DNA of 64,000 nt from Chryseobacterium sp. (lineage in GTDB: Bacteria > Bacteroidota > Bacteroidia > Flavobacteriales > Weeksellaceae), in assembly GCA_027492795.1 (NCBI GenBank), contig JAPUEB010000025.1:1-64000 (forward strand). The letters run 5' to 3'. The notes beneath the pieces were generated by a model. The model made no database searches and was not told the origin of the DNA. It saw only the letters and a program-made list of their open reading frames with translations. Positions within the stretch are counted from its first letter, which is position 1. Each line of letters opens with the position of its first letter. Below, in pieces: positions 1 through 64,000 of this stretch. Position numbers and translations under genes: made by a program.

Positions 1-2
1 TA

Positions 3-746
3 ATGATAAAAAAACAATCTTTTTTTAGACTGTTTTTTAAATGTAATTGGTATAACATTGCAGGTTTGTTTAAAGCACAGGCACTTCGAACATTATCACA
101 ACTTACTGTTCAAAGAATAATTGGTGTAAATGCAGTTGCGGAAATACCAGCACTGTCCGTTTCAAAAGTTACCGATATGTACGGATTGAAGGCAGAATCT
201 AATTTCAATTATGCCACAGCTTCTTCTGGGAGAATTAACAATAGTTATGCAGGGTACTTTTCAGTTAATTCTCCTACAGGACTTTCTGCCACAAACGGTT
301 ATGGCGTGTATATTGGAGCCATACAAGGAGCAACAAATTCCTATGCGCTTTATTCATCTAGTAGTTCTTGGGCTTGGTTTGGTGGAAGTGTTTACGCAAA
401 CAACGGTACACTTCTCACGTCGGATGCAAGACTTAAGAGAAATATTGTAAACATTGACAATGGACTGAACACTGTTTTGAAGCTTCGCCCTGTATCTTAT
501 GAGAAAAAAAGTGAGCTTACGAGTAATGATTACGGAAAAGTTAGAGAAATTGGTTTTATCGCTCAAGAAATTCAGCCGGTATTGCCAAATGTCGTAAGTG
601 AGTTCACAAAAGAAAACGGCGATAAAATTCTTGCAGTGAACTATACCGAACTCATCCCTGTTCTTACCAAAGCCATCCAAGAGCAGCAGAAACAGATTGA
701 CGAACTTAAAAAAGAGATTGCCAATTTGAAGGCTTCCGGAAAATAA
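3..746 (+). CDS. Peptidase S74 (intramolecular chaperone) domain protein
   Basis: C-terminal S74 chaperone domain of the phage tail-fibre/endosialidase type, which trimerises and then autocleaves. Residues about 138-215 carry the SDARLK signature; S140 and K145 have the five-residue spacing of the known Ser-Lys cleavage dyad. Residues 218-245 form a coiled coil. The middle (60-130) is Ser/Gly/Tyr-rich shaft-like sequence. There is no signal peptide, and the first 45 residues do not look like a natural N-terminus, so the gene may begin upstream of the window or have lost its 5' part. It heads a block of secreted surface proteins, so I infer a cell-surface fibre rather than a prophage; no other phage genes are present. 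The domain call is firm; the start is uncertain. Confidence 0.75.
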   Translation: MIKKQSFFRLFFKCNWYNIAGLFKAQALRTLSQLTVQRIIGVNAVAEIPALSVSKVTDMYGLKAESNFNYATASSGRINNSYAGYFSVNSPTGLSATNGYGVYIGAIQGATNSYALYSSSSSWAWFGGSVYANNGTLLTSDARLKRNIVNIDNGLNTVLKLRPVSYEKKSELTSNDYGKVREIGFIAQEIQPVLPNVVSEFTKENGDKILAVNYTELIPVLTKAIQEQQKQIDELKKEIANLKASGK

Positions 747-775
747 AATTTTTAATGAAAAAAATTTTCATGATG

Positions 776-797
776 GGGCAATTTTTTTGCTCTTTTA
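776..797 (+). terminator. Rho-independent terminator after the S74 gene
   Basis: Six-bp stem GGGCAA / TTGCTC (one G-U pair) around a T5 loop, followed by TTTTATTA. It lies 30 bp after the stop codon. Confidence 0.5.
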
Positions 798-1261
798 TTA
801 TCAATATAAACACCAGAATATAAATCATTTTATTCAAATTAAAGAATAATTGGTGTGTGATTGTATTTTTTTTTGATATGGCAAACCTGTGATAAATTCA
901 GCTTCTAAAAGTCTTTTTCATCAACAAATTCATTAAAGATATATGATGGTTGATTTATTTTCATATTAGGTTTAATGAAAATAAATTAGGAAAACAAAAT
1001 TGGAAACATAAAAAAAAATAATCTTTCTAAAATTCAAATAAATTAGTTTACTAACTAACATTTGTAATTAATGATAAAGTATTATTTCTGTATACAAACA
1101 TTCATCTCGGAATTAAGATGTTTCTTTTTTAAGTATTTCAAAATAAATAAGTTACACTTTATTTATTGAAAATGCTTTTAATGAATTAATATTAGTATCC
1201 TATAATACTCCGGTTAAAATACGATAGAAAAAATCCTATTTTTTTGCTTTATCTCCAAATC
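798..1261. other. AT-rich intergenic region without a gene
   Basis: About 460 bp with no credible ORF on either strand. It holds a 12-bp perfect inverted repeat (953-986), a shorter one (TTAGTT/AACTAA, 1043-1058), and the promoter region of the next gene. Confidence 0.6.
953..986. repeat. 12-bp perfect inverted repeat
   Basis: ATTTATTTTCAT (953-964) is repeated in inverse orientation at 975-986 with a 10-nt loop. There is no T-tract and it is far from either gene, so it could be an operator or a chance feature of AT-rich DNA. Confidence 0.35.
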
Positions 1262-1269
1262 TACATTTG
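1262..1269 (+). promoter_or_regulatory. Candidate -7 element (TACATTTG)
   Basis: Match to the Bacteroidota -7 consensus TAnnTTTG, 31 bp before the ATG at 1300. A TTTG at 1243-1246 is closer (15 bp) than the usual 19 bp, so the -33 box is doubtful. Confidence 0.3.
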
Positions 1270-1299
1270 TGGTGTCCTTAAAAAGGAAAAACACAAGTG

Positions 1300-1887
1300 A
1301 TGATTAAAATAGTTGAGAGGAAACAAAAACAATTTAAAGCAGGTTTTGGGAGCAAGATATTTTTTGCCCTATCTGTTGTTTTTTGTTTTCTCTCTTCTTT
1401 TTTTGCCCAATCCCAAATTTATTCCCAAGGCGCGATTATTTTCGATAAAGATTCTGCAATGGTCTTCATCAGTTCTGGATGTGGTGCAGAAAAAATACTA
1501 AATTCTGATTATGATTCTTCAAACATCATAGCATCAAAAAAAATAATTCTTGATAGAAAGAATTTTAACAAGAAAGGTATTTCTATAAATATAAAAAAAC
1601 TTGAAAAGAAAAAGAATCTTGAAGGAGAAAAACAAGAGAATCTTTTAATAGGTTTTAAGAAAAACGGTTTGCCTAAAGATATCTCCAAAAAATGGAATGA
1701 TTCTTCAGCTTCAAGTGTAAATTTTTCTATCAATAAAGATATAAAATCTATTAGTGAGGGTTACTCAATCGTTGTGTGCTTCTATGATTATAAGCAAAAT
1801 TTAAACACAAATTCTTTATATAACCCAAAAATATCTAAGAAAAAATTCTCAATTAGACCACCGCCTTCTTGCGGAATCATTATTTAA
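1300..1887 (+). CDS. Secreted protein of unknown function
   Basis: 195 residues from ATG 1300; a GTG at 1297 lies directly before it in frame. A hydrophobic stretch (residues about 19-37) ending near AQSQ looks like a signal peptide after a long basic N-region. The rest is Lys/Ser/Asn-rich with two Cys (in SSGCGAE and in PPPSCG at the C-terminus), and I recognise no domain. It stands just upstream of three more exported proteins, which suggests a surface-protein locus. Function unknown. Confidence 0.6.
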   Translation: MIKIVERKQKQFKAGFGSKIFFALSVVFCFLSSFFAQSQIYSQGAIIFDKDSAMVFISSGCGAEKILNSDYDSSNIIASKKIILDRKNFNKKGISINIKKLEKKKNLEGEKQENLLIGFKKNGLPKDISKKWNDSSASSVNFSINKDIKSISEGYSIVVCFYDYKQNLNTNSLYNPKISKKKFSIRPPPSCGIII

Positions 1888-1937
1888 AAAACTCTTACAA
1901 CAAAACTTTCAAATTATTAATTAAAAAAACATTTATT

Positions 1938-3113
1938 ATGAAAAATAAATTCAACACTTTTCTGATACTTTTGGTATCACTATTCACAACACAATTGAGC
2001 TACGGGCAAGCTTGTGGCGGTAGCTGGGATACTAACAACCAGGTTACTGCGGGTTGTGTTACTAATGGGCAACACATTGGGTCTACAACTCCTGCCGATA
2101 CCAATCCATGCGTTGGTGATCCAACTCCTAGTTATACCGCAGCGCAAACAAATACTTTTACATTTACTTCACCGGTAAGTAGTTTTTCATTTGATTTTAT
2201 TGGTTTCAGTGGGTTTAGCGGCTGTAAAAAATTAGAAGTGAAAATTAATGGTGTACACTATAATTTGACTTCAGCCAATCTGTCTGACGCAGGATGCGTC
2301 GGGTATTCCTACATAACTGTTAATGCAAATGGTTATATTACCACTCAGAATGCAACTACATGGAGTGCTGGTGGCGGGGCAAGAGTAACAATAACGGGTG
2401 TTAATGCAACGAGTGTAACCATTTCTACCGATGATAGTGGTGGTACTCTTGTTTCAGACCCTTTTAATTGCACTCCAATATGTTCTGCAGGAAACAATGC
2501 ACCTGCCTTAACCGCAACAACCAACTTCACAAGTAATACCTACACCATTCCTTGTGGAAGCAGCACTGCTAATTTATCAAGCATCACTGCTTCCAACAAT
2601 CCGGGAACTTTGCCAATTACTTACCACTCGGGAACACCTGCAACAGATGCAAATAAATTATCGTCCATTACAGCATTGGCAGTGGGAACCTATTATGCCG
2701 CATTTTATAATGCTACAGGAGGTTGCTACTCACCAACCACAGCTGTAACAGTAACTAAAGCAAACTGTATGGTTGCCAATAATGATTCGGGATCTTCCTT
2801 TAATGTAACAACTGGTACCACTGCAACCACCGCATCTGTAATTGCCAACGATACCAATAACGGCAGCGCTGTAACTTTGGGTGCCTCTGGTAACTCTACA
2901 CTCACTTGGCAAAGTACAGCACCGGCAGGAATTACGCTAAATGCTGATGGTACTGTAAGCGTGGCTTCCACAACTGCTGCAGGAACCTACAATCTTACTT
3001 ATCAAATATGTGATAAAGTAGTTCCTACGAACTGCAACACTGGAACTGTTTCCGTTGTGATATCTGCTGCCGCTACCTGTAATGCAGGAACCGTGGCCCC
3101 AACCGTGAACTAA
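1938..3113 (+). CDS. Secreted Cys-containing repeat protein, possibly C-terminally truncated
   Basis: Start taken at ATG 1938, which gives a typical signal peptide (MKNKFNTFLILLVSL, cleavage near SYGQ); the frame is open from 1869. Three parts are visible: a N-terminal Cys-rich region, a unit ending GTYYAAFYNATGGCYSP that is homologous to the repeats of the next gene, and an Ig/cadherin-like flavobacterial unit (NDTNNG ... YQICDKV ... NCNTGTV). The protein stops at CNAGTVAPTVN, where related proteins would begin a further unit, and there is no recognisable T9SS sorting domain. I infer an extracellular adhesin-like protein, perhaps shortened by recombination. Confidence 0.7.
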   Translation: MKNKFNTFLILLVSLFTTQLSYGQACGGSWDTNNQVTAGCVTNGQHIGSTTPADTNPCVGDPTPSYTAAQTNTFTFTSPVSSFSFDFIGFSGFSGCKKLEVKINGVHYNLTSANLSDAGCVGYSYITVNANGYITTQNATTWSAGGGARVTITGVNATSVTISTDDSGGTLVSDPFNCTPICSAGNNAPALTATTNFTSNTYTIPCGSSTANLSSITASNNPGTLPITYHSGTPATDANKLSSITALAVGTYYAAFYNATGGCYSPTTAVTVTKANCMVANNDSGSSFNVTTGTTATTASVIANDTNNGSAVTLGASGNSTLTWQSTAPAGITLNADGTVSVASTTAAGTYNLTYQICDKVVPTNCNTGTVSVVISAAATCNAGTVAPTVN

Positions 3114-3194
3114 TTCTCTAACAAAATATCTTCCTCCAAATGAAAACTAGTGTTTTCAACGGAAATATTTTTAACAATTTTTAATGATTATTTT

Positions 3195-4574
3195 ATGATC
3201 AAGAATATAAAAATAAAATTCTGGAGGATTAGTTTAGTTGTATTCGCCTTATTGTTTAATCTATGGAATGCGCAAACATTAGATTTATCTACCCATATTA
3301 CCAGCACAGCAACAGCACCCATAGAAATACAATGGCATAATTCAGCTTCCCCTAATTCTACCACGAAGCTTGGTAGTACGACAATTACGGCTACGGCAAC
3401 CCCTAAGAATTACTGGGCGTATTTTTTCGACAGTGCAAACAATTGCTATAGTCCTGGCAAAAAAGTGACGGTAATCAGCAATACTTGTCCGTCAACTACG
3501 GTAAACCTAAATTCTTTGTCGGTAACTCCTGCAGCTCCCACAAATACTGTTTTGCAATGGCATACCGTACAAAGTGGATTTGTGCAAAGTGGTGCAGGAC
3601 AAACGTTGGTTACAACACCAAATGCAGTTGGAAACGGAACTTATTATCCTGTTTTTTACGACAGCGCAAACAATTGCTATTCTCCAGTGGGAACACCTGT
3701 TATTGTAGCTATAAATGCAAACTGTTCAAAGAATGTTACCGCAAACTGTCCATCAAATACTTATGACCTTACAAGTCTTACGGTAACCCCTTCTCCAACA
3801 GCACCCGCTGTATTGCAATGGCATACCGTAAATTCAGGATTTGTGCAGTCTGGAGCTGGGCAAACATTGGTATCCAACCCATCTGCAGCAAGTCCGGGAA
3901 CATATTATCCTGTATTTTATGACGCAACGGCAGGAGGTTGTTATTCTCCTTCGGGAAATGCAGTTATTGTATCTGCCGCTACTTGTGGAAAAAATGTCAC
4001 CGCAAACTGTCCGTCAAATACGTATGACCTTACAAGTCTTACGGTAACCCCTTCTCCAACAGCACCCGCTGTATTGCAATGGCATACCGTAAATTCAGGA
4101 TTCTTGCAGTCTGGAGCTGGGCAAACATTGGTATCCAACCCATCCGCAGTAAGTCCGGGAACTTATTATCCTGTATTTTATGACGCAACAGCAGGAGGAT
4201 GTTACTCGCCTGTCGGAACACAAGTTGTGGTTGCCAATGGAAACTGTACAACCGGATGCTACAAACTTCCTGTTTTAGACGCTGGAAATACCTACCCAAC
4301 AAAACACGGAATCACCGCAATGGGAAGAGCCGGAGCCAACAACAGCAACTGGCCAATGGTTAGACAAAGTGCATGGACAGTGTTGGAAGCAAAAACCAAA
4401 GGATTTGTTATAAACAGAATAAAAACAACCGCGGAAGTAAACACTATTGCAAACCCTGTGGAGGGAATGATGGTATATGATGTGGAAGCAGACTGTCTGA
4501 AAATTTACACTTCAAATGACGGAGGAACCACATTTGGATGGTATTGTTTCACCACACAGGCTTGTCCTGATTAA
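3195..4574 (+). CDS. Secreted surface protein with tandem 87-aa Cys-containing repeats
   Basis: Start chosen at ATG 3195 because it places a signal peptide (IKFWRISLVVFALLF, cleavage near WNAQ) at the N-terminus; the frame is open from 3150. A divergent unit is followed by three units of the form NTYDLTSLTVTPSP ... GTYYPVFYDATAGGCYSP. The C-terminal about 105 residues (KLPVLDAGNTYPTKHG ... GMMVYDVEADCLKIYTSND) form a module often found at the end of flavobacterial fibril-like proteins. Two adjacent units are almost identical at DNA level, which indicates recent duplication. Probably extracellular; the ligand is unknown. It shares its repeat domain with the preceding gene and lies 17 bp before the next. 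Confidence 0.72.
   Translation: MIKNIKIKFWRISLVVFALLFNLWNAQTLDLSTHITSTATAPIEIQWHNSASPNSTTKLGSTTITATATPKNYWAYFFDSANNCYSPGKKVTVISNTCPSTTVNLNSLSVTPAAPTNTVLQWHTVQSGFVQSGAGQTLVTTPNAVGNGTYYPVFYDSANNCYSPVGTPVIVAINANCSKNVTANCPSNTYDLTSLTVTPSPTAPAVLQWHTVNSGFVQSGAGQTLVSNPSAASPGTYYPVFYDATAGGCYSPSGNAVIVSAATCGKNVTANCPSNTYDLTSLTVTPSPTAPAVLQWHTVNSGFLQSGAGQTLVSNPSAVSPGTYYPVFYDATAGGCYSPVGTQVVVANGNCTTGCYKLPVLDAGNTYPTKHGITAMGRAGANNSNWPMVRQSAWTVLEAKTKGFVINRIKTTAEVNTIANPVEGMMVYDVEADCLKIYTSNDGGTTFGWYCFTTQACPD
3486..4258 (+). repeat. Three in-frame tandem units (261 bp period)
   Basis: Units begin at 3486, 3747 and 4008, each at a TGT(Cys)-CC(G/A)-TCA codon run, so the period is exactly 261 bp (87 codons). Units 2 and 3 are nearly identical in nucleotides over their first 190 bp; unit 1 is clearly diverged. 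Confidence 0.85.
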
Positions 4575-4591
4575 CCTTAATTAATAAAAAT

Positions 4592-5161
4592 ATGAATATT
4601 AAAATATTAATAGTTAGTTTATCAATGATGTCTATCCTGAGCCAAGCTCAGGTAGCCATCGGAAAAACAGGTATTTCTTCCACTTCCGTTTCCTTGGAAT
4701 TTGGAACAGGAAATAAAGGAATGGTCTTACCTTGGGTAACCAGCGCATCTACAATCGGATTTACTACGGACACCAATTTACAGAAAGGAGGCGTACTAAT
4801 TTTGGATACTTCCGATAAAAAAGTAAAGGTAAGCAAGGATGATGGGACTTTTAGGGATTTAACTGTTCATACCAACCAGTTTGTTACAAGCGGAAATGCA
4901 AATATTGACACTTCTCTACAAGATAATCCGCTCTATCCTGAAAAACCAAATGCGAAAACTATGATTGGCGGTACTCCCTCAACAGATACCACACCCGGAA
5001 TTTTGGTTCTTGCAGATACCAATAAAGCGATGGTTTTGCCAAAAGTTGCATCTCCGCATCTCAATATTATAAATCCCGCACCTGGAATGATTGCATACGA
5101 CACCGTTAAAAGACAGTTGGCTGTTTACAACGGAACGGTTTGGACTTTTTGGAAGCCATAA
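4592..5161 (+). CDS. Secreted flavobacterial protein with two GMVLP/AMVLP motifs
   Basis: 189 residues with a signal peptide (MNIKILIVSLSMMSIL, cleavage near SQAQ). Motifs NKGMVLPWV and NKAMVLPKV and the closing PGMIAYDTVKRQLAVYNG pattern resemble the C-terminal module of the preceding gene (GMMVYDVEADCLKIY). The start is 17 bp after the previous stop and a strong terminator follows, so the two genes are probably co-transcribed. I infer a small surface partner of the repeat protein. No enzymatic motif is visible. Confidence 0.7.
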   Translation: MNIKILIVSLSMMSILSQAQVAIGKTGISSTSVSLEFGTGNKGMVLPWVTSASTIGFTTDTNLQKGGVLILDTSDKKVKVSKDDGTFRDLTVHTNQFVTSGNANIDTSLQDNPLYPEKPNAKTMIGGTPSTDTTPGILVLADTNKAMVLPKVASPHLNIINPAPGMIAYDTVKRQLAVYNGTVWTFWKP

Positions 5162-5181
5162 TTTATTTGAATATTGACGAA

Positions 5182-5210
5182 GGGAGGTGAGAAAATGACC
5201 TCCCTTTTTT
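5182..5210 (+). terminator. Strong rho-independent terminator
   Basis: GGGAGGT (5182-5188) pairs with ACCTCCC (5198-5204) and is followed by T6. It ends the surface-protein operon and lies only 8 bp before the ATG of the next small gene. Confidence 0.85.
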
Positions 5211-5218
5211 ACATTGTT

Positions 5219-5420
5219 ATGATAAATTCTGAACAATTTGTAGGCAAAAACAAAGACGAAATCATCAAACTTTTTGGTGATCAGTTGAACGTACCCTTTA
5301 GCGAAAAGTGGTATTATGTATTCCGAAAAAACAGATTTCAAATTATTAGGATAACTCTTTTTTTTCGACAATCAAAATATTGTTTATAAGATTGAAATTA
5401 AAACAAAATTTAAACTGTGA
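5219..5420 (+). pseudogene. Small conserved-type protein interrupted by a homopolymer frameshift
   Basis: ATG 5219 opens a frame beginning INSEQFVGKNKDEIIKLFG. It is broken after RITLFF at a run of eight T (5358-5365), where the in-frame reading ends at 5389. If the run had seven T, the frame would continue DNQNIVYKIEIKTKFKL to the TGA at 5418-5420, giving a sensible 66-residue protein. The pattern (GKNKDEIIKLFG, then WYYVF, then a beta-strand ending in FFDN) resembles small flavobacterial proteins of unknown function. Either a sequencing error, slippage-dependent expression, or a recent pseudogene. The short distance to the upstream terminator leaves its promoter unclear. Confidence 0.55.
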
Positions 5421-5482
5421 ATCCGTAAAAATTTTAAAGTTTATGTTTGATTGCACCTTATTGGTGAAATTATGATTTCGTG

Positions 5483-5519
5483 AAGACGCAGGGTTCTGCG
5501 TCTTTGCTTTTTTTATTTT
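5483..5519 (+). terminator. Rho-independent terminator
   Basis: Nine-bp stem AAGACGCAG / CTGCGTCTT with loop GGTT, followed by TGCTTTTTTTATTTT. It ends the small interrupted gene and overlaps the possible -33 box of pheS. Confidence 0.85.
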
Positions 5520-5535
5520 GAAAATCGTAAATTTG
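5503..5535 (+). promoter_or_regulatory. Candidate pheS promoter
   Basis: TTTG (5503-5506), 21 bp, then TAAATTTG (5528-5535), a good Bacteroidota -33/-7 pair ending 22 bp before the pheS ATG. The -33 box overlaps the upstream terminator stem. Confidence 0.5.
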
Positions 5536-5557
5536 CAGCGTACAGAAACTAAAAAAA

Positions 5558-6568
5558 ATGTTTGAAAAGATTGATGAATATCTGCAGGAAGTAGCCGCTT
5601 ACAATTCCGTAGGAAAGGATGAAACGGAGCAGTTTCGCTTAAAATTCAATGGTAAAAAAGGAATTCTGAACGATCTTTTTGAAAAATTCAAAGAGGTTCC
5701 AAACGACCAGAAAAAGGAATACGGACAAAAAATCAATGCCCTGAAACAGGCAGTTGCCGCAAAACTGGAGGATATAAAAAATGCCGCAGAAACAACTGTT
5801 CTCACCGAAAAAGAGGATCTTACACGACCTGCTTTTCCATTGGAACTGGGAACCAGACATCCAATCAGCATTGTAAAAAACAGAATCATCGAAATTTTCA
5901 AATCCATTGGTTTCGCCGTTGCAGACGGCCCGGAAATTGAAGACGATTGGCATAATTTTTCAGCATTAAATATGCCTGAATATCACCCTGCAAGAGATAT
6001 GCAGGATACTTTCTTTATCGAAAAAAATCCGGATTGGCTTCTAAGAACACACACTTCATCGGTACAAATTCGATATATGGAAAACAACGAGCCGCCTTTC
6101 AGAATTCTTTCTCCGGGAAGAGTTTTCAGAAATGAAGCGGTTTCCTCACGTTCGCACTGTATTTTTCATCAAATTGAAGGACTTTATATCGACGAAAAAG
6201 TGAGTTTTGCCGATTTGAAACAAACCATCCAGTTTTTCACCACCGAACTTTTTGGAAAATCAAAAATCAGGATGCGACCTTCCTATTTCCCTTTCACAGA
6301 GCCAAGTGCGGAAGTGGATGTTTATTGGGGACTAAATTCTGAAACCGACTACCGAATCACCAAAGGAACAGGTTGGCTGGAAATTATGGGTTGCGGAATG
6401 GTAGATCCCGCAGTTTTGAAAAACGTAAACATCGATCCCGATAAATATTCCGGATACGCTTTCGGAATGGGAATCGAGAGAATTGTAATGCTTCTTTACC
6501 AAATGAGCGACATCCGAATGTTTTTTGAAAACGATAAACGAATGTTGGAGCAGTTTAAATCGCTGTAA
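5558..6568 (+). CDS. pheS: Phenylalanine--tRNA ligase alpha subunit
   Basis: Cytoplasmic class II aminoacyl-tRNA synthetase subunit that charges tRNA-Phe with phenylalanine and forms a tetramer with PheT (not in this window). 336 residues, the usual length. The N-terminal about 80 residues form the tRNA-binding coiled coil. The catalytic core shows motif 2 ([19 protein letters not shown]) and motif 3 ([17 protein letters not shown]), plus the substrate-pocket run [14 protein letters not shown]. It is a single gene between two terminators, with its own promoter. Confidence 0.97.
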
Positions 6569-6589
6569 AAACTATAAAAAAACCAAAAA

Positions 6590-6620
6590 AACCATTTCAA
6601 AATCTTGAAGTGGTTTTTTT
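6590..6620 (+). terminator. pheS terminator
   Basis: Eleven-bp stem AACCATTTCAA / TTGAAGTGGTT (one G-U pair), loop AATC, followed by a T-run. It lies about 20 bp after the pheS stop. Confidence 0.85.
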
Positions 6621-6687
6621 TGTGATTGTTAGCTGATTGTTTAAAGCTAAATGTTAGCGGTTATTTTAACAAAGTTGCGGTATAAAA

Positions 6688-6718
6688 TTTGGACAGTTAC
6701 CAAAAATTGGTAACTTTG
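6688..6718 (+). promoter_or_regulatory. parDE promoter with embedded palindromic operator
   Basis: TTTG (6688-6691), 19 bp, TAACTTTG (6711-6718): a full Bacteroidota promoter. A perfect palindrome AGTTACCAA-aaa-TTGGTAACT occupies 6695-6715, filling the spacer and overlapping the -7 box. This is the expected position for autorepression by the ParD ribbon-helix-helix dimer. Confidence 0.7.
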
Positions 6719-6744
6719 AAATGAATTTTTAAAAACAATTTGTA

Positions 6745-6996
6745 ATGGGACGAAATACTTCAGTTTCTTTAGGGGATTATTTTGAGAGCTTTGTGGATAG
6801 TAAAATTTCTGCTGGAAGATTTAAAAACGCAAGCGAAGTTATTCGTGCAGGATTGAGACTTTTAGAGGAAGATGAAAATCGTATTCAAATTCTTAAAAAC
6901 GCAATAAAAGAAGGTTTGGAAAGTGGCATTGCCAAAAATTTTGATGCTAATGAAAATCTAAGAAAACTTAAAGCAAAAAAGTCCCAAAATGGTTAA
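6745..6996 (+). CDS. parD: ParD-family antitoxin (ribbon-helix-helix)
   Basis: 83 residues. The N-terminal RHH DNA-binding fold shows the ParD pattern (NTSVSLGDYFESFVDSKI, then RFKNASEVIRAGLRLLEE), followed by an acidic/basic helical C-terminus that would wrap the toxin. The last 8 bp overlap the toxin start, so translation is coupled. The palindrome in its promoter is a likely autoregulatory operator. Family role: neutralises ParE and represses the operon. Confidence 0.9.
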   Translation: MGRNTSVSLGDYFESFVDSKISAGRFKNASEVIRAGLRLLEEDENRIQILKNAIKEGLESGIAKNFDANENLRKLKAKKSQNG

Positions 6997-7288
6997 CTAT
7001 GAATTCACTAACAAAGCAAATGATGATTTGAACGGAATTTGGAACCACACATATGAAGAATGGAGCGAAGAACAGGCGGACAAATATTATTTTGAAATTT
7101 TGGATTGCTGTCAATTCATTGCAGAAAATCAAGATTTAGGAAGAAACTATAAGGATATTGAAAATGATTTGCTTGGGTATTTAATAAACAAACATATTAT
7201 TTTTTACCAAAAAATTTCGGAAACTAAAATCTTAGTCGTAAGAATTCTGCACACAAGCATGGACTTGAAAACAAGGATAAAAGAGTAA
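6989..7288 (+). CDS. parE: ParE/RelE-superfamily toxin
   Basis: 99 residues. The type II toxin fold is recognisable from YEFTNKANDDLNGIWNHT, the helix EQADKYYFEILDCC, the RNYKDIENDLLGYLIN strand region and the closing KILVVRILHTSMD. ParE toxins poison DNA gyrase; related RelE toxins cleave mRNA, and sequence reading alone cannot fully separate them, but pairing with ParD favours ParE. No frameshift is seen, so the pair looks intact. Confidence 0.9.
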   Translation: MVNYEFTNKANDDLNGIWNHTYEEWSEEQADKYYFEILDCCQFIAENQDLGRNYKDIENDLLGYLINKHIIFYQKISETKILVVRILHTSMDLKTRIKE

Positions 7289-7291
7289 AAA

Positions 7292-7314
7292 AAAGACCAC
7301 TTGCAAGGGTCTTT
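7292..7314. terminator. Bidirectional terminator between parE and the DUF5916 gene
   Basis: AAAGACC (7292-7298) pairs with GGTCTTT (7308-7314), preceded by an A-run that is a T-run on the minus strand. It lies between two convergent stop codons 30 bp apart. Confidence 0.55.
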
Positions 7315-7317
7315 GCG

Positions 7318-9735
7318 CTACTTAAACCAACGTTTCGCCTGATTATAATCGATGTAGTAGGAAAGTTTTAGCGAGATATTATTCACCATCGGTTCATCAA
7401 AAAGTCGGCTAAAATTTTCTTTAAAACCAAGTTGTGATTGCTCCACATAATTTCCGAGCGCATTTCTATACAGCAAAGTAAGCTGGCTTCCCGGCGCAAA
7501 CCACCACGAATAGCGCCAATCTATATTCCAAGAATTGAAAGTTCCGTTTTTATTTTTGGTAAAAAGTGGGGTATCGGTGTAAGTTCCGTCTTGGTTCAGC
7601 GTATAAAAATTTTTGTAGGTAACATCCGAATAATAATGCCTGAAAGAGAGATTTACAGCCATTTTATTATTAATGGTATATTGAGAACCCAAACTGTTTA
7701 CGACGGTAAAACGATTTCTGTTTCCAATAAAAATATTCTGCGCATCTTTTCCTGCAAAACCTTTGTCGTGATGCAGGTAATCTCCTCCAAAACCATAATA
7801 AAGCCTTAATTTATCTGAAAATTTATAACTTGGGTTGAACTCGTAGCGCAACCAATATCTTCCCTGTTCGTTGTAGGCATAATAATCAAAATAGGTGTTC
7901 AGACGAAGTTTTTTGCGGTTATCGGTGTTGATGTAAATCCAACCGTCAATCATTTCAGGGATTTTCAAAAATCTTCCCGCAGTTCGGGGTTCGTAAATAT
8001 CATTTTCGCCAAAAGGTGTAAACATCAATCCTCCACCAATGGTGAGAAATTTTTTATTGGTGAATGATATTTCCTGATGAACATTGAAATTGGTGAACAA
8101 ATCTTGGTCTAACCTTCGGCTTGTAGAAACATTCAGATTATAATTAAAATTGTTCAAATTTCCCTTGGGCTGCAAAAATCTGTAGGAATAATTTCCATTG
8201 AATGTATAAAAATTCGTGCGATCGAGATACCCTAAATCATTGATGTCGTAGGTTTTTGTACGGTAAAATCCATTAAAATCGTATCGGTGAACTCCTGAAA
8301 TTTTTCCAAAACCCGCTTTTCCCGCATTTCCAAATTTCGTACCGTCATCCATCACAAAACTTCCTTTTATACCACCATAATAAGTGTAGGTATTTTCTTT
8401 ATTCTGAATGTCCCAAAGAAATCCCGTAACATTAGAATCGCGAAAATCTCCTGCTCTTGTAACATTCGTATTGACGAGGGTTACCGATGAATTCCCCCGA
8501 AATCTCTGATCCAAAACCATCACATTATAATTTGCCCAAGATTCCGTAGTTTCTTTACGGATTTCTCCCGTGTTGAGGTTTCGGATTTCCGCATTGGTTT
8601 TTTCTGTAATTGCGTTGAAAAAGCCGATTCCTAAACCATTATTGGTTCTTCCAGAAACCTTCAAAGCGTTGAAAAGTTTCACTTTTTCAGGATTTTTCAC
8701 AAATTCTTCGTTGGAATTGAGTTCTACATTTCTGGAAGGATTTCCTCCAATTCTTCGCGAATAAAAAAGTTCACCTTTGCTGAAAAGTTCAGTTCCTTCC
8801 GTAAAAAACGGTCGCTGCTCCTGAAACTGTACTTCAAATGGTGAGAGATTTAGAACCGATTTATCGAAAGAGGTTTGTCCAAAATCGGGAATCAAGGTTA
8901 AATCCAGCGTGAAAGCATCATTAATTCCATATTTTAAATCCATTCCTCCATTAACATTGACTTCTGTTTTTCCTTTAAAATTATTAAAATAAGTCGAAAA
9001 ATAGGGGAGAAACGAAAGCCGAATTGGTGGATTGATGTTTTCAATTCCTTCCAAAACGCCGTCGTAAAGCATGTAAGAGCCTTTTTTATTGTCCACGAAA
9101 TTCCAGTCGTACATCGTGCTGGTTCTGTTGACGAGCCTCAAAAAATTAATTCCCCATTCCTGCACATTTTTTTTCGGAAAACGCAGTTCGGAGTAGGGGA
9201 TTTTCATTTCTACTGTCCATCCTTTTTCGTTAATTTTTGCGGCAGAATACCACACTCCATTCCAGCTTCCGTCTTCGCCCATGTCGGTGGTTAATTTAGC
9301 ATCATATTGCACGCCGCTCGGTAAAACCAAAAATTCTAAACTTTGCTGATTGTCATTGTATCCGTTGATGGTTACGCCAAATATATCGTCGTTTTCTATA
9401 TTGTCTCTTTCGGTAAGTTCTTTGGCAATTTTTGAAGGTTCGTCGTCGTACAAAGTTGCTCCGAAGTAAATTCCGGTATCGTCGTAAAGCACTTTTACTT
9501 CGGTTTTAAAATTTTCGGGAATTTTAGCGCCATTATTGGGTTTTCTTTCTACAAAATCACTTGCAACAGGAGCGTTTTGCCAAACTTCTTCATCCAGAAT
9601 GCCATCAATTTTTGGGGAATTGACAATTTTGTTTGCCTGAATTTTTTTTCTGATGATATTTTCAGATTCATTTTTTTGCGAGAATACTGCGACGAAAATG
9701 ATAAGAAAAGTGAGGCAAAATATTCTGGTTTTCAT
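7318..9735 (-). CDS. DUF5916 outer-membrane protein with N-terminal CBM9-like domain
   Basis: 805 residues from ATG 9733-9735, chosen because it begins a signal peptide (MKTRIFCLTFLIIF, cleavage near VFSQ); an in-frame start 11 codons upstream has none. Residues about 30-220 resemble a carbohydrate-binding-like fold (PKIDGILDEEVWQNA ... DDTGIYFGATLYDDEP ... GWTVEMKIPYSELRF). The remaining about 550 residues alternate aromatic and polar residues like an outer-membrane beta barrel. Substrate and role are unknown; similar proteins are widespread in Bacteroidota. Family call firm. Confidence 0.88.
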   Translation of the reverse strand: MKTRIFCLTFLIIFVAVFSQKNESENIIRKKIQANKIVNSPKIDGILDEEVWQNAPVASDFVERKPNNGAKIPENFKTEVKVLYDDTGIYFGATLYDDEPSKIAKELTERDNIENDDIFGVTINGYNDNQQSLEFLVLPSGVQYDAKLTTDMGEDGSWNGVWYSAAKINEKGWTVEMKIPYSELRFPKKNVQEWGINFLRLVNRTSTMYDWNFVDNKKGSYMLYDGVLEGIENINPPIRLSFLPYFSTYFNNFKGKTEVNVNGGMDLKYGINDAFTLDLTLIPDFGQTSFDKSVLNLSPFEVQFQEQRPFFTEGTELFSKGELFYSRRIGGNPSRNVELNSNEEFVKNPEKVKLFNALKVSGRTNNGLGIGFFNAITEKTNAEIRNLNTGEIRKETTESWANYNVMVLDQRFRGNSSVTLVNTNVTRAGDFRDSNVTGFLWDIQNKENTYTYYGGIKGSFVMDDGTKFGNAGKAGFGKISGVHRYDFNGFYRTKTYDINDLGYLDRTNFYTFNGNYSYRFLQPKGNLNNFNYNLNVSTSRRLDQDLFTNFNVHQEISFTNKKFLTIGGGLMFTPFGENDIYEPRTAGRFLKIPEMIDGWIYINTDNRKKLRLNTYFDYYAYNEQGRYWLRYEFNPSYKFSDKLRLYYGFGGDYLHHDKGFAGKDAQNIFIGNRNRFTVVNSLGSQYTINNKMAVNLSFRHYYSDVTYKNFYTLNQDGTYTDTPLFTKNKNGTFNSWNIDWRYSWWFAPGSQLTLLYRNALGNYVEQSQLGFKENFSRLFDEPMVNNISLKLSYYIDYNQAKRWFK

Positions 9736-9800
9736 GAAAGTTTTTGATGATATAAAGGTATTAGACAACTTTTTTTAGTTTTTGTTACTTTATTAAACGA

Positions 9801-9824
9801 AAAAAATCGGCATTTCGCCGATTT
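9801..9824 (-). terminator. Minus-strand terminator for the DUF3108 gene
   Basis: AAATCGGC / GCCGATTT, eight-bp stem with a 5-nt loop. The T-run lies on the minus strand (A6 at 9801-9806), so it acts on transcription coming from the DUF3108 gene. Confidence 0.6.
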
Positions 9825-9855
9825 GTGAAAGTGCTTTATTTTTCTAAAATGAACC

Positions 9856-9937
9856 TTAATTTGTTTACCCCGATCCTAAAGGGAGCAAATTAAGCTTCAA
9901 TTGAGGGAAATTTTCCACCTTTTAGGATTGGGGTAAA
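9856..9937. repeat. Nested inverted-repeat element
   Basis: The arms at 9864-9883 and 9918-9937 match in inverse orientation over 20 bp with two mismatches (TTTACCCC, then ATCCTAAA). TTAATTTG (9856-9863) also pairs with CAAATTAA (9886-9893), and GGAAATTTTCC near 9906-9916 is palindromic. The whole unit looks like an interspersed structured repeat downstream of the DUF3108 gene. Confidence 0.6.
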
Positions 9938-9996
9938 GAAAATTTCTAACGCTTGATTTTTTTAAATTAAAAATACCTTCTAAATTTCAAAAAAAA

Positions 9997-10770
9997 TTAT
10001 TTTGAAAACTTCAAAGGGAATTTTACGTTTTTAAAACTGTCGAGATCCGCTTTCAGAGAGCCAACTGCCAATTCCGCTTTTATGGAAATCGGGATGTGGT
10101 TCGCATCGTTGCTCACCCAAAGTGTAACGCCTTCTTTTGCTTTGAAAACGCGTCCACTTTTTACCAACGGAATGATTTTTAGACAGTTGATGTTTCCAAA
10201 TTTGGTGCGGATATTTTCTGTTCCCACCACTCTTAGCTGAAAAGGGAACATCTCGTCGTCTATCCAAACGTTCAGGTTTTTTACCGTTCCTACTTTCAGC
10301 TCACTTTGATCCAATGAACGTAAGTAATAAAATGCGGAAAGCATATCCTGAACTCCTTTTACAGATTTTATTACTTTCGAGCCGTTTGCGGGAGTTTCTT
10401 TGTCGGTAAGAATAAGCGTCTGGTTATCGTGGTTGAAACTGGTCTCAAAATGCTGCGTGTAGCCGCCTTCTTTCACGTTTCTTACATAAAAACTTGGCAA
10501 TCCAGTATCAATATTTATGAAACTTTCATACAAATCGTCCACTTTGAAAAACGCGCGAACTGCACCCGTTGTTCTTCCCACACCTTTTACATAAAGATGA
10601 GGTTTTCCCTGATAATTGGTAGCCAAAGTTGTAAGTGTAGCAGTTCCTGCATTTAAAAATCCGTAGTGGATTCGGTAATTTAATTGTTCGCCGGATGTAA
10701 TGTTATCCAACTTCTGCGAATATAAAATACTGATTAAAAAAATACCGATGATGCTAAAAATCTTTTTCAT
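9997..10770 (-). CDS. DUF3108 domain-containing exported protein
   Basis: 257 residues from ATG 10768-10770, which directly begins a signal peptide (MKKIFSIIGIFLIS, cleavage near LYSQ). The body matches the DUF3108 pattern: GEQLNYRIHYGFLNAGTA, VKGVGRTTGAVRAFFKVDD and the C-terminal GRVFKAKEGVTLWVSND. These proteins are periplasmic or surface beta-rich proteins of unknown function. The gene is transcribed alone and divergently from the ferredoxin reductase. Confidence 0.85.
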   Translation of the reverse strand: MKKIFSIIGIFLISILYSQKLDNITSGEQLNYRIHYGFLNAGTATLTTLATNYQGKPHLYVKGVGRTTGAVRAFFKVDDLYESFINIDTGLPSFYVRNVKEGGYTQHFETSFNHDNQTLILTDKETPANGSKVIKSVKGVQDMLSAFYYLRSLDQSELKVGTVKNLNVWIDDEMFPFQLRVVGTENIRTKFGNINCLKIIPLVKSGRVFKAKEGVTLWVSNDANHIPISIKAELAVGSLKADLDSFKNVKFPLKFSK

Positions 10771-10886
10771 ACTTGGGCTTTTGCAAAAACATTGCCACAA
10801 ATATAATGCGTTTAAAAGTGATTTTTATCAGTGAATTTCCAGTTTTTTTGTAATCGGCGTTACAAGGACTTTCATAATAATTTCAT

Positions 10887-10894
10887 TACTTTTG
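10887..10894 (+). promoter_or_regulatory. Candidate -7 element (TACTTTTG) for the ferredoxin reductase
   Basis: Exact TAnnTTTG match 38 bp before the ATG at 10932; no clear -33 box at the usual distance. Confidence 0.4.
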
Positions 10895-10931
10895 CACAGT
10901 TTTATTTCCAAAAAAATTTAATATTAAATTA

Positions 10932-11987
10932 ATGATTACTACGGATTTACTTATCATTGGAGCAGGACCAACAGGACTTTTCGCAGTTTTTGAAGCAGGT
11001 TTGTTGAAAATAAAATGCCACATCATCGATGCTCTTCCACAACCTGGAGGACAATTGGCAGAACTTTACCCTAAAAAACCAATTTTCGATATTCCTGGTT
11101 ATCCTACAATTAATGCAGGTGAATTGGTAGATAATTTAATGGAGCAAATAAAGCAGTTTCAGCCAGGATTTACGCTTGCAGAAACCGCAGTTTCTTTAAC
11201 TAAAATAGATGAAGATTGGTTTGAAGTAGTTACCAATAAAGGAACTGTACACAGAGCCAGAGCTGTTGCCATTGCAGGTGGATTGGGAACTTTTGAGCCT
11301 AGAAAACCGGAACATTTGGAAAATTTGGCTCAGTTTGAAGAGAATGGAGTGGAGTATTTCGTAAAAGATCCGGAACAATTTAGAAATAAAAAAGTAGTCA
11401 TTGCAGGAGGTGGAGATTCCGCATTGGATTGGAGTATTTTCCTTGCTAATGTTGCAAGTAGTGTAACTTTAATTCACCGTCGAAACGAGTTCCGAGGTGC
11501 ATTGGATTCTGTAGAAAAAGTGCAGGAACTGAAAAACGCCGGAAAAATCAACATGATGACTCCTGCCGAAGTAACCGCATTAAAAGGGAATGACCATTTG
11601 GAGGCAATTTCTGTACTTAGAGAAGGCGAAAATATTGATATAGAAACCGATTTTTTCATTCCGTTATTTGGATTAACGCCGAAACTGGGCGACATCGCAA
11701 ACTGGGGCTTGGAAATTGAAAAAAATGCCATCAAAGTAAATAACGCTTTGGACTATCAAACCAATATTGAAGGGCTTTACGCAATTGGTGACATCAACAC
11801 TTATCCTGGAAAACTGAAATTGATTTTATGCGGTTTTCATGAGGCAACTTTGATGTGTCAAAGCGTGTACAAAAGAATGAATCCGGGTAAAAATTATGTT
11901 TTGAAATATACTACGGTAAGTGGGGTTGACGGTTTCGACGGAAGCCGCAAAGAAGCCGAAAAAGCTGTTGTAAAGAAAATCGATTAA
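10932..11987 (+). CDS. Ferredoxin--NADP+ reductase, thioredoxin-reductase type
   Basis: 351-residue flavoenzyme of the bacterial YumC/TrxR-like FNR class, moving electrons between NADPH and ferredoxin in the cytoplasm. FAD-binding motif IIGAGPTGLFAVFEAG at the N-terminus, PQPGGQLAELYP at about 37-48, NADPH-binding AGGGDSALDW in the middle, and the second FAD motif GLYAIGDINTYPGK near the C-terminus. It lacks the CxxC of true thioredoxin reductases, which supports the FNR call. A [2Fe-2S] ferredoxin gene follows in the same direction, its likely partner. Confidence 0.93.
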   Translation: MITTDLLIIGAGPTGLFAVFEAGLLKIKCHIIDALPQPGGQLAELYPKKPIFDIPGYPTINAGELVDNLMEQIKQFQPGFTLAETAVSLTKIDEDWFEVVTNKGTVHRARAVAIAGGLGTFEPRKPEHLENLAQFEENGVEYFVKDPEQFRNKKVVIAGGGDSALDWSIFLANVASSVTLIHRRNEFRGALDSVEKVQELKNAGKINMMTPAEVTALKGNDHLEAISVLREGENIDIETDFFIPLFGLTPKLGDIANWGLEIEKNAIKVNNALDYQTNIEGLYAIGDINTYPGKLKLILCGFHEATLMCQSVYKRMNPGKNYVLKYTTVSGVDGFDGSRKEAEKAVVKKID

Positions 11988-11997
11988 GCTGGGTGAC

Positions 11998-12110
11998 GGA
12001 TGTTGGAAGTTGGATGTTACAAAAGTTTTTCAAATAAATTATCATTCATTGTTAATTGTTAATTACTCATTATTCATTATTCATTATTCATTATTCATTA
12101 TTCATTATTC
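11998..12110 (+). repeat. Heptanucleotide tandem repeats before the ferredoxin gene
   Basis: Two arrays share a 7-bp period. 11998-12018 is GGATGTT, GGAAGTT, GGATGTT. 12041-12110 is ten heptads (ATCATTC, ATTGTTA twice, ATTACTC, then ATTATTC six times), stopping 7 bp before the ferredoxin ATG. The array occupies the leader/promoter region, so copy number would change promoter-to-start spacing. Confidence 0.9.
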
Positions 12111-12117
12111 ATAAAGT

Positions 12118-12453
12118 ATGTCTTTAGATATCAACCTAAAAATCATTGACCGAAACGGCGAGCTTCACGAAGTTATCGCACCTACAGATATGTCGATGAA
12201 TTTAATGGAAGTCATTCGCTCTTACGAATTGGCGGAAGAAGGAACGATTGGAGTTTGCGGCGGAATGGCGATGTGTGCATCTTGCCAAGTTTATGTTTTG
12301 AACGGTTCCGAAAATTTGCAAGAAATGGGCGATGAAGAAGATGCAATGCTTTCTGAAGCATTCCACGTTAAGGATAACTCCAGATTGGGCTGCCAAATTC
12401 ATATTTCTGAAGAAATAGACGGATTGGAAGTAGAGATTGCTCCTTATCCGTAA
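12118..12453 (+). CDS. [2Fe-2S] ferredoxin, adrenodoxin/plant type
   Basis: 111 residues. Cluster ligands C47, C53, C56 and C92 appear as C-x5-C-x2-C (CGGMAMCASC) and later GCQIH. The bacterial adrenodoxin-like pattern continues with EEDAMLSEAFHV. Cytoplasmic electron carrier; the upstream FNR is the probable reductase. A heptanucleotide array ends 7 bp before the start codon. A hairpin follows the stop. Confidence 0.95.
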   Translation: MSLDINLKIIDRNGELHEVIAPTDMSMNLMEVIRSYELAEEGTIGVCGGMAMCASCQVYVLNGSENLQEMGDEEDAMLSEAFHVKDNSRLGCQIHISEEIDGLEVEIAPYP

Positions 12454-12460
12454 AAATGAA

Positions 12461-12485
12461 AAAGGATGGCGAAAAACCATCCTTT
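12461..12485. terminator. Hairpin terminator after the ferredoxin gene
   Basis: Nine-bp perfect stem AAAGGATGG / CCATCCTTT with a 7-nt loop. The T-tract is imperfect on the plus strand and better on the minus strand, so it may also serve aqpZ from the other side. Confidence 0.6.
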
Positions 12486-12606
12486 CTTATTACTGTTTAT
12501 ATCATTGGTTGTATTGCTTGCGATTTACTTCATTTATCAAAACAACAACTCAAAACAACTTTTTTTTTCAAATGCATCAGCAATTCTTTGATGGCATTTC
12601 CTTTTT

Positions 12607-13335
12607 TTAATCTAAAACTTCATTGTCGCCTCTCTGCAAAAGCATTTTGTAGATTAATCCACCTACAACAGCACCTGCAATAGGAGCTACCCAGAACAAC
12701 CAAAGTTGAGCAAGAGCTTGTCCTTGAACAAAAACCGCTTGAGACAAAGATCTCGCAGGATTTACAGAAGTATTGGTGATAGGAATTGAAATCAAGTGAA
12801 TTAATGTAAGTCCCAACCCAATCGCGATTCCAGCAAATTTTCCGTTGGCAAACTTGTCAGTTGCACCCAAAATGATGATTAGGAAAAACATGGTCAATAA
12901 AAATTCGGTAAGGAAAGCCTGCATCATGCTGTAGCTTTTTCCAAAATAGACCGCAGATTCGTAAAAATTCGTCGCGAAAGAACCTGCAGAACCGTCACCG
13001 GCACCACCGTTTATCACATACAACGCACCTGCAGCTGCAACTGCACCAACGCACTGCGCTACAATGTAAGGAAGCAATTCTTTGCCGGAAAATCTTCCAC
13101 CCGCCAAAAGTCCGAAAGAAACCGCAGGATTGAAATGTCCACCGGAAATGTGTCCTACAGCGTAAGCCATCGTAAGAACCGTTAAACCGAAGGCAAGAGC
13201 AACGCCGATGAGCAAAATGCCCATTTGTCCGCTTCCTGCAGCAGGAGCGATTTGTGATGCGAAAATTGCACTACCGCAACCTCCGAATACCAACCAAAAT
13301 GTGCCGAAAAATTCAGCGAAAAGTTTTTTTGACAT
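12607..13335 (-). CDS. aqpZ: Aquaporin Z (water channel)
   Basis: 242-residue inner-membrane MIP-family channel with six predicted transmembrane helices. Both NPA boxes are present: HFNPAVSFG (N69) and [10 protein letters not shown] (N192). The selectivity-filter residues H180, T189 and R195 have the same relative spacing as in E. coli AqpZ, which points to water rather than glycerol transport. Monocistronic, with a low-complexity loop ([11 protein letters not shown]) between helices 3 and 4. Confidence 0.95.
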
Positions 13336-13394
13336 AATTTATTTTTTTAAAGTGTTAAACAAATGTAAATATTTTTTTAAGATAATACTAAAAA

Positions 13395-14417
13395 TTAATA
13401 TTGCATTGCATAACTTTCTAAAAGAGTATTTTCTTCACCCCGAATTTCAAAAATCACTTTTTTTGTTGAAAGATTGATTTTCAGGAGACCAAAACTCTTT
13501 TTATTCACTACAAAACCTGTTCTGTAAGGGTTTTCCTCGCTTTTAAAGCCTTCAAAAACGTGGGTAAGTCCGCTGGAAGTAAAATCTATCAAAGGATAAG
13601 GCAAGTTGGGGATTTCTTTTTTGGAAAACTCCGAAATATGGCGGTCTCCAGAAAGAATAATGACATTTTTTGCTTTGGAAGATACGATGAGGTTTTCCAG
13701 CTTTTTTACTTCATTCGGCATATTTCCCCACATTTCAAAACCGTGTTTATTGGAAAGAAACTGAACGCTACTCACCAAAATATTGAAATCGCTTTTGGAG
13801 TTTTTCAGTTTTTCTTCCAGCCATTTCCATTGGGTTTCACCGAGCATTGTCCCTGTTTCCTGAGGCAGATATCTTTTCTTTTTGGAAGGATCTGGAGTGA
13901 GTTTTGAACGGAAAAATCTAGTGTCCAAAACCAAAATCTGAATACTTTTTCCATCAGAATTTTTTATGATGAATGAATCGTAAACGCCGTCTCTTGTTCT
14001 TCTCTCACTGTTTTTGGGAACATTGAAAAAATCTAAAAAAAGTTGCTGACTTTCTTTTCTGTGTTCAAATTCTTCACCGCCGTCGTTCCTTGCATAGTCG
14101 TGGTCGTCCCAAGTTCCGATAATGGCTTTGTTTTGGGTAAATTTTTGATATTCCGGTTGATTTTTCTTGTATTCATAACACTTTTGAAGTTCCGACATAT
14201 CATCGGTATCGCAGTAAATATTATCGCCTCCCCAAATCCAAACAAGCGGTTTATTCTTGTCGATATCGTCCCAAAGTGTGTTCGGAAGTTTTTGATTGTC
14301 GCAGCTCCCAAAAGCCAAAACCACGGGTTCGGAAGTGGAAGTTTTTAAAACATTTTCGGCAGGTTTACACGAAAAAAGTAACAAAAGAAGCGTTAGAAAA
14401 AGGGATTTTACTTTCAT
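13395..14417 (-). CDS. PhoD-like alkaline phosphatase / metallophosphatase lipoprotein
   Basis: 340 residues. Lipoprotein signal peptide ending LLFSC, so the mature protein is membrane-anchored. Metal-binding and catalytic blocks of the PhoD/calcineurin-like superfamily are visible: LAFGSCDNQ, WGGDNIYCDTDD, GTWDDHDYARND, and SGDRHISEF. The expected activity is phosphomonoester or phosphodiester hydrolysis at the cell envelope. It is shorter than classical PhoD but typical for the Bacteroidota variant. The start is upstream of a clean signal peptide. Confidence 0.88.
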   Translation of the reverse strand: MKVKSLFLTLLLLLFSCKPAENVLKTSTSEPVVLAFGSCDNQKLPNTLWDDIDKNKPLVWIWGGDNIYCDTDDMSELQKCYEYKKNQPEYQKFTQNKAIIGTWDDHDYARNDGGEEFEHRKESQQLFLDFFNVPKNSERRTRDGVYDSFIIKNSDGKSIQILVLDTRFFRSKLTPDPSKKKRYLPQETGTMLGETQWKWLEEKLKNSKSDFNILVSSVQFLSNKHGFEMWGNMPNEVKKLENLIVSSKAKNVIILSGDRHISEFSKKEIPNLPYPLIDFTSSGLTHVFEGFKSEENPYRTGFVVNKKSFGLLKINLSTKKVIFEIRGEENTLLESYAMQY

Positions 14418-14515
14418 TAAAGAAAAAATTTATTCCATATAAAGGTATAAAAATTGCTACAGTGATTTCGCAAAAAAACATTAAAAATAATTAACTTTAG
14501 CCAAAACTTTCTTCA

Positions 14516-15238
14516 ATGCTAAATTCTACAAAATTTAAAACCATACTTTGGGTTCTCGGAATTTTAATGGTGCTGTTTCTTGGATTTTTTCTGTATCAAA
14601 TGACCACAACGCAAGGTTTCAGCAATATGATGATGCCTTTGATGCTGATTTTAGGATTAATTTTAGGCGGAGTGATTGCGTTTTTGGCATCCGGAAAACT
14701 AAAATCGGAGCCGAAAGTAGTTACCGAAAGCTCGCACACGATTGCCGAAAGTATGCGTAAAGTTTTTAAAATTGTTTCAGCAGAAGGACATTTTCAGGAG
14801 ATTTATAATTATGAAGAAACCACCAAACTGTTGAATTTTATTCCATCCAAAAAGAAAGCTTTGGTAATTGTTCAGGCAAAAATTTTGGTGGGGTACGATT
14901 TTGAAAAACTAAAATGGGAAGTGGACGAAATCAACAGAAAAGTAAAACTCACAGAATTTCCAGCTCCAGAAATACTTTCCACCGAAACCGACTACAAATA
15001 TTATAATATTGAAGAGCAGTTTTTCAACCTTTTCAGCAAGGAAGATTTGGCAAAAATTCAGGAAAACAGCAAAAAACAGGTAATTGAAGCAGCGAAAAAA
15101 TCCCACCTTCCAGAAGTTGCCGCAGAACAAATGCGAACGTTGATGACTGAACTTCTAAGCTCTAAAAATTTCGCTTTGGAAAATCCTTCAAAAATTTCGG
15201 ATTCTAAATATATTATTGAAGATAAAACAGGAAGGTAA
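14516..15238 (+). CDS. DUF4230 domain-containing membrane protein
   Basis: 240 residues. Two transmembrane helices at about 9-28 and 37-58, then a soluble domain with the DUF4230 pattern (MRKVFKIVSAEGHFQEIYNY, KKKALVIVQAKILVGYDF, KVKLTEFPAPEILST). The domain is predicted to be extracytoplasmic or membrane-associated and its function is unknown. It stands alone between the PhoD-like gene and a small secreted protein. Confidence 0.85.
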   Translation: MLNSTKFKTILWVLGILMVLFLGFFLYQMTTTQGFSNMMMPLMLILGLILGGVIAFLASGKLKSEPKVVTESSHTIAESMRKVFKIVSAEGHFQEIYNYEETTKLLNFIPSKKKALVIVQAKILVGYDFEKLKWEVDEINRKVKLTEFPAPEILSTETDYKYYNIEEQFFNLFSKEDLAKIQENSKKQVIEAAKKSHLPEVAAEQMRTLMTELLSSKNFALENPSKISDSKYIIEDKTGR

Positions 15239-15479
15239 GCCTTTTTTCCAGCATTTAGCCAGTTTTTTGTCATTCCGAAGGAATCTCAACAAATATTTTT
15301 CATCATTTAGATTCCTGCGAAACGAAAATTCACGTTATTATTTTTCTTTAAAAAAAACACTTTCTTCCTAATTTTTTAAATATAAAATTTAATTTTAATT
15401 CTGTAATAACCTCATTCTGTTTTCGTCGCAAATTTGTAATGTTAATCAAAGCAAAGTATAACCTACAAATTTTACCGTC

Positions 15480-15902
15480 ATGAAAACGTTCATATTCACC
15501 TCATTTTTGTTGTTTATCGGAAATTTTACATTTGCACAGCAATCCAACTTCAGATTTGCCAATTTTTCTTCACGCGATGTGGAAAAAGTAGAAATGCATC
15601 CTGAATTTGATTTCAATGCTGAAGAATTGAAAAACCTTCCAACTGCAGATCTTTTAAGCCTTTTTGTGGAAGAATATTTGAATATTGAAAACGTAAAAGG
15701 AAGTGGAAAAATGACGACTTTGCTTTCACTGGAAATTTCGGAAAAAGGAATTTTGGAGAATGTTTCAGCAATTGGAGCCAATGAAAGTTTCAACAAAGAA
15801 GCAGTTGCAGTTTTTAAAAAATTTGAAGGCAGAACGATGGATATTAAAGGTTTGAGAAATATAAACACCGAAATCTTAATCCCAATTACGGTAAATTTGT
15901 AG
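15480..15902 (+). CDS. Small secreted protein with TonB-C-like fold
   Basis: 140 residues with signal peptide (MKTFIFTSFLLFIG, cleavage near TFAQ). The C-terminal half (LLSLEISEKGILENVSAIGANESFNKEAVAVF) follows the beta-alpha pattern of TonB C-terminal domains (LxVxxxGxVxxVxVxxS...LdxaAlxal), but there is no TonB transmembrane anchor. Probably periplasmic; role unknown. Confidence 0.6.
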   Translation: MKTFIFTSFLLFIGNFTFAQQSNFRFANFSSRDVEKVEMHPEFDFNAEELKNLPTADLLSLFVEEYLNIENVKGSGKMTTLLSLEISEKGILENVSAIGANESFNKEAVAVFKKFEGRTMDIKGLRNINTEILIPITVNL

Positions 15903-15954
15903 ACTTATTTATTTTTTGCTATTTTTAGCTCATCAAAATCAGAAAAATAGAATT

Positions 15955-16068
15955 ATGTTAGAAAAATTTAGTTTTGAAATGTTCGCAATCCAGACTTTAT
16001 TTCTAATTGCGGCGGTTTTTTTGGTTTATTTTCTTGTAAAACTCTTCAGAAGGCTTATTAGAAAGTAG
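15955..16068 (+). CDS. 37-residue single-pass membrane microprotein
   Basis: ATG 15955 to TAG 16068 encodes a short protein with one strong hydrophobic helix (FAIQTLFLIAAVFLVYFLV) and a basic tail (LFRRLIRK), the classic topology of a small inner-membrane protein. A 12-bp inverted repeat followed by a T-run (16109-16141) closes it, which supports it as a transcribed unit. Function unknown. Confidence 0.55.
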   Translation: MLEKFSFEMFAIQTLFLIAAVFLVYFLVKLFRRLIRK

Positions 16069-16108
16069 TTTTCTATTCAAAGAATATCAGAATTTTAGAA
16101 AAATTCGT

Positions 16109-16141
16109 TTTGCCTAAGCAATTGCTTGGGCAAAGTTTTTT
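16109..16141 (+). terminator. Rho-independent terminator for the 37-aa gene
   Basis: TTTGCCTAAG pairs with CTTGGGCAAA (one G-U pair) around CAATTG, followed by GTTTTTTTA. Confidence 0.7.
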
Positions 16142-16179
16142 TATGCGTATTTTTGCACCCGAAAATAATCAACGCAACT

Positions 16180-16235
16180 GCCAAAAGCCAAAAGCCGAAA
16201 GCAGATTGCAATCATTTATCACTTATCATTCACCA
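16180..16235 (+). repeat. Heptad repeat array running to the ABC-F start codon
   Basis: Eight consecutive 7-bp units with drift: GCCAAAA twice, GCCGAAA, GCAGATT, GCAATCA, TTTATCA, CTTATCA, TTCACCA. The register continues as TTTATG, so the ATG at 16239 is embedded in the array. Confidence 0.75.
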
Positions 16236-16238
16236 TTT

Positions 16239-18197
16239 ATGCTCTCAGTTCAAGGTCTCGGTCTTCATCACGCAGGAAATTATCTTTTTCGCGACGTTAA
16301 TTTCACCATCAAAAAAGCCGACAAAATTGGTTTGGTTGGAAAAAACGGTGCCGGAAAATCAACACTTTTGAAAATTCTTTCAGGAGAAATTAATTTCTTT
16401 GAAGGAAATGTCGTTCCTGAAGGCAACATCACCATTGGTTTTTTGAAGCAGGACTTAGATTTTGTGAAAGGCAGAACCGTTTGGGAAGAAACAATGCAGG
16501 CTTTTGAGCAGATTAATTTGTGGAAAAATGAACTGGAAGAAGTCAATCATCAACTCGCCACCAGAACCGATTACGAAAGCGATGATTACCACAATCTCAT
16601 TCATAAAATGACCGATTTGAACGACCTTTTGCATCATCACGACGCCTACAATCTCGAAGGAGATATGGAAAAAGTGTTGCTCGGTTTAGGTTTCAAAGCG
16701 GATGATTTTGATAAAATTACCGATACATTTTCCGGCGGTTGGCGAATGAGAATTGAATTAGCGAAATTACTTTTACAAAATAACGATTTGCTTCTCCTCG
16801 ATGAACCGACGAACCATTTGGATATGGAAAGTATCATTTGGCTCGAAAATTTTTTGAAAGATTATACTGGAGCAATCGTTCTCGTTTCCCACGACAAACA
16901 GTTTATGACGGCCGTTTGCAACCGAACTTTCGATGTGAATAACAGAAAAGTGGACGATTACAAAGCCAACTACACCAAATATTTGGAATTACGAGCCGAA
17001 AGACGCGAAAAACTGGAACAGGCGAAGAAAAATCAGGATACGGAAATCAAGCAGATGGAAGATAATATCAACCGTTTCCGGGCTTCTGCAACCAAAGCGA
17101 GTTTCGCACAATCTTTAATTAAAAAATTAGAAAAAATTGAACGAATTGAATTGGATAACGAAGATGTTTCCAAGTTCAATATTCGTTTTGTGCAGTCCGT
17201 TGTTCCTGGAAAAGTGATTTTTGAGGCTGAAAATTTAGGAAAATCCTACGGAAATAAAAAAGTGTTTGATGAGGTAGATTTCTTCGTAGAACGCGGCGAC
17301 AGAATTGCGTTGCTCGGACAAAACGGACAGGGAAAAACGACGTTAGCGAAGATTTTAACAGGACAAATCAAGGATTTTTCTGGTGATTGGAAATTAGGTC
17401 ATAACGTGAACATCGGATATTTCGCACAAAATCAGGAAGAGGTTTTAACCCCCGGAAAAACCGTACTTCAGGAAGCGGAAGACGCCGCAACTGAAGAAAC
17501 CAGACCTCGCGTTCGCGATTTGTTGGGAAGTTTCCTTTTTTCCGGTGAAGATGTTCAGAAAAAAACGCAGGTTCTGTCCGGAGGTGAACGTAATCGTTTG
17601 GCTTTGTGTAAATTATTGCTTCGTCCGTTCAATACGTTGATTATGGACGAACCGACCAATCACTTAGATATTCAGTCGAAAGAAATCATCAAACTGGCTT
17701 TAAATAAATTTGAAGGAACTTTAATCGTTATTTCCCACGACCGTGAATTTTTACAAGGATTAGCCGATAAAATCTTCGAATTCCGTGATGGAAAAATGAA
17801 GGAATTCCTCGGAAATATTGATGAATATTTGGAATACCGACAGAAAGAAAGCATTCGAGAAATTTCTGCGGAGAAAGCGAAGTTAGACGAAAAGGCGAAG
17901 GAAAAGGATGAGGAAAAGGTTGAGGATGAGGAAAAGGTAGAGGTTGAAACAAAACCAGAAAACCAGCAACCAGCAACCAGCAACCAGTTTCTTACAAAAG
18001 AGCAAAAGCAACTTCAAAACAAGTTGAAAAAAACCGAAGAAAAAATTGCAGATTACGAAAAGGAAATCGCCAGTTTGGAAGAAATTTTCGGGAAAATAAA
18101 CCCAACAGAAAACGAACTCGCGAAATACGAGCAGCTGAAAAAAGAATTGGATGAAACGATGTTGCAGTGGGAAGAAATCGCTGAACAAATGGAGTGA
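16239..18197 (+). CDS. ABC-F family ATPase (Uup-like)
   Basis: 652 residues from ATG 16239; the frame is open from 16110 but the upstream part is repeat sequence. Soluble twin-ATPase protein with no transmembrane segments: Walker A GKNGAGKST and GQNGQGKTT, signatures SGGWRMR and SGGERNR, Walker B LLLLDEPTNHLD and LIMDEPTNHLD. The two halves are joined by the charged linker typical of ABC-F. The C-terminal coiled coil (about 590-652) after an acidic stretch resembles Uup. ABC-F proteins act on the ribosome in translation or antibiotic protection. A heptanucleotide array lies inside the reading frame at residues about 575-583. Confidence 0.92.
   Translation: MLSVQGLGLHHAGNYLFRDVNFTIKKADKIGLVGKNGAGKSTLLKILSGEINFFEGNVVPEGNITIGFLKQDLDFVKGRTVWEETMQAFEQINLWKNELEEVNHQLATRTDYESDDYHNLIHKMTDLNDLLHHHDAYNLEGDMEKVLLGLGFKADDFDKITDTFSGGWRMRIELAKLLLQNNDLLLLDEPTNHLDMESIIWLENFLKDYTGAIVLVSHDKQFMTAVCNRTFDVNNRKVDDYKANYTKYLELRAERREKLEQAKKNQDTEIKQMEDNINRFRASATKASFAQSLIKKLEKIERIELDNEDVSKFNIRFVQSVVPGKVIFEAENLGKSYGNKKVFDEVDFFVERGDRIALLGQNGQGKTTLAKILTGQIKDFSGDWKLGHNVNIGYFAQNQEEVLTPGKTVLQEAEDAATEETRPRVRDLLGSFLFSGEDVQKKTQVLSGGERNRLALCKLLLRPFNTLIMDEPTNHLDIQSKEIIKLALNKFEGTLIVISHDREFLQGLADKIFEFRDGKMKEFLGNIDEYLEYRQKESIREISAEKAKLDEKAKEKDEEKVEDEEKVEVETKPENQQPATSNQFLTKEQKQLQNKLKKTEEKIADYEKEIASLEEIFGKINPTENELAKYEQLKKELDETMLQWEEIAEQME
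17961..17988 (+). repeat. In-frame-disrupting heptad array in the ABC-F gene
   Basis: AACCAGC three times followed by AACCAGT, encoding NQQPATSNQ across all three codon phases. Because 7 is not a multiple of 3, loss or gain of one unit would shift the frame and remove the C-terminal coiled coil while leaving both ATPase domains. Confidence 0.9.
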
Positions 18198-18566
18198 ATT
18201 AGGACTACGCAAGGAATTTAAACCACAAAAGTCACAAAAGATTTTAATTTCTATTAGAAAATTGTGCTTCGTTTTAAAGAAGAAATAAGTTCTATTGAAG
18301 CTCTTTTTTAACGACTTAGGAGTTTTTTGCGTTAATAAAAATTGAAATTTCTTTTGGACAAAACTCGTAAATGATTACAAAATTAAAAATTTCCAATGTT
18401 TGAGTGGCGGCAAAAATCTTTTTAAATAGAAAAATCTTGTTTCCGCCCGAGTTTGGAAACCGACGGTTCATCGAAACCATTAAAAATAACTAAAAAAATC
18501 CAAGTCTTGAAATCACAGATTCGTCGATTCCATTAAAAGATTAAATATTAGAGAGACAATTTTTGG
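18198..18566. other. Intergenic region with hairpins, no gene
   Basis: About 370 bp without a supported ORF. It holds a possible hairpin with GGCGG/CCGCC arms (about 18403-18452) and two similar blocks ending CCATTAAAA near 18462-18486 and 18519-18541. I looked for a cobalamin riboswitch because a TonB receptor follows, and found no B12 box. Confidence 0.5.
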
Positions 18567-18590
18567 TTCTTTTGTTTCAAGACAAAAGAA
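18567..18590. promoter_or_regulatory. Inverted repeat upstream of the metal-uptake operon
   Basis: TTCTTTTGT (18567-18575) and ACAAAAGAA (18582-18590) form a 9-bp perfect inverted repeat with a 6-bp centre, directly upstream of the -7 element at 18610. Position fits an operator, possibly for a metal-sensing repressor (inference). Confidence 0.45.
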
Positions 18591-18609
18591 CTTAATAAAA
18601 AAACATTAC

Positions 18610-18617
18610 TATCTTTG
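18610..18617 (+). promoter_or_regulatory. Candidate -7 element (TATCTTTG)
   Basis: Exact TAnnTTTG match that ends 5 bp before the ATG at 18623. Transcription would then start at or near the start codon, giving a nearly leaderless mRNA. Confidence 0.4.
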
Positions 18618-18622
18618 CAAAA

Positions 18623-18976
18623 ATGAAGTTTCTGCACACCAAAAAATCCATTTTATCCACACTTTTATTGGGTGTGTATATTTTTGTGGCTTTTGTTGCG
18701 GCAAATCTTCACCATCACGGAAGTGGTTTGGTTTTTAAAGATTTTCAGTTTAAAAATTCTGAAAACTCGGTTAAAACTTCGCATCATCAGAAAGAATTTA
18801 CCGACTGTCTTTCTTGTCACATAGTCCACGACGGGAAAAATCTTGTTCCACAGGAATTTTCATTTCAAACATTTACCGAAACTTACTTCCAGAAGCAGGT
18901 TTTCGCCTACAAACAGCGATTTTCTTCGCTTACCATTCATACGCTCCAACTTCGGGGACCTCCATTTTTTATTTAG
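18623..18976 (+). CDS. DUF2946-like periplasmic His/Cys protein (probable metal handling)
   Basis: 117 residues. One N-terminal hydrophobic helix (about 10-27) as anchor or signal. Potential metal ligands are HHH at 30-32, HH at 54-55, and the cluster CLSCHIVH (C62, C65, H66, H69). It ends with RGPP (111-114), a tail like the conserved R-x-PP tail of DUF2946 proteins that accompany copper-related genes. A TonB receptor follows on the same strand, so I infer a helper in outer-membrane metal acquisition. CLSCH also fits the c-type haem motif CxxCH; one short motif cannot decide. Confidence 0.6.
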   Translation: MKFLHTKKSILSTLLLGVYIFVAFVAANLHHHGSGLVFKDFQFKNSENSVKTSHHQKEFTDCLSCHIVHDGKNLVPQEFSFQTFTETYFQKQVFAYKQRFSSLTIHTLQLRGPPFFI

Positions 18977-19163
18977 AATTTATAGAGCTATTTGAAATTT
19001 AGGGCAATCCTCCAGCGACAAGTCGCAAGAGGTTAACATTGTGTCGCGCTCCGCGCGAACCAGTATTTCGTTAATTTTTGCCGTAACTTCAAAAAAGCGC
19101 CTCTCTTGCTCATCATTTTTGAGCTCAGTTTTTATCTAAAATTCATTCTAAATAAATTTTAAA

Positions 19164-21533
19164 ATGTCCACCAAAAAAATCATAATTTTTGTTGCACTGT
19201 TTTTTGCAACCCCTTTATTATTAGCACAATATTCACTTTCGGGAACGGTTTTCGACGAAGACACCCAACTTCCTTTGAAAAACTATTCCGTCTCATTAGC
19301 CGACCTCAAAAAAAATACAACTTCAAACGAGGAAGGAAAATATATTTTTGAAAACCTAAAAGCCGGAAAATACTTCTTGGAGATTTCAAAATCGGGTTAC
19401 AGTTCGCTGTTGATTTCAGTGGATGTGGAAAATAATACGATTGCCGATTTTCATCTTCAAAAATCTGCGAAAGAAATTGATGAAGTGGTGGTAACGGCGG
19501 TTTCCAGAGCTTCGGAACTGAAGAAAATCCCTATTGTCATTAAATCTGTAGATCAGGTTATTTTAAATCAAAACGCGTCCACAAATATCATTGACGGACT
19601 GAAAAACATTCCGGGAGTTAATCAAATTTCGTCCGGAGCAGCCATTTCTAAGCCTGTAATTCGTGGTTTGGGATACAATCGAGTGATTACTTTGGTGGAT
19701 GGAATAAAACAGGAAGGTCAACAATGGGGCGATGAACACGGTATAGAAATCGATGATTTTTCCGTAAAAAAAGTGGAAATCGTAAAAGGACCGGGAAGTT
19801 TGATGTATGGTTCCGACGGAATTGCGGGAGTTTTGAATTTTATTTCGCAAAAAGCACCTTCGCAAGGGAAAATTGAAAATCAGTTTACTACACAGTTTCA
19901 AACCAATAATAATTTGATTGCCAATTCATTATCCAGCAACGGGAACATCAACGGATTTATTTGGGAAGGAAGATTTACCAACAAATTGGCGGGAAATTAT
20001 CAAAACAAATACGATGGAAAGGTTTACAATTCAGGTTTTAAGGAAATTGACGGGAATTTAATGCTCGGAATCAACAAAAACTGGGGACATTCTTACCTCG
20101 ATTTCAGTACCTACAACAACACGATAGGAATTGTAGAAGGCGAAAGAAATGCTAATGGAAACTTTATTTACAAAAATAATGTAGGTGAAGAAGTTACCGC
20201 CACAAACAAAGATTTGAAAGGCTATAACATTGGTTTTCCGCATCAGAAAATCAATCATTTAAGGCTCACTTCCAACAATTATTTTCTTGTAGGAAACGGA
20301 ACGATTAATGCTGATTTTGCCTTTCAGAACAACAAAAGAAGAGAGTTTGGCGACGCAAAAAATCCTAATAATACCGAACTTTTTTTCGATTTGAACACCT
20401 TTAATTACAACGTAAGATATAATTTGAAAGAAACCAAAAACTGGGAAACTTCTTTCGGAGTTGGCGGAATGCGACAAACCAATACCAATCGAGGTTTGGA
20501 AGCCTTAATTCCTGATTATTCGTTTTTGGATTTGGGCGTTTTTGTGTTTTCGCAGAAGAAATTTAGTAATCAACTTACATTTGCAGGAGGTTTGCGATTT
20601 GATAACCGAAACGTGGATTCCAAAGAAATGTTGGAAGGTTCCGAAGTGAAATTTTCAAAATTCAACAAAAATTACAACGGAATTTCGGGAAGTTTGGGAT
20701 TGTCTTATCAATTGGACAAATCTTCTACCTTAAAACTGAATTTATCAAGAGGTTTCCGCGCACCGAATATCGCAGAATTGACTTCAAACGGCGTTCACGA
20801 GGGAACTTTTCGTTACGAAATTGGTGACCAAAATTTGAAATCGGAAACCAGTCACCAAATCGATTTGGCGTATTTTTTAAATTCCGACCATATTACTTTT
20901 GAATTAACACCTTTCGTAAACTTTATTTCCAACTATATTTTTACCGAAAAAATGCAGGATGCAAACGGAAACGATGTCATTATGAATCCTGAAAATCCGG
21001 TTCCTGCGTTTCGTTTTACACAAGGAAATGCGCAACTTTTGGGAGGCGAAATCTTCATCGATATTCATCCGCATCCGTTTGATTGGCTGCATTTGGAAAA
21101 TTCATTCTCTTTTGTAAGCGCAACACAAAGCAATCGCCCTGAAAATGAGAAATTTCTGCCATTTATTCCCGCTCCGAAATACAGAGGTGAAATTAAAACA
21201 CAGTTTGATGAAATTTCAAAAGGTATTACCAATTTTTACGCTAAATTTTCTTTAGACCATTATTTCCGTCAAAATAATATTTACAGCGCTTACAATACGG
21301 AAACTGCAACACCATCTTACACGCTTTTGGGAGCAGGAATTGGAGCAGACATTGCAGCTTTTGGGAAAAAAGATTTCTTCAATCTCTTTATCAGTGGAGA
21401 AAATTTGGGGAATGTTGCTTATCAAAACCATTTGAGCCGATTAAAGTATGCTCCCGAAAATTTGGAGACGGGAAGAACCGGAGTGTATAATATGGGAAGA
21501 AATTTCAGCGTGAAACTGGTGATGAATTTTTAG
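19164..21533 (+). CDS. TonB-dependent outer-membrane receptor (probable metal or chelate uptake)
   Basis: 789 residues. Signal peptide to about residue 22 (ATPLLLAQ), then a carboxypeptidase-regulatory-like domain (YSLSGTVFDEDTQLPLKNYS, about 23-105), the plug (IDEVVVTAVSRASELKKIP ... VEIVKGPGSLMYGSDGIAGV) and a 22-strand-type barrel ending in an aromatic-rich strand (NFSVKLVMNF). The TonB box region is near IDEVVVTA. The upstream His/Cys-rich protein suggests transition metal as substrate, but siderophore or haem cannot be excluded. The gap before it carries small GC-rich hairpins (e.g. TCGCGC/GCGCGA at 19044-19058). Confidence 0.9.
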   Translation: MSTKKIIIFVALFFATPLLLAQYSLSGTVFDEDTQLPLKNYSVSLADLKKNTTSNEEGKYIFENLKAGKYFLEISKSGYSSLLISVDVENNTIADFHLQKSAKEIDEVVVTAVSRASELKKIPIVIKSVDQVILNQNASTNIIDGLKNIPGVNQISSGAAISKPVIRGLGYNRVITLVDGIKQEGQQWGDEHGIEIDDFSVKKVEIVKGPGSLMYGSDGIAGVLNFISQKAPSQGKIENQFTTQFQTNNNLIANSLSSNGNINGFIWEGRFTNKLAGNYQNKYDGKVYNSGFKEIDGNLMLGINKNWGHSYLDFSTYNNTIGIVEGERNANGNFIYKNNVGEEVTATNKDLKGYNIGFPHQKINHLRLTSNNYFLVGNGTINADFAFQNNKRREFGDAKNPNNTELFFDLNTFNYNVRYNLKETKNWETSFGVGGMRQTNTNRGLEALIPDYSFLDLGVFVFSQKKFSNQLTFAGGLRFDNRNVDSKEMLEGSEVKFSKFNKNYNGISGSLGLSYQLDKSSTLKLNLSRGFRAPNIAELTSNGVHEGTFRYEIGDQNLKSETSHQIDLAYFLNSDHITFELTPFVNFISNYIFTEKMQDANGNDVIMNPENPVPAFRFTQGNAQLLGGEIFIDIHPHPFDWLHLENSFSFVSATQSNRPENEKFLPFIPAPKYRGEIKTQFDEISKGITNFYAKFSLDHYFRQNNIYSAYNTETATPSYTLLGAGIGADIAAFGKKDFFNLFISGENLGNVAYQNHLSRLKYAPENLETGRTGVYNMGRNFSVKLVMNF

Positions 21534-21928
21534 AATTTTTGTTTTTTTATTTCACAAAGTTCACGAAGATATTTTCACGAAGTTCACAAAGATTTTGTTC
21601 ACAAAGGCGCAATGCTTCATTAAGCCAAGCGCTTTTTTGCTTATGCCATAATGAAATTTATTTTAGTCCAATTATATGCTGAATAAATGCATTTGTTTTT
21701 CAGCAAATTGGAAAATAATTTATGCCACGAATGCACGAATGAATTTATATTCGTGCATTCGTGGCATTTTTGAATCACATAAAACCTATCAATTGGCTTG
21801 TTTTATATTTGTGTGTGCTATTACAAAAAAATTTTGTGGACTTTGTGCAAAACTTTGGGTTCTTTGTGTTCCAAAATCACACTAATTTTTTGAAATGAAG
21901 TGAAACCGAGATTTTGAAAAAAAATCAC
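21534..21928. other. Intergenic region rich in repeated motifs
   Basis: About 395 bp with no gene. It contains repeated CACAAAGTTCACGAAG-like words (21548-21610), a block CACAAAGGCGCAATGCTT that resembles the repeats near 59.1 kb, and a perfect 19-bp hairpin (21722-21767). Confidence 0.6.
21722..21771. repeat. Interspersed hairpin repeat, copy 1
   Basis: Perfect 19-bp inverted repeat, arms ATGCCACGAATGCACGAAT (21722-21740) and its complement (21749-21767), loop GAATTTAT, followed by T4. The same arm sequence recurs after fhs at 42483, so this is a repeated element that may also act as a terminator. Confidence 0.85.
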
Positions 21929-21936
21929 TACTTTTG
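21929..21936 (+). promoter_or_regulatory. Candidate -7 element (TACTTTTG) for tig
   Basis: Exact TAnnTTTG match 24 bp before the tig ATG; no convincing -33 box. Confidence 0.45.
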
Positions 21937-21959
21937 CAACTCTAAAATTTGAAACAAAA

Positions 21960-23294
21960 ATGAACGTTACCGCACAAAACCACGATGACGTAAGTGCATT
22001 ACTTACAGTAACTATAGACAGGGCAGATTATAAAGACAACGTAGAAAAACAACTGCACAATTTCGCTAAAAACGCACAAGTTCCAGGATTCAGAAAAGGA
22101 AAAGTGCCAATGAGCATGGTGAAAAGACAGTATGAAGCAGGAATTGCATTCGAGGAAATCAACAAGCAGGTTTCAGAAGCGTTGAACAAATATGTGAACG
22201 AAAACAACCTGAAATTGGTAGGACAACCAATTCCGCAGCCTGTTGACGATTTCGACCACAATAAAGAGCAGTTGTCTGTATCTTTCGAGGTAGGTTACGA
22301 GCCAAATATCACGATTGACCTTGCAAAATATTCAGCTCCTTATTATAAAGTAGAAGCGAGCGACAAGGAAATCAACCAATCTGTAGAAAATATGCAGAAG
22401 CGTTTCGCAGAGCAGGTTCCGCAGGATAAAATAGGAAAAGATTCTCATGTTGCGCTTCAGGTTTCTCAAATTGTGGAGGAAGGAGCAGAAGGAGAACACA
22501 ATCATCCTCCGAAAAATGTTACCATTAATGCTGATAACAAGGAGGCTTTCCAATTGGTAAAATCTTTGAAAATGGATGAATCTATAAAGGTTTCTAAAGC
22601 AGATTTGCAGTCGAATGAAGAATTGGCGAAGGAATTAGGCTTCAATAAAGCTGATGTAGATCACCTTCACCACGATGAATTGGAAGTTACCGTTAAAGAT
22701 TTCTACGGATTGAATAACCACGAACTGAACCAAGAACTTTTTGATAAGGTTTACGGAGAAGGAACAATTTCGTCTGAAGAAGAATTGAAAAATAAAGTAA
22801 AAACCGAACTTGACGAATATTTCCAACAAAACGCAGATATTTTCTTCGTGAACAAAGTTTTGGAACAAATTACCGAAAAAGAAGAAGTTCAGTTGCCGGA
22901 AACTTTCCTTAAAAAATGGTTGATGTTTAATAATGAGAACATCAGAACCGAAGAACAGGCTGCTGAAGTTTTGGAAGCTGAAAAAGCAACCATCAAACAC
23001 CAAATCATCGAAGGAAAATTGATGAACGACAACGAAATCAAGTTGGATTATGCCGATGTTCTTGCACAGGCGGAACAGTTGGTAAGAAACCAGTTGGCTA
23101 TCTACGGAATTCACCATTTGCCAGATGAAGAAGTGCAGAAATATGCGGTAGAAATGTTGAAAGACCAAAACCAAATTCAGCAAATTTCTTCAGAAGTTGC
23201 GATGGCAAAGTTGAAAGACGTAATCTTGGAAAAAGCTACAAAGAAAGAAACCAAAATTTCTCACGACGAGTTTTTGGAAGAAATTAAGAAGTAA
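21960..23294 (+). CDS. tig: Trigger factor (ribosome-associated chaperone)
   Basis: 444 residues. The N-terminal ribosome-binding domain carries the signature VPGFRKGKVPMSMVKRQY (around residues 41-60). The PPIase-like middle part (about 155-250) is present but diverged, as in other Bacteroidota, and the C-terminal helical cradle extends to the end. Acts on nascent chains at the ribosome exit tunnel. Monocistronic with its own -7 element and terminator. Confidence 0.95.
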   Translation: MNVTAQNHDDVSALLTVTIDRADYKDNVEKQLHNFAKNAQVPGFRKGKVPMSMVKRQYEAGIAFEEINKQVSEALNKYVNENNLKLVGQPIPQPVDDFDHNKEQLSVSFEVGYEPNITIDLAKYSAPYYKVEASDKEINQSVENMQKRFAEQVPQDKIGKDSHVALQVSQIVEEGAEGEHNHPPKNVTINADNKEAFQLVKSLKMDESIKVSKADLQSNEELAKELGFNKADVDHLHHDELEVTVKDFYGLNNHELNQELFDKVYGEGTISSEEELKNKVKTELDEYFQQNADIFFVNKVLEQITEKEEVQLPETFLKKWLMFNNENIRTEEQAAEVLEAEKATIKHQIIEGKLMNDNEIKLDYADVLAQAEQLVRNQLAIYGIHHLPDEEVQKYAVEMLKDQNQIQQISSEVAMAKLKDVILEKATKKETKISHDEFLEEIKK

Positions 23295-23315
23295 CTTTAC
23301 TTTAAAATATACTTT

Positions 23316-23345
23316 AAATCCTACAGAAATGTGGGATTTTTTTTA
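23316..23345 (+). terminator. tig terminator
   Basis: AAATCCTACA / TGTGGGATTT (one G-U pair), loop GAAA, followed by a T-run. Confidence 0.85.
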
Positions 23346-23442
23346 TTTTCTCACATTTAACAATATTTAACTATTTTATTAGTTATATTATTGGTCAGAT
23401 ATCGCAAAATCTGATTATTTTAGCAACACAATAAAAAATATT

Positions 23443-26400
23443 ATGAAGAAACTCTTGTTCTCCTTTGCACTCGTCTTTCTGATGGTTGCAAACGCATTCG
23501 CACAGAACATTCCGGTGGATCCATCCGTGAAAATCGGGACTTTGCCAAACGGAATGAAGTATTACATCAAGAAAAATGTGAAACCTGAAAAAAAGGTGGA
23601 ATTGCGACTTGCCATCAACGCAGGTTCGATTCTTGAGGATGAAAATCAGTTGGGACTTGCCCACTTTATGGAACACATGAACTTCAACGGAACCAAAAAT
23701 TTCCCTGGAAATAAGTTGGTAGATGCGTTGGAAAGTGTGGGAATTAAATTTGGACAACACCTGAACGCTTATACAAGTTTCGAGGAAACGGTTTATATGC
23801 TTCCAGTTCCTCTTGATAAGCCCGGAAATCTTGATTTAGGTTTGAAAGTAATGGAAGATTGGGCGTTCAACGCACTTTTGACGGATGAAGAAATCAACAA
23901 AGAAAGAGGAGTGGTTTTAGAAGAACTTCGCCTTGGTTTGGGAGCCGACAAAAGAATGATGGACAAATGGTTGCCGAAAATGATGTACAATTCCCAATAC
24001 GCGAAACGTCTTCCAATTGGGAAAAAGGACATTTTGGAAAATTTTAAGCCAGATGTTCTCCGTAAATTCCATAAAGATTGGTACCGTCCAGATTTGATGG
24101 CGCTTGTTGTGGTAGGAGACATCAATGTGGATGAAATTGAACAAAAAATTAAAGCAAATTTCGGAAAATACAAAAATCCAGCTTCGCCAAGAGCAAGAAC
24201 GGTTTTTGACCTTCCAAACCATAAAGAAACATTGGTTTCTATAGAAAATGATCCAGATGCAACGAGCTCCAGAGTTCAGTTTGTAATGAAAGACACCCAA
24301 AATTACACTCCTGATGTTACGGTTGCAGATTACAACAAAAGTATTGTAGATAATGTAGTTTTCACGATGATTAACAACCGTTTTAATGATTTGGTGGAAT
24401 CCAACAATCCGCCATTTACATTCGGATATGTGTATCACGGTGGAACTTGGGGAAGAACTAAAGAAGCGTTCCAAGGAATGGCGATGACGAAAGATGGCGG
24501 ACAAATGGACGCGCTGAAAGTTTTGATGGAAGAAGTAGAAAGAGCAAAACGTTTCGGATTTACCCAAAGTGAATTGGAGCGTGCAAAAACTGAAATTCTT
24601 TCCGGCTACGAAGATTCTTACAACAACCGAGACAAAACAGAAAGCAGCAGATTGGTTGGTGAATATGTGAACAATTTCTTGGAAAGCGAAGCGATTCCTG
24701 GAATTACGTGGGAATATGAGCAAAATAAAAAGTTTTTGCCAACGGTAACACTTGACCAAACCAACGGAATCCTGAAAAATTATGTAAAAGATGACAGTAG
24801 AGTTATCGTAATTACAGGCCCGAAAAAAGAAACCATCAAATATCCTACAGAAGCTGATGTTTTGAAGGTTTTTGATGATGTAAAAGTAGCAAAACTAGAG
24901 CCTCTTCAGGAAAAAGTAGCCATTGCAAATTTGGTGAAACCTTTCAAATCTACAGGAAGCATCGTAAAAACTGAAACAGATCCGAAATTGGGAACTACAA
25001 CTTTAACTTTGAGCAACGGAGCGAAAGTTACCTACAAAAAAACAGATTTCAAGGATGATGAAATTGTGTTCACCGCAAGAAGTTTGGGAGGTTCATCATT
25101 AATTTCTGATGCAGATATTTTGAAAACCCAACACGCTTTCGCAGCTTTGGCTGAAGCGGGAGTGAATGGTTTCACTCAAAATGATGTTACCCGTTATTTG
25201 GCAGGAAAACAGGTTTCTGTAAACCCGATGATTAGTTCTTTGTTTGAAGGTTTTTCTGGAAAATCCTCCAAAAAAGATTTCGGAACGATGATGGAGTTGG
25301 TTTACGCTTATTTTACAGGTCTTAATAATGACCCTGCAAGTTTCAACGCATTTAGAACGAAACAATCGGCGTTTTTGGATAATATGCTTTCTAATCCACA
25401 GTTTTATTTCATGAACGAACATGCAAAATTCATGAATGATAAAAACCCAAGATTCACCAATATTATTCCTTTAAAAGAAGATTGGGACAAAACCGATTAT
25501 AACAAAGCCTATAATATTTACAAAGAAAAATTTGCCAACGCAGGAAACTTCCATTTCTATTTCGTAGGAAATATTGATGATAATGCAATGAAGCAAATGG
25601 CGACGCAATATTTGGCAAGTCTTCCTACGACAGGAAAAACTACGACTTTCAAAGATTCTGGTTACAGACAGAAAAAAGGAGAAATCAACAGAACCTACAA
25701 AAAAGGGAAAGACCCGAAAAGTATGGTTCAGATCAATTGGTCGGGCGAAGCTCCTTACAATGAAAAAGAAGATTTGGCTTTAAGAGCTTTAGGCGGAGTT
25801 GTGAAAATTAAACTTACAGAACAGTTAAGAGAACAAGCAGGAGGTGTTTATACAACAAGTGCAAACGGCGGAATGTCCAGAGTTCCTTACAATTCTTACT
25901 ATTTCTCCATGCAGTTTCCTTGCGGACCTGAAAATGCTGATAAATTAACAAAATTGGCGCTTGGTGAAGTTCAGAAAGTAATTTCAAAAGGAGCAGAGCA
26001 AAAAGATTTGGATAAATATAAAGAAGGAGAATTTAACGATTACAAAACCAGAATGAAGGATAACAACTTCTGGCTATCCAACTTGGCTCAACCACAAATA
26101 GACGGAAGAGACAAATATGGTATCTTGAATTTTGAATCAAAAATAAAGGAAATCACTTTGAAAGACCTTCAGGATGTTGCCAAAAAATATCTTTCTAAAG
26201 ATAAAGTAATTGCTACTTTGATGCCTGAAGACGGTTGGGAAGCTGCTGCTAAAAAAGATGCTGCAACAACACCTGCCACAACTTCTGCAAATGTGGCTGC
26301 TGTTTCCGCGGTTCCAGTTGCGGTTTCAGCTGCGGCAACTCCGAATTTGACTGCTCAACAAGTAATCGACAAATATGTTGCTGCTTTAGGCGGAAAATCT

Positions 26401-26931
26401 GCTCTGGAAGCTGTAAAAACGATGAAATCTGTTTCCAGTTTGAAAGTTCAGGGAATGGATATGGTAATCACCACTTTGCAAATGAGCCCTAACAAAATGA
26501 AAATGACGCAAAGCATGATGGGACAAGATATGGGAACCACAGTTTTTGATGGCGAAAAAGGTTATGCTTCACAAATGGGGCAAAAAGTGGATTTCACGGC
26601 AGAACAAATAACCGCAATGAAAAAGAAAAGAATTTTCGATGCGCTTTCGATGAATGCAGCCGATTATAAATCTGTAGAAAAAGCAACAGAAAACGGAAAA
26701 AGTTATTATGTTCTAAATTCAGCAGAAGGAAAATCCTATTTCGATGCAGCAACCGGATTATTGTACAAAGGAAATGCAGAAATGGGCGAAATGAAGGTTT
26801 TGGAATATAAAACTTTCGACGGAATAAAAGTTCCTGTAAAGATGGAAGTTTCAGCTATGGGACAAAATCTGGAAATGAATATCACCGATGTTGTCTTCAA
26901 TAAAGGAGTTACCGAAGCAGATTTTAAATAA
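23443..26931 (+). CDS. Exported M16 (insulinase-like) metallopeptidase with C-terminal LolA-like domain
   Basis: 1162 residues with signal peptide (cleavage near NAFAQ). Zinc motif HFMEH: H74, E77, H78, with the downstream Glu in the helix INKERGVVLEELR. Two M16 peptidase halves follow, the second inactive type, up to about residue 930. An Ala/Val/Thr-rich linker then leads to about 200 residues (QVIDKYVAALGGKSALEAVK ... FDAATGLLYKG ... LEMNITDVVFNKG) with the beta-rich pattern of outer-membrane-lipoprotein-sorting (LolA/LolB-like) proteins. Predicted periplasmic oligopeptidase; the role of the extra domain is unknown. Confidence 0.88.
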   Translation: MKKLLFSFALVFLMVANAFAQNIPVDPSVKIGTLPNGMKYYIKKNVKPEKKVELRLAINAGSILEDENQLGLAHFMEHMNFNGTKNFPGNKLVDALESVGIKFGQHLNAYTSFEETVYMLPVPLDKPGNLDLGLKVMEDWAFNALLTDEEINKERGVVLEELRLGLGADKRMMDKWLPKMMYNSQYAKRLPIGKKDILENFKPDVLRKFHKDWYRPDLMALVVVGDINVDEIEQKIKANFGKYKNPASPRARTVFDLPNHKETLVSIENDPDATSSRVQFVMKDTQNYTPDVTVADYNKSIVDNVVFTMINNRFNDLVESNNPPFTFGYVYHGGTWGRTKEAFQGMAMTKDGGQMDALKVLMEEVERAKRFGFTQSELERAKTEILSGYEDSYNNRDKTESSRLVGEYVNNFLESEAIPGITWEYEQNKKFLPTVTLDQTNGILKNYVKDDSRVIVITGPKKETIKYPTEADVLKVFDDVKVAKLEPLQEKVAIANLVKPFKSTGSIVKTETDPKLGTTTLTLSNGAKVTYKKTDFKDDEIVFTARSLGGSSLISDADILKTQHAFAALAEAGVNGFTQNDVTRYLAGKQVSVNPMISSLFEGFSGKSSKKDFGTMMELVYAYFTGLNNDPASFNAFRTKQSAFLDNMLSNPQFYFMNEHAKFMNDKNPRFTNIIPLKEDWDKTDYNKAYNIYKEKFANAGNFHFYFVGNIDDNAMKQMATQYLASLPTTGKTTTFKDSGYRQKKGEINRTYKKGKDPKSMVQINWSGEAPYNEKEDLALRALGGVVKIKLTEQLREQAGGVYTTSANGGMSRVPYNSYYFSMQFPCGPENADKLTKLALGEVQKVISKGAEQKDLDKYKEGEFNDYKTRMKDNNFWLSNLAQPQIDGRDKYGILNFESKIKEITLKDLQDVAKKYLSKDKVIATLMPEDGWEAAAKKDAATTPATTSANVAAVSAVPVAVSAAATPNLTAQQVIDKYVAALGGKSALEAVKTMKSVSSLKVQGMDMVITTLQMSPNKMKMTQSMMGQDMGTTVFDGEKGYASQMGQKVDFTAEQITAMKKKRIFDALSMNAADYKSVEKATENGKSYYVLNSAEGKSYFDAATGLLYKGNAEMGEMKVLEYKTFDGIKVPVKMEVSAMGQNLEMNITDVVFNKGVTEADFK

Positions 26932-26951
26932 AAATTTTCTTCTAAATAAAG

Positions 26952-26985
26952 AATTCCGGTGATTTTTTCACCGGAATTTTTTTAT
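26952..26985. terminator. Bidirectional terminator between M16 and mgtC
   Basis: AATTCCGGTGA / TCACCGGAATT, 11-bp perfect stem with a T5 loop and T-runs in both directions, located between two convergent stop codons. Confidence 0.9.
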
Positions 26986-27635
26986 TGATACGTAAAACTG
27001 ATTAAATCTTTATGATGAATAAGGTAAAGCTCCAGCTCTTTGTGCTGTTGCGGGCTTACGCTGATATCGAAAGTTAAAAAAACTTCCGAATTTGTTTTTT
27101 TGAACCTAATTTCTACCAAAGAATTGGTGAGTTTTGAAAGTTCGGAGATAATTTCCTCTTTTTTTACCGCTTTGCTTTGATCCATTTTTATGGATAAAAT
27201 ACGGTTGTTTTTATGCTTTGATTCCAGCATAGAATTGATCATTTTGGATGCGTAAATAATCAAAAGACTGCCGATAAGAAAGGTAAGCGCAAGATAGAAA
27301 TATCCGAAACCTATCGACATCCCAATTGCTGCAGCTATCCAAATAACGCCTGCTGTGGTTAATCCGTACACATTAAAACCTTCCTTGAAAATAACGCCAG
27401 CTCCCAAAAAACCAATACCGGTAATAATATTGGCGGCAATTCTCCCCGGATCATTGGTTCCCGTTCCTATTTTTAAAGAAATAATGGTGAAAAGTGCCGA
27501 ACCAAGGCAAATTATCGTAATCGTTTTTATTCCGGCAGATTTGTCTTTTAATTCCCGTTCCAAGCCCAAAACCAAACCTGCAACTATCGCCGCACCAGCT
27601 TTATATAAATCTAAATTTTCCCAATGTTCCAGCAT
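26982..27635 (-). CDS. MgtC/SapB family membrane protein
   Basis: 217 residues. Four to five transmembrane helices in the first about 135 residues with the family motifs AGLVLGLERELKDKSAGIKT, GSALFTIIS and AANIITGIGFLGAGVIF, followed by a soluble ACT-like C-terminal domain (about 140-217). MgtC proteins modulate membrane energetics and Mg2+-limitation survival by acting on ATP synthase; the role in this organism is not shown by context. Confidence 0.9.
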   Translation of the reverse strand: MLEHWENLDLYKAGAAIVAGLVLGLERELKDKSAGIKTITIICLGSALFTIISLKIGTGTNDPGRIAANIITGIGFLGAGVIFKEGFNVYGLTTAGVIWIAAAIGMSIGFGYFYLALTFLIGSLLIIYASKMINSMLESKHKNNRILSIKMDQSKAVKKEEIISELSKLTNSLVEIRFKKTNSEVFLTFDISVSPQQHKELELYLIHHKDLISFTYQ

Positions 27636-27718
27636 AATGGTAAATATTTCCTCCGAAAATAAGAAATATTAACCAAATATGAACGGAATATTAATTGAAT
27701 GTTAACAATATTGAGTGG

Positions 27719-28303
27719 TTACGAACCAAATTCTCTTTCATATTCTTCGGCTGCTTCACACAAAGTTTTGTAAAAATCTTCGCCGTATTTCCTTATCAAA
27801 GGAGTTTTTAGGAATTTGTAAATCGGAACTTGCAATTCCTTTCCGAGCGCACAAGCATCGCTGCAAATAGGCCAAACGTGGTAATTTAAAGCCGTAAAAG
27901 TAGAATATTCGTTCACACGAATTGGGTAAAGATGGCAGGAAATCGGTTTTTGCCAATCTACAGCGCCGTCTTCATAAGCTTTTTCGATGCCGCATTTCGT
28001 GATGCCTTTTTCATCGAAAATTACGTAAGCACATTCTTCACCATTCACCATCGGAGTTACAAAATCGCCATCCAAAGGATCCACCGTCCAAGTTCCCTGT
28101 TCTTCCAAAGCTTTTACACCTTCCGGACGAAGATAAGGCTTCACTTTTTCAAAAATATCCTCCAAAATTTTGGTTTCCTCTCTTTCCAAAGGTGCTCCTA
28201 CATCGCCTTCTACGCAACAAGCCCCTTTGCATTTGGAAAGGTTGCACACAAATTCTTTTTCAAAAATATCTTCGGAGATGAGTTTATTATCAATTTGAAT
28301 CAT
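27719..28303 (-). CDS. DUF3109 cysteine-rich protein
   Basis: 194 residues. N-terminal Cys cluster CNLSKCKGACC, later GITKCG, ISCHLYP and ICSDAC, so there are at least eight Cys that could bind zinc or an iron-sulfur cluster, as in YkgJ-like proteins. No signal peptide, therefore cytoplasmic. The stop is 84 bp beyond the mgtC start and the upstream gene on the same strand is DUF6427 (18 bp apart), which suggests co-transcription with that gene. Function unknown. Confidence 0.87.
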   Translation of the reverse strand: MIQIDNKLISEDIFEKEFVCNLSKCKGACCVEGDVGAPLEREETKILEDIFEKVKPYLRPEGVKALEEQGTWTVDPLDGDFVTPMVNGEECAYVIFDEKGITKCGIEKAYEDGAVDWQKPISCHLYPIRVNEYSTFTALNYHVWPICSDACALGKELQVPIYKFLKTPLIRKYGEDFYKTLCEAAEEYEREFGS

Positions 28304-28320
28304 TTAGCTAAAAATAGAGA

Positions 28321-29217
28321 TTAAAAATAAGCAGAAGCTTTAAATAAAATTAAGCTCGCAAGAATTAACCACAAACCAAGCTCCTTTTGCCAATATTTTT
28401 TGGCGAAACGAAGCACTCTTGTAAGAATTACACTCGCAGGAAGAGCCAAAAGCATCAAGAATTCAAAGTTTTTTCCCATGTACAGAATTATTGTGATAAG
28501 CTGCGCGAGGAAAAATATCAACAAAAAAGTATATTTGTATCTACTTATTGGGCTTTTTTTATTGTAATTCGCAAAATGGTCAAATACCGCAACCACCAAA
28601 AGCAAAAACACCGGAGCCAAATAAAGAAGCTGATGATACTCAGTATTTATTTTCAAATTCGTGAAAGGAAAATAGGCTTCGTTCCAGCTCTGATAATTGA
28701 TAAAATACATTATCGAAAAGTAACTCGTAAATATCAAAAGCATGCCAAAAAGCAGCCGGAAAATATGGAGCGCAATACGTTCTGAAGTAGCAAATACGTG
28801 CAGAATCACAAATGCCGCCATTGGCCAAGTTGCGGGTAGAAATATATAGTTAATCGCCAAAATTGCACCCACCAAAACATAAGATTTTTTCTTAAAATCT
28901 TCATCCGTACTCGTTAAAACCAACACCAAAAAAGAATTGGTAAACAGTGCCACCGCAATTCCAATATCCAAATGACCCGAATAAAAAGCGAAAATAAAAA
29001 AACTGTACAGAAAAAGGGGAACATGGGTTTGATATGTAAGCCCAATTGCATTAAAACAAAAATATCCCAAAGCAATTCCCGCAAAAGTAATAACCGCAGA
29101 AATTGTTTCTAACGTATTAAAATCTAATATATTAAATGCTATTACAAAGACCAGCAAAAAACCAATATAAATAGGAATCGAAAAAATATTGCTTTCTTTT
29201 GAAAGTAATTTAAACAT
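28321..29217 (-). CDS. DUF6427 multi-pass membrane protein
   Basis: 298 residues made of about nine to ten hydrophobic helices separated by short loops, matching the flavobacterial DUF6427 family (start MFKLLSKESNIFSIPIYIGF). Divergent from the small DUF6341 gene, a neighbourhood repeatedly seen in this class. No catalytic motif is visible, so a transport or envelope role is only a guess. Confidence 0.85.
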   Translation of the reverse strand: MFKLLSKESNIFSIPIYIGFLLVFVIAFNILDFNTLETISAVITFAGIALGYFCFNAIGLTYQTHVPLFLYSFFIFAFYSGHLDIGIAVALFTNSFLVLVLTSTDEDFKKKSYVLVGAILAINYIFLPATWPMAAFVILHVFATSERIALHIFRLLFGMLLIFTSYFSIMYFINYQSWNEAYFPFTNLKINTEYHQLLYLAPVFLLLVVAVFDHFANYNKKSPISRYKYTFLLIFFLAQLITIILYMGKNFEFLMLLALPASVILTRVLRFAKKYWQKELGLWLILASLILFKASAYF

Positions 29218-29223
29218 TTTTCT

Positions 29224-29231
29224 TAAATTTG
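29224..29231 (+). promoter_or_regulatory. Candidate -7 element (TAAATTTG) for the DUF6341 gene
   Basis: Exact TAnnTTTG match with a TTTG 22 bp upstream (29198-29201). It lies within the 42-bp divergent gap and partly inside the first codons of the DUF6427 gene. Confidence 0.4.
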
Positions 29232-29259
29232 TGCAAAGTTAATTTAAAAAAGGAAAATA

Positions 29260-29490
29260 ATGACGTCTTTCTTTCTCTTCTTAAGCAGTGTTTTCAAATG
29301 GAGCTTTGGTTTTTTTGATTTCGCAGGAAACTTGGTGAATTGGATTTTGTTCATCGTATCGTGTGTACTTTTTGTGTACTGGTGTTACGAGTTGGTAACG
29401 GTTCTTGGCAATAATAAGGACAAGGATTACACATCACCTTCAAAGGAGATTCGTCCCTATTACGATCCGAAAATTTACAAGAAAGGTTAA
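29260..29490 (+). CDS. DUF6341 small membrane protein
   Basis: 76 residues with two hydrophobic helices (about 2-16 and 25-46) and a charged tail ending RPYYDPKIYKKG, the family hallmark. It is divergent from DUF6427 and followed by a strong terminator. Function unknown. Confidence 0.82.
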   Translation: MTSFFLFLSSVFKWSFGFFDFAGNLVNWILFIVSCVLFVYWCYELVTVLGNNKDKDYTSPSKEIRPYYDPKIYKKG

Positions 29491-29510
29491 ATAATTAGAT
29501 TATAAATAAA

Positions 29511-29545
29511 AAACCCGTTTTTTTCCAAAGCGGGTTTTTTTTATT
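29511..29545 (+). terminator. Rho-independent terminator
   Basis: AAACCCG / CGGGTTT stem with 13-nt loop and a long T-run, 20 bp after the DUF6341 stop. Confidence 0.85.
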
Positions 29546-29682
29546 TTGAATAAAGCGTTTGTAAAATTGATTAATGTAGATAGAATCGGGCTTTAGCCGA
29601 AACTTATGGTAAAGAATTTTCAAAAATCTTGTATTATGGCACTTTTTCTATATTAATTCAATGCCTAATTCAAATCATTTTT

Positions 29683-30126
29683 TTATTGTTTTTCGTGGCA
29701 AGGAATTACCAAAACCGGTATCGGCGAAGTTTTCGTTAAATCTTTCGTAAGACTTCCTACAAAAACATCATAAATACCGCTTCTTCCGTGGGATCCCATT
29801 ACAATGTAAGATGCTTTTTTCTCTTCAGCATATTCCAAAATAATTTCCTTTGCCGCTCCTTGTTTTAACTGATGCTCACAATCAATCCCTTGAGAAATAA
29901 TTCGTTGCTGTAAATTGTTCAGTTGCAATAGCTCTGCCTTAATTTCGTTTTCTTCCACTTCCGGAAAATACTGAAAGCCGGCGTCTCCCAGTACAAATCC
30001 AACATCTGAAGGAGCAACATGTATCAAATGAATTTTCCCATTGGTTACTTTTGCAAAATCAATGGCACCCTGTATCAATTTTTCTGTAGAATCTGAAAAA
30101 TCTACCGGTAAAACAATATGTGTCAT
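29683..30126 (-). CDS. Universal stress protein, ATP-binding type
   Basis: 147 residues. Single UspA domain with LPVDFSDSTEKLIQGAIDFA at the N-terminus and the ATP-binding motif G-2x-G-9x-G-S/T seen as GSHGRSGIYDVFVGSLT near the C-terminus. Cytoplasmic stress-response protein, probably dimeric. Monocistronic. The region between its stop and the terminator at 29511 holds no gene. Confidence 0.93.
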   Translation of the reverse strand: MTHIVLPVDFSDSTEKLIQGAIDFAKVTNGKIHLIHVAPSDVGFVLGDAGFQYFPEVEENEIKAELLQLNNLQQRIISQGIDCEHQLKQGAAKEIILEYAEEKKASYIVMGSHGRSGIYDVFVGSLTKDLTKTSPIPVLVIPCHEKQ

Positions 30127-30203
30127 AGCTGTAAAATTTTATGTTCCTTAAAGTTAAGGATTTTTTTTTGAGAAAAAAAACGGATGCATGAGAAAAATAT
30201 TTT

Positions 30204-30294
30204 GTAGCCGGGAACCTGCTCTCCGCTGTATCTTTTTGCTCGTCGTGCCTCCTCACAAAAAGGATGTCGCTGCGATCAGGGCTAGTTACGGGCA
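30204..30294. repeat. Interspersed Bacteroidota-type intergenic repeat
   Basis: GC-richer block with imperfect dyad symmetry: AGCCGGGAACCTGCTCTCCGC at one side and ATCAGGGCTAGTTACGGGC at the other, with an internal stem ATCTTTTTG / CAAAAAGGAT (30230-30238, 30256-30265). From memory, similar blocks recur between genes in many flavobacterial genomes. No ORF. Confidence 0.5.
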
Positions 30295-30339
30295 GATTTC
30301 AAAAGAAAATTTCTGAAAAAATCAAAACTTCCCATCAAA

Positions 30340-30474
30340 AACTCACCAAATCATCTCTTCAAACATCTCATCAACAATCAGCTCATCACCACATCAACAA
30401 TCAACAAATCATCAGCAAATCATCACATCAATCATCAGCAAATCATCACATCAACCCATCAGCAAATCAACCCA
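30340..30474. repeat. Low-complexity CATCA-rich repeat
   Basis: About 135 bp built from CATCA/CAACA words, including two exact 23-bp tandem copies (30407-30429 and 30430-30452). It lies just after the stop of the FAH-family gene on the minus strand. Confidence 0.75.
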
Positions 30475-31080
30475 TCACAACACCCTCAAAGAAAAAACTC
30501 TTTCCCTTTCCAGAAAAGCTTCCAGTACATCATTTTCCTCCACTTTTCCCACACCTTTCGGAGTTCCTGTGAAAATTAAATCACCAACTCGAAGCGTAAA
30601 ATATTGGGAAACAAAAGCAATAATATCGTCAAAACCAAACATCATATCTTTCGTATTTCCGTTCTGAACTTCTTGTTTGTTTTTTAGCAAAGAAAAATTC
30701 AAATTATTCATATCAAAATTTTCTTTTTTTAAAAATAGAGAAACCACAGCGCTTCCATCAAAACCTTTTGCCAATTCCCACGGCAAACCCTTGCTTTTCA
30801 GTTCGCTCTGCAAATCTCTCGCGGTGAAATCTATACCCAAACCAATTTCATCAAAATGTTTGTTGGCATTTTCTTTTTGGATGTATTTTCCGCCTTTAGA
30901 AACCTTCAGCACCACTTCCAGTTCATAATGAACGTCGTTTGAAAATTCAGGAATGTAGAAATCATTTCCTTTCAAAATTGCAGTGTCGGGTTTCATAAAA
31001 ATCACGGGTTTTTCTGGAACTTCATTGCCCAATTCCTTTGCGTGATCTACATAATTTCTTCCGATACAGATGATTTTCAT
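30475..31080 (-). CDS. Fumarylacetoacetate hydrolase (FAH) family protein
   Basis: 201 residues, the short FAHD1/YcgM-like form that hydrolyses or decarboxylates acylpyruvates or oxaloacetate using a divalent metal. Family pattern: IGRNYVDHAKELGNEVPEKPV at the start, metal-binding E residues in VHYELEVVL, D in GLGIDFTARDLQ, and the closing GDLIFTGTPKGVG. Cytoplasmic. The region before its start holds a 10-bp tandem array. Confidence 0.92.
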   Translation of the reverse strand: MKIICIGRNYVDHAKELGNEVPEKPVIFMKPDTAILKGNDFYIPEFSNDVHYELEVVLKVSKGGKYIQKENANKHFDEIGLGIDFTARDLQSELKSKGLPWELAKGFDGSAVVSLFLKKENFDMNNLNFSLLKNKQEVQNGNTKDMMFGFDDIIAFVSQYFTLRVGDLIFTGTPKGVGKVEENDVLEAFLERERVFSLRVL

Positions 31081-31089
31081 AAAAAAATT

Positions 31090-31169
31090 GTTTCAGATAG
31101 TTTGACGTTGTTTGAATTAGTTTGAAATAGTTTGAGTTTGTTTGATGTCGTTTGAAAAAGTTTAAAGCG
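31090..31169. repeat. Helically phased 10-bp tandem repeat (GTTTGAnnnn)
   Basis: Eight consecutive 10-bp units: GTTTC once, GTTTGA six times and GTTTAA once, each followed by variable bases. It begins 10 bp before the start codon of the FAH-family gene on the minus strand, that is, in its promoter/leader. Confidence 0.9.
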
Positions 31170-31222
31170 TTTTTATTTCACCAAAAAAAAAATCAACATT
31201 ATAAAAACTTTTTTAAAAACTT

Positions 31223-31299
31223 TCTTCCGTCTTCGGTCTTCGGTCTTCGGTCTTCGGACTTCGGACACCCATCTTCCATCTTCCATCTTCCATCTTCCT
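31223..31299. repeat. Heptad tandem repeat (TCTTCGG / TCTTCCA)
   Basis: Eleven units in one 7-bp register: TCTTCCG, TCTTCGG four times, ACTTCGG, ACACCCA, TCTTCCA three times, TCTTCCT. The array runs into the stop codon of the DUF2007 gene. Confidence 0.9.
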
Positions 31300-31717
31300 A
31301 CCTCTTAAACTCGTTCCCGCAATAATAACAGTGAAAAATACTGCTCGGAACTTTCGCGGGAATCATGAAAATGAGCAGACTTATTCCAAACAATCCACCC
31401 GGATTTTCGTCACGGTAAATATGGTTGGAGCCGCATCTTGGACAAACAAAATCAAACTCCGGATTTTCGATGGTGCGTTCTACCTCCAAAGCAAAATCTT
31501 CATTGGAAAATTCTTCTAAAACCTTTTTTGCTTCTTCCAGATTTTCTTCGAAAACCTGTAGCTGAATTCCGCCAATAGCCTGTGAAAGCAGCCAATCGCT
31601 TTGCACGGTTTGTTCGTTCGCAATCCAGCTCTCAATGCCGTTTTCCGCCAAAATCTGTTTATCGCGATTCGCTTCAATCGCGTTTTGACAATATTTTATG
31701 CGTACTAGATTAGACAT
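31298..31717 (-). CDS. DUF2007 protein with C-terminal zinc ribbon
   Basis: 139 residues. N-terminal DUF2007 domain (IKYCQNAIEANRDKQILAENGI ... IQLQVFEENLEEAKKVLEEF), a ferredoxin-like fold once called a putative signal-transducing domain. The C-terminal part has CPRCGSNHIY and CYYCGNEF, a four-Cys zinc ribbon, flanking a short hydrophobic stretch (GLFGISLLIFMIP). Cytoplasmic or membrane-associated; function unknown. Confidence 0.8.
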   Translation of the reverse strand: MSNLVRIKYCQNAIEANRDKQILAENGIESWIANEQTVQSDWLLSQAIGGIQLQVFEENLEEAKKVLEEFSNEDFALEVERTIENPEFDFVCPRCGSNHIYRDENPGGLFGISLLIFMIPAKVPSSIFHCYYCGNEFKR

Positions 31718-31776
31718 TTGAAAAAAAAGTAACTTTTTTAAAAACCGACAAGTAATGATTTTAGAAAGCTACAATC

Positions 31777-31812
31777 ATTGCACCAATTGCACCAATTGCA
31801 TCAATTGCACCG
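31777..31812. repeat. 9-bp tandem repeat (ATTGCACCA)
   Basis: Four 9-bp units: ATTGCACCA twice, ATTGCATCA, ATTGCACCG. It lies 4 bp from the stop of the exonuclease gene. Confidence 0.85.
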
Positions 31813-31815
31813 AAT

Positions 31816-32580
31816 CTAAAACTTACTTCTCAACTGAATTCCCGTCAAAATCTTTTTCGTATAAAGCGGGAAATCAGCATTTTGAATCCAGCCATAATAT
31901 CCCAAGTCTTTTTGGAAAACATCTTTAACACGTTGTCCTTTATATTTCCCGAAAGTAAAGATTTCCTTTTGGTCGTCGTCAAAGGCGATGAAACCAGCCA
32001 AATCAGCAAATTTTGCCTGCGAAGAAAATTCGCTTAAGCCTGCAATTTCATTTGGAAGGTCTTCATAGTGGGCAACTTGTGCATTTAAAACATCAAAAGT
32101 CGCATTTACGTCTGCTTCAGCGGAATGGGCGTTTTCCAAATCTTTTTTGCAATAAAATTTGTAGGCGGCGGAAAGCGTTCTGCGTTCCAGCTTGTGGTAA
32201 ATTACCTGAACATCTACCAATTTGAATTTATCCAAATCGAAATCAAAACCTGCGCGAAGAAGCTCTTCTGCCAAAAGTGGAACATCAAAACGATTGGAAT
32301 TGAAGCCGCCCAAATCACAACCCGAAATCATTTCTATAATTTTCGGAGCAATTTCTTTGAATTTTGGCGCGTCTTTTACATCGTCATCCGAAATTCCGTG
32401 GATTGCGCTCGCTTCTTTGGGAATATACATTTCCGGATTTACGAGCCAAGTTTTTGTTTCGCGTGAAGCATCGGGATTTACTTTCAGGATGCAGATTTCT
32501 ACAATTTTGTCTTTTGCGACGTTGATTCCTGTGGTTTCAAGGTCGAAGATGCAGAGTGGTTTATGGAGTTTTAGGTTCAT
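31816..32580 (-). CDS. DnaQ-like 3'-5' exonuclease (DEDDh)
   Basis: 254 residues. Exo I IFDLETTGINVAKDKIVEI (D-x-E), Exo II FNSNRFDVPLLAEEL, Exo III HSAEADVNATFDVL (H and D), so the DEDDh set is complete. The C-terminal part (about 205-254: EIFTFGKYKGQRVKDV ... YYGWIQNADFP) resembles the DUF3820-like module found after bacterial exonuclease domains. Cytoplasmic; a role in DNA proofreading or repair is likely, but it is not attached to a polymerase. Confidence 0.9.
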   Translation of the reverse strand: MNLKLHKPLCIFDLETTGINVAKDKIVEICILKVNPDASRETKTWLVNPEMYIPKEASAIHGISDDDVKDAPKFKEIAPKIIEMISGCDLGGFNSNRFDVPLLAEELLRAGFDFDLDKFKLVDVQVIYHKLERRTLSAAYKFYCKKDLENAHSAEADVNATFDVLNAQVAHYEDLPNEIAGLSEFSSQAKFADLAGFIAFDDDQKEIFTFGKYKGQRVKDVFQKDLGYYGWIQNADFPLYTKKILTGIQLRSKF

Positions 32581-32589
32581 AAAAAATTT

Positions 32590-32662
32590 GAGATTCGAGA
32601 TTCGAGATTTGAGATTCCAATTGCGTTTTAAACAATATCAAATTTCAAACCTCAAATTTCAA
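32590..32662. repeat. Two heptad repeat arrays
   Basis: 32590-32617 is GAGATTC twice, GAGATTT, GAGATTC. 32635-32662 is ATATCAA, ATTTCAA, ACCTCAA, ATTTCAA. Both have a 7-bp period and fill the gap between pssA stop and the exonuclease start. Confidence 0.85.
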
Positions 32663-32663
32663 A

Positions 32664-33413
32664 TCAATTAAGTTGTTTTTGAAAAATTAAAGAAATTAAA
32701 ATATAGTAGATGATTAACAAAGGAATTCCCACGATTCCCAAAATAATTAAAATCAAAATTCCTCCGATTAATAAGGCAAGTTTTGGGTAATTATCCTGTA
32801 ATTTCATCGACTTGAATTTCATTGCAATCATCTTGATGGGCGAAATGAGCAGCCACGAACTTAATAAAGTTAAAAGCAAGAAGAATCCACTTCCAAATTC
32901 AATGTTTGATTCATGCAAAACATTTACAAATTCACTATTATATCCGAAATTTTCATATTCTTGAATTAAAAAATAAATCCCGAAAATCAAAACCGTATTA
33001 CTCGGCGTATTCAGACCTTTAAAATAATATTTCTGTTCCTCATCCAAATTGAAAATCGCCAGTCTTAAACAAGAAAAAAGCGTAATGAAAAGTCCCAAAT
33101 ATTTCAGTTCAAACGGTAAATTCATCCCAAAAACTTCGTTTCCAAAAGGTTCCAACATTTTATACATCGCCAAACCGGGAATAAGCCCAAAACTCACCAT
33201 ATCCGCCAAAGAATCCAGTTGAACTCCCAAATTAGAGTTGGATTTCAAAGCACGCGCAATAAAACCATCAAAAAAATCCAAAACCAAAGAAATGATGATA
33301 CAAATTGCCGTTGTTTTGTAATTTCCTTCTATCAAGGCGATTGCACCGATGCTTCCCGAGAAAAGATTTCCCAAAGTAAGCATATTGGCGAGGTTGTTCC
33401 GTAAGAAATTCAT
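32664..33413 (-). CDS. pssA: CDP-diacylglycerol--serine O-phosphatidyltransferase
   Basis: 249-residue inner-membrane CDP-alcohol phosphotransferase. The signature D-G-x2-A-R-x8-G-x3-D-x3-D is complete: D49, G50, A53, R54, G63, D67, D71, with an extra D46. About six to seven transmembrane helices. Makes phosphatidylserine, the precursor of phosphatidylethanolamine. The N-terminus (NLANMLTLGNLFSG) matches the PssA subgroup rather than PgsA. Confidence 0.88.
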   Translation of the reverse strand: MNFLRNNLANMLTLGNLFSGSIGAIALIEGNYKTTAICIIISLVLDFFDGFIARALKSNSNLGVQLDSLADMVSFGLIPGLAMYKMLEPFGNEVFGMNLPFELKYLGLFITLFSCLRLAIFNLDEEQKYYFKGLNTPSNTVLIFGIYFLIQEYENFGYNSEFVNVLHESNIEFGSGFFLLLTLLSSWLLISPIKMIAMKFKSMKLQDNYPKLALLIGGILILIILGIVGIPLLIIYYILISLIFQKQLN

Positions 33414-33713
33414 GCTGCAAAAATAGGGATTTTTTGTTGGGTGATAGAAGCTTGAACCGGCATTTTTTAAAACGCAAAGAACGCAAGGATTTTTAATTAT
33501 TCCTCACGTTGATACGTTCGCAAAGGCGTTTCACTCAGCAATGAATTGATTTTTCCTGTCCATAAAAAATTAAAAAAGTCGCAGAGCGACGGGATATTGG
33601 TAGAAATAATGCAATGGAATCGCGGAGCGCCAGAGGCGCGAAATCTTGGTTTAAAGAACAAAATCATCAAAAAAAACAAAAACCAACATTATTAACCAAA
33701 TGTTAATTTAATG
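33414..33713. other. Intergenic region with GC-rich mini-hairpins
   Basis: About 300 bp without a gene. Two 5-bp hairpins share the triloop AGA: GTCGC/GCGAC (33578-33590) and GCGCC/GGCGC (33627-33639). A nearby block CGCAAAGGCGTTTCACTC (33520-33538) resembles repeats near 21.6 and 59.1 kb. Confidence 0.55.
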
Positions 33714-33721
33714 TAAATTTG
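33714..33721 (+). promoter_or_regulatory. Candidate -7 element (TAAATTTG)
   Basis: Exact TAnnTTTG match ending 5 bp before the ATG at 33727, implying a very short leader. Confidence 0.4.
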
Positions 33722-33726
33722 CCGTT

Positions 33727-35655
33727 ATGAATTTTTTTAAGGAATTTAGATTTCAGGAATTGCTTGTTTTGCTTTACAGGCTTCTTTTGGCGTATTTTTT
33801 CTACCAAATCGCACGTTTGCTTTTTTGGTTTTATAATAAAGATTTAATAAAAGTTGATTCCGTTTCAGATTATTTTTCCCTCGCTTTCTACGGAACGGCT
33901 TTCGATACTACGGCGATTCTGTATGTAAACTCGCTTTTTATTTTATTGAGTTTGATTCCGATCATCATCAACACCAAAAAATCCTATCAAAAATTTCTGT
34001 TTTGGCTGTATTTCATTATGAATGGAATTGCTTACGGAATGAATTTTGGGGATTTTGTGTATTACAAGTTCAGTCAGGCTCGTCTTACTACTGCTGCATT
34101 ACACGTAGCACAGCACGAAAGCAATCTTTCAAAAATCTTTTTTGTCTCTATAATTCAACATCCTTTTGTGCTCATTTGGTTTGCGGTCTTGATGGCGCTT
34201 TGGGTTTTTCTTTACAAAAAAGTGAAAATTACAGAGCGAAAACCACAAAAATTAGTTCCCTATTTTATTTTGTCGATTCTCATGCTTTGCGCGGTTGCAA
34301 CGCTTGTTGTAGGTGGGATTCGCGGTGATTTTAAACATTCTACACGACCGATAAATCTGGTGGATGCCAATAAACACGTAAAAAATCCGGCGCAGGGAAA
34401 TTTGGTTTTGAACAGCGTTTTTTCGTTTTTTAGGACGATTGATACCAATAATTTCGAGGAAGTACATTTTGTGGACGAAAAATTTATTGAGGAAAATATT
34501 CAACCCTATAAATTGTATGAAAGAAATGTGAAAAACCATCCAAACATCGTGATTTTCATCGTGGAATCTTTCGGAAGGGAATATTCCGGAGCGTTTAACG
34601 AAGAAAAAAACATTAAAGATTACGTTTCATACACGCCTTTCATCGACAGTTTGGCGAAAGAAAGTTTAATTTTTCCAAATGCTTTTGCCAACGGAAGACA
34701 ATCCATCCACGGAATGAGCAGCGTTTTGGCAGGAATTCCCGCTTTGAAAGACGCTTTCACTAGTTCTCCTTATGCCAATCAAAATATTCAGTCGATTGTT
34801 TCGGTTTGCAACGATTTGGGTTATGACACGTCGTTTTACCACGGCGCTCCCAACGGAAGTATGGGATTTCAAGGTTTTGGAAATATTTTGGGTTTCAAAC
34901 ATTATTTTGGCAAAAACGAATACAATAATGAGGAGGATTGGGACGGAATGTGGGCAATTTGGGACGAACCTTTTCTGCAATATTTCGCAAAAAATACCGG
35001 AAAAACACAACCTTTTATGGCAACCGTTTTCACGGCTTCATCGCATCATCCCTTTAAAGTTCCAGAAAAATACGCCGGAAAGTTTAAAAAAGGAAAAATT
35101 GAAATGCACCAACCGATGCAATACACCGATTACGCCATCCAAAAATATTTTGAAACCGCTAAAAAAATGCCTTGGTTCCAAAACACAATTTTTGTGATAA
35201 CTGGCGATCACACCAATCAAACTTATTACAATGAATATGAAAAGGCGTTGAATCGATTTGCAGTTCCGTTACTTTTCTATTCGCCAAATCCAGCTTATCA
35301 ATTGAAAGGAGTGAATAACGAAATCGCTCAACAGATGGACGTTTATCCTACGCTTGCAGATTTAATAGGATACAACAAAAAAATCCGAAGTTGGGGTAGA
35401 AGTTTGGTGAGCAACAAACCTTACACGCAAATTTTGGTAAACTCCGATTCTGTTTTAGAAAACTTCATCATCGGAAATAATATCTACAGATTCGACGGAA
35501 AAGAAGTGGTTGGAATTTTTGCAATGGACGATTTGAATATGGAAAAAAACCTGATTGATAAAATGAAAGACGCTGAAACCGAAAAAAATAAGATGATTGC
35601 GAAAGCGTGGTATCAGGATTATATGAACAGGGTGATTAATAGAAAACTGAAGTAG
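33727..35655 (+). CDS. LTA-synthase-family membrane sulfatase/phosphotransferase
   Basis: 642 residues. About five transmembrane helices in the first about 170 residues, then an extracytoplasmic alkaline-phosphatase-superfamily domain. Metal/catalytic residues: E280 in IVESFG, nucleophile S326 in NGRQSIHGMSSVLAG (Ser where Gram-positive LtaS has Thr), and D494-H495 in TGDHTNQ. In Gram-negatives such proteins transfer phosphoglycerol or phosphoethanolamine to lipids or glycans; teichoic acid is not expected here. Monocistronic with an imperfect terminator. Confidence 0.87.
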   Translation: MNFFKEFRFQELLVLLYRLLLAYFFYQIARLLFWFYNKDLIKVDSVSDYFSLAFYGTAFDTTAILYVNSLFILLSLIPIIINTKKSYQKFLFWLYFIMNGIAYGMNFGDFVYYKFSQARLTTAALHVAQHESNLSKIFFVSIIQHPFVLIWFAVLMALWVFLYKKVKITERKPQKLVPYFILSILMLCAVATLVVGGIRGDFKHSTRPINLVDANKHVKNPAQGNLVLNSVFSFFRTIDTNNFEEVHFVDEKFIEENIQPYKLYERNVKNHPNIVIFIVESFGREYSGAFNEEKNIKDYVSYTPFIDSLAKESLIFPNAFANGRQSIHGMSSVLAGIPALKDAFTSSPYANQNIQSIVSVCNDLGYDTSFYHGAPNGSMGFQGFGNILGFKHYFGKNEYNNEEDWDGMWAIWDEPFLQYFAKNTGKTQPFMATVFTASSHHPFKVPEKYAGKFKKGKIEMHQPMQYTDYAIQKYFETAKKMPWFQNTIFVITGDHTNQTYYNEYEKALNRFAVPLLFYSPNPAYQLKGVNNEIAQQMDVYPTLADLIGYNKKIRSWGRSLVSNKPYTQILVNSDSVLENFIIGNNIYRFDGKEVVGIFAMDDLNMEKNLIDKMKDAETEKNKMIAKAWYQDYMNRVINRKLK

Positions 35656-35667
35656 AGAATTGATAAG

Positions 35668-35707
35668 ACTATCATTCGATTTTTATTGAATAGGGTAGTT
35701 TTCTTTT
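35668..35707 (+). terminator. Imperfect terminator
   Basis: ACTATC-ATTC pairs with GAAT-(AG)-GGTAGT, loop about 10 nt, followed by TTTTCTTTT. The bulge makes it weaker than the others. Confidence 0.45.
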
Positions 35708-35799
35708 AAAATGATCATTATTCTGCTCATTTTAGGGTGAGTAAAACAAACCAAGCTTTAATCTTGTAAATTATAATCAATTTCTGAAATATTTCTGAA

Positions 35800-36612
35800 T
35801 TAAGAATTGGATTTCCAATTTTCAATCATTTCAAAAAAAGTGGAATGGTAAAATCTTTTATTTCTAATTTTGGTAACCGGAAATATCCCTTTTTCGTCGG
35901 AAATCATCAGAATTTCATCTGCTTTTTGGCTTTCAAAACCTATCATTTCTGCCTGTTCAATTTCTGCAAGTTGATTTTTGTGTACAAAAGTGAGAAAACT
36001 TTCCATCAAAGGAGATATAAATGCTCCTTCTGTTTGCTTGGCGACTTTTATAGTTTTACCTTCTAAAAAAAGAAGATTTCCGTAGATGCTTCGTGCAATT
36101 CTTTTGTTGGGATTCAACAAAATTACATCATCCAAATCGTTTTCGGAGGCGTAAATTTCTGCGTAAATATTTTCTGGGCAATGCACGTGGATATTGCTTA
36201 AAAGATGAGTATTTACAGTCAATTCCTTTATCATATCCATCTCAATTTCCTTTTGTAAACCGAAAATATCAGAAACAGGATTCACCTCAAAAAAGAAGGA
36301 AACTCCAGATTTTTGTAGTGGGTTTTCATCAGAATTTCTATAAGCCATGAAAGTAATAATACCTTCCGAAACACCTTTGCCAATCACATTTTCCTGAAAT
36401 AAATTTTGGAAAAACTCCAAAGTGTAAGAAAGCGGAATATTCATTCTCATTTTTCGCATGGAAGCCATCAAGAAAAAATAGCATTCTTCTGCCATTACGA
36501 GTTGTGAATTTTTAACAAAGAAAAACACTTTCACAGCGTCTCCGTAAAGAAAGGCGCGGTTTTTCAATTCAATTTGTTCCGAAGTGAAAATACTTTGTTC
36601 CGAAATTGCCAT
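35800..36612 (-). CDS. Aminotransferase class IV-fold protein, apparently lacking the PLP lysine
   Basis: 270 residues with the class IV fold (PabC / branched-chain type): NRAFLYGDAV near residue 18, then LDDVILLNPNKRIARSI (160-176). In active members a Lys lies in the segment before this block and a Glu follows (pattern E-x4-N). Here the corresponding run SNIHVHCPENIYAE (139-152) has no Lys, and the Glu position reads Ala/Arg (RIARSIYGN). I infer a protein that no longer does transamination, or does different chemistry. It shares strand with a START-like gene 70 bp upstream. Confidence 0.7.
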   Translation of the reverse strand: MAISEQSIFTSEQIELKNRAFLYGDAVKVFFFVKNSQLVMAEECYFFLMASMRKMRMNIPLSYTLEFFQNLFQENVIGKGVSEGIITFMAYRNSDENPLQKSGVSFFFEVNPVSDIFGLQKEIEMDMIKELTVNTHLLSNIHVHCPENIYAEIYASENDLDDVILLNPNKRIARSIYGNLLFLEGKTIKVAKQTEGAFISPLMESFLTFVHKNQLAEIEQAEMIGFESQKADEILMISDEKGIFPVTKIRNKRFYHSTFFEMIENWKSNS

Positions 36613-36681
36613 CGTAAGAATTTAAGTAAAAAAAATAATGAACGAAGAATCGCCCATCATTATTAAAAAATAGTAAAAAAA

Positions 36682-37068
36682 TTATGCTGCTCCCAGTTTT
36701 ATCTGTAAGTTTTCTATTAAATTTTCCCAGTAGAGGCGGTTTTCTTCCTGATCTTCGGGCATGCAAAAATCGGTAACGTTTAGCGAAAGATCTTCTGTAA
36801 TTTCGTCAATAACTATTGTCATTTCGAAGAAGTTTTTGGTCCCTTCGTCTTCTTCCCAACGAAAACGCACAAAACTTTCTGGTTTATAACGAATTAAAGT
36901 GGCTTTTTCGGCAGGTCCACCTCCCCAACTGAAATAAAAATCGTCTCCCTTTTCGCTTACTTCATCTGCAAACCACTCTGCAAGACCTTCTGCGCTTGCC
37001 ATGTATTCGTATAAAATTTCCGAAAGACAGTGCATAGGAAATTCATATTGCACTTTCTGCTTCGCCAT
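36682..37068 (-). CDS. START-like (SRPBCC) domain protein
   Basis: 128 residues from ATG 37066-37068, with a GTG three codons upstream as alternative. Small helix-grip fold: MHCLSEILYEYMASAEGLAEWFADEV, SFVRFRWEEDEGTKNFFEM, then a long C-terminal helix (QEENRLYWENLIENLQIK). SRPBCC proteins bind hydrophobic ligands; the ligand here is unknown. Acidic and cytoplasmic. Confidence 0.83.
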   Translation of the reverse strand: MAKQKVQYEFPMHCLSEILYEYMASAEGLAEWFADEVSEKGDDFYFSWGGGPAEKATLIRYKPESFVRFRWEEDEGTKNFFEMTIVIDEITEDLSLNVTDFCMPEDQEENRLYWENLIENLQIKLGAA

Positions 37069-37143
37069 ATTGTTCACTTATTAATGTGGCGCAATATATA
37101 AATTAATTTTTTAAAAATGCAACACAAACCATATGATTTTTAT

Positions 37144-38319
37144 CTATAGCCCGTCTAAAGCTTCCAGTATAATTCTACAGCCTTGTTCTATCTCATTTTC
37201 AGAGATATTTAGCGGCGGCGAAATTCGTAAATATTCGTTGCGATAAAGCTGCCAGAAAACAATTAAACCTTTTTCCATACAGCGTTTTGCAATCTCTAAA
37301 GTATATTCCGGAGAACCTAAATTTACCGCCAACATCAAGCCTTTTCCGTTGATGTTTTTAATTTTCGGATGAACCAGAAGTTCACGAAAAAGTTTTTCTT
37401 TTTTCTCGATTTCGTTCATTAGGCCGCTTCCCAAAATTTCTTCTAAAGTTGCCAAACTTGCCGCCGCTATCAATGGATTTCCCCCAAAAGTAGTGATATG
37501 TCCCAATTTTGGAGAATGCGAAAGGGTTTCCATTATTTTTTTGGAACTCATAAAAGCGCCAACCGGAACTCCACCTCCCATTCCTTTTCCCAACACCAAA
37601 ACATCTGGAACGATGCCGAAATGTTCAAAAGAAAAAAGTTTTCCGGTTCGTCCGAAGCCGGGCTGAATTTCATCTAAAATAAGTAAAGCACCAACTTCCT
37701 CACAACGTTTTTTTAAGTTTTTGAAATAATTTTCGTCTGGAACCAAAAAACCTGCCGCTCCCTGAATGGTTTCTGCGATTACACAGGCTGTTTTTTCGGT
37801 AATTTTTTCAAATTCTTTCTCATTATTAAATTCTATAAAATCTATTAAAGGTAATAATGGGCGAAATTCTCGTTTATGAAATTCATTTCCGGAAACCGAA
37901 AGTGCACCATGAGTATTGCCGTGATAAGAATTTTTCATAGAGATGATTTCTTCTCTTCCGGTGTATCTTTTTGCCAGTTTTAAAGCCCCATCAATCGCTT
38001 CTGCGCCAGAATTTACCAAATAGGTTGCTTCCAAAGGATTGGGAGTTGCTTCTGCCAATAGTTTGCAAAGTGCGACGGGTTTTTCCTGTGCATATTCTCC
38101 GTAAACCATTACGTGCAGATATTTTTCTGCCTGATCTTTTATCGCGGAAACAATTTTTGGATGCGAATGTCCCAACGTATTTGCAGAAACTCCCGCCACA
38201 AAATCGAGGTATTTTTTGCCGTCTTTGCCAAAAATATAGGAACCTTCGGCTTTTTCAACTTCAAAACCGGCTGCGAATTTTGTGGTTTGGGCTTGGTATT
38301 TAAAGAAATCTTGTTGCAT
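37144..38319 (-). CDS. Class III aminotransferase (acetylornithine/ornithine type)
   Basis: 391 residues. PLP-binding lysine K245 in LGKGMGGGVP, D216 in LILDEIQPGFGRTG, and the phosphate-binding VNSGAEAIDGALKLA. The length and the NEFHKREFRPLLP block match acetylornithine/ornithine/4-aminobutyrate aminotransferases. Cytoplasmic. No arginine-pathway genes lie next to it, so the substrate is not settled by context. Confidence 0.9.
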   Translation of the reverse strand: MQQDFFKYQAQTTKFAAGFEVEKAEGSYIFGKDGKKYLDFVAGVSANTLGHSHPKIVSAIKDQAEKYLHVMVYGEYAQEKPVALCKLLAEATPNPLEATYLVNSGAEAIDGALKLAKRYTGREEIISMKNSYHGNTHGALSVSGNEFHKREFRPLLPLIDFIEFNNEKEFEKITEKTACVIAETIQGAAGFLVPDENYFKNLKKRCEEVGALLILDEIQPGFGRTGKLFSFEHFGIVPDVLVLGKGMGGGVPVGAFMSSKKIMETLSHSPKLGHITTFGGNPLIAAASLATLEEILGSGLMNEIEKKEKLFRELLVHPKIKNINGKGLMLAVNLGSPEYTLEIAKRCMEKGLIVFWQLYRNEYLRISPPLNISENEIEQGCRIILEALDGL

Positions 38320-38528
38320 GGTGCAAAAATAGAAAAAACCGCCAATTGGTAGTCGGTTTGTATTTTTGGAACGTCAGAGAAATTCATTAGTTGAAAAAAG
38401 TTAGGGTGTTTTTTCAAAATAATGCATTTGCGGACAATTTTTATTGGTGGGGTTTCGGATAGTTGTGACGAATTATAATAAAGCAAATTTAATCCTAAAT
38501 AATATAAAGCTTTCGGTACAACATTTGA

Positions 38529-38536
38529 TAATTTTG
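38529..38536 (+). promoter_or_regulatory. Candidate -7 element (TAATTTTG)
   Basis: Exact TAnnTTTG match, 23 bp before the ATG of the 44-aa gene. Confidence 0.4.
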
Positions 38537-38558
38537 TTCCAATTAAAACAAATAAATT

Positions 38559-38693
38559 ATGAATCCAGTACTTTTAAGAAGAATCCTGATGTGGGTTGCA
38601 CCCATCGCAATTGGCTATATCGTAAAAAAATACGAAGAAAAGCAAGCCAAAAAGCAGCAGGAAAAAGCAATGGCAAACCGAGTTGCCCCGTAA
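38559..38693 (+). CDS. 44-residue protein with one hydrophobic helix
   Basis: ATG 38559 to TAA 38693. Hydrophobic N-terminal segment (ILMWVAPIAIGYIV) followed by a highly charged Lys/Glu/Gln tail (KKYEEKQAKKQQEKA). It is framed by a -7 element and a strong terminator, so it is a complete transcription unit. It lies 160 bp before the cell-wall hydrolase cassette but is separated from it by that terminator. Function unknown. Confidence 0.6.
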   Translation: MNPVLLRRILMWVAPIAIGYIVKKYEEKQAKKQQEKAMANRVAP

Positions 38694-38699
38694 ATAAAG

Positions 38700-38726
38700 A
38701 CCTCACTTTTCGTGAGGTTTTTTTTA
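38700..38726 (+). terminator. Strong rho-independent terminator
   Basis: ACCTCAC / GTGAGGT, loop TTTTC, followed by T8 or more, 6 bp after the stop of the 44-aa gene. Confidence 0.85.
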
Positions 38727-38851
38727 TTTTTTGAAAAAAAAAGTATTTTTTCTTCTCTTGTAATGAAATAATTTCTAATTTTGATTGCAACTAACTAATA
38801 ACCATTTTGTTTCGGAATATTTTCTGGAACGAAAACTTAATTTTTTTTATC

Positions 38852-39784
38852 ATGAGTACTATTTCTTTTTCCATTCAGGCTATGAGAAGAATTCTCCGTC
38901 TGAACTATTTTCCGTTTAATGAAAATAATTTACTGGTTTTTGGCATTCGTGGAGCTTTGCCAGAAAATTTAAATACCTGTTCAGAATTTCGTTCACAGCA
39001 CAAACTGCAAGATTCCCAAATAAATTTTTTGAATCCGCGCTGCACATTAGGAATTTTTGACGTTTTGGAGAATAAGATGGCTCTTTTTCCGGGGAGTACC
39101 GTTCCTTTTTTGGAATATATGAAAAAGCAGAAAGCAAGACCCTCCGTTAAGATTTCTAATTCCATTATGAGCGGATATTATTCATATTACTCTAAGGGAA
39201 CCCATAATCCAAGTCCACAAACTGCTCATGCTGCTCTAAGGCTTATGACAAACGTTTTTTTGCGACGAAGCATCAATGATTTGGTTTTCGATAATTCGGA
39301 TACCATTGATGTTTCTAACCCGAACGACAATATCCATGCTGCTTACTGCGATTCTGTGAATGGCAACTATAGCAGTGCCGGTTGCCAAGTAATTGTAGGG
39401 CAACCGAAATGCCTAAGAAGGGGTCAGAACAGTAGCGATACATCTTACTGGAAAAAATTTCACGATATCATTTATTCAAAACCTCAAAATAATTTTGACT
39501 ATATGCTTTTGCGCTATGTAGATGCTGAAGCAGCAAGCATAAAACCTGAAAATAACCTTAATGCAAGGCTTCGCTTTGGCTCAAATGGTTTTAAGGTAAA
39601 AGAACTGCAAGAGAGACTAAGGGATAAAGGATTATACAACTCAACATCGGATGGAAAATTTTTACGAGATACTCTGTTGGCGGTATACCAATTTCAAAAA
39701 ATTGAGTTTGGAATGTCGCAAGCAGACGGTGTTGTAGGAAACAAAACTGCCGAATTACTTCATTTGGAATTGCCTAATTTTTAA
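38852..39784 (+). CDS. Putative cell-wall enzyme: YkuD-like signature plus peptidoglycan-binding domain
   Basis: 310 residues from ATG 38852; the frame is open from TTG 38807. Residues about 238-306 form a PG_binding_1-like domain (LRFGSNGFKVKELQERLRDK ... VVGNKTAELL). The N-terminal region has no domain I can name, but NIHAAYCD (H162) followed by SSAGCQV (S175, C178) has the arrangement of L,D-transpeptidase (YkuD) active sites (H, then S/T-x-G-C). No signal peptide and no transmembrane helix, so export needs another route. The next gene, 12 bp downstream, is a muramidase, which supports a joint role in peptidoglycan attack. Confidence 0.6.
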   Translation: MSTISFSIQAMRRILRLNYFPFNENNLLVFGIRGALPENLNTCSEFRSQHKLQDSQINFLNPRCTLGIFDVLENKMALFPGSTVPFLEYMKKQKARPSVKISNSIMSGYYSYYSKGTHNPSPQTAHAALRLMTNVFLRRSINDLVFDNSDTIDVSNPNDNIHAAYCDSVNGNYSSAGCQVIVGQPKCLRRGQNSSDTSYWKKFHDIIYSKPQNNFDYMLLRYVDAEAASIKPENNLNARLRFGSNGFKVKELQERLRDKGLYNSTSDGKFLRDTLLAVYQFQKIEFGMSQADGVVGNKTAELLHLELPNF

Positions 39785-39796
39785 AGACTATTTATC

Positions 39797-40711
39797 ATGC
39801 CAACACCATTAGAGCCCAGAATTAAAAGGATACAGAAAAAACTCGCTGTATCACAAACAGGAATTTACGATTTGCCAACTTGCAATGAGCTGGAAAAAGC
39901 ACTCGGACTCTTGGTTTCCGACCTTAATCTTTTCGATAAAAAGAAAAATATACAGAGAAAACTCGGATTTACCGGAAGAGACGTTGACGGGATTTTTGGA
40001 GTAAATACCACCACCAGAATAGAAATGTTTCTGGATACTCGTCTTCCAGATTTGCCAGCTGGTGCAACCATGATTGTTTCAAAAAAATCTTTGGACCTTG
40101 TTTTGGAAAGCGAAATTTCTTCAAGAGCCGCCTATAATTCAAGATACAAATTTCCTATTCGTCCAGGTGGAGCAAGCGGAATTACCATCGGAATTGGATA
40201 TGATTTGGGCTACGTTTCTGCCGCCGAATTTGAAAGAGATTGGAAAAATAAAATTTCAGACAGTAAATACAGTAAACTGAAAACCGTTGTTGGAAAAACC
40301 GGAAATGCTGCCCAAAATGCACTAACTGCTTCCATAAAATCTGTTGAGGTGCCTTTTGAAGCCGCTTTGGAAGTTTTTTACACAATTTCTGTTCCCGTTT
40401 ACGCCAAACAAACTTCAAGAATTTATCCAGGTATCGAACTTCTTCCTCCCGATGCTCAAGGAGCGCTTTTATCGTTGGTTTACAATCGTGGAGCGAGTTT
40501 AGACGGCGACCGCAGAATCGAAATGAAGAATATCGCAAATTGGGTTTCAAAAAATAATACCAAAAAAATTGCCGAAGAACTTCGCAGTATGAAAAGGCTT
40601 TGGATAAACGATCCTGCAGTAAGGGGAGTTGCGCTGCGACGGGAAAAAGAAGCTCAACTTGTTGAAAATTCCGGATATTTTGTTCGTCCGCAAGATTATA
40701 TTTTTGCTTAA
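39797..40711 (+). CDS. Pesticin/T4-lysozyme-type muramidase with peptidoglycan-binding domain
   Basis: 304 residues. N-terminal about 85 residues contain PG-binding-like helices (IQRKLGFTGRDVDGIFGVNT). The catalytic part begins near residue 95: E106 in ESEISSR, then SGITIGIGYDLG with T130 and D136. The T-x5-D spacing equals that of pesticin (E178, T201, D207, from memory). Predicted to cut the glycan strand of murein. No signal peptide. Its partner gene ends 12 bp upstream, so translation is probably coupled. No recognisable immunity protein, holin or secretion gene adjoins it. Confidence 0.78.
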   Translation: MPTPLEPRIKRIQKKLAVSQTGIYDLPTCNELEKALGLLVSDLNLFDKKKNIQRKLGFTGRDVDGIFGVNTTTRIEMFLDTRLPDLPAGATMIVSKKSLDLVLESEISSRAAYNSRYKFPIRPGGASGITIGIGYDLGYVSAAEFERDWKNKISDSKYSKLKTVVGKTGNAAQNALTASIKSVEVPFEAALEVFYTISVPVYAKQTSRIYPGIELLPPDAQGALLSLVYNRGASLDGDRRIEMKNIANWVSKNNTKKIAEELRSMKRLWINDPAVRGVALRREKEAQLVENSGYFVRPQDYIFA

Positions 40712-40736
40712 GAAGACGTTATTATTTATAAAAATT

Positions 40737-40766
40737 TTTGGAAAACTATTTTAATGCGTATTTTTG
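40737..40766 (+). promoter_or_regulatory. fhs promoter
   Basis: TTTG (40737-40740), 18 bp, TATTTTTG (40759-40766): a good Bacteroidota promoter 17 bp before the ATG. Confidence 0.55.
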
Positions 40767-40783
40767 ATTAAAATAAACATTTT

Positions 40784-42460
40784 ATGAGTTTCCCAACCGA
40801 TTTAGAAATTGCCCAAAGTGCAGACATAAAGCACATTAAAGAAATTGCAGCAAAGATTAATATTGCAGAAGACGATTTGGAATATTATGGTAAATACAAA
40901 GCCAAAATCCCTCTGAAATACATTGATGAAGAAAAAGTAAAAAAAGCGAAACTGATTTTGGTTTCCGCCATCAATCCCACACCTGCAGGAGAGGGAAAAA
41001 CCACTGTTTCCGTAGGACTTTGCGACGGATTGAATAAAATCGGAAAAAAAGCAATGGCAGTTCTTCGTGAACCTTCATTGGGGCCGGTTTTTGGGATTAA
41101 AGGAGGTGCAGCAGGAGGCGGTTATGCGCAAGTAATTCCGATGGTGGATATTAATTTGCACTTCACCGGAGATTTTGCAGCGATTGAAAAAGCCAACAAT
41201 TTACTTTCAGCATTAATCGACAACAATCTACAAAACAAAAAATTCTCTTTAAATATCGACCCAAGAACCATTACTTGGAAACGAGTGATGGATATGAACG
41301 ACAGAGCTTTGCGAAAAATCGTAATCGGTTTGGGAGGTGCTACCAACGGAGTTCCGCGCGAAGATAGCTTCAATATTACTCCAGCTTCCGAAGTGATGGC
41401 GATTCTTTGTATGAGCAAAGATTTTGAGGATTTGAAAAACCGTTTGGGAAATATTTTCGTGGGTTATACTTTTGATAAAAAACCAATTTATGCAAGAGAT
41501 TTGAAAGCGGAAGGAGCGATGGCAATTTTGTTGAGAGACGCCATAAAACCAAATCTTGTACAAACTTTAGAAGGAAATCCTGCCATTCTTCACGGCGGTC
41601 CTTTTGCCAATATTGCGCAAGGAACCAACACGATTATTGCAACAAAAACCGGACTTTCACTTGCTGATTATGTAGTAACGGAAGGTGGTTTCGGAGCAGA
41701 TTTGGGTGCGGAAAAATTTCTTCACATCAAATGTCATTACGCAGGTTTCAAACCGGCTGCAATGGTGATTGTTACCACGGTTCGTGCAATGCGTTATCAC
41801 GGCGGAGCAAAAAAAGGCGAATATGAAAATCCTTATTTTGAGGCCGTAAAAAAAGGCATTGAAAACCTGAAAAAACACATCGAAAATTACAAAAAACTTC
41901 AGCTGAAGCCAGTTGTAGCCATCAATCATTTTGCTACAGACTCGCAAGAGGAAATTGATTTCATTAAAGCAGAATGTGAAAAAATGGGCGTGAAAGCAAT
42001 CCTTGCAGACGAGTTTACGATGGGTGGAGAAGGAATGAAGGAACTTGCAGCAGAAGTTGTAAACGCAGCTGAAAATTACGGAAATGATTTCCAACCTTTG
42101 TATGATGTAAATGATACGGTGGAAAATAAAATCAACACCATTGCAAAGGAAATTTATGGAGCAGATGGTGTGGTTTTTTCTGCAAAAGCGAAAGCCGACA
42201 TCAAAGTTATCAATGATTTAGGACTCGATAAAATGCCTGTTTGTATGGCGAAAACCCAAAAATCCCTTTCAGATGACGAGAAGAAAATTGGAAGACCTAC
42301 CGATTTTAAAGTCACCGTTCGCGAATTTGAATTTGCAGCAGGAGCAGGTTTCATCATCCCAATTCTTGGCGATATGATGAGGATGCCTGGTTTGCCAAAC
42401 ATTCCTGCTTCCGAAAACATGGACATCGACAAAGATGGAAATATTACGGGATTGAGTTAA
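40784..42460 (+). CDS. fhs: Formate--tetrahydrofolate ligase
   Basis: 558 residues, the usual length. Converts formate, ATP and THF into 10-formyl-THF for one-carbon metabolism in the cytoplasm. P-loop-like NPTPAGEGKTTVSVGL near residue 65-80, then LREPSLGPVFGIKGGAAGGGYAQV, and HCHYAGFKPAA-like pattern seen as HIKCHYAGFKPAAMV. Complete and undamaged. It carries its own promoter and is followed by a copy of the interspersed hairpin. Confidence 0.97.
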   Translation: MSFPTDLEIAQSADIKHIKEIAAKINIAEDDLEYYGKYKAKIPLKYIDEEKVKKAKLILVSAINPTPAGEGKTTVSVGLCDGLNKIGKKAMAVLREPSLGPVFGIKGGAAGGGYAQVIPMVDINLHFTGDFAAIEKANNLLSALIDNNLQNKKFSLNIDPRTITWKRVMDMNDRALRKIVIGLGGATNGVPREDSFNITPASEVMAILCMSKDFEDLKNRLGNIFVGYTFDKKPIYARDLKAEGAMAILLRDAIKPNLVQTLEGNPAILHGGPFANIAQGTNTIIATKTGLSLADYVVTEGGFGADLGAEKFLHIKCHYAGFKPAAMVIVTTVRAMRYHGGAKKGEYENPYFEAVKKGIENLKKHIENYKKLQLKPVVAINHFATDSQEEIDFIKAECEKMGVKAILADEFTMGGEGMKELAAEVVNAAENYGNDFQPLYDVNDTVENKINTIAKEIYGADGVVFSAKAKADIKVINDLGLDKMPVCMAKTQKSLSDDEKKIGRPTDFKVTVREFEFAAGAGFIIPILGDMMRMPGLPNIPASENMDIDKDGNITGLS

Positions 42461-42482
42461 AACTCTTAAAATTATCTGTTAT

Positions 42483-42525
42483 GCCACGAATGCACGAATA
42501 TTTTATTCGTGCATTCGTGGCTTTT
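42483..42525. repeat. Interspersed hairpin repeat, copy 2
   Basis: Perfect 17-bp arms GCCACGAATGCACGAAT (42483-42499) and complement (42505-42521) with a 5-nt loop, then TTTT. The arms equal those of the element at 21722, but the loop differs. Lies 22 bp after fhs and may terminate it. Confidence 0.85.
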
Positions 42526-42700
42526 CTCTAATTATTTTGTAGAAATCAAATTATTGAGTTCAAAAAATTGAATAAAAATGTTTCAGAATTTCTATAAAAC
42601 CTTATAAAATTAAATGTTTGTTTAATTTTTATTTCATTGACAATCAATCCTTTATATTTTTTGATTCTCTGTTTTTGTGAACATTTCTCTTTTTCTGGCA

Positions 42701-42733
42701 TAAATTTTACAATCATATCTACAGTAAAATTTA
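42701..42733. repeat. 10-bp inverted repeat upstream of an OMP gene
   Basis: TAAATTTTAC (42701-42710) and GTAAAATTTA (42724-42733) with a 13-nt centre, about 30 bp before the ATG at 42765. Could be an operator or a 5'-UTR hairpin; the rest of the 300-bp gap (42461-42764) has no gene. Confidence 0.45.
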
Positions 42734-42764
42734 AAATTAGGAATTAACATTAAAATTTAGAATT

Positions 42765-43358
42765 ATGAAGACGATTAAAAAAACAGTTTTAGGATTAGGA
42801 TTAGTAGCGGCAGGTTTAGTTTCTGCACAACAAACAACAACCAGTGAAACTCCATCTATGAAAAACATGATTAAAATTGGTGGAAATGTAGGTTTAGCCG
42901 TTCCTTCTGAAAATGCGTCTGCAGCTTTAGGTTTGGATTTGGCTTATCAAAATTTGGTAACTCCAGGATTTGGTTTAGGTATCGCGACAGGTTACACCCA
43001 TTATTTTGGAAAAGAAAACACCGTAAATAACTTAAAAGTGGATAATAACGACTTTGGAGTTGTTCCAGTAGCTGCATTAATCAGGGTTTATCCTAAGAAG
43101 ACCGGTTTTTATTTAGGAACTGATTTGGGTTACGGATTTATTGTTGGAGACTCAAAAGTAGCTTCTAACTCAGCTGTAAACAGACCAAACGGTGGTTTTT
43201 ATATTAAACCGGAAATTGGCTACCACAATGACGACTGGAACTTTGCTCTACAATACCAAAAAGTATTTACAGGAACTGATGGACAGATTGTAGATCAAAA
43301 ATACAACGCAGGAGCGCTTGGATTGGGAGTTTCTTACAATATACCTTTAGGAAAATAG
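42765..43358 (+). CDS. Small outer-membrane beta-barrel protein
   Basis: 197 residues. Signal peptide MKTIKKTVLGLGLVAAGLVS with cleavage near SAQQ. The rest alternates hydrophobic and polar residues in short strands (IGGNVGLAVPS, GFGLGIATGYTHYFG, AGALGLGVSYNIP) and ends in a strand, typical of an eight-stranded OmpA-like or OMP_b-brl barrel. Function unknown; a terminator follows closely. Confidence 0.78.
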   Translation: MKTIKKTVLGLGLVAAGLVSAQQTTTSETPSMKNMIKIGGNVGLAVPSENASAALGLDLAYQNLVTPGFGLGIATGYTHYFGKENTVNNLKVDNNDFGVVPVAALIRVYPKKTGFYLGTDLGYGFIVGDSKVASNSAVNRPNGGFYIKPEIGYHNDDWNFALQYQKVFTGTDGQIVDQKYNAGALGLGVSYNIPLGK

Positions 43359-43383
43359 TAGTCAAAAAATCATAAATATTATG

Positions 43384-43420
43384 AAAGCCTTTTCAATTTT
43401 TTTTTGAAAAGGCTTTTTAT
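43384..43420 (+). terminator. Rho-independent terminator
   Basis: Thirteen-bp perfect stem AAAGCCTTTTCAA / TTGAAAAGGCTTT with a T7 loop, then a T-rich tail. Confidence 0.9.
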
Positions 43421-43435
43421 TTTAACGAAACTTTC

Positions 43436-43443
43436 TATCTTTG
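43436..43443 (+). promoter_or_regulatory. Candidate -7 element (TATCTTTG) for glucokinase
   Basis: Exact TAnnTTTG match 18 bp before the ATG at 43461. Confidence 0.4.
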
Positions 43444-43460
43444 GTTGAAACTCACAAAGT

Positions 43461-44513
43461 ATGCTCTCCAATCATAAATTTCCTCTTTTTCTTCCAGGTA
43501 TAACCAACCAAAAAAATGATGCGGTTTCGCTTATTGCCGCGGATTTGCAGGAAGAATTTACCACTCTTGGACATTACATTACAAAAGATCAAAAAGCAAT
43601 TCTTCAAACTGAAAAAACCTACAATACAAAAGAATTTTCAGTTTTTTCTGAAATCGTAAAAACATTTCGAGCAGAAATGTCTTTGGATAATATTTCAAGA
43701 CTTTCCGTAGGATTTCCGGGACCAATTATCAATAATAGAGGTAGTTCTCTGCGTTTGCCTTGGGTTTTGGAAACTGACATCATAAAAGAAAGAACAGGGA
43801 TTTCTGAAGTTTTTCTAATAAATGATTTGGAAGCTACTGCATATGGATTGGGAAATCTTTCGGAAGAAAGTCTTATCACCATTCATGACGGCGATAGTTC
43901 GCCAACGGGAAATGTAGCTATACTTTCTCCTGGAAACGGCTTGGGTGAAGCCGGGCTTTATTATGACGGAAAAGACTTACGACCTTTCGCAACAGAAGGA
44001 GGACACACCGAATTTTCTCCAAGAACCAATGTAGAAGTAGAATTTTACCAGTTTTTAAATAAAATTTACGGTATTGTAAGTTGGGAAAATGTGCTTTCCA
44101 AAAAAGGTTTGTTCAATATTTACAGGTTTTTACGTGACGAAAAAAGACATCCCCAATCCGAAAAATTTCTTGAAAGACTTCGTGGTGATGAGGATTTTTG
44201 CGATATTTTATATCAGGCTGCTATCGAAGATAACGAACAGATTTGTACCATTGCCATCAATACCTATCTAGAATTTTTGGCGAGGGAGGCAAACAATCTT
44301 GTTTTGAAACTGAAAGCAACAGGCGGACTTTTAATTGGCGGTGAACTTCCTGTAATGATGAAAGACTATATCGACAAACAAAGATTTTACGAAAAATTTT
44401 TAATCAGTGATAAAATGGGAGGTCTATTAAAGGGAATTCCTATCTACATGCTGGTTAACAAGAAAATGATTCTAAATGGTGCAGCAATTTATGGAGCCTT
44501 TTCACAAGAATAG
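43461..44513 (+). CDS. Glucokinase (Glk family) with atypical phosphate-binding loop
   Basis: 350 residues. Family blocks LSVGFPGPII, VFLINDLEATAYGLGNL (catalytic D), APGNGLGEAG-type SPGNGLGEAGLYYDG and TEGGHTEFSPRTNVEVEF are all present. The usual N-terminal ATP phosphate-1 motif (ADIGGTxx) is replaced by IAADLQEEFTTLG, which keeps the Asp but lacks the GG-T. Sugar binding looks preserved, so the protein may phosphorylate glucose with altered ATP binding, or may have become a sensor. Cytoplasmic. Followed by a terminator. Confidence 0.82.
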   Translation: MLSNHKFPLFLPGITNQKNDAVSLIAADLQEEFTTLGHYITKDQKAILQTEKTYNTKEFSVFSEIVKTFRAEMSLDNISRLSVGFPGPIINNRGSSLRLPWVLETDIIKERTGISEVFLINDLEATAYGLGNLSEESLITIHDGDSSPTGNVAILSPGNGLGEAGLYYDGKDLRPFATEGGHTEFSPRTNVEVEFYQFLNKIYGIVSWENVLSKKGLFNIYRFLRDEKRHPQSEKFLERLRGDEDFCDILYQAAIEDNEQICTIAINTYLEFLAREANNLVLKLKATGGLLIGGELPVMMKDYIDKQRFYEKFLISDKMGGLLKGIPIYMLVNKKMILNGAAIYGAFSQE

Positions 44514-44540
44514 TTGGTTTTTAATTTAACATAATACTAT

Positions 44541-44569
44541 AACTTCAATCAAAAGGTTGAAGTTTTTTT
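44541..44569 (+). terminator. Terminator after glucokinase
   Basis: AACTTCAA / TTGAAGTT, 8-nt loop, followed by T7. It ends 9 bp before the ATG of the first YceI gene. Confidence 0.8.
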
Positions 44570-44578
44570 GATGAAACT

Positions 44579-45151
44579 ATGAAGAATATACTTTTTATCT
44601 TTATTTTCCTTATTTCTGGGATTTTGTTTTCGCAAACAAAAAATATCACTTCATCGGAAGTAAGGTGGAAAGCGTATAAAACTTTGAAAACCGATGCTTT
44701 TTCGCACTACGGAACCATAAAATTGAAATCGGGAAACCTAATCTTTAAAAATGGTGAAATTTCTGGAGGGAATTTCGTGATTGATATGAAAGCAATAGAT
44801 GCAGAAGATATGAAGGACGACAAGAAAATGAAGCTGATGCTGGAAAACCACCTTCGCAGCGATGATTTTTTTGATGTTGCCAAATATCCATTTTCAACTT
44901 TCAAAATTACCTCTACCAAAAAGATAAACAGCGGAAAATTCACTCACCAAATTACGGGAGATCTCAAAATAAAAGATATTACAAAAAAAATATCTTTCCC
45001 GGTAACAGTTGCCAACAATGGAGCTGAAACAACAGTAACTTCGCCTATGTTTACCTTCAACAGAAAAAGCTTTGGCTTGAAATACAATGTTTTTGAAGAC
45101 ATGATCATCAGCAATGATGTGGAAATGACGGTGAAATTAACTGCAAAATAA
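44579..45151 (+). CDS. YceI-family exported lipid-binding protein
   Basis: 190 residues. Signal peptide MKNILFIFIFLISGIL, cleavage near LFSQ. YceI pattern: VRWKAYKTLKTDAFSHYGTIKLKSG, FVIDMKAI, a D-rich segment, then HLRSDDFFDVAKYPFSTFKIT and ITGDLKIKDITKKISFPV. YceI proteins are periplasmic beta-barrels that bind isoprenoid-type lipids. A second YceI gene follows 73 bp downstream. Confidence 0.9.
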   Translation: MKNILFIFIFLISGILFSQTKNITSSEVRWKAYKTLKTDAFSHYGTIKLKSGNLIFKNGEISGGNFVIDMKAIDAEDMKDDKKMKLMLENHLRSDDFFDVAKYPFSTFKITSTKKINSGKFTHQITGDLKIKDITKKISFPVTVANNGAETTVTSPMFTFNRKSFGLKYNVFEDMIISNDVEMTVKLTAK

Positions 45152-45195
45152 AATCAGAAAATTTGATATTTTTATAAAATTAAAAAGAGAATTAC

Positions 45196-45203
45196 TATAT
45201 TTG
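45196..45203 (+). promoter_or_regulatory. Candidate -7 element (TATATTTG)
   Basis: Exact TAnnTTTG match between the two YceI genes, 21 bp before the ATG at 45225; suggests the second gene also has its own promoter. Confidence 0.4.
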
Positions 45204-45224
45204 TTAATTGATAAAAAAGATAGA

Positions 45225-45818
45225 ATGAGAAAGTTATTTTTATTAACGTTATTATTATTTACAGTTACATTTGCATTTGCACAAAAAAAAGCAAAAGGTG
45301 TACAGGTTGCAAAAGTACAGACTTCCGACATTAGATGGTGGGGCTATAAAGTAGTGAAATCTGAAGCTACAACGCACACCGGATTTGTAAAACTGAAAAG
45401 TGGAAGGTTCTTTTTTGAAGATAAGGTTCTTACTGGGGGAGATTTCATCCTTGATATGAGAAGCCTTTCTAATACAGATCTCACCGGCGAAGACCAGCTG
45501 AAGCTCACCAATCACCTGAAAAGCTTCGACTTCTTTGATGTGAAAAAACATCCAGTTGCCAAGTTTGAAATAACCAAGATACTTCCTTCCAAAAATTTGG
45601 ATTACGGCTACCTTGTTTACGGAAACCTTACATTAAAAGGAGTTAGAAAAACAATTTCTTTCCCAGCCAATATCCGTACCAACGATAAATTTATTGAGTT
45701 TGAATCTGCCAAGTTTTCTATTAATAGAAGAGATTTCAAGGCATTTTACAAATCTTCGATAAAAGATTATTTGATTAAGGATCAGGTGGACATACAAATC
45801 AAAATGACGGCCAATTAA
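45225..45818 (+). CDS. YceI-family exported protein, second copy
   Basis: 197 residues from ATG 45225, which starts a signal peptide (MRKLFLLTLLLFTVTF, cleavage near AFAQ); the frame is open from 45201. Same fold as the upstream gene (IRWWGYKVVKSEATTHTGFVK, FILDMRSL, HLKSFDFFDVKKHPVAKFEI, GNLTLKGVRKTISFPA) but clearly diverged, so the duplication is old. Periplasmic, lipid binding inferred from family. Confidence 0.9.
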   Translation: MRKLFLLTLLLFTVTFAFAQKKAKGVQVAKVQTSDIRWWGYKVVKSEATTHTGFVKLKSGRFFFEDKVLTGGDFILDMRSLSNTDLTGEDQLKLTNHLKSFDFFDVKKHPVAKFEITKILPSKNLDYGYLVYGNLTLKGVRKTISFPANIRTNDKFIEFESAKFSINRRDFKAFYKSSIKDYLIKDQVDIQIKMTAN

Positions 45819-45840
45819 ACAATCAAATTTATAAGAAACA

Positions 45841-45867
45841 AGGGCAGAATTTCTGCTCTTTTTTTAT
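45841..45867 (+). terminator. Rho-independent terminator
   Basis: AGGGCAG / CTGCTCT (one G-U pair), loop AATTT, followed by a long T-run. Ends just before the start of the hydrolase gene. Confidence 0.75.
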
Positions 45868-45875
45868 TTTTGAAA

Positions 45876-46526
45876 ATGAAAAAAAGAAAACTTTACGTAA
45901 TCAGCGGATTGGGCGCAGATTTTAAAGTCTTGGAAAAGCTTAAATTTCCAGTGGATTTGGAAGTTGTCTTTTTAGAATGGCTCATTCCGGAACGTGGAGA
46001 AGATTTTGGTCATTATGTAGAGCGGATGTCGTCTCGTATTGATGCGGAAGAACCTTTTTTTCTTTTGGGATACTCTTTCGGAGGCATTTTGGTGCAGGAA
46101 ATACACAAACTGAAACCTGCGTTGAAAGTGGTTATCCTGGGAAGCATCAAATCCCACAAGGAAAAATCTAGATTTATACGTGCAGGAGAAATTACCGGAA
46201 TACCGAAGTACATCCCATCACGTTTTTATAACGACAAATCCACTTATCTTTACTCTGCAATTCGCAAATTTTTTGATCCAAAAAACCCAAAAATACTCAC
46301 TTACTTCAATGTGCGTGATCCTTATTACCTGAAATGGAGTATCGAAAAGATATCGAAGTGGAAAAGTGAGGAGAACCCTGAAGTGATACAGATTTTGGCA
46401 GATAAGGACATTGTTTTTCCAATTTCCAAATCTAAGCCGGATTTTATAATTAAGGGAGGTACACATCTTTTTCCAGCCACCAAACATAGGGAAGTTTCTC
46501 TTATTTTGGAGAAAATACTCCATTAG
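45876..46526 (+). CDS. Alpha/beta-hydrolase
   Basis: 216 residues from ATG 45876; a TTG two codons upstream is in frame. Serine nucleophile in GYSFGG, Asp in ADKDIVFP and His in GGTHLFP complete the triad. Short lid region. No signal peptide, so cytoplasmic. Substrate unknown; the family covers esterases and thioesterases. Confidence 0.85.
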   Translation: MKKRKLYVISGLGADFKVLEKLKFPVDLEVVFLEWLIPERGEDFGHYVERMSSRIDAEEPFFLLGYSFGGILVQEIHKLKPALKVVILGSIKSHKEKSRFIRAGEITGIPKYIPSRFYNDKSTYLYSAIRKFFDPKNPKILTYFNVRDPYYLKWSIEKISKWKSEENPEVIQILADKDIVFPISKSKPDFIIKGGTHLFPATKHREVSLILEKILH

Positions 46527-46546
46527 ATTTTAAGTAACGCTTTTAT

Positions 46547-46554
46547 TATCTTTG
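46547..46554 (+). promoter_or_regulatory. Candidate -7 element (TATCTTTG) for sdaA
   Basis: Exact TAnnTTTG match 21 bp before the ATG at 46575. Confidence 0.45.
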
Positions 46555-46574
46555 CCACTGTTTTTATCTAAATT

Positions 46575-47993
46575 ATGGAATCCATAAGTGTTTTTGAAAT
46601 CATAAAAGTAGGCATCGGTCCATCCAGTTCTCATACAATGGGACCTTGGAATGCAGCGGAGAACTTCCTTAAACAAATTAAGACTAATCATAGGATTAAT
46701 GATGTAAAAGAGGTTTATGTAGAATTTTTCGGTTCCCTTGCAAAAACCGGAATAGGGCATGGAACGGATGTAGCCGGAATGCTTGGACTTTCGGGAGAAA
46801 ATTTTAAGAAAATTGATACATCTTTGATAGATGAAAAAATAAATACCATCAAAACCCAGAATCAGCTTATTTTGGGAGGAGAAAAGAAGATTCCATTTAT
46901 ATACGGGAAGCATTTGGTTCTGAACATGAACAAATCTTTAGACTATCATCCCAATGGAATGATTTTTAAAGCCATTTTTGAAGATGGGAAGATTTTAGAG
47001 CAGGACTATTATTCCGTAGGTGGAGGTTTTGTAGCTACAAAAAATGAGAACTCCATGCAGAAAACCTGTATCCGCACACTGTATCCCTGCCATAGCGGAG
47101 AAGATATTTTGCGGAACGTAGAAAAACTTGAATTTACCAATATTTCGGACCTCGTTTTTCTGAATGAAGAAAGCTGGCGAACGAAAACTGAGACCAAAAC
47201 TGAGGCACTCTATATATGGAACCAAATAAAAGAATGCGTTTATAAAGGCATCAGCAAAGATGGGATTCTTCCAGGCGGTCTTAACGTTTCCAGAAGGGCT
47301 TCCGCATTAAACCGTAAACTTCTTGGAGACGCAACCTGGTCCTCCATGGATGAATGGTATCAAAAAGTGGCGGATGCCGAAGAAAATTTCAACAATATCA
47401 ATAAATGGGTTTCCTGTTTTGCATTGGCGGTAAACGAGGAAAATGCAAGTTTCGGCCGCATCATTACAGCGCCTACAAACGGTGCAAGTGGTGTAATTCC
47501 GGCAGTTTTGATGTATTCGCAAGCTTTTACAGAACATAGGGGAGAAGACAGTATCATTCGTTTCCTACTTGTGGCTGGAGAAATTGGGACTTTATTTAAA
47601 AAAAATGCAACCATTTCCGCAGCAATGGGCGGTTGCCAAGCGGAGATTGGAGTGTCCTCTGCAATGGCTGCGGCAGGACTCACGGAAATTATGGGCGGCA
47701 CACCGGCGCAAGTTCTTATGGCTGCAGAAATTGCCATGGAACACCACCTTGGAATGACCTGCGATCCTATTGCAGGTCTAGTTCAAATCCCCTGCATAGA
47801 AAGAAACTCAATGGGGGCAATGAAAGCTATTACCGCTGCCAATATTGCCATTGAAAGTGATCCTTCCAAAGCACGTGTTACCTTGGATGAGGTGATACAA
47901 AGTATGTGGGAAACCGCATTAAGTATGAATTCCAGATTTAAAGAAACTTCAGAAGGCGGGTTGGCAATTGCTGTAAACGTGGCAGAGTGCTAG
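46575..47993 (+). CDS. sdaA: L-serine ammonia-lyase (iron-sulfur type)
   Basis: 472 residues, the single-chain form with the beta domain first and the catalytic alpha domain after. Converts serine to pyruvate and ammonia with a [4Fe-4S] cluster. Signatures: GIGPSSSHTMGPWNA at the N-terminus, APTNGASGVIPAVL, and the cluster-binding CDPIAGLVQIPCIERNSMG near the C-terminus. Cytoplasmic. Confidence 0.95.
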   Translation: MESISVFEIIKVGIGPSSSHTMGPWNAAENFLKQIKTNHRINDVKEVYVEFFGSLAKTGIGHGTDVAGMLGLSGENFKKIDTSLIDEKINTIKTQNQLILGGEKKIPFIYGKHLVLNMNKSLDYHPNGMIFKAIFEDGKILEQDYYSVGGGFVATKNENSMQKTCIRTLYPCHSGEDILRNVEKLEFTNISDLVFLNEESWRTKTETKTEALYIWNQIKECVYKGISKDGILPGGLNVSRRASALNRKLLGDATWSSMDEWYQKVADAEENFNNINKWVSCFALAVNEENASFGRIITAPTNGASGVIPAVLMYSQAFTEHRGEDSIIRFLLVAGEIGTLFKKNATISAAMGGCQAEIGVSSAMAAAGLTEIMGGTPAQVLMAAEIAMEHHLGMTCDPIAGLVQIPCIERNSMGAMKAITAANIAIESDPSKARVTLDEVIQSMWETALSMNSRFKETSEGGLAIAVNVAEC

Positions 47994-48045
47994 TAGAAAA
48001 AATCTTTCAGTAAGGATAGCATGTTGTTCAATTAGTTTTGAAATT

Positions 48046-48089
48046 TAAAGATGAATATATTTTTTGTAATTAAAAGCTATTCATCTTTA
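48046..48089. terminator. Long-loop hairpin between sdaA and a decayed ORF
   Basis: Twelve-bp perfect arms TAAAGATGAATA (48046-48057) and TATTCATCTTTA (48078-48089), 20-nt loop, no clear T-run. It lies between convergent gene ends, so a terminator role is likely but unproven. Confidence 0.45.
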
Positions 48090-48319
48090 TTATTCAACTG
48101 TATCCAGCAGAAAAGCAGAAGTGTTTAGTATAAAAAGAAAATCTGTTAAATATTTATTGAAATCGCTCAAATCATCGCTTGTTGAACTTAACAAAATTCC
48201 TAAGCCATAAAAAATAACAAAACTATTCCAAGTCCTACTTTTAAATCCTTATTTGTTGCAAGATCAGCTATACAATCAAGTCCAATTTCTTCAAATATTT
48301 TTATTTTTACTAATTGATT
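48090..48319 (-). pseudogene. Decayed membrane-protein ORF with a homopolymer frameshift
   Basis: Reading the minus strand from 48319 gives NQLVKIKIFEEIGLDCIADL ... VGLGIVLLFF, then a stop at 48200-48202. If one T is restored in the T6 run (minus strand of 48209-48214) the frame continues YGLGILLSSTSDDLSDFNKYL and ends ...LLDTVE at 48090. The joined 76-77 residues have a sensible composition with one long hydrophobic stretch. No start codon is visible before the in-frame TAG at 48320-48322, so the 5' end is lost. Likely remnant; identity unknown. Confidence 0.4.
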
Positions 48320-48349
48320 CTAACTTATGGTAGTCAAAAAGTTTAAGTT

Positions 48350-49375
48350 TTAAAAATTCATAAAAAGTTTTGGGTTTACAGGGGTGTTGTTCCTATGTAC
48401 CTCGTAATGCAGGTGTGGACCTGTGGATCTTCCGCTGTTGCCGGATTTTGCAATTACTTGATTTACTTTCACACGGTCATTTGTACGAACTTTTAACTCA
48501 GAAAGGTGCCCGTAAAGTGTTGCGAGCCCATTTCCATGTGAAACGATTACACAATTTCCGTATCCACCCTTTTGCCCTGCAAAAATTACGGTTCCAGCAG
48601 CAGTGCATATCACATCGCTTCCATACGCCACAGCAAGGTCGATGCCTTTGTGAAACTGAATTTGATCGGCTTCTGCAGGTGCGTTGTTAAGCTCCTTAAC
48701 AGGCGTAATTGCCTTTTTAGTTGGAGTTCCCGGAGGAGCACTAATTACGGGAGTTGTAGCAGCTGAAGATGAATTTTCGGTAGCGTAAATGGGGATAATT
48801 TTAGTTTTAATATTTCCTAAACTGTCTTTTTCCTCCACAATTTTTGCATCAACTACTTTTCTTCTTGCAGGTGCGGCGGCTGCTACAGGAATAGGAGCTG
48901 AAGTAGCGATTGGCTTCACTGATGCCATCATGGTTTTGAAAGGAATAGGATTCTTTCTGTTGCCAAAATTGGAAGAAATGTAACCTTCTGTAGGCAACCC
49001 GAGCGGAACTTGCATAAGCTTGGTCTGCAAATCCATCAGATACTGGCTGTAGCGGTTAGATTGCTTCGCCAAATAAACAGAACTTGCAAGGCTATCGCTG
49101 TTCAGAATCTCAATCTTTGCATTAGAAATATTTTTTGCGGACAAAAAAGAGCTCAAATCTCTCACGGTGTTATCTACCAACATTAGGTCGTTCTTCATCT
49201 TCGCGTAGTCCACACTGTCTTTTTGCGTGTTGATTTTTACCAAGTTTACCTCATATTTTTTATCGTCTTTCCCAAGCCAAAGAAAGCTAATTAAAACACT
49301 TTGCGCAATAATGATGAAAGCTAAAAATGCAATTAGCAAAACGAACTTGTTTTTTTGGTTCAGTAATTCTTTCAT
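48350..49375 (-). CDS. M23 (LytM) peptidase with large insertion in the catalytic domain
   Basis: 341 residues. Single N-terminal transmembrane helix (about 11-34), coiled region to about 120, then the LytM domain. Zinc ligands H242 and D246 (FHKGIDLA) and H323; catalytic H290 (YGHLS) and H321 (GPHLHYEV). Between FGNRKNPIPF (137-146) and the first zinc ligand lies an Ala/Pro/Ser/Thr-rich segment of about 90 residues that ordinary M23 domains do not have. Predicted inner-membrane anchored, periplasmic peptidoglycan endopeptidase. Confidence 0.9.
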   Translation of the reverse strand: MKELLNQKNKFVLLIAFLAFIIIAQSVLISFLWLGKDDKKYEVNLVKINTQKDSVDYAKMKNDLMLVDNTVRDLSSFLSAKNISNAKIEILNSDSLASSVYLAKQSNRYSQYLMDLQTKLMQVPLGLPTEGYISSNFGNRKNPIPFKTMMASVKPIATSAPIPVAAAAPARRKVVDAKIVEEKDSLGNIKTKIIPIYATENSSSAATTPVISAPPGTPTKKAITPVKELNNAPAEADQIQFHKGIDLAVAYGSDVICTAAGTVIFAGQKGGYGNCVIVSHGNGLATLYGHLSELKVRTNDRVKVNQVIAKSGNSGRSTGPHLHYEVHRNNTPVNPKLFMNF

Positions 49376-49527
49376 GAATTCTTTACTTTTTCTGCTTATA
49401 GGACGGCAAATTTAAATAAATTATTGTGCTTTACCTTACGTTTTAACAAAACTTTAATAATTAGAGTGAATTTTTATTTCTAATGATTTATGGTTGAAAA
49501 GGGTCGTTTTCGTTGATACAAATTGGT

Positions 49528-49535
49528 TATCTTTG
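49528..49535 (+). promoter_or_regulatory. Candidate -7 element (TATCTTTG) for gpsA
   Basis: Exact TAnnTTTG match 18 bp before the ATG at 49554, inside the longer open frame; supports the shorter start. Confidence 0.45.
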
Positions 49536-49553
49536 TACATTAACTCTTTAGTG

Positions 49554-50603
49554 ATGCCCAAAAAAAAGACAAATATCGAATCTAAAAACGCTTCTTCATC
49601 CAAACGCAACAAACAGGATGTAGCAATAGGGGTTTTGGGTAGTGGAAGTTTTGCAACAGCAATCGTAAAAATGCTTGTAGAAAACTGTAAACTCGTCCAC
49701 TGGTGTGTTCGCAACGAATTTGTGAAAGGAGCAATAGAACTACGCGGCCATAATCCTACTTATCTTACCTCGGTAAGCTTCAGTACCAAAAATCTGAAAA
49801 TTACAGCGGATATCAATGAACTGGTTTCTGCCTGCGAAATCATAGTATTGGCAACACCTTCCATCTATCTTTCTGACGCGATGGATAAGCTTAAAGTGGA
49901 CTATCAGGATAAGATATTTGTTTCAGCCATCAAAGGTATTGTGCCAAAGGTGAACGATATAGTGGCGCATTACTTAAGGGAAGAATTTGGAATAGGATTC
50001 CGCAATCAGGCGGTAATTGCAGGTCCTTGCCACGCAGAGGAAGTAGGTATGGAGCGTCTCTCTTATCTTACCATTGCAACCGTTGAAGATGATGTTTCAG
50101 GAAAATTAGACAAAATTTTCACCTCATCATTCATTAAAGTAAATCCCAGCAAAGATATTTTGGGGAACGAATACAGCGCAATCCTGAAAAACATTTATGC
50201 CATTGGTGCAGGTATCGCAAGTGGATTGGGTTATGGTGATAACTTTACAGCAGTATTCGTCACCAACGCTATTCGGGAAATGGAGATTTTCTTGGAAGCC
50301 ATCTATGAGGCGCCAAGAGATGTGAACGAAAGCGCCTATTTGGGAGATTTACTGGTAACTGCATATTCACTTTTCTCCAGAAACCGAAACCTTGGAAACC
50401 TAATCGGAAAAGGCTATACGGTGAAATCCGCCATCCAATCTATGAACATGGTTGCCGAAGGATATTATGCAGCGGACTCCGTTTATAGAACCGCAAAAGA
50501 TAAAAAGGTAAAAACTCCCATTATAGATACTATTTACGGAATTCTATATGAAGAAAAGAATGCAGATAAACAGTTTAAAAAGCTTACTACCATTCTTACC
50601 TAA
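49554..50603 (+). CDS. gpsA: NAD(P)H-dependent glycerol-3-phosphate dehydrogenase
   Basis: 349 residues from ATG 49554 (open frame from 49494, but the promoter lies inside that extension). Rossmann motif IGVLGSGSFATAI after a Lys/Ser-rich N-terminus, then LATPSIYLSDAM, AIKGIVPKV, VIAGPCHAEEVG and LKNIYAIGAGIASGLGYG. Reduces dihydroxyacetone phosphate to glycerol-3-phosphate for phospholipid synthesis. Cytoplasmic. Confidence 0.94.
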   Translation: MPKKKTNIESKNASSSKRNKQDVAIGVLGSGSFATAIVKMLVENCKLVHWCVRNEFVKGAIELRGHNPTYLTSVSFSTKNLKITADINELVSACEIIVLATPSIYLSDAMDKLKVDYQDKIFVSAIKGIVPKVNDIVAHYLREEFGIGFRNQAVIAGPCHAEEVGMERLSYLTIATVEDDVSGKLDKIFTSSFIKVNPSKDILGNEYSAILKNIYAIGAGIASGLGYGDNFTAVFVTNAIREMEIFLEAIYEAPRDVNESAYLGDLLVTAYSLFSRNRNLGNLIGKGYTVKSAIQSMNMVAEGYYAADSVYRTAKDKKVKTPIIDTIYGILYEEKNADKQFKKLTTILT

Positions 50604-50680
50604 AGTTTTTTAGCGAATTTGTTTTCAGTAGCGGCGGTCTTTCATAATTTTTTGCGAAATTCGTAAGCATAAATTTTAAT

Positions 50681-52183
50681 ATGACCTTATTACCTCATAA
50701 CCAACCAAAACCTAAATACGATATAGCTTTAATAGGAGGGGGAATCATGAGTGCTACTCTTGCTACCTTACTCCACGAATTTGAACCTACGCTGGATATC
50801 GCCATCTTTGAACGTCTCGGCAGTTTTGCACAAGAGAGTTCGGGAGCTTGGAATAATGCGGGGACAGGACATTCTGCATTTTGCGAACTCAATTATACAC
50901 CAGAGCAGGAGGATGGAAGTATTGATATTTCTAAAGCGGAAAAGATAGCTCAGCAATTCGAGGTGTCTAAACAGTTTTGGGCCTACCTCGCAGATAAGAA
51001 TTATATTGATGAACCCAAAGATTTCATCACAAGCTGTCCACACATGAGCCTCGTTTTTGGAGAGAAAGATGCAGATTTTCTTCAGAAAAGACATACAGCG
51101 CTCACAAAATCCCATCTTTTTAAAGGGATGGAATTCAGCATGAATCATGAAAAAATTTCCGAGTGGATTCCACTTATTATGAGTAGAAGAAAATCCAATG
51201 AGGTAATTGCAGCTACTAAAATGAATATTGGAACCGATGTAAATTTCGGTACGCTAACCCAAAAAATGGCACATCATCTCCTAGAAACCTCTTCCGTAGA
51301 AGTGTTTCTGTATCATGAGGTGAAAGATATAGATCCACGCGAAGAAGGCGATTGGGAACTGGATATAAAAGATCGCATGCACAGCCACCGTCAACAAATT
51401 CTAGCCGATTTTGTATTTATCGGAGCTGGCGGATACGCGCTTCCATTGCTAGAAAGCTCGGATATTGAGGAAAGTGACGGATATGGCGGCTTCCCCGTTT
51501 CCGGAGAATGGCTGGTTTCCTACAACAAAGAACTCATTGAAAAACATCACGCAAAAGTATATACACAAGCGAGCGTGGATGCTCCGCCAATGAGCGTTCC
51601 ACATCTTGACCTGCGCGTTATCGATGGAAAAAAAGCCTTGCTGTTTGGCCCTTTTGCAGGATTTTCCACAAAATTTTTGAAAGAAGGAAGCTATCTGGAT
51701 CTTCCAGAAAGTGTCAATTTCAAAAACATTCGGTCGCTTTTTGGCGCTTGGTGGCATAATTTGCCTTTAACAAGTTATCTAATCCGACAGGTAGCTATGA
51801 CGAAATTTCAGAGGATGGCGCATCTGCGAGAGTTTGTAAAAGATGCCCGAGATGAAGACTGGGAAGTGAAAGTTGCGGGACAAAGGGTGCAAATCATCAA
51901 AAAAGATGCTGTGGATGGTGGTAAACTGGAGTTTGGGACCGAAGTAGTAGTTAATAAAAGAAGAAATATAGCCTCTTTATTAGGAGCATCACCTGGAGCG
52001 TCAACATCGGTACAAGCAATGATTACAGTTCTAGAAAAATGCTTCCCCGAAAAGATGCAGGGAGAATGGCGGAATAAATTGCTGGAAATTATACCTTCCT
52101 ACGGACAAAACCTTTCTGAAAACCCCGAATTGACAGAAAAAATTAGGAATTATACAAAAGAAAAACTCGAATTGGAGTATTAA
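50681..52183 (+). CDS. mqo: Malate:quinone oxidoreductase
   Basis: 500 residues, typical length. FAD-binding IALIGGGIMSATLATLL at residues about 16-32, ERLGSFAQESSGAWNNAGTG and GHSAFCELNYTPE are Mqo hallmarks. Membrane-associated enzyme that oxidises malate to oxaloacetate and passes electrons to menaquinone, replacing NAD malate dehydrogenase in the TCA cycle. Follows gpsA by 77 bp on the same strand. Confidence 0.95.
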   Translation: MTLLPHNQPKPKYDIALIGGGIMSATLATLLHEFEPTLDIAIFERLGSFAQESSGAWNNAGTGHSAFCELNYTPEQEDGSIDISKAEKIAQQFEVSKQFWAYLADKNYIDEPKDFITSCPHMSLVFGEKDADFLQKRHTALTKSHLFKGMEFSMNHEKISEWIPLIMSRRKSNEVIAATKMNIGTDVNFGTLTQKMAHHLLETSSVEVFLYHEVKDIDPREEGDWELDIKDRMHSHRQQILADFVFIGAGGYALPLLESSDIEESDGYGGFPVSGEWLVSYNKELIEKHHAKVYTQASVDAPPMSVPHLDLRVIDGKKALLFGPFAGFSTKFLKEGSYLDLPESVNFKNIRSLFGAWWHNLPLTSYLIRQVAMTKFQRMAHLREFVKDARDEDWEVKVAGQRVQIIKKDAVDGGKLEFGTEVVVNKRRNIASLLGASPGASTSVQAMITVLEKCFPEKMQGEWRNKLLEIIPSYGQNLSENPELTEKIRNYTKEKLELEY

Positions 52184-52249
52184 TTAGTAGTACCATTAAC
52201 CTTAAAGAGCTAAAATTCGCAAAAGCGACTGCTAAGTTGTAAAGCCTAA

Positions 52250-52639
52250 ATGGAAACCATAGAAAAGCCCATAATTTCCGAGGAACTTCTGGAATATTTA
52301 AAGACAAAAACAGAAGAAGAGAAACAGGTGATTGTGCATTGCTGTTTTCCCGCTACTGCATTTGTTGGAAGCCTAATTAGGGTTTGGCAATCTACTTTTC
52401 TTATTGATGATGAAAATCTCCACCGTTCTAAGCTTATACACGCAGAAAATATTTCTATTTTCCCTTATTGGACGGAGGTTCCTCCCTTTAAAGATTACTG
52501 GTTCACACTCATTTTCTCGGGACTACCGAAAGAATGTAAGTTTTTTGACTTGAAAGAAATAATCCCGGAGGAAGGAGGGTTTTGGGTGCAGAGAATAAAA
52601 AGAAACAAAACTGACGTTTACAGGGTGAAGATAACCTGA
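52250..52639 (+). CDS. Protein of unknown function (flavobacterial)
   Basis: 129 residues, no signal peptide, no transmembrane helix. Notable features are a Cys pair and hydrophobic run (VIVHCCFPATAFVGSLIRVW), aromatic patches (IFPYWTEVPPFKDYWFTLIF) and a basic C-terminus. It reads as a compact, well-folded cytoplasmic protein with codon use like its neighbours. I do not recognise the family. It follows mqo by 66 bp on the same strand. Confidence 0.6.
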   Translation: METIEKPIISEELLEYLKTKTEEEKQVIVHCCFPATAFVGSLIRVWQSTFLIDDENLHRSKLIHAENISIFPYWTEVPPFKDYWFTLIFSGLPKECKFFDLKEIIPEEGGFWVQRIKRNKTDVYRVKIT

Positions 52640-52729
52640 ACATTGATATTTATATTCTGGATTAATTATGTTATCACCGGAGTTTTTGATATAATTTTCA
52701 CTTTTTAAAACCTAATGAATTTGTAATTT

Positions 52730-53344
52730 ATGAAAAAAATTACCCTATTAATTATTTTAATTTCGTTTTTTGGGTTTGGGCAATCTAAAAAGAAACAGAT
52801 TTCTGAAATTCATCAGTTTCAAAAAGAGTTGAACGAGGAATATCGTAACCCAGAAAAAAGTCCGTTGCGAGGTGAACATTTGAAAAACTTCAAACAACAT
52901 CCTTTTTTTCCAATAGATTTAAAGCATAGGGTTACAGCGGAGATTATACGTACAGAAAACTCTGAACCTTTTGAAATGCCTACTTCTTCCGGCAAAACTA
53001 AACGATATCGTGAGTTTGGAAAGCTTCATTTTGTTCTTAATGGTAAAAAGCAAACACTTACGATTTACCAAAATCTTACTTTGATAAAACAAAAAGGGTA
53101 TGAAGATTATCTTTTTCTGCCATTTCGAGATGCAACCAACGGAAACGAAACTTATGGCGGTGGAAGGTATTTGGATGTAAGGATTCCGGAAGGTAAAAAA
53201 ATAGTGATAGATTTCAACAGATCCTATCATCCTTATTGCGCCTATAATGCCTATGATTATAGCTGTCCTGTAGTTCCCGATGAAAATCGTTTAGAGGTAC
53301 CCATAAGAGCGGGGGTAAAGTATGAAGATATTTATTTTCATTAG
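52730..53344 (+). CDS. DUF1684 exported protein
   Basis: 204 residues with signal peptide (MKKITLLIILISFFGF, cleavage near FGQS). DUF1684 pattern: FQKELNEEYRNPEKSPLRGE, FGKLHFVLNGKKQTLTIYQN, YGGGRYLDVRIPEGKKIVID and the closing HPYCAYNAYDYSCPVVPDEN. Probably periplasmic; function unknown. Its stop overlaps the recO stop on the other strand by 4 bp. Confidence 0.9.
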   Translation: MKKITLLIILISFFGFGQSKKKQISEIHQFQKELNEEYRNPEKSPLRGEHLKNFKQHPFFPIDLKHRVTAEIIRTENSEPFEMPTSSGKTKRYREFGKLHFVLNGKKQTLTIYQNLTLIKQKGYEDYLFLPFRDATNGNETYGGGRYLDVRIPEGKKIVIDFNRSYHPYCAYNAYDYSCPVVPDENRLEVPIRAGVKYEDIYFH

Positions 53345-54033
53345 TTTTCAAAAATCTGCTGTACAATTTCCAGAGAATTTGGTGTTCTAAAGTCGGTAAA
53401 ATGATAATGGTAATACACTAGAATGCTTTCCAACAAAGTTTTTCTTAAAGTTATCGGAGTCACTATAGAATAGGAGTTTCCGTTTTGTATGAGTTCTTTC
53501 CAAAGGGAAGAAATTTCTTTATTGAATAAATGGTGTGTCTCCGCAGGAGCGAAAATTCCTGTTTCAGGATTAAGGTAGGCTTCGCTGTTTACCGATGGTA
53601 GAACTCCTGAATTTTCGAGAATCCGTAGCAAAAAAACAAAGTGGGAGCTGTAATTTCCCCGCTCAAGCTGTTCTAAAAACAGTTCTATGTCTCTATACAG
53701 CTTTTGGTTTGTCCTTTCTTGCCGTAAAATTTGGTTAAGAAAATCTGCAACAAAAAAAATGACAGACATAGATTTCACATTCCCTCCGAAATCAATATTT
53801 TTTACCAGATCAAGTTTGGATATTTTTTCCAACTGCCCTCCTTTAGGGTTGTGTCCATAAAAGAAGGTGAGTTCGTTCAATGGCAATAGATAAGCTTTCT
53901 TCTTGTTTTTTGAAGCATAAATTCCCTTTGCGAAAAAACTCCGGAAGCCGCTCTCTAAAGTGAAACAGTTTAAAATTGCATCGTTATCGCCATAGCGTAT
54001 ATAGGAAAGCAAAAATCCGGTTTCTGAAAACAT
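53341..54033 (-). CDS. recO: DNA repair protein RecO
   Basis: 230 residues. N-terminal OB fold (SYIRYGDNDAILNCFTLESG, GIYASKNKK, LLPLNELTFFYGHN) and a helical C-terminal part ending in SLEIVQQIFE. The zinc-binding Cys cluster of some RecO proteins is not present, as in other Bacteroidota. Works with RecR and RecF in loading RecA on gapped DNA. It starts 3 bp after the porZ stop, so it is probably co-transcribed with that gene. Confidence 0.88.
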   Translation of the reverse strand: MFSETGFLLSYIRYGDNDAILNCFTLESGFRSFFAKGIYASKNKKKAYLLPLNELTFFYGHNPKGGQLEKISKLDLVKNIDFGGNVKSMSVIFFVADFLNQILRQERTNQKLYRDIELFLEQLERGNYSSHFVFLLRILENSGVLPSVNSEAYLNPETGIFAPAETHHLFNKEISSLWKELIQNGNSYSIVTPITLRKTLLESILVYYHYHFTDFRTPNSLEIVQQIFEN

Positions 54034-54035
54034 TT

Positions 54036-56309
54036 TTAGTTCACTACGGCAATTTTTGCAGTTGCTTTATCGCTGCCATTTTCATTGGTCATCAAAACAA
54101 AATATACACCGGAAGCCACTCTTTTTCCTCGCTGATTATTGAGATCCCACTCATAATATCCACCACGTGCTACAGCTTGGTGTACCAAGTTTCCGGCAGC
54201 ATCTACAATCCTGATGTTGGTTTTTTCAGCAAGTCCGCGTATAGTTACCACACCTTTAAAATTGGAATATATTACAGGATTCGGGTAAACAAGAACATTT
54301 CCGAAGTCGGATGTTACTTCGCCTACATCGCCTTGGTAAACAACAATTCCATCCAAGGTTACAAAATATACTTTGCCGGTTTTTCGGTCTACTTTTATAT
54401 CGGTAATACTGTTATTGGGCAGCGGAGAGTTCTCGCGCGTAAAATGTTTGATGGTTTTTTCACCGTTCGGGCTTAGGTAAAATGCGCCGCCACCATCTAC
54501 AGAAATCCATTTCTGGTTTCCTTCATCCACTTCAATCTGTAAAATTTCGGTATCCCGAAAGAGCTCTTCAGGAATGCCATTTTGTTCAATCACAATAGCT
54601 TGAAGCTGTGGATTATTTTTTACAGCGGTAGGTGCATCTGCTAAAACCCTTATACCGGAAAGAGTTCCAATCCAAGCGTCATCATTTTTATCGATAGCCA
54701 CCGAAACGGTTCCAAAGGAATTTCCGGATAAACCGTTATTTTCAGTTATTGCATATGCGGTATCGTCTCCAAAATTTAGTGGCGTGTTTTTGTAGTCATA
54801 CACCATAAATTCGTTGGTTCGGGGAATTGGAGTCCAAATTTGTCCCTCATAGATTACAGGTTTTTGGGTAGAAAATCCCACGTTCACATTACGAATAATA
54901 AAATTATCTGCAGCTTTGTCGTAAAAGGCAATTCCAGATGTGATTCCACTGGGTTGCTTTTCTACAACACTTAAAGTCGCGAACAGGTTATTATTGCTGT
55001 CATAAGCAAGTCCAATAGGCCTGTTTATGTAAACATTGTTGGTGGTGGTAGGATAAAGTTTTTGAAGTGAAAAATCCTTACTTGTTCCATCAAATTTCAT
55101 TTTATAAAATCCAGAATTAGGGCCGTGGACATAATTGGCTAAAAACACCTCATTAAGGTCTGAAGGATTTGGCAGAACATCCAGCACATTCATCGATAGT
55201 GTTGTATTATTTTTAAAATACGAAGGATACACCCATTCCATGCCGGTAAAATAATAAAATCCTAACCTTAATGGATTGGCTAAAGGTCCGTTATACTGAT
55301 CTACTCGTCCTCCGGTAGAAACCCATATTTTTTCGTCTTGCAGGAAGATTTTGTAGGCGCGGTTGTTATAGGGACCATCCGGTTTGTAGGTTTTATTTGC
55401 GGTGTCTTTAATGCCGGAAAGTTTCGTTCCTCCGAAAAGTTGTCCAGCGATAAAGTTTGCAGTATTACAGTCTTCACCGAAAGTTGCCGAGTTTAAAACT
55501 GCTCCTGTTGTACTGAATACGTAGGTTCTATCTTTATCGGTTACGATTATATTATTGCCATTTACAACCACATCTGCAATTGCGGCAAACGACTGTGGAA
55601 GCTGGGCAAAACTTGTTCCCGAACCATAGAAAACCGTAGTGGCGGTGGCAAAAACTACGGTATCTTCAGAATCTGCATGAATAAAATCACCCGCATTCTG
55701 GGTAGTCCATGTTGTATAAACTGGGAATGTAACGTTGATTTCGTGAGTTTTTAAACCATTTGCTGTTGCAACATATACTTTGTTGTCCTTTATAGTCGCC
55801 TCGTTTGCGGCTTCAAAAACGGTTCCATTGATAAAAAATGCAGATTGCGAAAACTCCTTTTTCTTTAAATCGAATATTGATACGCCATAATCTACCGAAA
55901 CAACTGCTTTATCGCCGCTTATAGATATATGGTTGATGCCTTTATCGCCGTTGAAACTTGTAGCAATTGGGATATCTACAATGTAGGTAACGCCTTGTGG
56001 AGTAATTACATCCATCGAGCCATTTTTGTAGCCTACAAGACCTATTTTTGTAGTCGGATTATAGTCGAAGGCAGTAATTTTTACTTCGTGTAAGCCATTT
56101 GCTTTAGAAAGTTTGGTAATTGCACCGGAACCGAGGTCGTAATAAAAAATCCCGTTTTCTGTGGCAGCCATTATTTTCCCGTTGTCTTCCTTTAAAGCCA
56201 AAATGTTGTTGTACGAGAACAAATCGCTCCATTTTTTTGAAGAAATCACCTGGGCAGAAAAAATTCCGCAACAAAAAAGCGATAATGCTAGAAGTAAAAG
56301 TCTTTTCAT
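54036..56309 (-). CDS. porZ: PorZ, type IX secretion system attachment-complex protein
   Basis: 757 residues. Signal peptide (MKRLLLLALSLFCCGIF, cleavage near SAQV), two beta-propeller domains with repeated blades (ALKEDNGKIMAATENGIFYYD, NDDAWIGTLSGIRVLAD), and a C-terminal T9SS sorting-type domain (VLVYPNPVIYSN ... KRVASGVYFVLMTNENG). PorZ is part of the surface attachment complex of T9SS, bringing anionic LPS to the PorU sortase. Length and architecture agree. recO follows 2 bp downstream. Confidence 0.88.
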   Translation of the reverse strand: MKRLLLLALSLFCCGIFSAQVISSKKWSDLFSYNNILALKEDNGKIMAATENGIFYYDLGSGAITKLSKANGLHEVKITAFDYNPTTKIGLVGYKNGSMDVITPQGVTYIVDIPIATSFNGDKGINHISISGDKAVVSVDYGVSIFDLKKKEFSQSAFFINGTVFEAANEATIKDNKVYVATANGLKTHEINVTFPVYTTWTTQNAGDFIHADSEDTVVFATATTVFYGSGTSFAQLPQSFAAIADVVVNGNNIIVTDKDRTYVFSTTGAVLNSATFGEDCNTANFIAGQLFGGTKLSGIKDTANKTYKPDGPYNNRAYKIFLQDEKIWVSTGGRVDQYNGPLANPLRLGFYYFTGMEWVYPSYFKNNTTLSMNVLDVLPNPSDLNEVFLANYVHGPNSGFYKMKFDGTSKDFSLQKLYPTTTNNVYINRPIGLAYDSNNNLFATLSVVEKQPSGITSGIAFYDKAADNFIIRNVNVGFSTQKPVIYEGQIWTPIPRTNEFMVYDYKNTPLNFGDDTAYAITENNGLSGNSFGTVSVAIDKNDDAWIGTLSGIRVLADAPTAVKNNPQLQAIVIEQNGIPEELFRDTEILQIEVDEGNQKWISVDGGGAFYLSPNGEKTIKHFTRENSPLPNNSITDIKVDRKTGKVYFVTLDGIVVYQGDVGEVTSDFGNVLVYPNPVIYSNFKGVVTIRGLAEKTNIRIVDAAGNLVHQAVARGGYYEWDLNNQRGKRVASGVYFVLMTNENGSDKATAKIAVVN

Positions 56310-56312
56310 CAG

Positions 56313-57260
56313 TTAAACTATAATGCTGTTATCTATAACTTGATTTTGCCATGTAATATTTTGTACATTCTTATTTTTATCAAAATAAAAATCTATTCTT
56401 CCCAAAAGCAATCCTGCCCAACCAACTTGGTTCACGAGAACGTTTTTTCCTGCTTTATTGGTGAAAGTTTGAGGCTCTTTCAGGAAAGTATGGGTATGTC
56501 CGCCTAAAATTAAGTCGATGTTTTCGGTATTTGCAGCCAAAATTTTGTCCGACACTTTTTGCGGATTGTCCCTAAAATCAAATCCCAAATGCGAAAGACA
56601 AATCACAAGGTCACACTTTTTTTCGTTTTTCAAAAAAGCTGAATATTGCTGTGCTATTTCAATCGGATTATTGTAAACCGTTTCTGCATATTGTTTTTTG
56701 CCAACCAAGCCCGCAAGTTCAATTCCAACGCCGAAGATTCCTACTTTTATTCCGTTTTTATTGAAGATTTTGTAAGGTTCCGTCAATCCGTCCAAAATGG
56801 TATTTTTGAAATTGTAATTGGAGCAAATAAAAGGAAATTTCGCGTTCGGAAGCACTTTTTTGAAGCCTTCAAGACCGTTATCGAAATCATGATTTCCCAT
56901 AGTGGAAGCATCATAACCCATCATACTCATCAGTTTAAACTCCAGTTCGCCACCAAAAAAATTGAAATAAGGAGTTCCCTGAAAAATATCGCCCGAATCC
57001 AGCAGCATCACATTGTTTTCCTCGCCTCTGATTTTCTGGATTAATGCTGCCCTTCTCGCAAAACCACCCTGATTTGGATTTCTGGAATAAGAAGAATCAA
57101 AAGGCTCAATTCTGCTGTGTTGGTCGTTAGTATGTAAAATCGTGAGCTTTTTTGCAGAATTTTGCGGAAGTTTCAGCGTTTCACCAAAAAGCATTGATGG
57201 AGCAAGCGTAAATACCGCTGCACCGCCCGATAAAGTTCTTAAAAAATATTTTCTAGTCAT
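56313..57260 (-). CDS. 5'-nucleotidase N-terminal (metallophosphatase) domain protein
   Basis: 315 residues. Twin-basic N-terminus TRKYFLRTLSGGAAV suggests Tat-like export (RK variant, so uncertain). Calcineurin-like metal motifs: LHTNDQHSRIEPF, LDSGDIFQG, TMGNHDFDNG, LSHLGFD, and LGGHTHTF. Corresponds to the first half of UshA-type 5'-nucleotidases only. Its start overlaps by 8 bp the stop of the gene encoding the second half, so both are made from one message and probably assemble as one enzyme. Confidence 0.87.
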   Translation of the reverse strand: MTRKYFLRTLSGGAAVFTLAPSMLFGETLKLPQNSAKKLTILHTNDQHSRIEPFDSSYSRNPNQGGFARRAALIQKIRGEENNVMLLDSGDIFQGTPYFNFFGGELEFKLMSMMGYDASTMGNHDFDNGLEGFKKVLPNAKFPFICSNYNFKNTILDGLTEPYKIFNKNGIKVGIFGVGIELAGLVGKKQYAETVYNNPIEIAQQYSAFLKNEKKCDLVICLSHLGFDFRDNPQKVSDKILAANTENIDLILGGHTHTFLKEPQTFTNKAGKNVLVNQVGWAGLLLGRIDFYFDKNKNVQNITWQNQVIDNSIIV

Positions 57261-58026
57261 TGATGCTGCGGTTTGGTTTGTTTTTGAAGATTAATCTTTG
57301 GTCGGTTGTGGTTTTTATCTCAGGATTCGCTGTAAATTTTTCCAGAAAAAGGTCTCTCAATTTCAGTCCTGTTGAAATCATTTCTCCATTTTTGAAAAAA
57401 CTCATATTGTCGCCACCTAAAGCAAGATAATCCGATGTCGCAATATAATAAACTCTATTGGGTTCAACTCTTTTTCCGTTGATGAGGTTTTTTACAGATT
57501 TTCCGGCATCGGTTTCAATATAAAGTCTGGAAACGGGGTTGTTTTTCTGCGTATTTACATAATAATCAAAAAGTCCCTGAAGTTGCGTTCCGGTCATTTT
57601 CATGATTACGATTTCGTTTTCAAAAGGCATCACTTCGTAAACGTGTTTGGTTAGGATGTCGCCTTTCCCAATCGTGGATCGAATTCCGCCGATGTTGATT
57701 ACCGCTGCATCCACACCATTAGGAATTCCATTCTTTATTGCCCAATCATTTGCTCCTTCCAAAGTGAAATCGGCAAGTAGATTTCCCAAATTGCTGTTGT
57801 CTCCCTGTTTGTTCAAATCTACCGATGTATAGGAGATTTTTTTGTTCATTTTGCTTTCCAGTTCGTGTTTGTAGGGAGCAATTACGTCTACAAATTTTTT
57901 ATCTTCCGGCAAATTTTCTGCAATAGAAATGTTGGTTTTTGGCTGCACATTGCTTATTGCAAGCGGTGTTTTGCAGCTAATAACTGCAAGTAAACCAAGT
58001 CCGGAAATCCAATATCTAAATTTCAT
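57253..58026 (-). CDS. 5'-nucleotidase C-terminal (substrate-binding) domain lipoprotein
   Basis: 257 residues with a lipoprotein signal peptide ending AVISC. C-terminal 5'-nucleotidase domain: NLGNLLADFTLEGAN, DAAVINIGGIRSTI, VMPFENEIVIMKMTGTQLQG and IATSDYLALGGDNMSFF (the FxxxGGD region stacks the base). It is upstream of and overlaps the metallophosphatase half. The two halves of a normally single polypeptide are therefore on separate genes in reversed order. Confidence 0.87.
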   Translation of the reverse strand: MKFRYWISGLGLLAVISCKTPLAISNVQPKTNISIAENLPEDKKFVDVIAPYKHELESKMNKKISYTSVDLNKQGDNSNLGNLLADFTLEGANDWAIKNGIPNGVDAAVINIGGIRSTIGKGDILTKHVYEVMPFENEIVIMKMTGTQLQGLFDYYVNTQKNNPVSRLYIETDAGKSVKNLINGKRVEPNRVYYIATSDYLALGGDNMSFFKNGEMISTGLKLRDLFLEKFTANPEIKTTTDQRLIFKNKPNRSIND

Positions 58027-58110
58027 GAGCTGTTTTGAATATTACCTACAAATATAAGATTTGAAAGCACATTTTCGGTTTTTTTAACAAAAATAATTGA
58101 TTAAAAAACG

Positions 58111-58118
58111 TAAATTTG
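58111..58118 (+). promoter_or_regulatory. Candidate -7 element (TAAATTTG) for dapA
   Basis: Exact TAnnTTTG match 19 bp before the dapA ATG. Confidence 0.4.
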
Positions 58119-58136
58119 AAGCATTAATATTACATT

Positions 58137-59009
58137 ATGAGCAATTTAAAAGGAGTTGGTGTTGCTTTGGTAACGCCTTTCAATGAGGATTTATCGGTAG
58201 ATTTTGATTCTCTTACAAAACTTGTAGATTTCAATATCGAAAACGGAACCAATTTTTTGGTGATTTTGGGAACAACTGCGGAAGCTGCAACACTTTCAAA
58301 TGAAGAAAAAGAACAGGTTGTACAACATATCATAAAGGTAAACAACAAACGCGTTCCTCTGGTTTTAGGAATTGGCGGAAACAATACTTTGGAAGTTAAA
58401 AAACAGATTGAAGAAGCCGATTTATCGGAATTTGAAGCCATTCTTTCCGTTTCGCCTTATTACAACAAACCCAATCAGGAAGGATTATATCAACATTATA
58501 AAGTTTTGGCTTCTACTGGTAAAAAAATCATCATTTATAACGTTCCGTCGCGAACAGGACAAAATATTGAGGCTTCTACAACGCTTCGTTTGGCAAAGGA
58601 ATTTCCAAATTTATTTATGATTAAAGAAGCTGCACCAAACATTTTGCAGTATTTCGACATCGTTCGCCAGAAACCTGAAGGATTTTCGTTGGTTTCCGGT
58701 GATGACGAATTTACACTTCCAGTGACTCTTGCAGGCGGCGACGGCGTAATTTCGGTTATTGGACAGGCTTATCCTAAAGAATTTTCAACAATGGTTCAGC
58801 TCGCTTTCGATGGAAAAGTGAAAGAAGCCTACGAAATTCACAATAATTTGGTAGAAATTACACGCCTTATTTTTGCAGAAGGAAATCCTTGCGGAATAAA
58901 GCTCGTGCTTTCGGAAATGGGAATTGTAAAAAATTACTTGCGACTTCCGCTCGTAGCTGCATCAGAAGCACTCGCCGGAAAGATAAAGGCTGAAATGAAA
59001 AATATCTAA
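58137..59009 (+). CDS. dapA: 4-hydroxy-tetrahydrodipicolinate synthase
   Basis: 290-residue TIM barrel, the usual length. Schiff-base lysine K163 in FMIKEAAPN, Y134 in IIIYNVPSRTG, T46-T47 in LGTTAEA, and Y108 in SPYYNKPNQEG. Catalyses the first step of the lysine/diaminopimelate branch from aspartate semialdehyde and pyruvate. Single gene divergent from the nucleotidase genes. Confidence 0.96.
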   Translation: MSNLKGVGVALVTPFNEDLSVDFDSLTKLVDFNIENGTNFLVILGTTAEAATLSNEEKEQVVQHIIKVNNKRVPLVLGIGGNNTLEVKKQIEEADLSEFEAILSVSPYYNKPNQEGLYQHYKVLASTGKKIIIYNVPSRTGQNIEASTTLRLAKEFPNLFMIKEAAPNILQYFDIVRQKPEGFSLVSGDDEFTLPVTLAGGDGVISVIGQAYPKEFSTMVQLAFDGKVKEAYEIHNNLVEITRLIFAEGNPCGIKLVLSEMGIVKNYLRLPLVAASEALAGKIKAEMKNI

Positions 59010-59030
59010 ATTTTAACCAGTAGTATTTAA

Positions 59031-59340
59031 AATAAAATCGCAAAGACTGCAAAGTTATTTTCATCTGTTTTGTTCAATTGACCGCAAAGGCGCTTCGCTT
59101 AGCGAAAATTTGATGTATTAAACAGTTTTCTAATGTTTTTATCTCTTTTCCTTCGCTAAGCAATGCGACTTTGCGGAGGAAAACATAAAAGTCATTAACA
59201 ATCATTCTTTGCACCCTTTGCGGTTATTTTTTTTGTATTTCTTTTAAACTTTCAACCAATTCACTTCGCTAAGCAATGCGCCTTTGCGGACGAAAATAAG
59301 AAAGCATTATCAATCGTTCCTTGCGCTCTTTGCGATTTTT
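59031..59340. repeat. Cluster of GCAAAG/CTTTGC intergenic repeats
   Basis: CTTCGCTAAGCAATGCG starts at 59151 and again at 59264, each followed by CTTTGCGGA and later by CAATC(A/G)TTC(T/C)TTGC, giving a direct repeat of 113-bp period. An inverted copy (CCGCAAAGGCGC ... TTAGCGAA) lies at 59082-59106. No gene on either strand fits this 350-bp gap. Confidence 0.75.
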
Positions 59341-59367
59341 AATTTTTTCTGTATTAAATTTTTATCT

Positions 59368-59862
59368 ATGAAAATTGTAAAAGCCACCGAAAAAGACTTG
59401 CAGCTCATCCAAAAAATTGCCGAAAAATCTTGGCACGCCAATTATGTAGGAATTATTTCCACAGAGCAAATTGAGTACATGTTGGGCGAAATGTATTCGG
59501 AAAAAGAGCTGAAAAATCATTTTGAAAATCCAAACTATCATTATTTTTTAATTGGAGATTTAGATGATGAATTTCATGGAATAATGGGTTTTGAAATCAA
59601 TTACGAACCCGAAACTACAAAACTTCACCGCATTTATCTTCTAAAAGAAAGCAAAGGCAAAGGTTTGGGAAAAGCCTCGCTTGATTTTTTGAAAAATATG
59701 GTAAAACAATACGGCAATAAGAGAATTATTCTAAATGTAAACAAACAAAACCCTGCAAAAGATTTCTATAAATCACAAGGTTTTAAAGTGTATGAGGAAA
59801 TTGTTTTAGATGTGGGAAACGGTTTTGTGATGGATGATTATCTTATGGAATATTATTGTTAA
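59368..59862 (+). CDS. GNAT-family N-acetyltransferase
   Basis: 164 residues from ATG 59368; the frame is open from 59284, but the extra part lies in the repeat cluster and is not protein-like. Acetyl-CoA-binding pattern R-x2-G-x-G/A seen as ESKGKGLGKASLDFL, preceded by HRIYLLKES and followed by IILNVNKQNPAKDFYKSQGF, which matches the GNAT C-terminal half. Substrate unknown. Confidence 0.9.
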   Translation: MKIVKATEKDLQLIQKIAEKSWHANYVGIISTEQIEYMLGEMYSEKELKNHFENPNYHYFLIGDLDDEFHGIMGFEINYEPETTKLHRIYLLKESKGKGLGKASLDFLKNMVKQYGNKRIILNVNKQNPAKDFYKSQGFKVYEEIVLDVGNGFVMDDYLMEYYC

Positions 59863-59870
59863 ATTTGAGA

Positions 59871-60575
59871 ATGAAGAAAATTACTTTTTTTATAATTTCC
59901 CTTTTTGCAACAGCATTTTCTGCGCAAACCACCAAAGCGATTACAGAAAACGGAAAAGAAGTGGTGCTTTTTGAAAACGGAACTTGGCGTTTTGTAGATG
60001 AATCTGATGCGAAAGCTTTGGAGACCATTTCCACAAATCCATCTGTTTTTAATAAAAGTAAGGATGCTAATTTTCCTTTGCGAAGCTCCAAAATAAATGT
60101 GGTGGTGCATTACAACACAAAATTGTGGAGCATGCACAAAAGAAATATTCCGAACATGGAGTATTATTTTTACAATGATGAAATTTACGCGTCGCTCACT
60201 ACCGAAAGAACTGAAATTCACAGCCTGAAAACCGTAAAAGAAGTGCTTGTAACCAATATACAGCAATCTGCAGATTATTTTCGCTTAAAGGAATCGGAAT
60301 ACCGCACCGTGAACGGAAAAAAAATGCTGTATATGAGGTACATCGCGAACATTAAAGGGATAGATTTTGAATATGCAGGTTATTATTTCATCAACAATGA
60401 AGGTTTGGCAATGCTTGTAGCATACACTATCCAAAAAGAATTCGATAAAAAATTTCCTGCTATTGAAACATTTTTAAACGGTCTTGCAGAAGTAAATCCG
60501 AACGATAAAACTCCTGTTGTTACTGAAACTGTGGAGGTTTATAGTTCGCCGCCGCCGCCAATGAAGATGAAATAA
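59871..60575 (+). CDS. Exported protein of unknown function with a poly-Pro C-terminus
   Basis: 234 residues from ATG 59871 (8 bp after the previous stop). Signal peptide MKKITFFIISLFATAF, cleavage near FSAQ. The mature N-terminus ENGKEVVLFENGTWRFVDE is common at the start of small Bacteroidota exported proteins. The rest is beta-rich with conserved Tyr (MRYIANIKGIDFEYAGYYF). It ends SSPPPPMKMK, encoded by a GCC/CCG-rich stretch. Probably co-transcribed with the GNAT gene. Confidence 0.65.
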   Translation: MKKITFFIISLFATAFSAQTTKAITENGKEVVLFENGTWRFVDESDAKALETISTNPSVFNKSKDANFPLRSSKINVVVHYNTKLWSMHKRNIPNMEYYFYNDEIYASLTTERTEIHSLKTVKEVLVTNIQQSADYFRLKESEYRTVNGKKMLYMRYIANIKGIDFEYAGYYFINNEGLAMLVAYTIQKEFDKKFPAIETFLNGLAEVNPNDKTPVVTETVEVYSSPPPPMKMK

Positions 60576-60589
60576 AATCATGTAAGCTA

Positions 60590-60624
60590 AAAATTCTGTA
60601 AAAAGGAATAAAAATTCTGTAAAT
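60590..60624 (+). promoter_or_regulatory. 14-bp direct repeats spaced 21 bp
   Basis: AAAAATTCTGTAAA occurs at 60590-60603 and again at 60611-60624, start-to-start 21 bp (two helical turns), upstream of a CATCTTTG element near 60645. Good geometry for a dimeric DNA-binding protein acting on the gene at 60702. Confidence 0.5.
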
Positions 60625-60701
60625 ATATTGATGCCGTCTTATCGCATCTTTGTAGTGTAACAACAAGCAAATAGTTCTTCAATTTTTTAATATCAAACAA
60701 G

Positions 60702-60962
60702 ATGGAACGTCACGAGTTTTTAAATGATTATTTTATTAAGATTTACAGAAAATTCGGAATTTCTAAAATAAATTTTGACGGCAATGTGGTGGAGATGGAT
60801 GAAAAGTATCTTCGTAACATGGTTTTCGGTTCCGAAAATTTTAATAACGAGTACGAAAAGCTTTTGTATCACTGTAAGGCAGTTTATTCTAAATTAAAGA
60901 GGGGATTTTTAATTAAGATTAAAAAAGACATGAGTAACAACTATTTTGTAACGTTTTTATGA
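60702..60962 (+). CDS. Small protein of unknown function
   Basis: 86 residues, basic and aromatic (FLNDYFIKIYRKFGISKINF ... RGFLIKIKKDMSNNYF), no signal peptide or transmembrane helix. A direct-repeat operator candidate lies about 80 bp upstream and a terminator follows, so it is a separate transcription unit. I do not recognise the family. Confidence 0.55.
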   Translation: MERHEFLNDYFIKIYRKFGISKINFDGNVVEMDEKYLRNMVFGSENFNNEYEKLLYHCKAVYSKLKRGFLIKIKKDMSNNYFVTFL

Positions 60963-61002
60963 CAATTTTTTCATCATTATATTTTTTTATCATTTGTGAA
61001 GA

Positions 61003-61040
61003 ATTCCCGCAACATTATTTGTGGGAATTTCTTTGTTTTC
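61003..61040 (+). terminator. Rho-independent terminator
   Basis: AATTCCCGCAA / TTGTGGGAATT (one G-U pair), 6-nt loop, followed by TCTTTGTTTTC. Confidence 0.75.
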
Positions 61041-61121
61041 TTAAGTAGATTGAAAGAACTGCAAGCATAATTTATTTTAATAAAATTTATTACCTTTACT
61101 AACATAAATCGTTACAATTTA

Positions 61122-61679
61122 ATGAAAGCATATTTTAAGTTTGATTTTAACACAATCTGCAAAAGGGTTTTGGAAGAAAAACTGGACGCGAAAGGTCTAA
61201 AATACCGTGTTTTGAACTTTGGGGAAGTGGAGTTTCTGGAACAAATTTCCAAAGAAGATTTGAAGGAAATTACAAAAGAGCTCAACTCTTATGGCATCCA
61301 AATCATCGAAAACCAAAAATCCGCATTGGTACAAAAAATAAAAGATACCATTGTAGATATGGTTTTTTCGGATAAAGATATCAACGTGAAAGCTTCGGTA
61401 TATCTTGCAGAAACTTTACACCACAGCTACGGATATCTATCCAACCTGTTTTCGGAAGTTACCTATACTTCCATAGAAAACTTTATCATCATGCAAAAAA
61501 TAGAGTACGCTAAACAGCTCATCGTGAATGATAAACTTACGCTTACAGAAATTGCCTATAAATTAAGCTATTCCAGCGTAGCCCACTTAAGCACACAATT
61601 TAAAAATACAACCGGAATTACACCTTCTCAATTCCAAAAAATTATCGGAAAAAGAAGAGAAATGGCAAACAAAAAATAA
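61122..61679 (+). CDS. AraC-family transcription regulator
   Basis: 185 residues. The C-terminal AraC DNA-binding domain spans about 85-180 with two HTH parts: SYGYLSNLFSEVTYTSIENFI-like first helix pair and LTEIAYKLSYSSVAHLSTQF followed by the signature GITPSQFQKI. The N-terminal about 80 residues are too short for the usual cupin sensor domain, so the signal probably comes from a partner. It is followed at 8 bp by a response regulator and then a histidine kinase. Confidence 0.9.
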   Translation: MKAYFKFDFNTICKRVLEEKLDAKGLKYRVLNFGEVEFLEQISKEDLKEITKELNSYGIQIIENQKSALVQKIKDTIVDMVFSDKDINVKASVYLAETLHHSYGYLSNLFSEVTYTSIENFIIMQKIEYAKQLIVNDKLTLTEIAYKLSYSSVAHLSTQFKNTTGITPSQFQKIIGKRREMANKK

Positions 61680-61687
61680 AAAACTAT

Positions 61688-62134
61688 ATGAATAAAGATT
61701 ACATGCACATTGTTTTGGCGGATGATGATGTAGACGACCGCCTTTTCTTCACCGATGCTTTCGACGAGCTGAAAATCAGCACGAAAGTTCAAACTTTCAA
61801 CGACGGGGCAGAGTTGATGGATTATATGAACAATGAGGAATCGCTGCTGCCGGAAATCCTTTTTCTGGATCTTAATATGCCGAAAAAAAACGGCATTGAA
61901 TGTCTTCACGAAATAAAGGCAAACCCTCGTTTTAGCAATATTGCCATCGCTATTTATTCCACATCTTCTTCAGAAGAGCATATAGAGGAAACATTTGTGA
62001 GCGGCGCCAATATTTACATAAAAAAACCAAACGATTTCAACGAGTTGAAGAAAGTATTGTCGAACGTAGTTACCATCAATTGGCAATACCAAACTTCCGG
62101 TCTCAACAAAGACAATTTTTTATTAAGGTTGTAA
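61688..62134 (+). CDS. Single-domain response regulator
   Basis: 148 residues, receiver domain only. Acidic triad D12-D14 in LADDDVDDR, phosphoacceptor D61 in FLDLNMPKKNG, T92 in IYSTSS, and K113 in IKKPNDF. With no output domain it acts by protein contact, as in Rcp1-like receivers. It lies between the AraC gene and the kinase gene and overlaps neither; the kinase starts 3 bp after its stop. Confidence 0.93.
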   Translation: MNKDYMHIVLADDDVDDRLFFTDAFDELKISTKVQTFNDGAELMDYMNNEESLLPEILFLDLNMPKKNGIECLHEIKANPRFSNIAIAIYSTSSSEEHIEETFVSGANIYIKKPNDFNELKKVLSNVVTINWQYQTSGLNKDNFLLRL

Positions 62135-62137
62135 TGC

Positions 62138-64000
62138 ATGAAGAGATTCATCTTTGATAGGTCTTATTTTTTACTCACGGTAATTTTCGTAGTTGCTACA
62201 GGTCTCATTTTTTTCTTGATGGGGCTTACTTATAAGCATCTTGAAAAGCTTTCTGAAACTTCCCAGAAATTCACCCACGCTTTCGAGGTTTCTTTGAAGC
62301 TTGAATCTTTATATTCGGGTATGGTAGAAATTGATCTTCAAAGAAGGAATTATATCTGGTTCAAGGATGAGCATACCAAAAAAATACTTGAACAAAATAT
62401 TTCTCAAACAAAATCACTTACCAAAGAATTGCAGATTTTATTGAAAAATAATCCAAGGCAATTGGAAAATGTGGATTTGCTGCAGAACATGGTTGGTTAT
62501 ATGCACAAAATTATCTACGATACTTTTAAAGATAATTTTAACAGTTCGGATCCCTACGAAATGAAAATTTATTTCGTAAAAGGGAAAAATGTGATGGACA
62601 GCATCCATGATAAGATTGACGAGATGCAGGAAATAGAATCGCAAATCTTGGAAGAGCGCAAGAATGACTATCTTTTCAGCCAAAAATCCACACCTTTTTA
62701 CCTTTACATTATCTCGATCTCTTCATTGGGATTGTTGGGTTTTGCTTTTTACAAAATTAATTCAGACGTAAAAAACCAAAAGAAAGTTAACCGAGATTTA
62801 CAGTTGGCTCTCGACAGCTCCAAACTTGCTGAACAAGTAGGAGGTTATGGAATTTGGATTTTAAATTTCGCTACTAAAGAATACACTTTTTCCGATAACG
62901 AATACAGAATTCTGGGCTATGAACCACAAAGTTTCAAGGCAAGCTACGAAACTTTTGTTGAACATATTCATCCTGAAGATTTGGATGAGGTAAACCGAAA
63001 ATCAAAACTTATGATTGAAGGAGGAATCACAGATCCTTTTCGGTACCGAGTAATAAGAAAAGATGGTACTCTGCGACATTTTCAGGCGATTGGAAGAACT
63101 GTTATAGACAAGAATGGGGAGAAAATAATGCTCGGAATTACAACAGATGTTACCCACGAAATAGAAAACCAACTAAAATTGGAAGGAATTAACTGGATGC
63201 TTACCGAACGAAATAAAAACCTAAGCATATCAAACGAAACCTTTACCGAAGCCGAAAAAATAGGGCTTTTTGGAACTTGGCAATGGTTTATTGGCGATAA
63301 TCATTATAACTTTTCAGAAAACTTACTACAGCTCTACGGTTTTTCGCCGGAAGAAAATGTAGATAATCTGGAACCGATTTTTGCGCTTACACATCCCGAA
63401 GATTTGAAATTGATCGATAGAAAAAAAGAAAAACTCAACAATCACTCGCCGTGGTCGCCTTTCACCTACAGGATTTTTAGAAAAAATGATGGTTCGGTAC
63501 GTTATCTTTCGGTAACCAGTAAGCTGATAAATGATGATCCTAATATTGGAACTTATTTTTTAGTAATTGTAAGAGATGTAACGCAGGAAGAAAAAGATCA
63601 GCGAATCGTGGAAGAGCAAAACCGAATTTTGCAGGCAAATAACCAAGAGTTACAAGCTTTCAACTATGTTGCGAGTCACGATTTGCAGGAACCGCTCCGT
63701 AAAATTGAAACATTCATCTCCAGACTTTACGAAAAAGACCTTGAAAAACTTTCGGATTCTGGAAAACAATATGTGGAAAGAATACAGTTTTCCGCAGGAA
63801 GAATGAGGAAGCTTATCAATGATTTGCTGCAGTTTTCCAGAACCACACGAGCCGAACAAACCTTTGAAATCAGCAATCTCAATGATTTGATGAAAGAAAC
63901 TTTGGAGGAACTTCACCATCCAATTCTGGAAAAAAATGCGAACATCGAAATAGAAAAATTACCAACTTTAAATGTTGTGCCCTTCCAAATTCAGCAGCTT
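62138..64000 (+). CDS. PAS-domain sensor histidine kinase (3'-truncated by the window)
   Basis: At least 621 residues; runs off the window with no stop. Starts at ATG 62138, 3 bp after the receiver stop. Domain order: transmembrane helix (about 9-30), CHASE3-like extracytoplasmic domain (about 33-180), second transmembrane helix (about 185-206), PAS 1 (about 227-345, with IWILNFATKEYTFSD and ITTDVTHE), PAS 2 (about 371-495, VIVRDVTQEE), then HisKA with H514 in ASHDLQEPLRKIE. The ATPase domain lies beyond the end. It probably signals to the single-domain receiver and AraC regulator encoded upstream. Confidence 0.92.
   Translation, partial: MKRFIFDRSYFLLTVIFVVATGLIFFLMGLTYKHLEKLSETSQKFTHAFEVSLKLESLYSGMVEIDLQRRNYIWFKDEHTKKILEQNISQTKSLTKELQILLKNNPRQLENVDLLQNMVGYMHKIIYDTFKDNFNSSDPYEMKIYFVKGKNVMDSIHDKIDEMQEIESQILEERKNDYLFSQKSTPFYLYIISISSLGLLGFAFYKINSDVKNQKKVNRDLQLALDSSKLAEQVGGYGIWILNFATKEYTFSDNEYRILGYEPQSFKASYETFVEHIHPEDLDEVNRKSKLMIEGGITDPFRYRVIRKDGTLRHFQAIGRTVIDKNGEKIMLGITTDVTHEIENQLKLEGINWMLTERNKNLSISNETFTEAEKIGLFGTWQWFIGDNHYNFSENLLQLYGFSPEENVDNLEPIFALTHPEDLKLIDRKKEKLNNHSPWSPFTYRIFRKNDGSVRYLSVTSKLINDDPNIGTYFLVIVRDVTQEEKDQRIVEEQNRILQANNQELQAFNYVASHDLQEPLRKIETFISRLYEKDLEKLSDSGKQYVERIQFSAGRMRKLINDLLQFSRTTRAEQTFEISNLNDLMKETLEELHHPILEKNANIEIEKLPTLNVVPFQIQQL

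What the first reader, a model, noticed from the sequence alone, without database searches (positions are those of the whole stretch)
38852..40711. Two-gene cell-wall hydrolase cassette without signal peptides
Gene 1 has a YkuD-like catalytic signature and a PG-binding domain. Gene 2, 12 bp downstream, has a PG-binding-like N-terminus and a pesticin-type muramidase core (E106, T130, D136). Both act on murein, both lack signal peptides, and no holin, phage or secretion gene adjoins. This fits an effector or bacteriocin-like pair delivered by a route not encoded here (for example T6SSiii, an injection particle, or lysis). Seen: domains, spacing, lack of signal peptides. Inferred: antibacterial role. 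No neighbour looks like an immunity protein; the 44-aa membrane protein upstream is separated by a terminator.
Basis: partly seen in the sequence, partly recalled or inferred. Interest (0 to 1): 0.72.

Follow-up and report, generated by a model that had tools for sequence, protein, structure and literature searches.

The report
Orphan phage-type lysin gene pair
Two neighbouring genes make wall-cutting proteins of the kind phages use to burst cells; one is a pesticin-type lysozyme kept by selection at one chromosomal site in related bacteria without any phage around it, the other a poorly known companion found only in this genome.

Summary
Both genes exist as described. Gene 2 (39797-40711) is securely a pesticin/GH24-type muramidase with an N-terminal peptidoglycan-binding-like region. 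Its predicted fold matches pesticin (Z 14.7) and the E106/T130/D136 triad is invariant in 47 homologues. Its relatives are mostly phage endolysins: 265 viral contigs, and one named phage where it sits beside two spanin genes. Endolysins normally lack signal peptides, so that feature needs no effector explanation. Gene 2 is found in this genome and 6 of 148 relatives searched, as one clade under purifying selection. In most carriers it lies downstream of a 44-aa membrane protein gene and upstream of fhs; relatives without it have these two genes side by side (empty site). Gene 1 (38852-39784) has a firm PG-binding C-terminus and an invariant H162...S175-x-G-C178 motif, but YkuD membership was not confirmed. 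It is absent from close relatives and patchy elsewhere; one viral contig carries it. No T6SSiii was found. An extracellular contractile injection system is present in this genome, but 5 of 7 gene-2 carriers lack its sheath gene. Best reading: an accessory, domesticated phage-type lysin cassette whose cytosolic products reach murein when the inner membrane is breached. The effector/bacteriocin reading is possible but unsupported.

The parts
38559..38693 (+). 44-aa single-membrane-segment protein gene; locus marker, not part of the cassette
   Evidence: 19 of 99 relatives encode it, many without gene 2; directly followed by fhs at the empty sites
38696..38722 (+). intrinsic terminator of the 44-aa gene; the same stem is present at the empty site of G026
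38776..38783 (+). TAATTTTG, Bacteroidota-type -7 element (TAnnTTTG), possible promoter of the two genes; the motif is near chance frequency in the window, so weak
38852..39784 (+). gene 1, 310 aa: residues 1-235 catalytic-like region with H162...S175-A-G177-C178 (L,D-transpeptidase-like motif); residues 241-303 PG_binding_1
39797..40711 (+). gene 2, 304 aa: residues 1-90 with PG-binding-like repeats, residues 91-297 pesticin/GH24-type muramidase (E106, T130, D136)
40784..42460 (+). formate-tetrahydrofolate ligase gene (fhs); right-hand border of the insertion site, not part of the cassette
   Evidence: gene name by my reading of the sequence

Best explanation
The stretch is an accessory chromosomal cassette of phage-type lysis enzymes without a phage. 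Shown: gene 2 is an endolysin-family protein (PG-binding-like N-terminus plus pesticin-type muramidase, all catalytic residues kept), present as one clade in seven related genomes, mostly at one site, under purifying selection; gene 1 is a second, unrelated murein-binding protein with a cysteine/histidine motif, added only in this genome. Inferred: gene 2 cuts the glycan strands; gene 1 cuts or exchanges stem peptides; both stay in the cytosol until the inner membrane is breached (a phage or prophage holin, stress lysis, or in relatives perhaps the patatin encoded next door), and then open the wall of the dying cell and, once released, of neighbours. The selected benefit (ordered lysis and release, vesicle formation, or killing of related cells) is not shown.
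For: Gene 2 relatives in 265 viral contigs, up to 50% identity, several spanning residues 9-292 including the N-terminal repeats. In Xanthomonas phage AhaSv the homologue is annotated endolysin, directly before Rz-like and o-spanin genes; a Bradyrhizobium phage also has one. Pesticin and phage endolysins are the best structural matches. The family clade is single (support 100/99) and surrounded by viral lineages on a midpoint-rooted tree. Purifying selection: G004-G052 dN 0.032, dS 1.48, ratio 0.02, like fhs at 0.03. Empty sites in relatives. No hydrophobic N-terminus in any of the seven. Gene 1: homologue in a T4-like viral contig just downstream of a 169-aa protein with a hydrophobic N-terminus; all 11 core homologues match phage family phrog_3000.
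Against: No holin or spanin near the genes, and no phage remnant at the site. Gene 1's phage link rests on one viral contig plus a weak profile match; its core has no relative among 50,697 named phage genomes. More distant proteobacterial gene-2 homologues have N-termini that look like Tat signals by eye, so exported uses of the same core exist. The genome does encode an eCIS. Activity was not tested.
Confidence: 0.6

Rival explanations
1. Injected antibacterial effectors: gene 1 and gene 2 are cargo of a contractile injection system (eCIS here, T6SSiii elsewhere).
For: This genome encodes eCIS proteins: Pvc16_N, sheath, tube, CIS_tube, spike, gp25, baseplate J. Known T6SS effectors include an L,D-transpeptidase-type enzyme, Tlde1a (PMC9638812). 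In G074 and G084 gene 2 is followed by a patatin-like phospholipase gene, another enzyme class used by effectors (my own knowledge).
Against: T6SSiii TssC absent here and in 6 of 7 carriers. eCIS sheath gene absent from 5 of 7 carriers, a lone sheath-like gene in a sixth; no significant association (Fisher p 0.12). Neither gene lies in the eCIS cluster, and no relative of either is found in eight eCIS-region loci. No DUF4157 domain, the mark of the AlgoCIS cargo (PMC8894135). No immunity gene.
Confidence: 0.15
2. Lysis-released bacteriocin-like lysins that kill related cells from outside.
For: The gene-2 core is the toxic domain of a plasmid bacteriocin: Enterobacter pJBIWA005_7, 750 aa, with a lysozyme-inhibitor-type (LprI) gene beside it. 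Prophage lysins acting as bacteriocins are documented in Lactococcus (PMC10377672).
Against: Gene 2 has a PG-binding-like N-terminus instead of a receptor-binding or translocation region, and no inhibitor gene. An outer membrane would block entry in Gram-negative targets.
Confidence: 0.12
3. Anti-phage or altruistic self-lysis module: after membrane damage during phage attack, the stored cytosolic lysins open the cell early.
For: Stored cytosolic lysins, fixed accessory locus, purifying selection; in two relatives the partner is a patatin-like phospholipase that could breach the membrane itself.
Against: No PADLOC defence family fits (only weak, partial matches), no sensor or regulator gene is recognisable, and most carriers have gene 2 without gene 1 or the patatin at the locus.
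Confidence: 0.08
4. Selectively neutral phage relics.
For: Patchy distribution and phage kinship; gene 1 has no close homologue that would allow a selection test.
Against: Gene 2 is intact in all seven genomes with a dN/dS ratio near 0.02 in the only clearly measurable close pair; catalytic residues invariant.
Confidence: 0.05

Closest known systems
Phage endolysins of the pesticin/GH24-like muramidase family (for example Xanthomonas phage AhaSv endolysin)
   Same: Same muramidase core with the E/T/D triad; many viral members have one or more N-terminal PG-binding repeats and no signal peptide
   Different: Here on the chromosome with no phage, holin or spanin genes, kept at one site across related genera
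Pesticin (Y. pestis) and pesticin-core bacteriocins
   Same: Catalytic domain fold (Z 14.7, 3.0 A over 176 residues) and the same order and near-identical spacing of E, T, D
   Different: No receptor-binding or translocation domain, no immunity gene
DLP12 lysis module of E. coli K-12 (domesticated lysis operon that modulates vesicle release; PMC7918800) and SpmX (muramidase-domain protein, solved structure 6h9d)
   Same: Phage-type lysis enzymes kept by the host; the SpmX muramidase domain and DLP12 endolysin are among the structural matches
   Different: DLP12 keeps its holin and spanins; SpmX is membrane-anchored (my own knowledge). Here the enzymes stand alone and are soluble
L,D-transpeptidases (YkuD family) and the T6SS effector Tlde1a
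   Same: Gene 1 has an invariant H-X12-S-x-G-C motif resembling HXX14-17(S/T)HGC as given in PMC9638812
   Different: No YkuD profile match, different spacing and no His before the Gly-Cys; fold not established

Membership tests
Pesticin/GH24-type muramidase (gene 2) | lysozyme-like fold of the pesticin catalytic domain | tested here: met
   AF2 core pLDDT above 90; pesticin best by Foldseek and by VIA-align (Z 14.7)
Pesticin/GH24-type muramidase (gene 2) | E, T, D catalytic residues (pesticin E178, T201, D207) | tested here: met
   E106, T130, D136 invariant in 47 homologues; inactive mutants at the pesticin positions named in the PDB titles
Pesticin/GH24-type muramidase (gene 2) | Pfam Pesticin score above the curated cut-off | tested here: not met
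   22.5 bits against 25.8; orthologues 25.0 and 19.5; divergent member, fold and residues agree
Phage endolysin | relatives encoded in phage lysis cassettes | tested here: met
   265 viral contigs; AhaSv endolysin next to spanins
Phage endolysin | no Sec/Tat signal peptide or lipoprotein signal | tested here: met
   hydropathy check only, no predictor available
Phage endolysin | encoded by a phage or prophage together with a holin | tested here: not met
   no recognisable phage or holin gene adjoining; intact empty sites in relatives
YkuD L,D-transpeptidase (gene 1) | YkuD profile match | tested here: not met
   no match at E<=1; hhalign not significant, with shallow alignments
YkuD L,D-transpeptidase (gene 1) | catalytic Cys with upstream His and S-x-G-C context | tested here: met
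   H162, S175, G177, C178 invariant in 12 sequences; motif level only
YkuD L,D-transpeptidase (gene 1) | L,D-transpeptidase fold | tested here: inconclusive
   AF2 pLDDT 34 with two sequences
T6SSiii effector | T6SSiii in the same genome | tested here: not met
   TssC PF17541 absent from G000 although found in 26 relatives; genome 97% complete
eCIS cargo | eCIS in the same genome | tested here: met
   contig C17, about 79,900 to the contig end
eCIS cargo | encoded in the eCIS cluster or carrying a known cargo domain (DUF4157) | tested here: not met
   the genes are on contig C25, the eCIS on C17; Pfam finds no DUF4157
Bacteriocin of the pesticin/colicin type | receptor-binding/translocation domain and immunity gene | tested here: not met
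   N-terminus resembles PG-binding repeats; flanking ORFs are conserved chromosomal genes

The most novel reading that the evidence does not exclude
A holin-less chromosomal lysis module: a stored cytosolic phage-type muramidase at a fixed site, teamed with an exchangeable partner that attacks either murein peptides (gene 1) or the membrane (patatin-like phospholipase in two relatives), used for programmed self-lysis, for example to abort phage infection or to release eCIS particles or vesicles. Gene 1 would be the founding member of a new cysteine murein-hydrolase family.
Probability: 0.12. Interest if true: 0.7.

Novelty: new variant of a known kind. Interest (0 to 1): 0.38.

Why it matters
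It shows that cytosolic murein hydrolases without signal peptides need not be secreted effectors: kinship with phage endolysins explains the anatomy. A phage-type lysin kept by purifying selection, mostly at one chromosomal site and with changing partners, is a tractable case of host use of a phage lysis enzyme in Bacteroidota. Gene 1 marks an uncharacterised murein-binding family (no Pfam model for its core) found in Bacteroidota and Rhizobium.

Tried and rejected
T6SS: VipB and TssC, rejected for this genome. eCIS: present, but distribution and position do not tie it to the genes. Patatin co-occurrence looked striking at first (all 7 gene-2 genomes have a patatin homologue), but outside G074 and G084 that copy sits elsewhere, in five of them in a conserved neighbourhood also seen in G042, which lacks gene 2, so it is not specific. 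The 44-aa membrane protein as holin or immunity: rejected, it is a conserved family protein also found without gene 2. Insertion repeats: only short two-copy matches, nothing att-like. Single-protein scans of viral contigs with either gene found nothing; alignments were needed. hhalign of gene 1 against YkuD was not significant. The gene-1 core has no PDB match by sequence.

Full report
What is there. The window holds two tandem genes on the + strand: gene 1 (38852-39784, 310 aa) and gene 2 (39797-40711, 304 aa), 12 bp apart. A terminator (38696-38722) separates them from an upstream 44-aa membrane protein gene; downstream lies what I read as fhs. By my reading of the ORF list, the neighbours are chromosomal housekeeping genes, with no phage gene; ARAGORN finds no tRNA in the window.

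Gene 2. Pfam gives Pesticin just below its cut-off. An AF2 model from 47 sequences has a confident core (residues 91-300) and a less certain N-terminus (pLDDT about 50-85). The best structural matches are pesticin (Z 14.7, 3.0 A over 176 residues), followed by phage and prophage endolysins and the SpmX muramidase domain. E106, T130 and D136 are invariant in all 47 and match the order and spacing of pesticin E178, T201 and D207 (24 and 6 residues here, 23 and 6 there).

Relatives of gene 2. A scan of viral contigs with an alignment found 265 contigs encoding relatives, up to 50% identical. Many have N-terminal repeats like those of gene 2, and L158, L211 and L214 align to residues 9-292. In Xanthomonas phage AhaSv the homologue is annotated endolysin and is followed by two spanin genes. 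The same core occurs in a plasmid bacteriocin with an LprI-type inhibitor gene beside it and in proteobacterial proteins whose N-termini look, by eye, like Tat signals. The core is therefore a versatile lysozyme module, and the architecture closest to gene 2 is that of phage endolysins.

Distribution and locus. Gene 2 occurs in this genome and 6 of 148 relatives, in three genera, 58-69% identical to the window copy. The family is inferred to be Weeksellaceae from a public record matching G034. The seven form one clade (100/99), which sits among viral lineages on a midpoint-rooted tree. In G000, G004, G034, G052, G066 and G074 it lies just downstream of the 44-aa gene, and in all of these except G074 just upstream of fhs. 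G084 has the same upstream neighbour as G066 but no detectable 44-aa gene. Five relatives without gene 2 (G021, G025, G026, G029, G047) have the 44-aa gene; in four of them fhs follows directly, while in G029 two other genes lie between; flank alignment for G026 shows the empty site. Gene 2 is therefore an insertion, or an ancestral gene lost many times. Most pairs are saturated at silent sites; in the one clearly measurable close pair (G004-G052) dN is 0.032 and dS 1.48, a ratio near 0.02 against 0.03 for fhs. Selection keeps it.

Changing partners. Gene 1 is found only in this genome among the relatives (two relatives match only in the PG-binding domain). In G074 and G084 gene 2 is instead followed within 14-26 bp by a patatin-like phospholipase gene (Pfam E 1e-13 to 1e-16). 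The companion is therefore exchangeable.

Gene 1. Its C-terminus is a PG_binding_1 domain. Full-length homologues (29-41% identical) occur singly in nine other Bacteroidota genomes of 395 sampled and on two Rhizobium plasmids. In four cases a second domain without a Pfam match is fused on. The invariant residues include H162, S175, G177 and C178, resembling the L,D-transpeptidase motif quoted for Tlde1a (PMC9638812). However, no YkuD profile match, profile alignment or structure supports membership, so 'L,D-transpeptidase-like' is a motif-level inference. One viral contig with T4-like baseplate and terminase genes encodes a homologue shortly after a membrane-protein-like gene, and all 11 core homologues match phage family phrog_3000.

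Delivery. T6SSiii is absent from this genome although the same search rings in 26 relatives. An eCIS is present on another contig. Its sheath is detected in only two of the seven carriers, in one of them as a lone gene, and neither lysin gene lies in it. AlgoCIS cargo, the characterised Bacteroidota case, is encoded in the eCIS cluster and carries DUF4157 (PMC8894135), unlike these proteins.

Mechanism. The simplest account is that both are cytosolic lysis enzymes of phage type. Gene 2 would cut glycan strands, and gene 1 probably stem peptides, once the inner membrane fails. Shown: identity, conservation, locus, absence of export signals by hydropathy. Inferred: enzymatic activity, the need for a membrane breach, and the benefit. 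Precedents for kept or re-used phage lysis enzymes are the DLP12 lysis module (PMC7918800) and bacteriocin-like prophage lysins (PMC10377672).

Verdict. The effector/bacteriocin interpretation is possible but not favoured. Moderate interest: a selected, phage-free endolysin with exchangeable companions, plus a poorly known murein-binding family.

Noticed in passing
G000 contig C17, about 79,900-94,904 (L070 from 9425; L071): Extracellular contractile injection system genes: Pvc16_N protein, sheath, tube proteins, CIS_tube, spike, gp25, baseplate J and more; the contig ends inside the cluster and no cargo gene was recognised.
   Followed up: partly
L015 10540-12051 (G084) and L018 10415-11944 (G074): Patatin-like phospholipase with a predicted membrane-like insert directly after gene 2; a paralogue of a patatin found elsewhere in the other carriers.
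   Followed up: partly
L106 4263-15780 (Rhizobium johnstonii pRlX5): Cluster with a 689-aa gene-1-like fusion, an M15 peptidase with a PG-binding domain, a trypsin/non-specific endonuclease fusion and a GDSL-like lipase.
   Followed up: no
L138 8908-10758, L139 3381-5219, L106 and L107 7995-10064: A C-terminal domain of about 310-375 aa fused to gene-1-like proteins, without any Pfam match; motif E/N-A..TWD.A..TFG..Q suggests a second wall enzyme.
   Followed up: partly
L111 516-3238 (Enterobacter pJBIWA005_7): 6-kb plasmid with a 750-aa pesticin-core bacteriocin and an overlapping LprI-type lysozyme inhibitor gene, probably immunity.
   Followed up: no
L112 4442-6624 (Mesorhizobium pMspAR07b): Gene-2-like protein with a signal-like N-terminus, overlapping a trypsin-like protease gene by 4 nt.
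   Followed up: no
L073 8933-10279 (G084): A lone contractile-sheath-like gene without tube, spike or baseplate genes around it.
   Followed up: no
L135 1543-2459 (G429): Three near-identical small genes in tandem, GIY-YIG-like by eye.
   Followed up: no
L013 12374-19972 (G004): Phage-like genes about 2 kb from gene 2, next to what looks by eye like a thymidylate synthase gene.
   Followed up: no
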